64,000 nucleotides of DNA from Zeus faber (Eukaryota; Chordata; Actinopteri; Zeiformes; Zeidae), in the NCBI GenBank assembly GCA_960531495.1, contig OY482863.1, positions 7,939,000 to 8,002,999 on the forward strand, in the 5' to 3' direction. Both the position numbers and the translations under genes were made by a program. The notes under the pieces are model-generated. The model was not told where the DNA came from. It searched no databases and worked only from the letters and a program-made list of their open reading frames with translations. Within the stretch, counting starts at the first letter, position 1; the number at the start of each line of letters is the position of its first letter. Below are positions 1 through 64,000 of this stretch, piece after piece.

Positions 1-1389
1 ATAAAACATCAAACGGGAGCTTGACTAGCATTTTTGCAAGCGTGAGTATCATACCCGATGGCTGTATCTGTTAGCTACAGGCCAAATAGTCGCTTTACAA
101 CTTTCGCAGTCAGCGTTCTCACCAGGTCCTTGAGGTGCTTGAAGCGCTTGAATTTCAACCTCTGGAATTGAAATAGCGGAATTCCTTGATAATAGCCCCA
201 GTTGTGCTGAAGTGGTGGAAAGTGCTCGAAAAATAAACCTAGTTTTCACGTGATTGAAAAACTGTGATATTCCCCTGGTTTTGTTATTCAAATCGAGATG
301 TAGCCCATGCGACCCATTTTAGCCTTTTTTATTTTTTGTCTGCCCTCGAGAACGACGCCATCCGCGAACGATTAACTAGTGGACTTGTTCTCTGATAGTA
401 CGTTAGCGCTAACACGGCTCTAGTCTCCCGTTGAAAGCGCTCCAGAGCAGCGAGCAGTGCTGTGTTCACAGGGTCGGAAATCTGTAAGGCATTTGGGAAG
501 TGATGCGTTCAGGGGAACTCGGAAAACCATGGACTACCACCATAAGTATATTTCCGACCTTTTTTCACCATACATGTGTTTGCATCCCTGTACAGTTAAC
601 TAAAACAAAACTAAAAAGTTAAACATTTTGGTTCAAACTCGACAGAAAAAAAATCAAAATCTAACAAACGATATTATGTACTTACAAAAAAAACTAAAAT
701 AAAAATATACAGGAAATGTCTCAAGTTTTTTTTTTTTTTTTTCTCGTTTATTTATTTTTTCCTTTAAAGATGTTTTTGTCAAATGTGTCAACATATAGCC
801 ATTACAGTACAATAACCAGTTCTAATCTCTGAAGACAGCATAATTAATGAGCATGGCTCAGACTTCATCTGGTGGAGAGCTACTTTTAAATGGAAAGTTG
901 CAAATTAGAATTTACCATTGTTATCAGCGGGGGGACAAACAGGACTGTTGAGATTCGTATTGTCTGTGTGGCGAGCATGTACTGTACATGTTGGTGTCAG
1001 AGAGACAGAGACGCAGGCTAAGTGCGATCAGACCAAGTGTGACCAGAGGAGTAGTGTTAACACAGCTCTTCTGTCTCGACTTTGGTGTTTTCTTCCCCTC
1101 TGAAGTTTCAAATTCTGTAAACTCTCAGATAAACCACAAACTGAATAATTTTGTTCCGTTACTGTTAAAGCTTTTAAACATTCTTTTATGTCACATTTTC
1201 ATTATTAAGCTGACATATGACTGCATAGTATGTTAATTACTCAAAATATATGGTGACTAAAAATGGCAACCGTATTTTCAGTTTTGGCGACCAAAAGCTG
1301 ATGCCTGGTTTCCAGACTGGCAACCACTTTTAAAAGCTAGTGTTGAGCCTCGGAAAAAAATAAAATAAAAACACGTTGCCTCATAGCCT
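1..1389. other. No gene recognised; flank of transposon remains
   Basis: The sequence is AT-rich with poly-T at about 727-742. An 80-codon minus-strand frame (49-291) contains CESCKATIWPVANRYSHRV but I cannot assign it to a family. No rnpc3 N-terminal RRM exon was seen here. Confidence 0.4.
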
Positions 1390-3230
1390 CCTTCCTAGTA
1401 AGATGCATGTTTTTCTTTGCAAAGATGAGCATCTCTGCCTTGTTGCAGCCCAGTATATTTCTCTTCTCATCCAAGATGTGACACGCAGAGCTGAACAGCC
1501 GCTCACTGTCTGTGCTGTTCCATGGAGCACAAAGGTGTTTGCTTGCTATTTGTGCCAGTGCTGGAAAACGGAGGTGTTTACTTCTCCAATATCGGTCTCA
1601 TTTCTGGGAATGGGGGGCCTCTGCAAAGAAACCATCCAGTTGCTGAAATGCCCTCGTCCTGAGCTTTTCTGGTCCCTTTTCCTACACAATCTCCTCAAAC
1701 ACGTCATGCAGAGTGCATGTCATGCCCTGTCCGTTCATGCCCTCTTGATCTGTGGGTGATCAGCTCTCTCTCTACCGTGCGTCTCATCTCCAGCACCAGC
1801 AGCAGGCCTATCCATCAGCTGCATGTCAAGTGTTGCTTGTGCACCTTGTTCAACATCCTTATCAAAGCGGCGGTCCTTATATCTGGGATCCAGTGAGGTT
1901 GCAGTGCAGAAAATGGCATCAGACTCGATTTGATCAAAACATTTGTTTACAGCCTCTACTAATGCAGCCTTTTTTTGTTTTAACACCATGGTCTGTTTCA
2001 GCCTCCTTGCTTAAATGGAGGTCTCAGCATATACCTCTGATGACCTGACTTCTCTTGTCAGTATTTCAAACGGGGAGAGAAGTGTGATAAAGTTTTCAAC
2101 TAATCCCCACTTGTGCGCAGTAAGGGTTGCAGGGAGGTCGTGGTCTGCACGATATGTAGCATGTGCGCCTTGATCGTCTTGAGATTTCATTGTGCCTTGC
2201 ACAGATTCAAGGCACCCCATGCCAAACGCAGCAAAGCAGCCCCAAAACATAACCGAGTGTTCTTTTCTTTGAAAGCTTAATTTTTTTGTCTGTGAACATA
2301 GAGCTGATGTGACTTGCCAAAAAGCTCCAGTTTTGACTCATCTGTCCAAAGGACATTCTCCCAGAAGCATTGTGGCTTGTCAATATGCATTTTAGCAAAT
2401 TCCAGTCTGGCCTTTTTATGTTTTTCTTTCAAAAGTGGAGTCCTCCTGGGTCTTCTTCTGTATGGCCCACTGTCACTCAAAAAGTGACGGAAGGTGCGAT
2501 CAGACACTGATGTACCTTGGAGGTTTAGCTTGTACCTCTTTGGAAGTTGTCCTTGGCTCTTTTTCTACCATTTGCGCTGGCCTTCTGTTCAATCTGGGGT
2601 TGATTTTTGCAACTGGCTACCATCCAAACTCCATATATCAGTTGTAAAACTGATGGCAGGAATCTCACAAGCCAGTAGCACATGAAGGCGCGTGTGGCCA
2701 CAATGTTTTACATTCCGGGGAGACGCCAGCAAAATGACGACAACTGAGCAGTGCGAGGCTCCGTATACGCCACCAGGCTCCGAAACCCCATGTGTTCAGA
2801 TTGGTCATCTAATGTGATGAACTCCATCACCTTGTTAGTGATCCCTTAACTTTGGCACTGTCCGTGGGGATTTTTTCCCTTTCTCAAATGCTGTGGTTAC
2901 CAACTGAGTCTTGCTGATGGTGCTTTTGCATTCTTGTTGTCCAGTTTATTTCTCAGTTTTTCTTTATTTTTTCTATCAGCTTTCAGGTAATTATTGTATG
3001 TCTGCTCATCAAATGGCTGAGGAGATTTTATGTGTTAAAATTATTGGTTGTAGTACCTCCTCTTAAAATGTCACTGGAAAATGTCTGCCAAACTATATAT
3101 CACTGATCACATCTGCATATGGCTGATCTTTCTCCGAGACAGTGAAACAGTGAAATACTCCCACACGGGCCATTGCCCTCTGTGTGTTATGGGTGGTATT
3201 ATAGTACCACCTATTGGAGGTTCTCCGAAT
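1390..3230 (-). pseudogene. Decayed hAT-family (ZBED-like) transposase
   Basis: Read on the minus strand, the pieces run in transposase order. A BED-finger-like VWEYFTVS lies near 3150. A middle part with LTAHKWGLVENFITLLSPFE lies near 2060-2140. TATSLDPRYKDRRFD is near 1865-1910. The C-terminal hATC dimerisation block near 1440-1550 has KHLCAPWNSTDSERLFSSA. The frame is broken repeatedly and a Tc1 fragment lies in the middle, so this is a dead copy. hAT enzymes cut and paste DNA; this one cannot be active. Confidence 0.75.
2176..2700 (-). mobile_element. Tc1-like transposase fragment inside the hAT copy
   Basis: The minus strand encodes recognisable Tc1 segments: RRRPRRTPLLKEKHKKARLE, then WENVLWTDESKLELFG with the first catalytic Asp of the DDE triad in WTDES, then VMFWGCFAA-like and GCLESVQGTMKSQD. 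Frameshifts separate the parts. After MKSQD the sequence changes abruptly to hAT coding, so the second Asp and the Glu are absent. This is a truncated fragment. Confidence 0.8.
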
Positions 3231-3744
3231 CTGCTGCTGGGTAAGCTTCTGTTGTCAAACCGCAAGTAAAAAAAAAAAAATTATAATAATAACTAAAAAT
3301 ATTTTTTTATTTTGATGACGCAGTGGTGCTTTTTCTTCTTTACTCCCTCTTTGGATTTTCTAGTAATTTGTGTGTGTGTGTGTGTGTGTGTATTCTTTAT
3401 ACGTTTACACCATGCTGCATGCTGAAAATCAGCGGCAGAATGGCAATGCACGGAGCTTTACGTTAGTGATGGGAATTCCAACTGTTTTATTGAGCCAGAT
3501 CATTTGGCTCAGCTCAGTGTAAAACAAACATGGAGCAACTTGGTGCTGTAGGGCGCATTGGATGGATTATTGTACAACATTTGCCCGTCTGGTAGCGCGC
3601 CGCGACATGAGGTGGGGATGACGACTGAGCCGAACCCAAGCAGCTTTTTGTTTGCTGATCTTGTTTTAGTTCAAGGCTTTAGTTCAAGGTTTCAGTGAAT
3701 TAAAGTTGACATCTTCAATTTTGTAAATAAGTTGGATTAGCTAC
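3231..3744. other. Between transposon fragments; no gene
   Basis: It holds a poly-A stretch, a short GT repeat (about 3369-3390) and the ~50-bp module 3319-3375 that recurs before the long GT repeat at 12165. Nothing coding was seen. Confidence 0.4.
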
Positions 3745-4165
3745 AACATTAAAACCACTGACAGGTGAAGTGAATAACATTGCTCATCTCATTCCAGTGG
3801 CACCTGTCATAGGTGGGATATATTAGGCAGCAAGGGAACAGTCAGTTCATGACGTTGACGTGTTGGAAGCAGGAAAAATTGGCAAGCGTAAGGATCTGAG
3901 TGACCTTGACAAGGACCAAATTGTGATGTCTAGACGACTGGGTCGTTCGCTCGTGTAGGGCTACACAGGCAATTGGGACATTAGCCAAGAAGTGGTATCG
4001 TCATCCAGTTCAATGAGGCCGCTGACTCCATGTGGTGATTTGAAGATTGGGCATTCTCCAAAACGACAGGTCTTGTGGGGTGTTCGGTATGCAGTGGTTA
4101 GTACCTACCAAAAGTGGCCCAAGGAAGGACAACCGGTGAACCGGCGACAGAAAACATCGTTATCA
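3745..4165 (+). mobile_element. Tc1-like element fragment, 5' part
   Basis: The stretch from ACATTAAAACCACTGACAGG to CCGGTGAACCGGCGACAG matches a common teleost Tc1-like element as I know it. The encoded pieces include GKRKDLSDLDKDQIVMSRRL and, after about 100 bp of disrupted sequence, YAVVSTYQKWPKEGQPVNRR, the N-terminal DNA-binding part of the transposase. The catalytic domain is missing. Confidence 0.7.
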
Positions 4166-5878
4166 AGATATGAATATATCCTATATATTCCTATATCAGG
4201 AACCGGTGTGCGCTTACTGCACACCAGCAGACCACTGTCTGGAGGAGGGAACAAAAAAAACTCCACTTAAATTCTCTAATACCTCTTTTCCACTGCGGAC
4301 TTTGGCACATAATTAGACAGGAATATCCATTCATCCATATTCCATCATTTCATATCCGATTTAGAAACTAAAATCAGAAGTTATTGAATTTTCTTCCCAC
4401 ATGCGGGACCATGAAATGCTATGAGTGTCGGGACAGCTCTGCGCACGTGGAGCAGAGAACCCCCACACTCTGCGCCAGTCTCCGAGCCGCTCCAGAACCA
4501 CCTCAAGCCGGCATCCGAACAGGAGGAGCGTCCCTGCTGCCGAAGCACTGGGCCCGATGTGTGTGCACGGGTTAATTTGACATTTTTCACATGAAAGAAT
4601 ATTAAAGAAATTCACATATCTGTGGTCGTCGTCTATTCAGACAATGCTCAGACAATGTTCACAATGAGGTTTAGCAGAACACACAGTCACAACAACCAGA
4701 GGGAAAAACATCATAGTAATTTTTTATTTTTTTTTTACACGCAATGCAAGAACACTTGAACGACTAGTTTATACACAGAGAACACTACAAATCAATAATA
4801 GTTAATAATAAATCCAAAACCGCTCACAGGGAGGGAGAGGCCCCTCCCTCTCCGCTCCCGCTGTGATCGATTCAGGGCGGGGGGTTAGTTTCAGAACACT
4901 ATAAACTGCACTTCTACTACTACTACTACTACACAGTTTCAATGCTCAGATTTTTCTTGGCAGATTTGAAAAATAAATAAATAAAAATAAAATGTCTGTC
5001 ATTGATGCTAATCAGCGTTCAATGGAGTCGATCAATTAGCATTGACGAGTTAATCGTCAATCTGTCCAGCCACACACACACACACACACACACCCACACA
5101 CACCCACACCCTCCTCCTTTGGGCCTTTCTGCAGCCGGGGCTAGTTGAGCCAGAGGGATCTGAAAGCCCCAGTCAGGGGCTGTCAGCGGCCCCGTGTCCA
5201 ATTAGAGGGCCAGGCAGGTCCCCGCCGGCTCCCAGCAGCCTGACAAGCCGTCTGTCCTGCCGCTCGCCAACAGCAGGTGGTCTTTGATACCCCTTGCTCC
5301 GAGGGCCTGTGCGACTCCAGCAAAGTAATCAAATCTCCTTCCACTTGGTTTAAAAAAAAAAAACAACAAAAAAAAAAACAAGGAAACAAAACAAAGTGCA
5401 GCAGCATTCCCCGGCGTTGGATTCAACCTGGGTCCTTCGTCCTCTTCGTCATCGTTTTCAGACTTTCTTGGGGGGGTCTGTAAAACCGCCTTCCACTGAC
5501 CGGAGGCTGCGATTAACGATTCTCTCCATCATCCAAATTGTTAGATATGTTGAATTGGAGTTAAATTAAATTAGGACCCCCCCCCCCCTCCCGATGGACA
5601 CAGCTTGTTCCTGCCTGCGTGTCCCACCAGGCGGGAACAAGCCGTGTACAACGCTGATGCGGCTGTTTATTTTCATTTGTTTTTATGTTTTACGTTTGCT
5701 TTCTTGCGTTTGAAGGAACGCTCCAGAGCCTGCTTACATATTCATGTGTCCCCGTTATTTTGACAGATTCCGGTAGGCGCGCTCGCATGGTGTACGGGGG
5801 TATTGTTTGTATTCCTTTGCCAACCCTGCCTTACCTTTTCTCTCTCCGTCTCTCCAATCCCCCCCCCGTTCTCTCCAG
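4166..5878. other. Sequence upstream of the first visible rnpc3 exon
   Basis: This is presumably intron. A GC-rich block at 4395-4575 is open in both directions without a recognised product. A block at 5010-5300 is GC-rich and non-repetitive apart from a CA repeat (about 5072-5106). No RRM1-coding exon was found. A pyrimidine-rich tract leads to the acceptor at 5878. Confidence 0.45.
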
Positions 5879-18417
<12,539 letters not shown>

Positions 18418-19064
18418 GCCCGACAGGTGGGAGAAGTGAATCTGCCGTGCCTTCGCACCTGCATGCAAACGTCCGTCTGCGATTTCAAGCCGAATACCCT
18501 TTTGTAACGGTGCTTTTATTATTATTATTTTATTATTTTATTTTATTTTTACACTTTATTTATTCAAGATACGGTCCCTTGATAGCGTGCTCCGACAGCC
18601 TCGTTGTGTATCCTTGTTCTGGCATATCCTTTGGAAGTGTGATTATTGGAATCTCTTTGTGTGCGTGTGTGTGCGTGTGTGTGCGTGCGTGTGTGTGTGT
18701 GTGTGTGTGTGGTCGCGGCGACTTGATTTGATCCTGATCCACCAAAATCATATTGTCGTTCTGGCTCAAAAGGATCAAGCAGCTTGCTGAGGACATCTTG
18801 CTCAGCCTTTCATTTCTTTTTCATTTTTCTTTGTCATGGACACTCTTGTGTTCTTGCGTTTATTTCACTTTTAATCGTTTTTAAGGTTTCGAAGACGTCT
18901 TTTTTTTTTTTAACGTTTTCCAATCGTCTTGACTGTGTCTTCTACTCTGTCTGGCTCCGAATCACAGGGGGACTCGACTCACGGGAAATTGTCAGAAGTG
19001 GTTTTTTTTTGTTGTTGTTGTTTTTTGTTTGTTTGTTTGCCCCCCCCCCTTCCTCCGGTGTTTC
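18418..19064 (+). other. rnpc3: rnpc3 3' UTR and flank
   Basis: No further coding sequence follows the stop. I see no AATAAA or ATTAAA between the stop and the USSE, so the cleavage site for a short 3' UTR is not obvious. The stretch holds a T/A-rich tract (18510-18565), the USSE, a GT/GC microsatellite (about 18658-18711), and T-, TTG- and C-rich runs before the AATAAA at 19065. Confidence 0.6.
18608..18632 (+). promoter_or_regulatory. rnpc3: USSE: U11 snRNP-binding splicing enhancer in the rnpc3 3' region
   Basis: Two U12-type 5' splice-site motifs lie in tandem: GTATCCTT at 18608-18615 and ATATCCTTT at 18624-18632, starting 16 bp apart and 191 bp beyond the stop codon. Known biology: in U11-48K and U11/U12-65K genes such twin sites bind U11 snRNPs and, in 65K, switch from a productive short 3' UTR mRNA to long, nuclear-retained forms. 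Position, spacing and host gene all fit. Which splice sites it acts on here cannot be read directly. Candidates are the U12-type AG at 18348 or an AAG at 18566-18568 after a T-rich tract. Confidence 0.88.
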
Positions 19065-19070
19065 AATAAA
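19065..19070 (+). promoter_or_regulatory. Candidate polyadenylation signal AATAAA
   Basis: AATAAA lies about 650 bp past the rnpc3 stop, with a T-rich stretch about 20 bp downstream. It lies beyond the USSE, so it would serve a long 3' UTR form. Confidence 0.45.
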
Positions 19071-19120
19071 AGCTTCTGTTCAAACATTTTTTTGCGTCGC
19101 GGCTCGTATTTTGTTTGCAG

Positions 19121-19213
19121 ATCGCCCGCAGCCGGCAGCGTTCTTGTCGGGGCGGCCGAGCGGCGCCGCCTCGCCCACCCTCCGGCCCGGGCCACCCCGG
19201 GGAAGACGGGCGG
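19121..19213 (+). other. Exon-like GC-rich segment downstream of rnpc3
   Basis: A T-rich acceptor TTTTGTTTGCAG precedes 93 bp of CpG-rich sequence followed by GTACGT, a good U2-type donor. The segment is open in more than one frame but its translation resembles nothing I recognise. It could be a non-coding exon joined to long rnpc3 transcripts, the first trace of another gene, or chance. No coding function is claimed. Confidence 0.25.
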
Positions 19214-20615
19214 GTACGTACGGTGATGGAGCGGTATATGACAGGCAGATTGGATCGGCACCAGATGGCGGGGGAGGGGGGGGGGGGGGGGAGGACAGTC
19301 CCGAGACGGCGAGCAAACGAGCCGCTGTCTGCTCTGTAAAATTGCCGGAGTCGGGTTGGTTTACCTGCGCCGTATAATATCTGGCCGCCCCGTGACGTCG
19401 CCGTGGCGATGGACAAAAGACTCCAACAGAATGTATGAAACTGAACTGATTTTCTGCCTGTTGTTATACATGCACATTTCAGTGATGCATGTGCAGCCTG
19501 CTGTTAATATTTTATTGCAAGCTCGAATGAACGTTAAATTCCCTCCGAAACGTAGTGTCATTCATAGTTGGGTAAGTTTACTCAAGCTTGCTGTGAAGTA
19601 TCTGGTTCGCGCCCCCACAAGCAGGTCGACGGAGGATTGTTCCTTCATTTGAAATATTTTCACCCGGGTTTTTTTTACCTTGTACCGCATGTGTCCGGCT
19701 GTTGCCGACGGTAATGGTTTGTGCGTGCGCCCTCCTGTGTCAGTGCGTGTGTGTTTTTGAGAACGCATGCTCACTTCTAGTACAGGCTGGTAGCCACTGC
19801 TAAACAGGAAAAAACTAAACGGTATGGACTATAAACCGCCGGAAATGATAATAACGCTCATCATCATCATCATCGTCATGGTGGTCACTCGGGGTCGTGT
19901 GTGACTGTCCTCCTCCTTGGTCTTCGTGTCTGATTATTTCTATTTTGGATGCATACATTTATGGGTATCGTTCTGCGGCTGCGATCGAGATGTGTTTTCT
20001 GATCAGTTCTCACTGGCAATAGAAGCCATTCTAATCACTAGCATTAATTATTCATATTTAATGATATGAGCGATATAATGAATAAATTATTATATAATAT
20101 ATGGTATAATATGAATTCAGATACTCGACTGGATGCGGTGGCAAGTTTTTGTGGACTACTTTTTTTTTTTTTTTTTTTTTTTAAACTGTATTTTGTAAAA
20201 AGCTACACAGGTACTCGTCACCGAACGACCGAGTTCCGTTCCCACAGGCAGGTCGTAAAGGAAACTGGTCGATAAGCGAGGACCCGTGTTATTTCACGGT
20301 AAGGGGGCGTGGCTGGTATATACAGTGTATAAAGTGTATATATCGTGTATATGGCATATAAAGGGTGACGCGCGATGAGACGCTTGACGCTGCACAATAC
20401 AGACGGGTCGGAGAGCTGGTTGTTAAACGGGCAGGTCGCTAAGTGAGGAGCACCTGTAATATATACGTAATAACTTGGAGCAGCAACTTCATCACTGGAC
20501 CAACTGCGCCGAGTGGCACCACCGCGTCTACCATCACTTTTTGACGCCTTACTGCTTGTGGCCAATGAGGAACGTGGATTCAAGGATGTAATAAATATTC
20601 ATGAGGGTGACATCC
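19214..20615. other. Intergenic, no gene recognised
   Basis: It holds a G run (19267-19291), a CAT repeat (about 19859-19878), a poly-T run (20160-20182) and TATA-rich low-complexity sequence. Short open frames here do not resemble known proteins. Confidence 0.5.
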
Positions 20616-21190
20616 ATGTTGTAGTTGTGATGCTAGCTGTATGTTGTAGTTGTGATGCTAGCTGTATGTGGTAGTTGTGATGCTAGCTGTATGTGGTAGT
20701 TGTGATGCTAGCTGTATGTGGCAGTTGTGATGCTAGCTGTATGTGGTAGTTGTGATGCTAGCTGTATGTGGTAGTTGTGATGCTAGCTGTATGTGGTAGT
20801 TGTGATGCTAGCTGTATGTGGCAGTTGTGATGCTAGCTGTATGTGGTAGTTGTGATGCTAGCTGTATGTGGTAGTTGTGATGCTAGCTGTATGTGGTAGT
20901 TGTGATGCTAGCTGTATGTGGTAGTTGTGATGCTAGCTGTATGTGGCAGTTGTGATGCTGGCTGTATGTGGCAGTTGTGATGCTGGCTGTATGTTGTAGT
21001 TGTGATGCTAGCTGTATGTTGTAGTTGTGATGCTAGCTGTATTTTGTAGTTGTGATGCTAGCTGTATGTTGTAGTTGTGATGCTGGCTGTATGTTGTAGT
21101 TGTGATGCTGGCTGTATGTTGTAGTTGTGATGCCGGCTGTATTTTGTAGTTGTGATGCTAGCTGTATGTTGTAGTTGTGATGCTGGCTGT
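20616..21190 (+). repeat. 25-bp minisatellite, 23 units
   Basis: The unit is ATGTKGYAGTTGTGATGCT plus RGCTGT, in 23 head-to-tail copies without indels, followed by a broken 24th. Variants at unit positions 5, 7 and 20 show a higher-order pattern: 20716-20815 and 20816-20915 are identical four-unit blocks. The minus strand stays open through the array because 25 bp rotates through all frames. Confidence 0.97.
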
Positions 21191-24100
21191 ATGTTGTAGT
21201 TGTAGCGATGGTCAGTGATGGTGAGTGATCTTTTATGAACGACGTTCTCTTCCCACCTCCGGCGACAAAGGCCTCCTGCGGTACGAGCTGGAGAAGGTGC
21301 AAACCAACGAGCGTGTTCATGGTGATGTGGGAAAGCTGAGCCCTCTCCACCGTTAGTTTGATTGACGAATTAAACAAATAAACAGCCTGAGAGTCTTCAT
21401 TTTTCATCTCCATTTTGGTAATCTCTTGTGGAACGGGACCCCGGAAGATGACGGGTTTGATTCACCGACCTGCGGTCAGCCTCAGGTCATTGTGGCCGCG
21501 CGGGTGGACCAGGACCTGGGCAGCATTCCCAGTGCGTTTCAACGGCCTAACAGCTGGGTTTGGAGACTGACTGACTGACCGACCGACCGACTAATCATCC
21601 AGTCATTTCCTGTGCCGTTGATATCTACCCGCTGTGTTCTGCTCATCTCTGCAGCCGGGGCGGGGGGAGACGGGCCGCGATCCTTTCCAGATGTGGCAGG
21701 GACGCCGCCGCCGCCTGACGAGGGACACCCCCCCGGAGGCGCGGAGCCGCACCGCTCTGCACCAGCGGTCACACTCTCGTGCCGTCTGGCCTTAAGCTCG
21801 CGTAGTGAAACACAATACTATTTTGGAAATGCGTGTTATTTCACTCATGCTGAGGGAGGCCGTTCATGGGGCTTCGTGAAGCTCTTTGACGCTGTTTTGT
21901 GATGAAGGGCTAAATAAATAAACCTGACTTCACATCGATTAAAACAAATATATATATATATTTATTTATATATATATATATTTAAATCATACGCTTTGAG
22001 TCTTTTTCAAAATGAAAGGCAAATGGTATTAGTTTGGGCGTGCATTGATCCTAAAGGTAGTGTCACGTAGTGGATCCCTTCACTATCCCTCATGCGGTTG
22101 CAGCAGTGCAGCCTGGTTCCTCAGCCCTGACCCTCACCAGGGTTTGGAAGGCCGCTTGATCAACGGGGAAGTCACTCCTACAGGTTCCAGATCAATAAAG
22201 GTCATACACACTACGCGCCGTGCAGCGCCGTGTCGCCGCATATTCCCCCCATGACACCGGATCCATTCTCTCGACACCAAGAATCACGTTTTCGTCTGCG
22301 TTCGGAGCGACGCCGCCTCCCCCCTTTGTGAGGCGCGCGGGGAAGCAGGTTTTCCTCCGTTACGTCTGAACACGTTAACCCGGCGAAGGGCTTCATTCCG
22401 ACCCTGACCTCATTCATCTCATCTCAGTCAGGACTCAACTATTATGCATTGAACAGAATATGACTTAATCTATCATAGGGAATATTACCGTGTGTATCCC
22501 AGCGGGGAGGTTCTCCCAAAATAATATGGGGATACTGGTCTGGCCTTTTTTCTCTGAATGGCCTATTCAATTCAAGCTCGCGTGAGAATTGGGATTTAGG
22601 GTCACACCCTCATTATGAACTTCATTCACAAACATGTGACTGGGTATAAATATCTGTGTACCCATCAGCCGTCGCACTGAGGGTGATGGGTTGCGTTGTC
22701 ACAGTTTACCTATGTCAATTGCAAAGCCCTGAATTATATGTTTCGGCCATTTTAAGCGGCGACCTCTATTGACACCACCACCCCCCTAAAAGAACACGTC
22801 CAGAACTGTCCAAAACCCTTGACCTTACTTTGGTTCAAAGGTCAATATCTCAGTTTAGGGTCGGCTGAAATCTCTCAAACGCACGTTCATCTACGAGGGG
22901 AGTTTTGTTCTTTGACAAGGTAAAAACAAAAATCTGATTTCATCCCATTTGGAATGTGGATGGTGTTGCACTCCACACCTGGCACCCCACTGCCGCGGAG
23001 GGGTGGGGGTTTTGTTTGGCTTCTGTCATAGAACAAAGCCAAACACCAACCAACACCGTGGAGCTGAGTGGAGCGCTGCGCCGCCTGTCGTCATCTGCCT
23101 GGTGTAACATCTCAGTGAGTCCCAAAAATCTAATGTCCTCTTCTTCTGAAGAGATATTGTAATGCATATGTATCCCCCCTTCTAACAACCAAAACAATAC
23201 AGGATCATCAATTGTAGTGTGTTCCCATCTAGTGGTAGGACTGGTAACATTACAAGCGGACACTGATCTGGAAATGATTGTTTTTAATATTGAACGGGAT
23301 GAACTGTTTTGTTTTTTTGTTTTTTTTGCACTTCAGGTGAAGCCGTAACTTCATATTCTGGCTCGTGGCTGCAGTGGCCGGGATCAGAAACAGCCAAAAA
23401 GCTGCTCTACCAGTTCCAAGCCGGATAGAAGAAGATAAACCAAGTGCACCAAGAAGAATTAAACACACACAGGCGGGTACAGGGCAAGACATCTCGACGT
23501 AGTTCAACCGACAATCAGAATGAAGAGGCAGGGACAGAAATGAAATTTGTGTGGATGTGCTGCGCATATTTGTGTGGATGGAGTGACGCTGTCAGATAAA
23601 TATGCAGAAGGGGGAAAATATAAGTCTGGTGGCAAGTATTCAATACATACAGTCAGATACAAGGCAAGACACTGTACTTGACATCGGTCAAACAAGGTTC
23701 AGATTTAAGGAAGAGAAACAAGTGTTGTGGTGAAATATAGCAAGGCTGAGGTTAACAGATTAACCACAATAAACTGAGATTAAAACCAAAATGGCAGGAA
23801 GGATGGGATAGAGATTATTGGACAATGGTGGAGCGACCCGGCTGTGACATTTTACCAGAAAGTGACACGCTAACACATCGATTATTTTGACGTGAGCACA
23901 TTGTCTCCGACACGTCATTTGCGCTTTTGCCTTTCAAGTGCGGCCGCGTCGCCCCCCCCCCCCCCCGCCTACGTAACATCCGGCTGTGATTCTGTCGCCG
24001 AGGCCGGCAAAAGCTTAACGTCTTTGAACTTTGCACGGCAAATGCTGCGTAGCGTTTGCCATGGCCGATGTTCTCTGCACCGCCTGTCGTCATGCTCCGG

Positions 24101-27000
24101 TCCGCTAATGCCGCGGAGGCGCTCCGTGACCTTCAAAGCCGTCAGGTCGCTCTGCCGTTCACACTACACAGATTTCTGCCTTGTGATCAGGAATCCCGCA
24201 GTCTTCTCGGCAGGATGTGTGGCTTAAAAAAGGAGTGTCGGCAAGAAACAAGCGGTCCCGAGTTGTTTGATTATTTATTATTATTATTATTATTATAACT
24301 AATAAAAATGTATATTCATTCATTTTTATTATCAATCCATTAGTTGTTTGGTCCATATGTTGATTCATAAAATATCTTGCAGTCATGTTGTCGTGTTGCA
24401 TGGGATTGTGTGGCTGCTGCTCCGTGCACTTGCGTGTCCGCTCTCATTGGCTGCAGCTTGTTTCAGGGTTCCCCGACAGCACCGGGTATTAAGCCCACTT
24501 GATATCTTCCGGCGGGCTCTCGGCTCGCGTATTTAACGGTTTGCGCATAAGCGGGCGCCGATTCGACCGCGATCTTGGGATTTTGTCGGCAATCTCCAAA
24601 GAGAAAAAGAAAAGCGGAAAGTCAGGCCGGGGTCACGTAGTCTGAACTCGGCACGACTTCCGGTTTGCCATCATTATCCGGGCTCCACTGAGTCAGCCCC
24701 GCTTTAGCCCCACGCTGCGTTTAAAGAACCCGCCTAGCGCCGACCGCCAGTTACGTAAGCGATGCCTAATCCTGGCAACTTTTAGGGAATACCCCGAAGC
24801 TGTCACTTTCATCCGTCAACACGGGGTGCTTATTGTGATTGGTTGAGAATTTCTCACACCCGCCCCTTCGTGACTGCAGTCGCACCCCTGACACTCTGTT
24901 TACTCGCCCCCCAGTATGTTACCTCCACAATGCGCTGTTGGTTACGTCCTGACGTCTTTTCTTTTTCTTCAAACCATACACACACAGACAACAAACACGA
25001 GTCGATCTACGATTGAATGCATTCGTCATTTGATTGGAGTTCGTAAATGCAAATAATGTTTTGATCGCAGTTTCACCGTTATTTCTGTAGCTTCCCGACT
25101 CCGTGCAACCTTTTCAAAATCGGGGACCCGGAGACGGAATCTTGTCAAACCGGGCCAGTGTTGCTAATCACGAGGGAGCGTGAAGGGTTCAAGGCAGCAT
25201 GTGCGACTCCTCCAACCGTCTACGGTGACACGGGAAAATATGTATTTGTTCACATCGTAGAGCTCCAAAGCTGGCGGCGGCGAAGATTTCCCTAAATAGC
25301 TGCCTGTTTGATGACGTTTCCCTTCATAAGCGGCCGTCCCGCGCCGAGCACAGTTGGCCCGGCGCTTTGTATCGCGCCGCCCCCCCCCGGTGTCTCCGGG
25401 TGAAAACATGCTGCTCACTCTGCTTTTGGGCTCCGTTTGAGTGCCCCAGATCCACTCCTGCACAAAGCAGGGCGGCCCAGCCTGTTGTTTCCGGTGGCGC
25501 GCTCTGAATAACGGGCGTTGGAAATAAATACCAAAATATTGACTTTGGTACCCCATGTGAGGTGAGGTTTAGGGAGCGACTTTGTGACAAACGGGACCAT
25601 TGGGAATTAAGTCACAGTTAAAAGACGCATCGTTCTTTTCATATTTCTTTATCACTTTTCAAGTTTCATTCTGCTGCCGCAGCTACGGAGCATACTGTAC
25701 GGGTCTGCTGAAACGCTGGAAGCCTGACTATAGTCAGAACAGTTGGGTCTCTTGGTGTGCACTTGGGGTAGATTTCAGTTACTGTAAGTCACAAACTGGA
25801 AGATGGGAAGAAAAACAATAATCAAAGTACATTTCACCTTATATCCAGTCACTGATTATGTCTGTATGACCAGACGACATTTCTCTTTCAAATTCCAAAA
25901 GACCCCACTCCTTTTTAATTGTGAGACATTCTAATATAACGCATAGCACATAATGTAACGTATTTTCACCCCTACTTCAGTGTCTTCACTGAATTAGTTC
26001 CATTTAAGTTTCTGTGAGATTAATTGCCATAAACAAATTAAAGCAACGAAAAAGCAAACAATAGACAGCAATTCACAATGATAACTCAGTCACCAGCTGT
26101 AAAATATTTTTGAATGCCTCATAATCTTGAGTACCTGCATTTCCTCCCCCACACATGTTTACTAGTGTTCCCGGCTTATCCCTCACTTTGAGCACGACGC
26201 CGTATTTCTTTGGTTTTCGCTCATACCCGCCGTGACGGATTTCCATGACCCGTGTGGCGTTATTGCAACTGCATGAACTCCCTTTTCCTCTCCTCCGCCG
26301 CCGGTGTGTTCACGAGCTCGGGCCTCCGTCCTTTCCCTCTCTCGCGCGCTCAGGTGAAGATCCGTGCAGACGGGGTCATTAATCACACGTGCTCGTCTGG
26401 CGCGACGGAAGGCAGCCGCTCGACCCGCGGCCCATACCTCAACGCCAGCGGTGGGGAGTTCCCATCTGTGCCCTGCTCCGCTCGCAACTTTGAGCATGAC
26501 AAATGTGCCACCGGCAGTGGAAATATTGAGACTTGCCAAGACATTAATCAGATATTATTTGAACAATATGAAAGATAACCTTTTGTAAGTAGACGCAGAT
26601 AAAGATGTATGTCCTGCCCTCGTCTGCCTGCGAAGCCTCCGCCCTCGTTTAATATCTTCAGCCGGGATGATGCCGTCGCCGATGCGGTTTGGGTTGAGGT
26701 ATGCTGGATCCAGACCATGACGACGAGCGGGCTGTAGGCGATGGCCGGTTGTCCTTTGGGTGGATGCGCCCCGTGTCCAGTGGACATCAAGGTCTCCGAC
26801 GTCAGGCTGACACCACCTCTCCGGTTTTCTGAAGGTTCCAACCCTTTAATTTACCAAGAGGTGATGCGTTAGCTGGCGCCATGAAGTTTTGCTGCCTGTG
26901 ATCCATAGGTAGTTCCAGTGATCTGGAGTTGGTCCGATTAATCAAATGAAGTTGGAAGGATTATTGTGCAGCGTTATTAAGGCAGCGGAGTGTGTTTTGT
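21191..27000. other. Intergenic, no gene recognised
   Basis: GC-rich patches (21650-21770, 22230-22340, 24540-24760, 26280-26470) alternate with AT-rich sequence, including a TA repeat (about 21950-21981) and ATT repeats (about 24270-24296). I translated and inspected the open frames and saw no known domain or consistent splice borders. Confidence 0.45.
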
Positions 27001-29118
27001 GCTAATTTTAAAGAGATACTTCATGAAATGCATATAACTTAGTAATTGTGTAAAGGTACAACCAACCCCCCTTTATACTCCGATGGTCAACGGCTCCATC
27101 TTGCTTTGATTAAAAAAATAAATTATAATAATCAAAAAATTCCATCACAAAAAAAAAAATCAAACAATGTAAACAATCCATCTATTTAATGTGTGCAAGG
27201 CGGAGTATAGATGCTGTATGGTCAGTGGCAGCAGCAGATCCTTGAAGCAGCTACTTAAGGCTGACTGCTTTACTCTCGCTCTCTTTACCTTGCTCGCCAA
27301 TCTCAGATGTTTTCAAGGCTAACAGTGAGTTGCCTCGATCCACTATTCACAGTTCAATGTGGCTGTTCACAGTTCAATAAAGTCATGCCCGTCTCCAAGA
27401 GCCTGATACAGCAGTGGCTTTTATATTGTGTTTCAGAAAACCGGCGTTCAAATCCGTTTTTGGATCACACACAAAATGTTTGTGTAAAGAATGTCCTCAT
27501 CAAGAGAGAGAGAGAGAGATTATATTTCAAATGCTTTTTATTGAAATCCTCATAATTAATAAATACATTTAAATACACATACGTATTTTGTCAATGGATT
27601 TCACCAAAGGTACGTAATAAGCTGTGTGAAGGCCCTTGAAAAATCTGATTTGTAAATGGAAGAACTGCACAGATTGCGATGTACAGTCGCTGTACACATT
27701 CTCTACGAGATGGCTTCGGCTTTCATGTTCATCCATCATTACAGTCAAACCAGAGTGATTTCCAGTCACCTGTGAGTTTGCGTGCTGTAAATGGCATTAT
27801 CGTTTTGTGGGTAATCTATAGACAGACTTTCAGAATGTCTGTATTACCGTAGCAAAGAAATCTCCTTTCCCCGTGGTCCAACCTGCTAACAAAGAGATGT
27901 GTTACTTTCTGCGTTACTGTCGGTTCAGCCTTCCCCCGTGCCTCAGCATGCCAAGCGCCACGGCTGCTCGAGATAGACGGGACGCAAAAAACGATAACAG
28001 AAATCACAGCAAAAAGTCAAAGACACAAACACGTACGGGCATATGCAGGAGCCAAAATTCAGATGTTTCCCACACTTGCATTGACGCTGTGGGAGACCTT
28101 GGAAAGCATTCTAAGAGATACATCTTTGGCGTGCGAGTCAGTGAAATGTAGGTTACTGTGGAGTCAAGTTTATAGGCGGAGCCATTTATCACAGTTACCA
28201 GTCCCAAAGGGGCTTCACTGACCCACATACAACGCACAGGTTAGTGGCAACCCTAATCTTAGCTCTCACACGGGCACGAGGAAACTCCAATAAACCCACA
28301 GAGGCAAACGAGAAAAAAACCTTGAGAAAGAGCACGCTAGAGGGAGCGCCCCTCTCAGGATGACGAGGAGAGTAAACGGTGACGCAAGGGGAAACAAATC
28401 TAGTAGTAATGATGAAATGGAGGTAAGTCAGTGAAGACAACAAGGCATCTGCTGTAAATACCATCTTTGTAAGAACAGTTTGAGTACTAAAGACCCAGCC
28501 CAGTTGAAATGGCAGGTCGGTCTGCAGTAGCCAGCACGTTTGCAGGAAGGAAGAGGTCAACACAGTGGCCGTAGTAGCAACAAATATGTAAGGGGAGGCA
28601 GGTTTGCTGGAGCCGGCACACTTTGAATTAGGAAGCTGATTACACTAGTACTGGCAAACGCCATGGCTGTATCCGTAGCGTCGGATTAGGCATCAGGGCG
28701 GTCGGGGGTAGTGTGCTAAACAAGCGCCCCTGAGATTAAATCGTTTTAAAGGTGTACCCCACTGGAAATGTAACACGTTGTCCCAGGTCCCACTGGAACG
28801 ACTTGAAAAACGAAGCAAGACGCTCTGAGAGCATCCACGCTGTGGGTGGCCCTTTGCCCCGGTGTGGTTCACATCCATCCGACCGCTTACAGGCCAATGC
28901 CAGTGGCGATAACCACAGCGCTCCTGAATGTTCCCCCTCTTAGCGTTGTGTTCCTGTCCTGATGGTAATGGCTTCCTGCGCATTGGCATCACCCACGCCT
29001 TGCCATGGTGACGTAGCAGCTCGACAGCTGTGCAAATCATTTGGACATGCCCGCTGCTGTCTTAGACAATTAACACTAACTTATCTCAACATTAGTTTTT
29101 TGGCTCCACTTTATTTTT

Positions 29119-29157
<39 letters not shown>

Positions 29158-30347
29158 CACACACCCACACCATTGCCCGCAACTGATGTCTTCCTAGGCG
29201 TTGATGTTAGAAAGCAGCCTCCAGACCGCAATTCCTATTGCTGTGGGTGAGGGTCGTTGAGGTGGCGTCCTGGCTTGTGGAGATATTTAGTGGTGTTTCC
29301 TCAAGTGCGGTAACATATGAATCCATTTCATCCCAGCGAAACTAAGCTCAAACGCAGGCAAACAGAATATACAGTTCATCGGGTCAGACGCCTCTCAAAA
29401 GGATCACCGGCTATCAGCAGCAGCCCTCTTTGGAACTTTCCCCGGCGAAGCGCAGCTCAAGTTCACACGGATCAAATTCAACGAGTGTTCTCCCCGGCTT
29501 ACTGAGATAACTGTTTGCTTCTGCTGACCTTGAAAGAGCAAACGTTGGGAAGCCATGGGGGGGGGGGGGGCTCGGTCAACTGCAGAGTGTGCATACGGTG
29601 TTCGGTCTTACAAGCCGTTCCAAGAGCAGACGTGTCAATCCGAAGGTGTGCTTATTCATCATGAAGCTGCTGATGGCTTGAGCATGAATCTTTCATGCAT
29701 TTAAACCCTGCATGTTTCATGAAGTTGTCCAAATGAGTAGCATTTAAAACTCAAGTGAAGTAATGTGATTAAATAATTTATCTATAATGTCTTTGATAAG
29801 AATGATCGCCAAGGTCATATATGTGTATATAAATGATGATGTTTTCTTTTTATTTTATTGGAGTCGCCAAGTTAGACTAGTGGCAGCTCGTACTATTTTG
29901 TTCCAAACTTGTGCGCTATAGTTCACTAATACAGGACACTTAAGCAATGGCAAAAAAAACATGTTAAATATACCCAGGCCTTCACACGATGGAAATAGTA
30001 GCTCCAACAAGGAAAAGGAAGATGCTTTTCTTTTTATGTTAATTTGGGTTATGACATCTTCCCCGCAAAGCCCAAATGCAAACGCAGCCTGCATCGCTGT
30101 GAACTTCCCACCATCAGCCCCCCCGCTCCCCACACCTTTCATTTCAGACGTTATAAGCCCTCTTTCTTTGCTCTACCCCCCGCCGTCGTCCAAAACCGAC
30201 AACTAAATCTCGGCCTCATCTTGCCCGCCGTAACCTTGTTTATTCCCCACAGTGGCATTAGCGAGGCTGTAAACGTATTTATGGTGGTACAAATGTGGGA
30301 GAGCCAATCTAAGGTTAATCTATAAATCCTGCTCGTTGATTTCTCAG
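27001..30347. other. Intergenic, partly repeat-like
   Basis: Bases 28000-28570 have the look of an old interspersed repeat. There is an AT then CA repeat at about 29116-29170 and a G run at 29558-29570. No gene was recognised. Confidence 0.4.
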
Positions 30348-30508
30348 GGCCGGGAGGTGCAGGCCGGTGATCAGCGGAGGCAGGAAGCATTCCCCCCCGG
30401 GGGGCCGCTAGACGTGACGAACACACAGAGGCCGAGCAGTATGCCAAACAGCGCCGCGGCGACCAGCAGCAAGCTTTTAATATGGCCAAGATGGCCTTCG
30501 CCTCTGAG
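30348..30508 (+). other. Exon-like segment, unassigned
   Basis: 161 bp lie between TTTCTCAG and a strong donor GAG/GTGAGA. One frame is open throughout; another is open over the last ~110 bp and ends FNMAKMAFASE. The two candidate readings differ and neither matches a family I know. It may be a non-coding exon or a conserved regulatory block. Confidence 0.25.
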
Positions 30509-32544
30509 GTGAGATGCGGCCCGGCTATCCATCTACTCGGCGCCCCTATCATTAGCCAGCACCCAACAGGGACCTGACTCAGCAATTGGTGTGTGTTTGT
30601 TTGTGTGTGTGTGCCCGAGTGTGTTTATTTGCGCTTGTGCTCCATCCTTGTCCTCGTAAGCAAAGTCCAATTGAGAAAATACATTCATTATGAAGACCCG
30701 GCTCAAGGAAGGCAGGGCTTATTTGGGTGTTTGGAGGAGAAAGATTTAGGATAGGGTTTTGGGTTTTTGTCAAGGGAATAGTACAAATCTTCTTTTCAGC
30801 TACTTTGACTTCATAGAATTTTGCATTGGAGGATTTGGAGGTCCGATTGTTGATACACATCTACTTCTTTCAGTGCTTTTGACTGTTGTTTTTCATCTTA
30901 TTTAAGCAACTGGGTGCCAAATTCCTAGTAATAACTTCGCTAGCACCGCCAACAATGAGACATGACAGCAACGCATCCTTTCAAGTTCAAAATACATTAA
31001 AGACTACAGTAAGCAGCACCAATACAGAATTAATTGTGAGAGGAGGATGGAGGCCCGCAAGCTTAGATCTGTGCCCTGATAAACAGTTTAATTTGGCTTT
31101 GCATTTTACTCACTGCAGCTGCTGCGTTCCCCTAACCGGCTCGGCATTGGGACGAAAATGTGTAATGTTATGTAAATGCCGCGTGTAAAAAGAGACGCTT
31201 TTGTATTTAGCTTTTTTTTTAAATTTTGTAATAAAAATAATAATAGAATTAATTCTGCGATCGAAATGTTTATTTGTTCATGATGTATTTCCTTGGAAAT
31301 GGCCATTGCTAGGGCCGGACAGCGGTAACTTAGTTTTTAGGATGCAGAATACGCACCCAAGTGGAGCCAACCGAACGGCGTTTTACTCCTTCTTTGCCCG
31401 ACAAAAACAACAACAAAAAAACAAGTTATTTGCGGCTGAGCATCATCTTCAGTAGTTATTTTTATTTACTTTTTTTTTTGATTTCCCTTTCGTGGCGTGA
31501 TCAGACTTCTACCTCCGGAGAACTTTGCTCTTCTTTTAACCTTGCATTATTCTCAGTATTGTGCGTGGGGAACAGAGCGGCGGCTTCCATCTCTAATAAG
31601 ATTTACAGAGGCTAGAGGAGGAAGGCGATGTGGGCGATGTGTCATGGGAGCTCTCCCCTTCAATATTGGCTGGCAAATCAATGTGGCGAGTAAACCCAGC
31701 AGCACACTGTGCAATCAACCACTAGGCAAAAAGTAATCATTCCAATTGAAATAATTCAAAAAGGTTTTTCCCCGCCGTCGCAAAGTTAATAACAAAAGAG
31801 ACACGCGGCCCTACACCTTGAATTAGATATTAATCCTTGTATCAAGAGTAATTACAGTGGGGGTGGGGGGTGGAAACTGTGACCTTGCGGAGAGGAGACC
31901 TCTCTGATGGTGCTGTTGGGTTCAATCGTTCGTTTTCTGTTTGTTTTTTTATTAAATGTTTGCATTCCAGCAGCGCCCAACGCTCCTTGATGTGCACTCA
32001 GCGACACAATTTGCAAAGCAGCCGCTATGGTTGCTCACAGCTAAATTTTTTTTCCTGAAGCACGTGGCAAGACGACGGTCCCTCGGCACCAGCGAACTTC
32101 ATCGACGACAACAATTTGTTCAGTTGTTTACATTAATCCCTCCTAGTAGCTCTCAACACCCCGATTCCAAACCCCTGACGGGAGCTTTGGAATTCCGCTC
32201 CAGGCTTTGCGGTCTTGACAGATAGTCCGCCAACACGGCCCCCTAATTAGCTCTGGAGCTGCACGCGGCCAGGGATATTTTCCTTTAATGCTTCTTAATG
32301 GGAGGCGGGTCATTCGCTAATACTACGGGGGAGGTTTTAGGAGGCCCTAATGTGGATGCACTCCCAGAGATCCTCAACACAAATGCCATGTCTTCGCCTT
32401 TTATTATTATTATTATTATTTTTTTTAATCGTTCCGGAGACTGCAATGCTCAGTTCCCGAGCATAGGAACCCAGTTGCGCATGAGTTAAGGGAAAAGCGG
32501 TTAAGCCGACTACCCGCCGTGCGGCATCCTTTTCATTTTTCCTT
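30509..32544. other. Intergenic, no gene; regulatory-looking block 31960-32320
   Basis: The block is non-repetitive, moderately GC and has CCTAATTAGCTC (32242-32253) among other homeodomain-like cores. The remainder is AT-rich with ATT repeats (32402-32420). Confidence 0.35.
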
Positions 32545-33085
32545 TTGTTATGAACACGGGTGGGACCCAAATGCAGTACACGGACTCAGAGTACGTAAAA
32601 GGGAAACGTTTATTTTAAGGACGGGATCCTGGTGTGGAGGTGGAGTAAGGGAAAAGGGATCTGGGGGTAGCAGACGGGGAAGACGCGGGACGGAGGTGCA
32701 CAGCTGGTAGGTAGCGTGGTGGCAAAGCGGTGACTGCCAGGCAGGAGGGGTGATCCTGGGGGGGCGTGGATATGCAGGTCTGCGGAGCACAGGACACGGG
32801 GAGTTAAAGAAAACTTGGATCTAGGTTTGGCTAGTGTGGAGTACCACGGAGGTGAAACAATCTGGCGGCGAGTGGGTGGAAAGCCGCGGTGTAGAGGTGT
32901 AGATTGCCTGGAGCTGCGGAGCAGGGAGAGTGGAGACGGGGGGGGGGCACGCCCACACCAACACCAACACCAACACCAACACACACATACAGAGACAAAC
33001 AGGGGGAGGCAGGAGACACAAGGGGAGAGGAACTGCGCAGAAACATGAGGAAAACTGATAACTGGGGGCACGGCCCGGGGCAAAG
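32545..33085. repeat. Probable non-autonomous transposable element
   Basis: The purine-rich stretch beginning TGTTATGAACACGGGTGGGA, CCCAAATGCAG and ending in AACTGGGGGCACGGCCCGGGG has the organisation of a widespread fish repeat that begins with 'gacccaaatgcag'. It contains an (ACCAAC)n run (32955-32981). The family name is uncertain. Confidence 0.4.
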
Positions 33086-33987
33086 TATTATCATGTTATG
33101 TTTAATTCAGCTCTATTGTAAAAATGAAATCCTTTCTGGGATCCGTCTCTATTGATATCAGAATTGCATTGAATTGAGTTTAAACAGGGTAGTAAACCGA
33201 TGGCGCCAATGTCCTGTTTCACGTTGGGGAGATATTTTTTCTTTCTTCTTATTTATTCATCCCTTACAAGAGATGGATGCTTTATTTTTTATTTTTTACC
33301 CCAACTCTCACACAGCTTCATGACTGATTTGTGCCGCTGTTATAATCTCACTGGCACCATAACAAGTGTTTTGGTAGATTGTTGTAATGAGCTTTTTCTT
33401 GTAATAAAATAAAGTGGGGAAAAAAGTTGATGGCAGCTGGTGTTGCCTGGCAACCATTTTATGGTGGGCTTCCGAGGTATGGGATAGGTAATAAGCCCCC
33501 TCATCCCACTTTTTCATCCCCTGAGGGCTGCCTCTCCCTCACCCATGGTGTGAGGTCATCTCCAAGTCCATATTTTGGTTCTCTATAAAGTATTAATTTC
33601 CCTTTCTACAGCTGATGTGTCTTTTGCTTGAATAAGGTGTCTGTGTATGTGGGGATGGGGGTTTTACCTGTTGCTCATTGATTGCTCTAACCAGCAACAG
33701 GCGTACAGACACTTCTGATCCTGGGCCCAATTACCTAGACCCAAGGCAGGTGTGGCTGCTCCAACTACACCACCCCCACACCACGGTGTCTCTTGTTCTA
33801 GTTAGTCTCTTGTTATGTTTGGGGCCAAGTCACGGACCGGGAGACAGGTGAGCAAACAAAGACTCTTTAATAGGTGCTTTGTTACCACAAAACAAATTCA
33901 GCAGTCTCTTCACACCGCTGAATCACAGTAACAGATGTTGGTGAACTGTAGCACGTCACCCGGTACTGGAGTGGGTGGCTGGCTGTC

Positions 33988-33989
<2 letters not shown>

Positions 33990-34058
<69 letters not shown>
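33990..34058 (+). repeat. (AG)n microsatellite
   Basis: About 34 AG units in an otherwise non-coding stretch; overlapping open frames are artefacts of the repeat. Confidence 0.97.
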
Positions 34059-34059
<1 letters not shown>

Positions 34060-34512
34060 CAAAAAACACAGCAGAATTTTAAGATTCTGCTCATTACCTC
34101 AATCTCCTGCAGGTGCGCCCACTTTCGGTTGCCGGCGCTGGCTCTCTCCGCCTGCAGATGCAGCCAAAACCACTCCCCACCGCCACAGTGAGGGTTAACC
34201 GCGACGCTGATGCGATGTGTGTTTCTTCCTCACCTTCTCGATGTTACCCTGACCACGTTGCGTTGTTTGGAGTATTTCCTAATTCCCTTTCCCTTATTCC
34301 CGTTTGTGGGTGTGTCTGCCTCCCTGGTGTCCTAGACTGCATATTACAGTAAAGACCAGATGAACCTGTTCCAGCGTCTGGTGAGGACAGGGCGAATCAG
34401 ATCACACTTCCTCACCAGTAACAAGCGGCTACCGCTTAAAGTAAAGGTCCACCTGAAAGCGACAATAAACTTTTGTCTTCCCCCAACAGTGCAGAGCAAG
34501 TTGACACAAAAC

Positions 34513-34514
34513 TG

Positions 34515-34592
<78 letters not shown>
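34513..34592 (+). repeat. (TG)n microsatellite
   Basis: About 40 TG units with one interruption near 34530. Confidence 0.96.
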
Positions 34593-34594
<2 letters not shown>

Positions 34595-34884
34595 TGTGAA
34601 CGAACCGCTGTGCAGCTCCATGGCGGCGCAGTGGGGCCCCTCCACATGGCGCTTACCGCAGCATGCGTGTGTGGTGCAATAATGACCTGTCAGGAACGCA
34701 GGCCTCTGAAACAGGCGTAATCCACGGAGGCTATCTGACAAAAAAAAAAAAAATAGCAGCAGTCCGGCTATAACGCACCCGAATAAATTAGGGCCACATT
34801 ATGTGATTTTCTTTGAACGACAGCCAAAAGACTCAGCAGCACACATCTAACGGCCGATATTTGCAAAATTTTCGGTCTCATAAT

Positions 34885-35120
34885 AATAACATATATTTTA
34901 TTGATCCCCGTGTGGAAGGGTGTTCTCTGCATTGACCCATCCTAGTATCTGACTGATCTAGGGGCAGCGGGCTGCCACCCATGTGCTGCGCCCAGGCAGC
35001 AGTTGGGGGGGGTTAAGTGCCTCGCTCAAGGACGCGTCAGCGGGCTTTCAGCCGGGAGTCGAACCAGCAACCTTCCAATCACTACATGATCTGCTCCACT
35101 GCCTGAGCTACTGCCCCCTA
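34885..35120 (-). mobile_element. tRNA-derived SINE
   Basis: On the minus strand it begins GGGGGCAGTAGCTCAGGCAG (box A-like) and has GGTTCGACTCC (box B), then the conserved body CCTTGAGCGAGGCACTTAAC, and ends in a tail with TTTATTGATCCC on the plus strand. This is the standard layout of a teleost SINE with a LINE-like tail. Confidence 0.75.
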
Positions 35121-35449
35121 AATTTCTGCTTACACTTACTGCCGTCTTTGAGGAGCACAAATCTAAAACCGGAGAACAGACGGACACTGTTTTGTGGTGT
35201 TGCCGCACTCGCAAGAATGCATATTCCCGCGAGAGGCAAAGAAACCAAAACAAACATGGATGCCATACAGATCGCTACCGTGGTCGTTTGTGCAGAGGTT
35301 TGCACGAAAATAAAAATCCTGATGAAGACACCCGAATGTGGTGTAAAGTGCCACGGGTGGAGAAGGGAGTGCTCCCCCTCCTGCTTCCTCTGACGCCAAC
35401 TCACAGTGTTCCATCATTGGCTGTTGAAAATTCCTGTTGTGATTTTAGG

Positions 35450-35917
35450 CTTTGATTCAAGATTCAAGAGATTCAAGAGGTTCCTTCGTCACATACATAC
35501 ACGTAGGTTCATACATATATGCAGTGAAATGTCTTTGCAACACACCCGTAGATTATGCACAATAGTTACTAAACCAAACATAATAGTTAACCTAATTCCT
35601 ACCTAGCAACTAACTGAAACTAACTGGTTCCTAAAGCGTGATGCAGCCAGTGAATAGAATAATATAAATTAAATTAAATAAGACTCAAAAAGGTAATATA
35701 AAGTGCGGGTACAAAATAGAAGTATAGGGAATAGAGTTATGCATATGGGATAGGCTATATGTATATACAGATATGTGCAGTAAAGTGCATGTGAATAGTA
35801 CGGAGATATACAGTACAGTATACAACAGTATGACACCGCAATACAGTAACAACGCACAGAACAGAAATACAGCACAGTATGCAGTAACCCAGAACAGTGA
35901 CACAGTTAAGTACTTTG

Positions 35918-35930
<13 letters not shown>
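35450..35930. repeat. Probable LINE-type tail or old interspersed repeat
   Basis: It starts with ATTCAAGATTCAAGAG, a frequent fish repeat end, then runs through GCAGTGAAATGTCTTTGC and AT/ACAG-rich sequence to the CA repeat at 35922-35957. No coding part remains. Confidence 0.45.
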
Positions 35931-35959
<29 letters not shown>

Positions 35960-37075
35960 CAAATTACGATGGGAAGACTCGCCCTGATGACATCGAGCTC
36001 GTTCGACTGGATCGCGACCGGGTCGATCGGGATCGTATTGAGAGAGATTTGAGTCTTTTTTTACTCACGCACGCATATCGATGACGGCGCAACTGCCCTG
36101 GACGACCGCCGCTCAGCCTGACCTCAAATCGTTGGCGAAATGGGCCTCGAAAAGTTTGCGCAGTGCGGCCCTCGCTTAAGAGATGCGTCACGCGGACCGC
36201 GTTGTCGCGTGAACAAAATGAAGATGCTATTTCTGAAGTATGACATCATATTGGCTGTGTATGCCATGTTCATTAGTTGCGCTCGGCTAATACTATCATC
36301 CCTGCATTAAGTGTCGCTTCTGTTTGCTTTTCCTTTTTCACAAAAGAAGGGCACATAAGGTGGATAGGCCTTTTTCTTGCGTGATTTTCTTCGTGGATGA
36401 ATCTGCTCTGAATCTCCACCTCATCTGCTGCACCCGCCGTCTCCGTGTTTGGGCCGAAGCAAACCGCTCTCGAAGCGGCGGCGCCCGCAGCCTCGCGAAC
36501 CAGACCGAACCGCATGAATTAATGACGCGCCGGCTATCGCTCCGGCTCTGAAGTGGAGTGTTTGAGCTCTCTGTGCAACATCCGTTTGATGATCGCTCTG
36601 TAGTTACTTAAAAAAAACACACGCACACAAGAAAAAAAAAAAAAAAAAAAAAAATCCGATCATTAGGCGCACATAAAGCATAAAAGCTCACTCGAGGATT
36701 TCAAACGCCAAATATTGATGTGGGCTCCGGCGGCCCGTTCCTCCAGGAAAAATTTGATCTCAGTAGTGAATGCAAATTCAAGCAAGTGCTTGCGATTTAA
36801 CAAAATTTCCGCGGCTTTTCCACATTAAATGGCCGATTCAACGGAGGGCTTAAACTTGTCACCCCGAGTAACTTTTTTATTCAGAGATGAAAGGAGTTTT
36901 TTTTTTTTATATAGATCACTGGAACCCAAGCAAATTTTTATCAAAAATAATAAAAAAAAAATAATAAAAAAAAAAAAAAAACATTTTTTTTTTTGTTGGG
37001 GACATTGAGCAAATGCAATGTGTGCAATATGTTTGAATGAAATTAAAATATGGGGAAATTGAGGGGTGATAAGAC
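35960..37075. other. Intergenic, no gene
   Basis: Bases 36190-36560 are non-repetitive and GC-balanced with AATTAATGACG (36519-36529). The rest contains poly-A runs (36631-36653 and about 36950-36980). Confidence 0.4.
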
Positions 37076-37231
37076 GTAGAGCGGGTCGTCCAGGCATCAG
37101 ATGGTTCCTGGTTCAACCCCCGGCTCCCCCCTGGCAGCGCGTCCAAGTGTCCTCGAGCAAGACACTCAGGGGGGTGTGCACCGTAAAGCGCTTTAAGTAG
37201 ATCAAATAAAACGCAGTCCATTTATGCAGTT
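37076..37231 (+). mobile_element. tRNA-derived SINE, internally deleted
   Basis: Contains box B GGTTCAACCCC, then GTGTCCTCGAGCAAGACACT, GTAAAGCGCTTTAAG and GCAGTCCATTTA. It is the same family as 54165-54402 but lacks about 60 bp of the middle. Confidence 0.7.
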
Positions 37232-37597
37232 AACATTGGAAGTGACAACATACGACTTTCTTCATCCCTCGCAGTTTTTAAAAAAATAACTTTTTGTCGC
37301 ATTAGTTTTGACAATTCCCGCAATTTCACTGCAAAAAAAACTAAAAACTCGGGGAACTGCATCGCAAATTTTGAGGAAAGCTAGCGCAAAATCAAGCAAA
37401 AAAACAAAAAACAGGTCGTTTATAGATTGATATTCAAATATTTTTCGCTTCGGTAATCCGTCGCCATAGACGTACGTGCTTTGGAATCTCCTATTGAAAC
37501 TGAGAAGTCCAGGGTTCACGCAAATCCTTTTTCCGAGCCGACCATTTCTGCAGCGATATCGTTTTACAGCTTGCCGAGGGTTTTCCAAAGATTTATG

Positions 37598-37646
<49 letters not shown>

Positions 37647-39074
37647 TTTTCCAAGTCATTTTAATTCCTTATTCAAGCGTCAAGATAACAAAACCATCTC
37701 CACCTCCCTTCTTAGGCCTCAGCTGTCAAGCGTTATTTTCTTTCTGATCCCCCGCCCGCGATGGCTCCTTTTCCTCTCCTCTCGGTTCAGACACGGCCTG
37801 TCACCGTGAATAATATAGCCGTCAGGGGCCCCCGACGGAAATAAGGCGCCATTCCACTTAGATTGAGGGCCGCCATCTGGGGGACTGACAAGGGGTTGAC
37901 GGGACAGGGCCCACGCCGAGTCGAGACCCTCTCCCCCTTTATCTCCCCCATTGTCTTTTGCTTCTACCCACTACTATTTCTTCCCCTTTCCGTCCCCGGA
38001 GAGGTTTCATTTTCATGCGCTCAAACCACCTGACAGTGACAGGCCTCTGACAGCACTTTCCCTGCCTGCTGTGACACCTGTGTGGGCCCCGCACGGGCGT
38101 CATACAACAATGCCTCTTTTGACGGGCGCCCTTCAGAGGGAGACGCGCAATGAGACGCCGCGTAATGCGACGCTTGATTGATTCGCGCGAGTCAAAACTT
38201 TTTGGAAAGCGCGCGGGGCGCGGCAGACTTTATCGTTTCAGTTTTTCCTTCTTTTTTTTTTTTTTTAACGTTGTGTTTTCCAACTCCTTGCGGTGGGGAG
38301 GGAAGGAAGAGAAGAAAAAATTCAGATGACATCTTAAATGTTGTTCCCCATAGTTTTTATAACATTTTAGGCAAAAGAAAGTGTGTGTGTACTGTATGTA
38401 TATATATATATATATGTATATATATAATATATATATTATATATATATTTTAAAGTTTAAAAGTCTTAAGTATCTGAATATTTGAGTTCATGGAGTCCATG
38501 AAAAGTTTCGAGATTTTTTATTTATTTATTTATTTTTGTGTACATCTTTACATTTTTGGAAATATGATATTTTTATGCACTATATACATACTGTATATAA
38601 TTATGTCCTTTAAGACAAAATCCCGCCATGTGCACCTTCTCGCCATCGCGTACATACATTTCTGTGGATTTGCATACAATACATCCCCCCCGCGCTTTAT
38701 TCTTTTGTTCTTCTCAAATAACCAAGGTCAAAGTATGAGAAATAGGCTGAATATCAAGTGTGTTTTTGGGACATAAGTGAGTTTATTTTCTCTCATATAG
38801 TGTAAGGGGTCCTTGGTTGAAGAAAGTTGGAGAACCCGTGCGCTAGTGCTCTTGTCATGTTCCTTAAAAAAGCGTCGGCGTCTGACAATGAATATTCCAG
38901 TAGCCACGTCCCGCTGGAACAAAACCGTCTCTCTTTTCCAACCGTCGGACGTGAAGCAATATTCAGGGGAAACTAAAAAGTCGATGAGAACCGATCCGCG
39001 TTGTGGTGCCGTAGTGGCGCACGTCGTGGTGAGCCGTCCCGTCGACACCAAAGTATCAGCAGTTTGGGTGGGGG

Positions 39075-39120
<46 letters not shown>

Positions 39121-40730
39121 CCAGCTATGTGGCATAATTTTAGGTAAAACCATGCCTTTCCCTGCAGAGCCACAGTCCACCAAGGTCAGTTTAAAGTCCC
39201 TCCATTACTCCACACCCACACCCCTCTCCCCCTGCCCCCCCCCAGAGTCTCCGGCGGTCACCAGGAGTTGTCTATGCGGTGGGGGTGGGAGGGGGCTACG
39301 GTTTTAAGAGGTGAGACGCTGCATGACATTCTGCTTTGTTGTCATGGCAACCCCCCACGAACCTCCATGAAAACCCCCGAAAGCGAGATTTGGAGGGGAG
39401 AGCAAGAGAAAACGAAAACATCTCCCTTTCTCAGGATTCTCAAGACGGTTCCGCTTGAGAATCCTGAGAAAAAAAAAATCAAAACGCGGGGAGCGTGTCG
39501 TTCCCGGGCCCCGGATAGAACGCAGGGGCGGCGCGACGTTTCCCCCGTTTCCAAAGCAGGACGTTCGACGACTTCTGAACAGAGGACACGGCGGACATTT
39601 TGGAACAACCCCCACACGCACACCGCCTTCCTCGCCTCCCCTCGGGTCCTTCCGACCGGCCTGAACATATTGCACCTGTTCAATTATTTAGCCCCCCCCC
39701 CCCACCTCCACCCCCACCCACCCACTTGGCGGAGAAGCCCTGAGCTGCAGTGAAGGCTGTACCTGCCGATTAGACCGAGGCTCATCCTGGGAGCAAGTCG
39801 GGTGTCTCCGATTTTGGTGTTTGCTGAGGAAGACGGACGGGGATGGGGGGCGGGGGACGGGGGGGGGACGCGGGGGGGTGGGGGATGGCGTGCCGCCGCT
39901 GGCCGCATTACCGAGGAGGAAATGTCATAACTCTCATTGGAGGCTTGTCATTTGCCACAGCCTCTCCTCCCAGGGACGGCGCAGGTTTCCAGAACAAATG
40001 CATTTTGTCCGCGTGGTGTGGTGTGGTGTGTGTGTGTGTGTGTGTTTGTCGGGGGGGTTGGGGGGGGGGGATTCTTAATGCCATCTCCTGGGATAAAGGT
40101 TAGCATTCGGTAATGCAACAAACACACACACACACACACACATAAACCCCCACCCCCCAACCCACTCGTCCTCCGCAAAAAACGAGACTATGGTTGACTA
40201 CCGTAGAGGATGTCGGGGCCGCACAATACGTCGGCCATTGTTTGATGACATCTTACTATCTCCTCGCATGTGACCTTGATCACTCTGACATTATCCGCAG
40301 AGCACCGTCATTCGAGAGCAAAGTGGGCAGGAATCCCGTCGGCAGCCTTCCCGCGCTCCCACTTGGGGGCACTGTTGATGTAAAGTCAAATCCATCTACA
40401 AAGGCCTTTGTCTTCTCCTTTTTTTTTTTTCCCCCCCTTTAACCAGGGCTCCGGTTTGGTTAAGGGTGGGTCGGCCGCGGGCTCGCGTCTCCTTAAACCA
40501 CCGCAGTCCAGAGTGGCGAGGTCTCGGTTTTCCCAGCCCTCTTTTGTTTGGGTGCGGCGAGGGGCTCAAGCAGAGGGATCAGTGGGAGAGCTGAGAGCGC
40601 GTGCGTGCGTGTGTGTCTTTGTACCCCAGAGCCCGGTCTACCTTCACCTCTCTGCCTGGTAAACTCCACCGAGGCTGCATTCGGTGCGTCTCTGGCTGGA
40701 CCGTATTTACCATGCAAGTGCCTGTCCTCA
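37232..40730. other. Intergenic; microsatellites, G-rich tracts, no gene
   Basis: It holds TA repeats (37606-37637, 38398-38447), (GT)n (39078-39119), a hairpin (39427-39471), a G-rich run (39838-39887) and GT/CA tracts near 40020-40141. A GC-balanced block at 37740-38170 has no repeat character. The open frames are largely repeat-driven. Confidence 0.45.
39427..39471. repeat. Perfect 18-bp inverted repeat, 9-nt loop
   Basis: TTTCTCAGGATTCTCAAG (39427-39444) pairs exactly with 39454-39471, and the right arm runs on into poly-A. Confidence 0.87.
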
Positions 40731-40734
40731 ATTT

Positions 40735-40815
40735 CAGGCACAGATATGCAAATTGCTGTGAAATTATTAATCGGCTGTGTTACGGGGATTATGCAAATGA
40801 ACGAGTGAGAAAGGA
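40735..40815. promoter_or_regulatory. Candidate enhancer with two octamer (POU) sites
   Basis: ATGCAAAT occurs at 40746-40753 and again at 40791-40798 in the same orientation, with AAATTATTAATC between them. The octamer is the known binding site of POU/Oct factors. The function is inference; there is no neighbouring gene to test it on. Confidence 0.35.
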
Positions 40816-41737
40816 AGGTATGAGCGGGCGCGTGGCGGGAGAAGGAAATGGAAGTTGACCGGCCGTCGGCAAAGTTCTGTCGCCGTCCGTCGGGTTAGGA
40901 GGCGGGGGATTTATTTGCGCCGCAACGCCGAGGATCTCCGCCCTCGCCCCGACCCCGGACGATGGCTCCCGAAACCTTGGATCCCGGGGCCCCCGGGTGA
41001 CCTCACGAGCGGGTTTGCCTGCTGTGATTGGTCCTTGCCGTCAGTCCGAAGCAGGATGTGCACGTGCAATTATTTTTCATATATTTTTAATTGTCGTTAT
41101 TCTCACGTACTCACGTTGGCACGGAGCTGAATGTGTTCAGAAGGAGGAATACATTTAGAAGGGTTCAAATCAGTTTCATCCGATGCCAACTCAAAAAGAT
41201 TATGTTCTCCCAAATACGGGGGGAAACCCAGACGCTCATAAATAACCCGAGCCCTAGTATTTTTGAAAACTAATGGTATACTTCTACTTCATTTTCTATG
41301 TCATTTTTCTATCCTCATCACTACTCACTCTGCACTCTGAATACTTGGGTGAAGACGCCCAGCACTCAGAGGTTCCTCCGAGTGGAAAACAAACTTTATT
41401 TATTTATTTATTTTTGTTGCAGTTAATCACGTGCGTTAACACGCCCCAATTTCGCGGCCCTATTACAAAGCTTCTAGGGGCGCCGTAGTATCGGCACTGC
41501 CACACCTCGAAACAAACGCCCACCTCCCCCCGACCCCCGCGCTCTCTAATCCACCTGTGGGACTTTTCAGATTGCTATCGGAACACATGACGGAGGCTTG
41601 GCTACCTGCGGTGATTCTTTCCTGCCCCAGTGGAGCATTATTGGCAGGTCTGGGGGGCGCCCACTGCGAAAGGGTGAACAAATGCATTTCTGCAGATGAC
41701 TGTGAGGCAAGGAAAGATTGAATTCTCCCTCTCCCGC

Positions 41738-41786
<49 letters not shown>

Positions 41787-41924
41787 ACAGGGCGGTAAGC
41801 GGTGAGCCTCCTAGAAATAGGCAGTGATAGATGAGGTACATGGAGCAAGGCAGCTACCCCTGCTCTCCACGGCCTGGCTGAATCAGGAAACTGTCTGCCA
41901 ACTGAAATGTCTCTCTCTCTCTCC

Positions 41925-41959
<35 letters not shown>

Positions 41960-43480
41960 CACCCCCTTTTCTCTTTGTACGTCTCGCTCTCATTATCATT
42001 TCCCTCCTTCCCTCCTCTCTTATCGTGCTTACAGCTTGATCGCTTTGTTAGTGCTTAGCAGACACAACAGATCTTAAGTCATTATGCTCGTGTGCCTTAA
42101 ACCACAGCTTAATGCGCGCGACACCCCCTGGCAAAGCATTCAAGTCAGTGGTTATTGGCACTTAAAAAGGAAAAAAAAATAATAATAAGCAGTAGAAATT
42201 AAGATTTATTTTCATCTTGCGATTTCTTTTTTTCATTTGTCCTAAACATAGACTGTTGGGGGTGGATGGCGGTGGGGAATCTTTGACGGCACTCGTCTGT
42301 TTCTGAACAGATGACTTAAAGCCTTGGGTTTGTGTTCGTGCTCGCTGCCATCTTGGCACGAAACGGCGCCAGAACTTTCTAAATTTGGGTTGCGGAGCGG
42401 AGGCCCGCCGTGCTGAGGTGGAGAGTGATTGCACCAGACAGTCGGAGGAAGGAACAATCCTGCCCACCTTGGCACCCACGAGAAGTAAACGTAGATATTG
42501 GGATCCTAAAGTCTTGGCGGGGACGGGGGCATGTTTTGGCTGTTTATCCAGTGAGAAGTTTCTTCTTTTTCCATCGACTGCCCTAATGGTCGCTGCTCAA
42601 TACCGAAATCATTGGGATCGAAATGTTTACACAACAATCCGACATGGGGACGTTATCGTCTGGAAACCTTTTTGAGCTCAGGTCAAAGAAGCGAGCATCA
42701 AATTGTCAGATCTACAACTGCTCTGCCTTCAGCGACGGTGCAGTGTAATATTAAATGTGAGATCTTGCCGAGCAGTTGAGAGAAACCCTCTAATTGGTCG
42801 ATTTGTTCAGGTGACCAGACACGGCCTCTCCGGTTGAAGGCGGTGGACAAGAGCCAGCGGTCCAATCATCCGGAGCAGCGGCCACCACATCTCAAGTCCC
42901 TCATGTGGCCTTACATCTTTTACCTCCGACCTTTCAGAAATGCACCGCCCCCCCCCCCCCCCCCCCCCCCCCCCCGCACTCTGAAAGGTAAATGCGCATT
43001 TTTTTTCCTTCCTCTTTCTTTTCTGTCCTTCCTCCGTTCTGCTGTGATTCGGCTTTTTCCCAGCCTCTGGGTGCTTCTTTATTCATGGCTTGGATAAATG
43101 TACACGACCCCTTAAAATAACAGCGGCCCGCCCAGAGGGCACACTTGAGCGACGTGACATTCCGGCTAACCCGAAATGACTTTTAAAAGAATGGATAAGT
43201 GAAGGACAGCGGCGGCCGAGTCGGCGGGGGGTGGGGGGGGGGTGGGGAGGTTGGAATGGAATGAAAGTACGGTACAAAGGCAAAATGGACCAAATCAAAT
43301 CAGAGTGAGCAGACAGGTTAAGCAGAAAAGGTTACACCTGAAAAAAAAAAAAACCTTTTTTTTGTTCACCTGCATCTAAATTGCAAACAAAAGTTTATTT
43401 TTCTTTTGGCAATAGTTGGAAACGGGGCCCGAAACGGTGAAGAGATTCATAGAGAATACTCCATTTTAATAACACTGCCG
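40816..43480. other. Intergenic, no gene
   Basis: It contains (TG)n (41741-41785), a CT tract (41910-41958), a run of about 29 C (42947-42975) and a T/A-rich stretch near 43340-43365. Open frames in 42240-42480 overlap in both directions with no recognisable domain. Confidence 0.45.
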
Positions 43481-43485
43481 CTAGG

Positions 43486-43745
43486 GCTGGGCGATTTGAC
43501 CGAAATCTTCTATCCCAACGTAGGTCATTTCATGTGTTGATGACGACGTCGCGGGAGACTCCGCCCGCTCATACGAGTTCACAGAGGGAGACGCAGACTG
43601 CCAATGTCGCACGCTGATGTACTGTCCCCGCCGCTCACAGTCTGAATGCATGCTGCGGACGTGCAGCTTTCATTTCTGAGGACGCGCACAACCAATGTTC
43701 CAAAAATGACACAGGATACAGGTGGGGCGGCCATCTTGCAGAGAA
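43486..43745. repeat. Fragment of the AGGGCTGGGC repeat class
   Basis: It starts CTAGGGCTGGGCGATTTGAC, the typical beginning of a common fish DNA element; the far end is not defined. It is related at its start to 6815. Confidence 0.4.
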
Positions 43746-46010
43746 GCACGTATAGGTATAGTATAGTATAAGTACATTAATGCACACGCACATACTTAGT
43801 TAGTCCCCCAGTGTATGAGAGACATCTTTTGGCAGTGGTAGACATTAAGTAAGTTAAGTTAAGTAGCATACTCATCTTATACCTTATATATGGACAGTAT
43901 ATAAAAATAATACTCTGCTGAAATTGCATGCACCTAAAGCTCTCAGTCTCTCTCGCTCTCTCTTTCTCTCACTCTCTCACTCTCATCGAAAGCGAGACAT
44001 CAGAGACTCCATATTTAATCAGTACAACTTAAGACTTTGCAAACAGTCCCGGAGAGAGGGAAGGGGGGTAAAGAACGTTAACGAGTGTTTCTAATTAGCC
44101 GATCGCGGTCGTCATAATCGCTGGAGAAACACATTAATCTTGATGGCATTAGTGGGCTAACGCAGCGCGTCCGCCTGCCCTGCCGCCTGCTTCTGCAGAG
44201 CTGTCATCTTCAAAGAGGAGCTGTGTGCTCTCAACCTTTGATTCCATAACGCCGTGGGTAAACGTGGAATAACTTGATCTGGATTTGCCAAAGAGCTGGC
44301 CTCAAAACCCTCAAAACCCTCACCGCCGCCGCCCGTCTGCACGCCCGCGCTCCTTAGTCACGTTCGGCGTTTTCGCCCGCGCTGTGGCCTTGTTTTTTCC
44401 GTGTGAGGAGGAGGTTCAAATTCGAGGCGTCCTCTCGCGGGGATACAAATACTTGACTCCACCCGAGCCGTCACTCGGGAGATTTTGGGAGGTGCTTGAG
44501 ATTTTGAATCTTTGATGATTGCGATGCGACCTTCCATTTCAGTATTGTAATGATATTTCGCTTGGTGGTGGAATATGTCTTGCAATGAATCTGGTACTCA
44601 TGTTGGGCGTCGGTAAGAATCGAAGAGCTTTAAGGATGGAACTTTAAAAAAGCAATTGGAACGTTTTTACCTGGAAAAGCAGCCAGGAGGTTTGCGCTTC
44701 ACAGACAAAGCTGTTCTTGGCCGATAAGGTAACTTCTCTTGCCGGACAAAGCTACGAAAGATAGTCACATAGCGAGATGCAACTTCCTCATTCATATCTG
44801 CTGCCATTCACCATTTTGCCATTTGATGTTAAATCCCTTGTGCTGGTAATTAGGGAAGAAGCCCAGTCCACCCAAACAACATTCCAACCTTGTCTTAAGG
44901 ATCTCAGGCAGCATCTCCATAAACCAATCGACTACAATTGGAGACAGTCGGCTACCGAGCTGCAAAACCACCACAAGTGGTCGAATGAGTCACTGAGTCT
45001 TCAGGTGGGGCGTCCTCGTTCCTCGATGTTTTGTTGAGTTGGGCCTGCTATACCTGCAGAAGGCTCAACAGGAGGTTTGGGCAGCCCAGAACCTCCGTCC
45101 CGGAACCTCCGCCCCGGAACTGCCGTCCCAAAACCGGCGTTCCACAACTAATAACATATGCTGCTGCAAATGACTACTCGACCCAGCTGCTTTGCTTTGC
45201 TGTGTTGCTGCGCCCCCTCCGCCTCCCCTGCGTCCACCTGTTGGGCTCTACTCTTGTATCCAACGGGGGAATTGGAGCTCATCGCTCCTCTATTTCTAGC
45301 TCATTAAGTATGACTATGTTTGCTGTACACCTCGCCGGGAGTGATGAGCGGCAGAACCCGGACGCCAAAACTCAACCGACCCGAAATAAGTACAGATCTC
45401 TGTTGGTTACGGCTCTCCCATTCACTAACAAAGCGTAGTTACAAATTTACAAACCAATAATACTAAAACGTAGTGTGGTGAAATTCTGTGTACTTCCGTA
45501 TTAAGGTATTAAAACAGATTTAACTTAAAACCCTTTTACCGGTGCGCATCATGCGTGTGAAGAGAATGGGGGTTTTGACTGTGCGTCCTGGGGGGGGGGG
45601 GGTGCGGTCATGGTATGTGCCAGGTTTTTGAAGCGACGGTTGCTGGTGTTTGGTGCCATGACGACGGGATGCTTTTTTGAGGTGTTGGGAAGGGGCTGCT
45701 GAGCGCTGAGCGCTGCTAACCAGCCCCAGTCAAACGTTATTATAGTTAAAACCAGCGGTACAGCAGCACCGGCACATGCAAACAAATTTGAAAAATAAAC
45801 CGTCAGTCCGTTGGCATAGCATTTTGCTCCGATTTTGCTTGACTGAGTATTTCTTTGTTTTTAAAAATTGCGTTTTGAGATCGATTTTTCTTTTTCTTTT
45901 TTGCTGTACACACACCCATACGGTACAGACTCTCACTCAAGCCCTCCCACACGCACAGCGACTACTGGGGACAAAAAAAGATAATTAAATTTTACAGGAA
46001 GGATTTTTAT
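43746..46010. other. Intergenic, no gene
   Basis: It has CTCT-rich sequence near 43943-43984, GC-rich patches at 44280-44480 and 45060-45130, and a run of G at 45590-45602. None of the open frames is convincing. Confidence 0.4.
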
Positions 46011-46019
46011 CAGTACTTG

Positions 46020-46330
46020 CCACTGACCGACACTGCCATTACGGTGCTGATGATAATCAATCTCAAATCAATTAGGCGGTAATTGCTGAGTCAATGAGGG
46101 AGGCTGGTTAAATATTGATAAGTGTCTAAAAGGCCCATCAGGCTCTATTGACAGCTATGGGAGACGGAGAGCTCTTGCCCAGCTCTGAAAGGGAGGGACC
46201 AGCCCAAGGAGGGAGTGGGAGTCGAGGGTGATGAAGAGATGGTGCATCCTCCCCTCACAGCTCAACTTGAATGAATTCTTTAGGGCCTTCTGTAATTGTC
46301 ATAAAAATAATTGCAATTGAAAACATTCGT
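46020..46330. promoter_or_regulatory. Candidate regulatory block with homeodomain-type sites
   Basis: It is non-repetitive. GATAATCAATC, CAATTAGG (46069-46076), TAATTG (46080-46085), GTCAATGAGGG and AAATATTGATA cluster within 100 bp, followed by a purine-rich block and AATTGCAATTG. It is free of stop-free frames or splice-like borders, which argues for a non-coding role. Inference only. Confidence 0.35.
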
Positions 46331-49300
46331 TTACAGTATAGCATAACAGTATAACATGACAATTAACATTATAACACAAGGAAAATAATAAAAATGAAAT
46401 AAAATTATTTAGGTAATTTTCCTCAAACCAACTGTTGGGAATTCACCTTATTCGCATTTTGACTATTTCTGTTTTGTGTTTTTTCAGCTATTATGCATAT
46501 ATATATATTGTATTTTTGAATTTAGAAAATATATAAATGTATCACTTAATTTCATCATTATTTTATTATTCATTTCTTAAGACATTTATAAGCTTTTTTT
46601 CCTTAACGCTAATTGTCTGTAGTGAAACACACCAAACCTCAAATTCCTCGTCTGTGTAAATGCACCTCGCGGGATGAGCTGATTCCGATTCCGGCTGATG
46701 TATTCCGATGTTCATAACGCTGGCAAAAAATGATGAAAGAAAAAGCGGAAATCGAACAATTGCACAACATGATCGCGATTAGGTCAAACACATCATCAGG
46801 AGATCTTACCCAGATTCAGACAAAAACCCTTCCAACCAATTTCATCACCATGTGAAATCATTATGTGCAGTTATTTTGTTATTGTCGCATACATTTTTAT
46901 TACATTGTCATCTGACTACTTCCATATTCCTTTGAATGAGTTTGCGCTTGATTCGTTGAAAAAAATGTCAGCGATGCGAGTTTCCCTCTGATAACGGCAA
47001 CAATTCCAATTACCGGTTCCGGCTCGCGCCACGCGGCAAGACCGGGCCGACCTAACAATAAAAGTAGCGACACACTGAGCGAGGGACCGAGTGTGTTTTT
47101 ATAACAACACCATCCAGCCACTTTCCCCAGAGCATATTTGTTTTGCAGGCCACTGCCAACCGTCTCCCAAGGGACCCCGCTGGAGGAGAGAGCGTTGCAG
47201 GGTTTAAACCCGGTATGAATACGTTTACCACCCAGAAAGTAAGAGACAGAGAGGGAGAGAGAGAGAGACTCGCTGTGGCACAACCGTATACTGCTGCTGT
47301 CCTATGGGGTGCAGACGGTTTCATCTTTCAGTCAAAAGGACTGACCCAAAAACGAGACCAGAGTTTGTGAGAATTTGTTTCCCGCTCCGGCTACAGCAGG
47401 TTGGTCAGTTACCAGACAACGGTTGGCATCAAAGCACCACCTAAGGATGGTCTATTGTCTAGCGCATGTTAAAAAATGTAGGACTGAGGCTGGAGGCAGC
47501 TTGGCAGCCGCGGGGAAGGTGGCCCTGCTCGACCACGCCCCTTTGTCCGCCACAATGACATTAATTTGACCGGCAGGACTCCGAAATCGAAGTACCGATG
47601 ATCCGCGTTTGTTTCTGACAAACGTTAATGTATTGGTTTCCATGCTTATGGCTCACACATACAGTATACTACACGCGTGTGTGCTGGTGAGTAAATAGTT
47701 CTTTACATTCTGATGTCTCTTTGCGAGGCTGTTCAAATGGTTAATGGCTCCGTTCGGTGGCCCTATATGCGCCTGACAGAGGTCTTTAGCTAAGCTGACG
47801 CTTATGCACACGGGCTGCAGTTAAAAACGCAAATAACAAAATCAAATGCAAATGTTGAGGAAATTGTCGCCGGGCCGCTTTGATGTAATGTTGAAGGAAG
47901 ATCGTGTGATAACTCACATGATCATCCGTAAACATTACATCAAAGCGGCGCGGCGACAATAAGGTAGGAGATTCATATGTTATTTCTGGCGGAGTCGGAT
48001 TTAGAACCCGCGCTTGCGTACATCCGTTCAACGTTTCAGCCAGCCGATCCCCACACCCTCCCCAGCGGCCGCCGCCGCCGTGGGGCTCGTATGAACACGG
48101 TTCCACCGGGCTTGCACGGCACACGCCAGCGGAAGTGAAAAGCAAGTCCTCCGCAGCGCGTCGGCGGCCGAGGAGAGCCTGATGAGCGCGGACTTCGCCC
48201 TGACTCACGCTGGCAAAACCTGCTGTGTCGCTTAAACGGTGCGAGCAACAAGCACAGCCCCCCCCTGCTTATAGAAGCTACTTCCTGACACTCCCAATCA
48301 GCTTGATTGATTGCGTCCCAGGCCACTCCTTAACTCTGATTGGCAGGTTAATGACATGTTGGGTGGGGGTTGGTAGGCCTGTTGGGGGCAGTCAGCAAAA
48401 GATCCAAAGTGGGGTTGTTGTTTTTGTTGTTTTGTTAAAAGGCGAGCCCCCCACCCCCCCTCCCCCCACCTACTATTAGGCGCCCCGTTTCATCCCTTAG
48501 CCTGCTCTAAAGACGCCGTCAGGAAAATGTTCATCTGTTATAATCTGTCTGGGATGTGGGCTTCCCCAAAGGTGTCACATCGATCAAGATTACGTAGCTA
48601 GCGGAACCCAATTTTCCCTCAAGATGAATCAATCTCTGAGCGCCCACGACAGCCATTGCCGACCATCCCCGCGGTCTAGGGCATAACCGGCGTTGACAAA
48701 TATTCAAAGTTCAGACCAAAAATGCGTATTAAAGGTCCCGACAATCCGTCTTTTGCAGCTAATTCTGACAGCCGTTAGCATCTGTCTGTCTCCCATAGGC
48801 GGGTAATAGTATTAGCCTTTTGAGCCAATGTTTTGTGCATAAATCCTTGCGGTGTACAATCATAAATCAAAACACGTCGAGGCCGACAAGCCATTTTGGA
48901 GCCCTGACGTTCCTCCGCGAGGCGGGGGCCCTGAATCTGCCTGTGGATCGTCTATGCGTGACAACAGCAGCTGCTTGTCCTGACATCATTTTTCCCCCCC
49001 ATGTTTGTTTGTCTTTGACACAGAGAGGTGGACAGCAAATCGACCTTACTGGTCAGTCCTGAAAGTCAGCAAGGAAGCAACGCTGAAGCCTCTCCCTGTG
49101 CGTCACCCTCGCAGCAGATATTTGATGTAATAGCAGCCATGGACTTTTCTTAAATCTTTGTCACGCATTTGCCATTTGCGAAGAGCTTGACCAGTTTTGA
49201 TACGTTTTATTCCTGAATTCACCTGGATGTTTTTTTTTTTTTTTTTTCTTTGCTAAATCTAATCGCTAACACGATTGTCCTGAAATAATAGGGTAGCAGT

Positions 49301-52300
49301 ATATATAATAGTCACGGTATATATATATCATATCATCTTTTTTTTTTTTTTGTTTCTCTGTAACGGTGTTCCTCCAAAGTGGATCATTTGTAATCGGGGT
49401 ATAAAATTTAATCTTGAGAGGCTCGTCATCTGGAGTGTCTTTGATGTGAGTTAATTCAATATGGATGTAACCCGGGGGCTCTTCGGATGGAGATTGGGGC
49501 CTTGATAAGATGCGCATTGGGAATGCAAGCGTACGGCCGGCACGCCCGGTGACGACTTATCGCGCCGAGGGAATCTTTTCTTTGAGCCCTTCTCGGGAGT
49601 GTGTATCGGCATGAATTAGAAAAAGGCGCTTTTTGCCGTGCCAGGGCTGTTTTTTTTTGTGGCCTTAGAACGCTGTGGTCAAACTCGGAGTCAGCCGTCA
49701 TTAGATCGGGAGTGAAGTGCCAGTCTTCTGAATGATACCAAGATGAATGCTAGGCACACTTTTTCCGTAGATAAACATGATGAACAGAAGAGCATCAGTA
49801 AGAAATGTCAAATCCAAAGTTATGCAAACACAAAAAAAACAACGTAATTAATTCAGCATGTGTGGCGTTATGACCATTGGCCGCTTGAGTATGTTATCTT
49901 CAGTTTTCTAATGCAACTACAATTCCCTAAGATGTCTAAGTAACTTGTTTTAAATAAGAAACGCGAGATGAATAAATCACAAGTCTAATGCAAAGTCCCT
50001 TGGTGGGTCGGAGCGACAGTCCATTTAATGTATCTGGTAGGCCACTCCCTAAATTCAGTATACGCACTAGTCGTGCTTGGACTCCGTCTGAAGAAACTTA
50101 TTCATGGGTTTTGTCATCGTGCACACAACCCTTTCCACGGCCCCTCCTCTGTACACACAGTATTAACCGCATTTGACATCGCTCTGCAACCAACTATCAT
50201 TCTCTGCCCCAATAGGTTAATGGTACAGTATGGCTGATCATAATGGCCTGAGATGAAAAGCTCCGCAGCGCGGTAGCAGCCGCCTAAGAGCTTCAATTTG
50301 TAAGAGGTTCACATTCTACCAAGAGCCGAGAGAAGAAAATTGTATTTGACTTCCTCCTCCCGCTACCGTAGCTATGTCGATAGCGCACATAATCCGTCTT
50401 CAGTGTAACTTTTTTTCATCAGAGAGATTTCTGTACTTTGAGCCCAGCTGGCATCCCCTTTATTCAGACAGAGTCGCTGGCTGCTCTTCTTCCGGCGAAC
50501 CCAGAACATTCTTTGCTCGCCTCAATTCCTGCCTAAAACCCTGTTTTAACTGGTAGTAGTAGAATGGAAATAGCAAAGCTGTTCGCTCTTGGCTGTTAAC
50601 TGACTGTGACTTTGCTTTTCTTTCCCTTAAAAACGACCATGCCTTGCCACGCCACCACAAAATGACTGCTGACTATGAATTACCTGTCCATCATCTTCTG
50701 GTCCAAAATGTTCTTTGTTCTTAGTCGGCCCGGCCCAAATTTTTTTGTGCCTTGTCATGAATATTTGAATATTGAAATCTAGCGTATTGAACACACAAGC
50801 AACTTTTGAATAATACAATTATGAAAGCATTTAAAAACGAGGTAACTGTAGGTCTCCGGAGCCAGAAGATAGATGTTTGCTATTGCTGCTGGCCACTGGG
50901 TACAATGCAATTAATTGACTGTCTCCTCATTACACTACAGGATCGAAAACATCCTTGGTGTGACAAGACAGAATGGCCAAAAACAAAAAAAAAAACCAGA
51001 AAATAACCCAGTTGCGCTGGACTCTTTAGTACAAACTGTTGGTCATATGGAAAGCATAAACTAATAATGAGCCTACGCTGTATTACCAACTGCCTGATAT
51101 TCAAACCTTATGTATTCCTTCCACATCCATCACATAATAGAAAGGTTGGAAAAAGAGCTGTTCTAATGGAACGATCTATCTTATTTTTCTCATGACAGTT
51201 GTTTCGTTTTGCGGAAGTTAAATAAGTACATTAAAGCCAAATAGGTTTTGATGCCATTTTCAATTACTGACCTTCGTTTGATTTTGGATAATTACCCGCA
51301 ATCATCCGTGTTTTAATTACCTGTTGTCTTGAAACTCCGGACTCTGGAGCCCCTGCGTTCGGGTTGAAATGACACCCCCAGTTGTGTTCGACCATCACCC
51401 TGTGCTAGAGCAATATAATTTCTGGCTGTAATTTCCCAGAGAATGATAATCTCTGGCCGTGATATCCAGAGTTAACAGGTTAGCCTGTGCCTTATAATGA
51501 AAACCGGCATGTGGTCCATATGCTGACTGACCGCACACGGTGTGGGAGGCAGGAGGACGACAGCCACAGAGGGGCCGGGGCTTATTTTAATCAAACAGCC
51601 CTTCCAGCTGTTGCCCGCTAGGTGAATAGTGTTGCGTCCTTTGCCGGTGTTCTTGGCCAATGGGAGAGGCTTTGCTTGTCAGTTGTCGTGTACCGTGAAA
51701 GCAACACGCGGCTGTGTCCGGCTTTAACTAGAGGCTGCGGAGCAAACAGCACACAGGGGAGGAGGTTGCTTTATTGTGGCGCTGTGTAATCATGCAACCT
51801 GACAGAGTGTTTTTTGTTTTTTTTCTTCTGTTTTGGGCCCGGGCCGTTTCTTACGCCACCGCGGGCATTAGGGCCCGGCCAGAGAGACCGCCTCAGGACT
51901 GCTCCGAGATAAAGGACCTAATCCAATTTGCACCAGGCAGGAATTTCAGTCGTCGGTGCCACAGCAAAAAGTCAAAGTTACCTATTTCCCCTTCTGCCCA
52001 GCATTCCAACAGTACAGTAATGTATGTATGGAACATGGTTCAAAAAACAGGAAAAAAAAACAAAAGCCATCTCCCACACGCGTGTATTTTAAGGCCGTAC
52101 TTGACTTAGAGTACAGCTTTGCAGTGGAATGTAATGGATAAATGTGGCTCATTCCTTAGAACATTTGAATGGAGGCAGAATGTCTCTCATATCCTGAGTT
52201 TAGCATGAAACCCAGCGGACAATGTGGTGGAGTGCAGCAGAAACACAAGAAAGGCATTGACGAAAAAAGAAAAGTTTGCGTTATGAATATTTATATGCGG

Positions 52301-54164
52301 GATCGCTGCCAGCCATCTCGGGGGTGGGGGGGGGGGGTTGATTGACAGCCCGATGGCAATGGTGCACCAATCAATCAGTCGGTCGCACAAGCGCTATTCT
52401 CAATACCATATGTGCCGCAGATGTGTAGGACACTGCGCTGTCCCTCGGACGTGGTATCGCTCTGCATTTCTGTATTTTCATTTGAATGACTAACAAGGCG
52501 AAACCAAGCTGCTGCTTGTAGAGGGGCTAAATATTCAGGTGGAAAAATGTTAATGCATCTTTTTATGGAAATTAGGCACCGAGCCAAGATGCAGGAGACA
52601 CACAAACACCTGTTTGCTATTGATGCCGTGCCACAAACTAGAGGCCATTGGAATCTTTAAAGTGGCTCCCTGCGCACCGGGGTGATATGTAGTGGTGATG
52701 CTTTTGCCAAGAGAATGCCATCGAAACTCAAATAAGAGGGGGGGAAATAAGCTTCTGCAAGTCACGTTATAGAAGGCACACTACGAAAGGATAATGAAAT
52801 GAATGACTATCCTAATTTAGAAATTTTGCAACACGTGGAGCAGAATTCAGAGAGGCTTGAATCTGCCCCTATGAAATATGCAAAGAGCTGTTTTTTTTTT
52901 GTTCTTCCTCCTGTAGTAATACATCATCCTTAAATGATGATTTGAGCAGGACTCCTGATGATTCCTCCGGAAAGTCTCGCTTCTTCCAGACGGCCAGAAT
53001 ACTGGATGAATAAAGTATTCAGCCCCCTACTTAATCATGGGGCAGCTATCATGTACTGTAAGTGAAGATGAATAACGAGTGACTGTGCTAATCATAGTTC
53101 AAACAGACACGCACTGTCAGCCTGAGTGTGATTTTAGCTAATTGTTATCTGCTAAGCGTGGCAGGGGTGAAAGAACAGATATTACATGGAAACAGTGGCA
53201 CCTGAGTAGCAGAGCAAAATTTATTTTTTATTTCAAAGGGAACTTAGTGCGAAAGGTAATCAACACCTCCGCATGAGGGATGGGACTCGGCTAAATCTCT
53301 AAATGTTTTGCAGTCAAGCAGTCCCAGTGGAACGCGCTCTTTTTCTTATTATAGTCAACCAGGACCAAGTTAACACAGCACAAATCGCTCACTATTCAAT
53401 GACAAAACCTTCCCCTGAATTCAAAACGTCGCCGTACATTCTGGGTCTGTATTGGTCTGTATTGGCGGGGTCTTGCCTCGCCGAATGCTCCTTGAAAGAG
53501 CATCGTAAAGCGACGCGCCCGATATTCTGCGCCTCACAGAAGAGGAGCCTTGCCACTTTTCATCTTGCTTGGTCTTGCAAGGGATCGGGGTGGACTGCTC
53601 AGTGCACCTTCAAAGAGCTGGGTGGGCTTTGATGCATCTACATCCCCGTCCCCTCGGATCAATAGGGCCGTAGCCTCAAGTTGCTCCCCAGCGAACTGGG
53701 CAAAGCCCGTCTTCGTGCTAGGGGTAGCTTCCCAAGGACTGCTCAAATCGTAACCGCAGCAGTCAGAAGATGGAAAGTTCATCACAGTTCACTGTCATTG
53801 GATGCCTGAATATGGTGTGCATTCACAGAGGACGGATGTATTAAAAGGCATTTCACTGACGGAAGTTTCGCCGACGTTTCGGAGCCATCCAAAGATTCCA
53901 TGGCCGCTCATGTGTTCATAGCTTTTATCGCATTGTTGCGCACAACCCTTTCACCTCCTTAAGGCCGGCGTGCGCTAAAACCGAGTTTGATGCGCTTTGT
54001 CCAATGTGTCCATGGCGTGTCTCATGGTCCCTTTTGAATATCATTTATTCCTGTGTGAGCGCATTTACATTTGAAAACACTTCCCCTGAATATCAATGCC
54101 GGCAAAATGAATTACCTGGAAAGCTGCCCATCACCGTGCGCAGCCAAGTACCGCGAAAATATGA
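46331..54164. other. Intergenic, no gene; several complex non-repetitive blocks
   Basis: AT-rich 46330-46620; hairpin 47863-47960; GC-rich 48040-48200; poly-T 49231-49247. Bases 51290-51480 and 52180-52760 are non-repetitive with TAATGC/ATTTGAATGAC-type words and look like candidate conserved non-coding DNA. No coding exon was recognised. Confidence 0.4.
47863..47960. repeat. 98-bp long near-perfect hairpin
   Basis: Arms 47863-47892 and 47931-47960 match at 29 of 30 positions as reverse complements. Within the loop, 47900-47909 pairs with 47914-47923 with a single G-T wobble, so almost the whole element folds on itself. No target duplication is clear. It could be a tiny foldback transposon or a small-RNA precursor. 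Confidence 0.85.
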
Positions 54165-54402
54165 CCGGGGGGCGACGGTGGGGCAGGCGGCAGAGCGGGT
54201 CGTCACCTAATCAGAGGGTTCCTGGTTCAATCCCCGGCTCCTCCCGGCAGCACGTCGAAGTGTCCTTGAGCAAGGCACAGAACCCCTGACCGCTCTCGAG
54301 GAGCTGTTGTGCGCCTTGGGTCCATGTGGGGCATGTAGTGTAAAGCGCTTGGAGTGGTCGCAACACTAGAAAAGCGTGAGTAAATGCAGTCCATTTACCG
54401 AC
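54165..54402 (+). mobile_element. tRNA-derived SINE, fuller copy
   Basis: It starts GGGGGGCGACGGTGGGGCAG, has box B GGTTCAATCCC, then GTGTCCTTGAGCAAGGCAC, a body ending GTAAAGCGCTTGGAGTGGTC and the end GCAGTCCATTTA. It is the same family as 37076-37231. Confidence 0.78.
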
Positions 54403-56132
54403 AGACTGACGAGGAAAAGAGGTTGAGCCCACCACCCCCAGATTTCCCACAGCGCCTCCATTCCAGGTCACCGCTGTTCTTCCAAGAATTTTCTCGTGAC
54501 ATTTAAGAGTAATTTCCTCATATCCAGGTAGGGGCTCCATTCTCTCCAGACAAGCGCGGTATTACGCTTCAATTAATTATGTGGCCAGCAGAAGCTCGCC
54601 GGTAAAGAGGTTGCACATGTAGGTTGCTCCATTCAAGTCGGAATCCAGCCTCATATTGTACTTGGAAAAGTGCGAATGAACGGCCATTTGAGTTCTTATC
54701 TCGGAGCTGCCCGAGTTTACCAAGATAACGGACCCGACATCGCGGCAACGTGGCGGCGCACGCCGTTCACGGGGAATGACATTCCCTTTGCGGCTCCGAT
54801 TTGCATTTAAAAACACATCGTTTTCAACTACTCTGTAGTTTCTATCTTATGCCGGTATACCTTTTGTAACTTACGGTTTTGTAGTTTGTTTGACAGAAAA
54901 AGCTGCCAAACAGACAAATATTTTCTCCGGGCGTCCATGTGCGATGGAACACATTTAGCATATTGGAAGTGGTGACAATGGACTCAGAATTTACGATTTC
55001 CGAGTCTGATGGAACGCAGCATCACTTCCTGCTGCCTCTCGACCTGCTACTCGGACTGCTTTCTAATCCACATGAACAACTTACGATGGCTGCCATAACG
55101 AGTGGAATAGATAACAAGTTAGATGTAATATGAACTCATAGAAAGTGTAGCATATGCTTTCCTTGATTAAAACAAGATATTCCTCATAAGGTAACTCAAA
55201 AGCCACGAAAATCGACTATTTGCTCCGTATGATGATTATTACTCCAGAACAGCATCTGTAAAAACAGATAAGTGGTATTGTTCTGAAATATTATTCTTGG
55301 TCTTTTTTGTTTAGAAATAGACCAAGTTCCTTTATCATTTATTGCAACGTGACTCTTTGATAGTATGCGAAGTGGCTCCTTTGGAACACAACTAGACCAT
55401 TATAAGCCTCCTTTGAATGGCGGTGTCCTGCTCATTTATTTTTGGGTGTTCGACTGAATGTGATATTGCATTGCAATATTGCCGTTTGTATTCATGGTCG
55501 TAGGCAAGCTCCGCATCTAAATTTACAGACGAATGCCAGCCAGAAATATTAACACTTTTGTGTTATCGACAATTCCGCCAGTGTTTCGTCGTGATTTATT
55601 TATATTCCTGTGTTTTACAAAAACCTACATATGACCAAAAAAGTGTGAAGGGGTTGGCTTGGAATACTTTAAACAACTCAACTGTCGGGAAAGAAGAAAA
55701 AAACACTTTCCGAACCCGCGTCGTGATTGCCGTCTGTCTACTGTGAGGAACATTCTGCATGTTCTAGGAAAAGTCGACCATCGACCACTTAGTCTCTCTG
55801 AAGTCTCAGAAATCTCTATTGCCGCGTTGGAGGGAGGCGGTATGTTTATAGCAGTTGAAGGTCAGAAGTATGTCTTAAGCTCAGCGTTCCTGGCGACCTC
55901 TGCTCGGCTACGGAGGTGTTTAATCAGAAGGGATTAAACGGAAATGCATTATGATTCACCTTCATCGCGGTAATATCTGCCTGAGTCGAACAAGCCACAT
56001 TGCACAGAGGACACGCTGCCGGCGCATCGGTAGTTGTTATCCTGCTCGCCGCACAGATGTTTGCTTACCTCTCCCTCTGAAATTGAAGAGCTCTTTGCAG
56101 ACGCGGGAGCGCATGCAAACACACAGTGGCAG

Positions 56133-56163
<31 letters not shown>

Positions 56164-56910
56164 CACACGAGCACGTGCATGGGGCGGCAGAGAGATTCCA
56201 CAGGTCCGTCTCTCCTTTTTAAAGAGATAGCGTTATTGATGTGTTGGGTCACAATGCAATTTAGAGGCAATTAAAATGTAATGAATGTGCTCAAATGAAA
56301 CCTGCGCCCGAAGGGTTTTCGCGGGGCTCTGCCAGAGATGATGTATTTCCCCGGTCCACGTGTGCGAGTGTGTGTGGGTCGCACGGGTCTCAGTGCGTGT
56401 GATCATACGTTTTGGGGCAGAAGAGCGTGTAACTTGCTATGAGTCACAGACCGGAAGACGCCGGCCCTCGTAATAGATACGTTGATGTGGTTTATTTTCT
56501 TTCATGTCAATGGTAGCCTTGATGGTACCGGCGTGAGCGTAACACCTTTTTTTTGCTTTTCTATTTTTCCAACCGTGATAATCGCTTGATGGCGCGATCC
56601 ATCTCCTCTTCTTTGAGAGGTAGAAATTGGCGTGAAATTGAACTTCGGCGTGAACACTGCGTTGTCCGACAGCGAGTGGCTTTATTATTATTTTAATTAT
56701 TATTATTTTTTTATACCTTATCTTGACAGCCCACAGACTACTAAACACACTGTGACAAATTCATCTCTGGCAAATTACCCTCTCAAGTGGAACAGTTATG
56801 AGACTCACGCGCCAACTATCAATTTGGGCGTTGCAGAATGCAATGAGGGTGAGCTTGCTTCTCTGCCACTCTAATTTTAATTGTATTAATTCATTCTTTA
56901 AAAAAAACAA

Positions 56911-56958
<48 letters not shown>

Positions 56959-57050
56959 TTTTCTATTAGTATTATTTTTTTTATTTGTACCTTTAGTGCT
57001 CCGTATTAAAGTTACCACGCACCCACTATAGGCCAGATGGAAGCCATGCC
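54403..57050. other. Intergenic, no gene
   Basis: It has CA repeats at 56133-56167, ATT/T-rich runs near 56680-56712 and a TA repeat at 56914-56950. The 80-110-codon frames between 55650 and 56270 have no family resemblance. Confidence 0.4.
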
Positions 57051-57059
57051 ATATCACTG

Positions 57060-57310
57060 ATTTTCACATTTGTTAGATCGCCCTAACCTTACAGAGCTAA
57101 TCAGGCATTGCTAGATGTTTCTTTTAATTAGTGAGGAATCCTCACTATGCTCGGCAGATGGACAAATCCTCTGTCTTTCGCTAAAGTCACACTAATTAGG
57201 ATTCTCCGAGACGTCGCATTCTCCGCCACAAATCCTTAATAAGGAGGCCCCTTGGCCACGTAATAAGAAACCTCATGTCTCCATGACTACTCACCTTGAA
57301 AACCTGAAAA
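57060..57310. promoter_or_regulatory. Candidate regulatory block with palindrome and TAATTAG sites
   Basis: TAATTAG occurs at 57125-57131 and 57193-57199. The first overlaps an exact 9-bp-arm palindrome, TAGTGAGGA A TCCTCACTA (57129-57147). The block is non-repetitive and lacks exon-like borders. Regulatory function is inferred. Confidence 0.35.
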
Positions 57311-57499
57311 TAGCAACCAGTCCATTTCAACAACCCCCAGCCCTTTGTCCGTGTTTTTATTTTCTTCCTGGGATTAACTATATGGTTGAATGTTGTAATG
57401 CCCCTGACAGAGGGAGCTACCCTGTGGAGTTCTTACAGCTGACCATTCTATCGCAATGTATGGCAATGTGACCATATTGCCAATATGCTACATACGATC

Positions 57500-57504
<5 letters not shown>

Positions 57505-57538
<34 letters not shown>
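57505..57538 (+). repeat. (ATT)n microsatellite
   Basis: About eleven ATT units in AT-rich intergenic sequence. Confidence 0.95.
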
Positions 57539-57539
<1 letters not shown>

Positions 57540-58318
57540 GGTGATTGACAATATAAAAGCAGAAACGCACTCAAAATAACATTTGACAGTCTTAACGGGA
57601 GAAACGTGTCAGAATGTGAATGGAATGCGTGCACCACATGCTGGATCGTGCAGGGCCTTCCGGCGCGATGAGGGAGGGGAGGGAGGGCAACACAGACTTT
57701 GAGGCACATTTTTTCTCATCAGTCTCTCATGTGAGTCCAAATACCACCTTCTAAACAAGCACAGATGGCAAATTAAGGCAAATATGGCCTAAAATGAAAC
57801 CAAATCGGATTTGGCGACATTCACTTCCACTATGACGGAATAGAATGCTGCTGTGGAGGTGTGTTCTGGCCCCGGGCCAGGGAATGAGCGCGGGGAGGCA
57901 GGCGACGGCAAAGCAGCGCGGGTTGGCGTGTGTTTATTATTATTAACACATATTTCAACAAAAACGTGGCTCGCGGGCCAAAGGCAAAAATCATGCTCGC
58001 TGGCGAACATGAACGGAGGGAGAACCCGCCGCGTCCGCCGCTGTGCGACTTGGGCCGCGCGCAGCGTCCGCGTTGCCGGGTCCGGTCCCCGGTCTCCAAA
58101 ATCCACGCGCCTCTCACACTGCGGGGAAACACGGGACCCGAAATCACTTCCTGGCTCGGGATCGGACGAATCAGCGGAGGCACTCCGTGGATTCCCCCCC
58201 CGAATCCCATCAGCTGAGCGGCCCCGGGATGGAGCCTGCACCGCCTGTCTGCAGCGGCGGCTCGACCACGCCCCGTTGGCCAGCCGCAGCTGCCTTGTAG
58301 GTTTGATTTTCTATCGGT

Positions 58319-58384
58319 CATCCATCCATCCATCCATCCATGCAACCACCCATGCAACCACCCATGCATCCATCCTTCCATCCA
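58319..58384 (+). repeat. (ATCC)n-type tandem repeat
   Basis: ATCC units mixed with ATGCAACC variants. It lies on the tail side of the SINE that follows. Confidence 0.93.
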
Positions 58385-58429
58385 GAAAGAAAGTCTTTAT
58401 TAGTCACGCAACACACCACACTACAACAC

Positions 58430-58812
58430 ATGCTTGCACACACACACACATGCACATGCTTTTGATGGTGGCCGGTGAAATGGCTCCTCTGCTTTTGACC
58501 CATCCTGGCTTGTCCTTCCTCCGGGGGCACAGCCAGGAGCAGTGGGCAGCGTACGTAGACGCGCCCGGGGACCAGGTGATAAGTGTCCATCGCTGGTCAG
58601 ACAATGATGGGTGCATGTTTTGGGTGGGGGTCCTCACTGACGTGAGGTGGAGGAAACCCCATGTGAGCACGGGGAGAACATGCAAACTCCACACAGAAAG
58701 GCTCCTATTTGGGAGATAACCCGCCGGAGGACGGTGCCAACAGCGCCCCAGACAGGAATCGAACCCAGGACCTTCTTGCTGTGAGGCAGCAGTGCAATGC
58801 ACTGCGCCACCG
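58430..58812 (-). mobile_element. tRNA-derived SINE
   Basis: On the minus strand the head has GGACGGTGGCGCAGTGCATT (box A-like), then GCCTCACAGCAAGAAGGTCC and GGTTCGATTCC (box B), then TGTGTGGAGTTTGCATGTTC and CTCCCCGTG, a body with GCCCACTGCTCC, and a GT-repeat tail (plus-strand CA at 58437-58450). The head and body words are those of a very common fish SINE. Confidence 0.8.
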
Positions 58813-58941
58813 TCCATCCATCCATCCTCCATCCATGCATCCATCCATGCATCCATCCATGCATCCATCCATCCTTCCATCCATGCATCCATCCATCCAT
58901 GCATCCATCCATCCATGCATCCATCCATCCATCCATCCATC
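58813..58941 (+). repeat. (ATCC)n/(ATGC) tandem repeat
   Basis: About 129 bp of ATCC units with regular ATGC variants, flanking the head of the SINE. Open frames of Trp/Met/Asp/Gly or Ser/Ile/His/Pro here are repeat artefacts. Confidence 0.95.
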
Positions 58942-59423
58942 CGTTTTTCACCTAAAAGACTATTCTATGCATCCGTCCTCCGTTTCCTGTGAAATTTATA
59001 TTGCCAAATTTTATTTATTTATTGAATTTTCATTATTCTTATACTATACAGTCTTATATAGACAGACTAAGACAAATACAGACTTTGAATAAAGAAACCC
59101 CGTGCGTGCCACTCTGGATGCTCATTTTCTTTCTTTGTGCTCAAATAAAAAAATAAAGCATCTCATCGTACAGTTGCCTCAAAAGTAACACGTTGCAGTG
59201 TTTCCTGTAAAGAAAATGACACTGGCACCTGGTTGCCCCAGATTGCATTCTAATGGGAGTATTTTGCTTGAGCCTGTGAAAATCTGTAGCCTTGCCACTG
59301 CCTTCATTTAAAGCTGTTCTGAGTGAGCAATGTGATGGGGAAACACATTTATTTTCCCTCTGTCTTGAGACAAGGTAAAGATACAATAACAGTTGACAGG
59401 GAACACTCCTGGAAAATAGCAAT

Positions 59424-59466
<43 letters not shown>

Positions 59467-62400
59467 TTTATTTATTTATTTATTTTTATTTATTAATATT
59501 TATATTTGTTTTACTTTGTGCACCTGCTAAACATCTCACTGCTCACTGAAATTGTGGGATATACTTTGGTGGAAATGTTCACCATTTGCTTTTAAACTAT
59601 GCTTATGCTGATATTATCTCCCTAATGTCTAGCAGACAGAAATGCACGATCAGCATCAGAAATCATCACTTAAGAGTCTAGGATTGGCGCCACAGACAAC
59701 ACGACAGAGATGATGCTTGAAAACGTCTGGGAAGCCAACCCCACCATATATATACAGTATATATATATGTGTGTGTGTGTGTATGTGTATATATATATTT
59801 ATATATATAATGTGAGAGCCTTGAAGTGGTTAGTATGGGGCCAGTTTGTCACTCAATTATATGACTTGACAGTGAAAAACAATCTTGATTTATTAATATT
59901 CAGAAACTATCTGCATTATACAGATTTTATAAAGGGTTGCTAAAGAATCTAACCTCAACGCCGCTAATGAATTATATTGTTCATTTACCCATAATGTGAA
60001 ATGATCTTCAATCCGATATCAATCCCATCATTTTGCAAAGGAATGAGATCAACTCCAATGATTATACATCAAGAAATATAGAACTTTGCCATTCTAGTAC
60101 ACGGACGCTGTTTGCCTTGGGAAAGGGCAATATTTATAAATCACTGGACTTTCCTTCCGTGCAAATCGATAAGGGCTCGATAGCTGCTCATCGCCCCTGT
60201 GTACCGACGGCCAGAGCTTTACAAAAACAAACAAGCATGTGCTCAGGAAGACGGGGGTCTCAAGCCCTCGCTCCGTTCTTCAACTTACTCAAGCAGTGAC
60301 GAGTACGGCAGTTCCATACGATGCTCATCGTCTTTTCAATTAGATTGGGTTTTTGACACTTCGTTTTGCACAGCTCTTCCGCTCGACATCAGTCCATTTT
60401 TGAAAAAAGCCTGAAATATGGACATCGTAATTAGAAAGAATAATGTGCCACTTAATCCAATTTGCTTTTTAAGATGGAATTCATTATAGGGGATGCTGAA
60501 TGGAATTTTCTACCTGAATCATTTTCATAAATCTTTTTAATGAAGTTCACTCCCTTGTTGGCTCTAAATGTCATAGCCTGAACTCGGAAACATGCTGCCT
60601 TTCTCCCAAACCAATTAATCTTTGGGATGAACTCCCTTCCTCTCCAATAACAAGCTCTCTATTTTAGTCTATTGTCTATTTGACAGGGAGCTTTCTTGCC
60701 CCGTCTGTGATATCATTTTAATCGAACAAGGCTGCACACGGTGCAGTATCAATGGCCACATTTTCCAAAAGCCAATCTTTCGCTCACAATGGAATTTGCA
60801 AAGATGTCGGAAGGATCACGCTGTTTTAATCCTGTTTTTCCATCCTTGCCATCCTGCAAAGTTTGTCTTGCTCAGTTTTCCCCGTTGCCGATTCATAATG
60901 CGGGCCACAGTCATTCGGCTTTGATTGTTTGCAACCTTGATACCTTACCATGAAAACCGTTCTCTGGTAGTCTCCCGCCCATTGTCCCATGTATACACAC
61001 ACGGACAGATGACGGCAATAATTGCAGGAATAAAAAGAAATTGCCATTTTGAATTGAGGTTTGGGCAACAGTTAATTTGGACGACACAAACAGCTGGTGT
61101 TTTTGTGAGGAAATGCAAAAACGAACCTCAATACCTGAGACCACGGTCACAGCACGGCCACCAAGTGGTTGTTATCAACCCGACTGGCCGTAAATTATGC
61201 ATCCCATTCTTCAACTTTTATGTCATTCTGCATACCCACAGACCAATTTGTCTTCTCCCGCTCTGGTAATGGAAATTGTTAGGAGCTGGCGATGTAAACA
61301 GTCTTTGGAATGTGGTTTGTTAAAAATAGGATTTCGCTGACCAACTTTATTTTTGAAATCTGCAAATATCTCGAGCAGAATATGCTGTACATCATATATA
61401 CAGTCTCCCCTTACCAATTAGCAACAAACATTGGCTTTCTTGCTGTGTGGTCAAGAACCATTATTTTACCCATACAGGGCTTGGACAAAAGGACAGAAAC
61501 GCGTCATGAAGGTGATGTAACTTTTGAAGTGGCTAAATCACAATTGCATGCAGCTGCACTGTTGAGTCATTATCCCTGTAAGTAGACAACATCTGAATTG
61601 CAAAATGAAGGTCAAATTATTTCAACTGCATCGGCGCCCCCGCGACCCGCTCGTCGCTTCGCGTCGTGAGCTCCACCAAGCTTGAATTTCGTGGGAAGGG
61701 AGTCCATTCATAAAACCGCTTGGATCCAAGGCCGGCGCACAAAGACGCATAACATGGTGTACGGTATAAAGCACAAAACATGGAGCCCTGAGCAATCTAT
61801 GACCCTCTTTCCTACATCCAGATGGTCAGACCTTCATGTCTGTAGGGAATGTGTATGGGTATGGGCATCCGAGCCTCGCTCTGATCGGGATCTGTTTTCT
61901 CTCATTGTGCCGCGGTACTTAATCAGGAACGTACTTCAACGGATGGACTTTTCCTGACGGGTGGTGCGCCTGTGTGAAACCAAGAAGTCCGGGGCATCAA
62001 CGTGATGAATACGCCTCTCGCCTCGATGCTCGACGCTCCGGCGTCTTCGGGACTGAGAAAAACCCCGCAATCGCAACAAAGGGGAGGGTGTGACCGCAGG
62101 TTACCCAGCCTGTCTAATTTCTGAAGCGCCTCAAAAGTGGGGAGGTGGGGTGGGGGTGGGGGTGGGGGTGGGGGTGGGGGGCGGCTACACCCATCCCCGC
62201 CACGCCATAAAATGATGACTAGACGCGGACTCGAATTTCAAATCCCGGCAGATAATGAGAGCATTAGGGGAGGCGAGCGCGAGGAGGGCTCATCCGCGTT
62301 TTTCCTCATGAGCCAATTTATTTTGAGGTAATTAAGGCGCAGGTGGTGAATGAGTCGGCGTCGGCTGTGCAGCCGCGCGGTGGAGGGCGGGGGGGCGGTC

Positions 62401-62736
62401 GGCGGACCCCTGTGAGCTGTTTGCGCCACTTTCACCCGATAACAAATTGAACGCGCCGACGCGGAGGCGTGCGGGCAGATGGGGATCAAAGCGAGGCTGC
62501 CCCGGCCTCAGCTCAGCCACAATAAATACGCCGGGGGCACTCGCCGCATTCGTCATTATGGATTTTTCTTTAATGATATGCACAAAAAAAGTAATTTCCT
62601 TGTCTGGGCATTGTCAGCGGTGACTAATCAGATTTCCCTGAGACGACTGATTCCGTACCCCAAGGAGATGCTTGCGCTACGGATACTGGTCGTCCAAGTG
62701 AAACAGACGTCTAACCTAACAGCTCTTACAGGTGCA

Positions 62737-62738
<2 letters not shown>
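58942..62738. other. Intergenic, no gene
   Basis: It has TA repeats (59422-59462, 59745-59810), long non-repetitive AT-balanced sequence at 59950-61600 that may include conserved non-coding DNA, and a G-rich run (62138-62183). No exon was recognised. Confidence 0.4.
62138..62183 (+). repeat. (GGGGGT)n G-rich tract, G-quadruplex candidate
   Basis: Several runs of four to six G are separated by single T bases, ending in GGGGGGCGG. The pattern satisfies a G-quadruplex motif on the plus strand. Confidence 0.8.

Positions 62739-62820
<82 letters not shown>
62739..62820 (+). repeat. (CT)41 microsatellite
   Basis: 82 bp of uninterrupted CT; open frames through it (Ser-Leu or Arg-Glu runs) are artefacts. 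Confidence 0.97.
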
Positions 62821-62823
<3 letters not shown>

Positions 62824-64000
62824 TCCATCCATCCGAGCAGGCGAGGAATACTAAGCGTGTGCTCGCCGCGCTGTGTCCTTGTGGCTCTTTCAGGTGATGT
62901 TCTGCCGCGCACACCGAGCGAGGCGCGGAGGAAAACGGACAAAAGAGCTGTGCGGGTTTACATAAGACTGCGAAGTGGCCATTAGCTTCTATTAGAGTTG
63001 TTGTCTGGCAGGACACCTAAACTTTCTGAACTATCAGCAAGGGCTGTTTGCGTTCTCTCGCCCAGAACATCAACTGGATTCATTTTGACTTCTCATGGAA
63101 GAGAAATGACTTGTAGTTGATGAGGAAAATTCTAATTTTCAACCGGTTTAAGGCATGGGGTAACCCCTAACTCTAACCCTATGGTGGGGGTTTGTCGAGC
63201 TGACCAATAAACCAGCCAACAGCAAAATATTCAACTTTGGCCAAGTGAAACACACATATCAATTGTTCCATATTAAAGTTGAATGCTAATCGCCATTTGC
63301 TCATTACTATTTCACGAGACGACTCCATTTGTGAAATGTCACTCAAAATACAGTTACCCACAAAGGCGATCGATCGCCAGTTGCCTCTTCTGTGTCCGAA
63401 TATTTCATTTGCTGTAAATACCGGAGCCGGGTATTGATATGGATTGGGAGGCAGGCGGCCGGTGTCAGGCATGCGGTCGCAGAGATGGTGAGGAAAGGGG
63501 TCGAGGGTGGAGGAGGAGGAGGAGGGGTGGATTGATCAGGGATGGGGTGTACGGTTTCCTGAAGGCTCCGGTCTGAGGGCTGTGCCGAGGGCCTGCCGGG
63601 GGCCCTGGGAGTCCAAGCCCTCTGATGACCTTTGTGGTTTGTCTCTGACCATCCTATCGACGGGGCCAACGTATATAGTTACCGCGTCGCAGGAAAAGAA
63701 AAGTTGTCATTTTGACATAGCGGCTATCAATTTGTGTACAATATTAGTAGCAGGAAGAAGAGCAACCGGGGAAATTGAGCCTGTGATCGCTATCAAAACG
63801 CGGCGATGAAAATCTATTCCGTGGGGAAATGTTTACACATCTTGATGTTACTGACGTTATTGTACATTCTTTTGGCAACCGAGCGACGAGAGTTTTCCAC
63901 TTATTTCTCCTCAAACTGAGGGAGGAGGCAAGTCGAGTTGAGCCCGAGCCTGGATGTAGCCGGTGGGGAACATCGTTAGCGTGGTCCCCCTTTAGGTCGT
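62821..64000. other. Intergenic, no gene recognised
   Basis: It is non-repetitive apart from a GGA run (63508-63524). A 108-codon minus-strand frame (63343-63669) is proline-rich over that run and unlike any family I know. Confidence 0.4.

Follow-up and report, generated by a model that had tools for sequence, protein, structure and literature searches.

A tandem of U12-type 5' splice-site motifs past the rnpc3 stop codon of Zeus faber, very probably a fish counterpart of the mammalian USSE

In the fish Zeus faber, the 3' region of rnpc3, the gene of the U11/U12-65K protein, carries two U12-type 5' splice-site motifs in tandem. We regard it as very probable that the pair works as a USSE and is the fish counterpart of the known element, and we give a probability of about 0.85 to the reading in which it acts through a 3'UTR switch of the mammalian 65K type. 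A USSE is described as a tandem of U12-type 5' splice sites in a non-coding part of the 65K gene (PMC5473595, PMC8329584), and the genes named as its carriers are U11/U12-65K and U11-48K (PMC6865273, PMC8329584). The feedback is summarised in a review as conserved in animals and plants, most of all in vertebrates (PMC3584512). The mechanism is not new, and the finding in rnpc3 is mainly what the known mammalian feedback switch would lead one to expect. Two points are added: a matched copy of the element in snrnp48 and, just before the USSE, a last coding intron of the U12 type.

The gene and its twin motif

Five exons in the window (the whole stretch of 64,000 nucleotides that was analysed), at 13833-14015, 14402-14496, 14758-14816, 15663-15795 and 18349-18417, give one open frame when joined. 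In the PDB, the C-terminal part that these exons encode matches 'RNA-binding protein 40' (3egn, E 3e-63; 5obn, E 9.7e-63), which we take to be the 65K protein. A search of predicted proteins returned 92 matches, including records from fish and tetrapods under the name RNA-binding region-containing protein 3 or RBM40. The gene had been called rnpc3 (U11/U12-65K) in an earlier note made from the letters of the sequence, and the 3egn match at E 3e-63 confirms the name. A search for rnpc3 in viral contigs gave 4 pattern matches, of which 0 were confirmed. Amylase is described as the gene that follows RNPC3 in mammals (PMC5473595); from 19 to 64 kb of the window, a weak test by eye of complexity-filtered open reading frames of at least 75 amino acids recognised no clear coding exon and no amylase.

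The end of the coding part and the twin motif lie as follows.

15663..15795, plus strand: last but one rnpc3 coding exon, ending ..YDKPLVV
15796..18348, plus strand: last rnpc3 coding intron, U12-type by sequence, with 5' splice site GTATCCTTTTT, the best U12 5' splice site of the window (15.6)
18327..18335, plus strand: candidate branch point of the U12 type, GACCTTAAC, 14 nt ahead of the 3' splice site, agreeing with 7/9 letters of TTCCTTRAY
18349..18417, plus strand: last rnpc3 coding exon, QFARSARPKPDAADAKKGAKSR, with stop TGA at 18415-18417
18608..18615, plus strand: first U12-type 5' splice-site-like motif of the putative USSE, GTATCCTT; U12 matrix score 13.7, rank 3 in the window
18624..18632, plus strand: second such motif, ATATCCTTT; U12 matrix score 14.2, rank 2 in the window

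The motifs stand 16 bp apart from start to start, and the first begins 191 bp past the stop; a check of positions bore out the places, the spacing and the distance claimed earlier. When every position of the window, on either strand, is scored with a U12 5' splice-site matrix, the highest score falls at 15796, the 5' splice site of rnpc3's own last coding intron, followed by 18624 and 18608. Both 8-base cores of the tandem are intact (that of the second motif, ATATCCTT, occupies 18624-18631), and the first motif has G at its ninth base against the T of the U12 consensus.

A U12-type intron directly upstream

RNPC3 is listed among the minor-intron-containing genes (PMC6865273). In Zeus faber the last coding intron begins with GTATCCTTTTT, which agrees with RTATCCTTT, and contains the branch-point-like GACCTTAAC, judged against the consensus TTCCTTRAY. 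Its end is poor as a U2-type 3' splice site, scoring 0.9 against 6.4-15.1 for the other four coding 3' splice sites tested. The predicted proteins point the same way. Among the 92, a pattern search completed by eye found 17 that continue past the exon end at 15795 into sequence that is not the next exon (P0029, missed by the pattern, was added by eye), and 16/17 read V-S-F at that place, as encoded by GTATCCTTT, the remaining one, P0073, reading V-S-Q. The V-S-F proteins include records from Prochilodus magdalenae (P0008) and Xenopus tropicalis (P0029). Since GTAAGTTTT would also encode V-S-F, this reading is support for a U12-type 5' splice site and not proof of it. With such an intron at the end of its coding part, the full-length 65K mRNA would itself require the minor spliceosome.

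A matching tandem in snrnp48

The zf-U11-48K family (PF05253) has three matches in the genome, two adjacent on C15 and one on C8. Because the family also matches Sulfolobus acidocaldarius, one of 14 control genomes, it is by itself insufficient to name snrnp48. The name comes from the exons of the C8 locus, which match the U11/U12 48 kDa protein (8r7n_F) at E 8e-54. The C15 matches (C15:17215684-17216926; L005, L007) are two adjacent CHHC fingers of the U11-48K type and, judged by eye, probably belong to gtsf1.

In the 20 kb around snrnp48 (C8:5133001-5153000, minus strand; L008, L009), the word RTATCCTT occurs exactly twice on the gene strand and once on the other. The two on the gene strand form a tandem, GTATCCTTTAATACCATATCCTTTT, in which GTATCCTT and ATATCCTT start 15 bp apart, compared with 16 bp in rnpc3, and they have the two best U12 scores of the 20 kb on both strands. 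The order, a G-type word followed by an A-type word, is common to both genes, and a local alignment of the two elements brings both words into register with a single gap. The snrnp48 tandem is intronic, about 400 bp before the exon coding DYSSQPLEVP, with U2-like 3' splice-site candidates 19 and 69 nt upstream. As far as sequence goes, both genes named as USSE carriers bear a tandem in this fish, and the copy in snrnp48 gives independent support to the USSE reading of the rnpc3 pair. The earlier view that the twin motif matches the USSE known in U11/U12-65K and U11-48K is thus upheld on three counts: the tandem form, the identity of rnpc3 and the snrnp48 tandem.

Candidate sites and the proposed switch

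All splice sites given here for the rnpc3 3' region are candidates by matrix score.

18424..18432, plus strand: candidate U2-type 5' splice site CAG/GTGGGA, 9 nt past the stop, intron start 18427; score 8.6
18546..18569, plus strand: candidate U2-type 3' splice site, 39 nt ahead of the first motif, exon start 18569; score 8.3
18863..18886, plus strand: candidate 3' splice site for a short 3'UTR, exon start 18886; score 7.8
18945..18968, plus strand: candidate 3' splice site for the shortest 3'UTR, exon start 18968; score 6.2
19065..19070, plus strand: AATAAA, the earliest poly(A) signal in 18418-20500

The 5' splice site at 18427 has the highest 5' score in 18340-19500 and lies within the top 0.6% of plus-strand GT sites. 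The 3' splice site at 18569 is the best within 200 nt upstream of the twin motif (top 1.9% of plus-strand AG sites); a weaker candidate with exon start 18599 stands 9 nt upstream of the first motif (score 3.8, top 12.8%), and a site at 19121, beyond the poly(A) signal, equals 18569 in score (8.3). The order in rnpc3 is a candidate 5' splice site after the stop, candidate 3' splice sites on both sides of the putative USSE and a common AATAAA. In the mammalian 65K gene, the USSE is described as steering splicing to an upstream 3' splice site, giving a long 3'UTR form retained in the nucleus, while use of a downstream 3' splice site gives a short 3'UTR form that is exported (PMC5473595); upstream site, downstream site and poly(A) signal come in the same order there as the candidates do here.

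Transferred to Zeus faber, the switch would run as follows. Plentiful U11 (or U11/U12 di-snRNP) would bind the tandem in the rnpc3 pre-mRNA, the twin sites not serving as splice donors themselves, and the bound particles would activate by exon definition a U2-type 3' splice site just upstream, most likely 18569. The 5' splice site at 18427 would then be joined to that site, and the resulting long 3'UTR, retaining the USSE, would stay nuclear. With little U11 present, splicing would use a downstream 3' splice site (18886 or 18968), the AATAAA at 19065 would set the end of the mRNA, and 65K protein would be produced. The tandem, its gene, the arrangement of candidate sites, the snrnp48 tandem and the 5' end of the U11 gene are the observed basis of this model. 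Binding of U11, activation of a 3' splice site, nuclear retention and the choice between 3' splice sites are carried over from mammalian work, and it is by the same analogy that U11 may control rnpc3 output in Zeus faber.

Among 40 scored of 40127 first-look candidates, one U11 gene was matched (C1:32966813-32966949, 110 bits), and its 5' end is AAAAAGGGCTTCTGCC, as expected. Pairing energy with U11 was tried as a discriminator and rejected. By duplex energy the two motifs rank 6812 and 5668 of 9307 prefiltered windows, so that they are not singled out; the U12 5' splice site of the last intron is mid-rank too (4009 of 9307), which makes the energy uninformative for the motifs. Nor does the RNA fold of 18570-18660 prove stabler than shuffles (z 0.97; 169/200 shuffles fold at least as well), Rfam has 0 matches in the window at gathering score, and a search of the predicted proteins for relatives of the USSE stretch (one query, four translated frames) gave no candidate.

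In Tetrapoda a suboptimal U1 site some 100 bp ahead of the poly(A) signal is reported as conserved (PMC5473595). No such site was recognised in Zeus faber, where 3.7 is the highest score among the 12 GT sites between 18961 and the AATAAA; as the reported site is suboptimal and a tetrapod feature, the 3'UTR switch may still operate here.

Weighing other readings

The least probable account is that two unrelated 8-base words have met by chance in an AT-rich, repeat-rich 3' region. To be sure, single words are ordinary: RTATCCTT occurs 4 times in the 64 kb on both strands, with 3.58 expected. Pairs are another matter. In simulated 3' regions modelled on the 649 bp of 18418-19066 (20000 each from first-order and second-order Markov models), at least one RTATCCTT appears in 441/20000 and 983/20000 cases respectively, and a pair with 2-32 nt between in 2/20000 and 1/20000, that is 3/40000 overall; simulated whole windows, read on one strand, have a pair in 2/300 and 0/300 cases. 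Across the 803 Mb of the genome, the exact-spacing pattern GTATCCTT-N8-RTATCCTT is found at 3 places and a reversed-pattern control at 17, so the pair is not over-represented genome-wide, and what is telling is its location, not its number. The chance account can point to the two further places with the same spacing, which are repetitive (L001 is a short tandem duplication, L002 an array of TATCCTTATC-like repeats), the rnpc3 3' region being the sole non-repeat place; a tandem of the same kind in snrnp48 of this genome speaks against it. Somewhat less improbable, though still quite unlikely, is an old USSE that has lost its function in this fish or retains it only weakly. The tetrapod U1 site that was not recognised and the G for T at the ninth base of the first motif would fit such decay, against which stand the two intact 8-base cores and a snrnp48 tandem that is intact as well.

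Equally improbable is that the twin motif mainly serves the U12-type last coding intron and promotes 65K expression rather than curbing it: U11 at 18608-18632 would define the 259 nt of 18349-18607 as an exon and so promote the U12-type 3' splice site at 18348. The upstream intron is indeed of U12-type sequence, and its own 3' splice site, 259 nt off, is the nearest constitutive one upstream of the motifs. A better U2-type 3' splice site intervenes, however, at 18569; the intronic tandem of snrnp48 is preceded, at 19 and 69 nt, by U2-like candidates; and the mammalian USSE is described as working on U2-type 3' splice sites and as reducing output (PMC5473595). The tandem in snrnp48 and the U12-type intron just before the rnpc3 element do make possible a combination, which we regard as no better than a tentative idea, in which the 3' end of rnpc3 holds two opposed sensors of the minor spliceosome in series, the U12-type last coding intron and a USSE 260 nt past its 3' splice site. 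The intron would need the di-snRNP for any 65K mRNA to be made, and the USSE would lower output at plentiful U11, while possibly also helping to define the last coding exon. Were this so, 65K output would be highest at an intermediate level of U11/U12 and lower above and below it.

Relation to known systems

The closest known system is the USSE of mammalian U11/U12-65K (RNPC3) (Verbeeren 2010, 2017), which shares with Zeus faber the gene and a tandem of U12-type 5' splice sites in 3' non-coding sequence. The likeness is one of described arrangement, not of alignment with human or mouse sequence, and the fish side of it is sequence only; the fish gene differs from tetrapod 65K in that no counterpart of the conserved U1 site close to the poly(A) signal was recognised. 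The USSE of U11-48K (SNRNP48), unlike that of rnpc3, is intronic, with coding exons on either side, and in mammals it is described as driving a poison exon and NMD instead of a 3'UTR switch (PMC5473595). In the cross-regulation of U1C and U1-70K by U1 snRNP, the level of an snRNP likewise controls splicing of the gene of its own protein (PMC3798272), the difference being that this belongs to the major spliceosome (PMC3798272, PMC5473595). Among the paper titles and abstracts listed we found no treatment of a fish rnpc3 USSE, which the original USSE paper of 2010 may show; a paper on rnpc3 in zebrafish and mouse (PMC12332006) has no mention of feedback, autoregulation or compensation.

If functional, the element would extend to a fish the 65K USSE switch that was worked out in mammals, in a setting that would allow tests in whole embryos, and would make with snrnp48 a matched USSE pair in one genome. 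The adjoining U12-type intron suggests, as a testable idea, that 65K depends on the minor spliceosome both positively and negatively.

Repeats near the two elements

A (TG)27 microsatellite at 18658-18711 starts 26 bp after the rnpc3 tandem. Past the snrnp48 tandem there is a CA-rich repeat (L008/L009, gene strand 8838-8940). Open reading frames inside snrnp48 (L008/L009, reverse complement 5364-6407) look by eye like pieces of transposase, presumably of the Tc1/mariner type.
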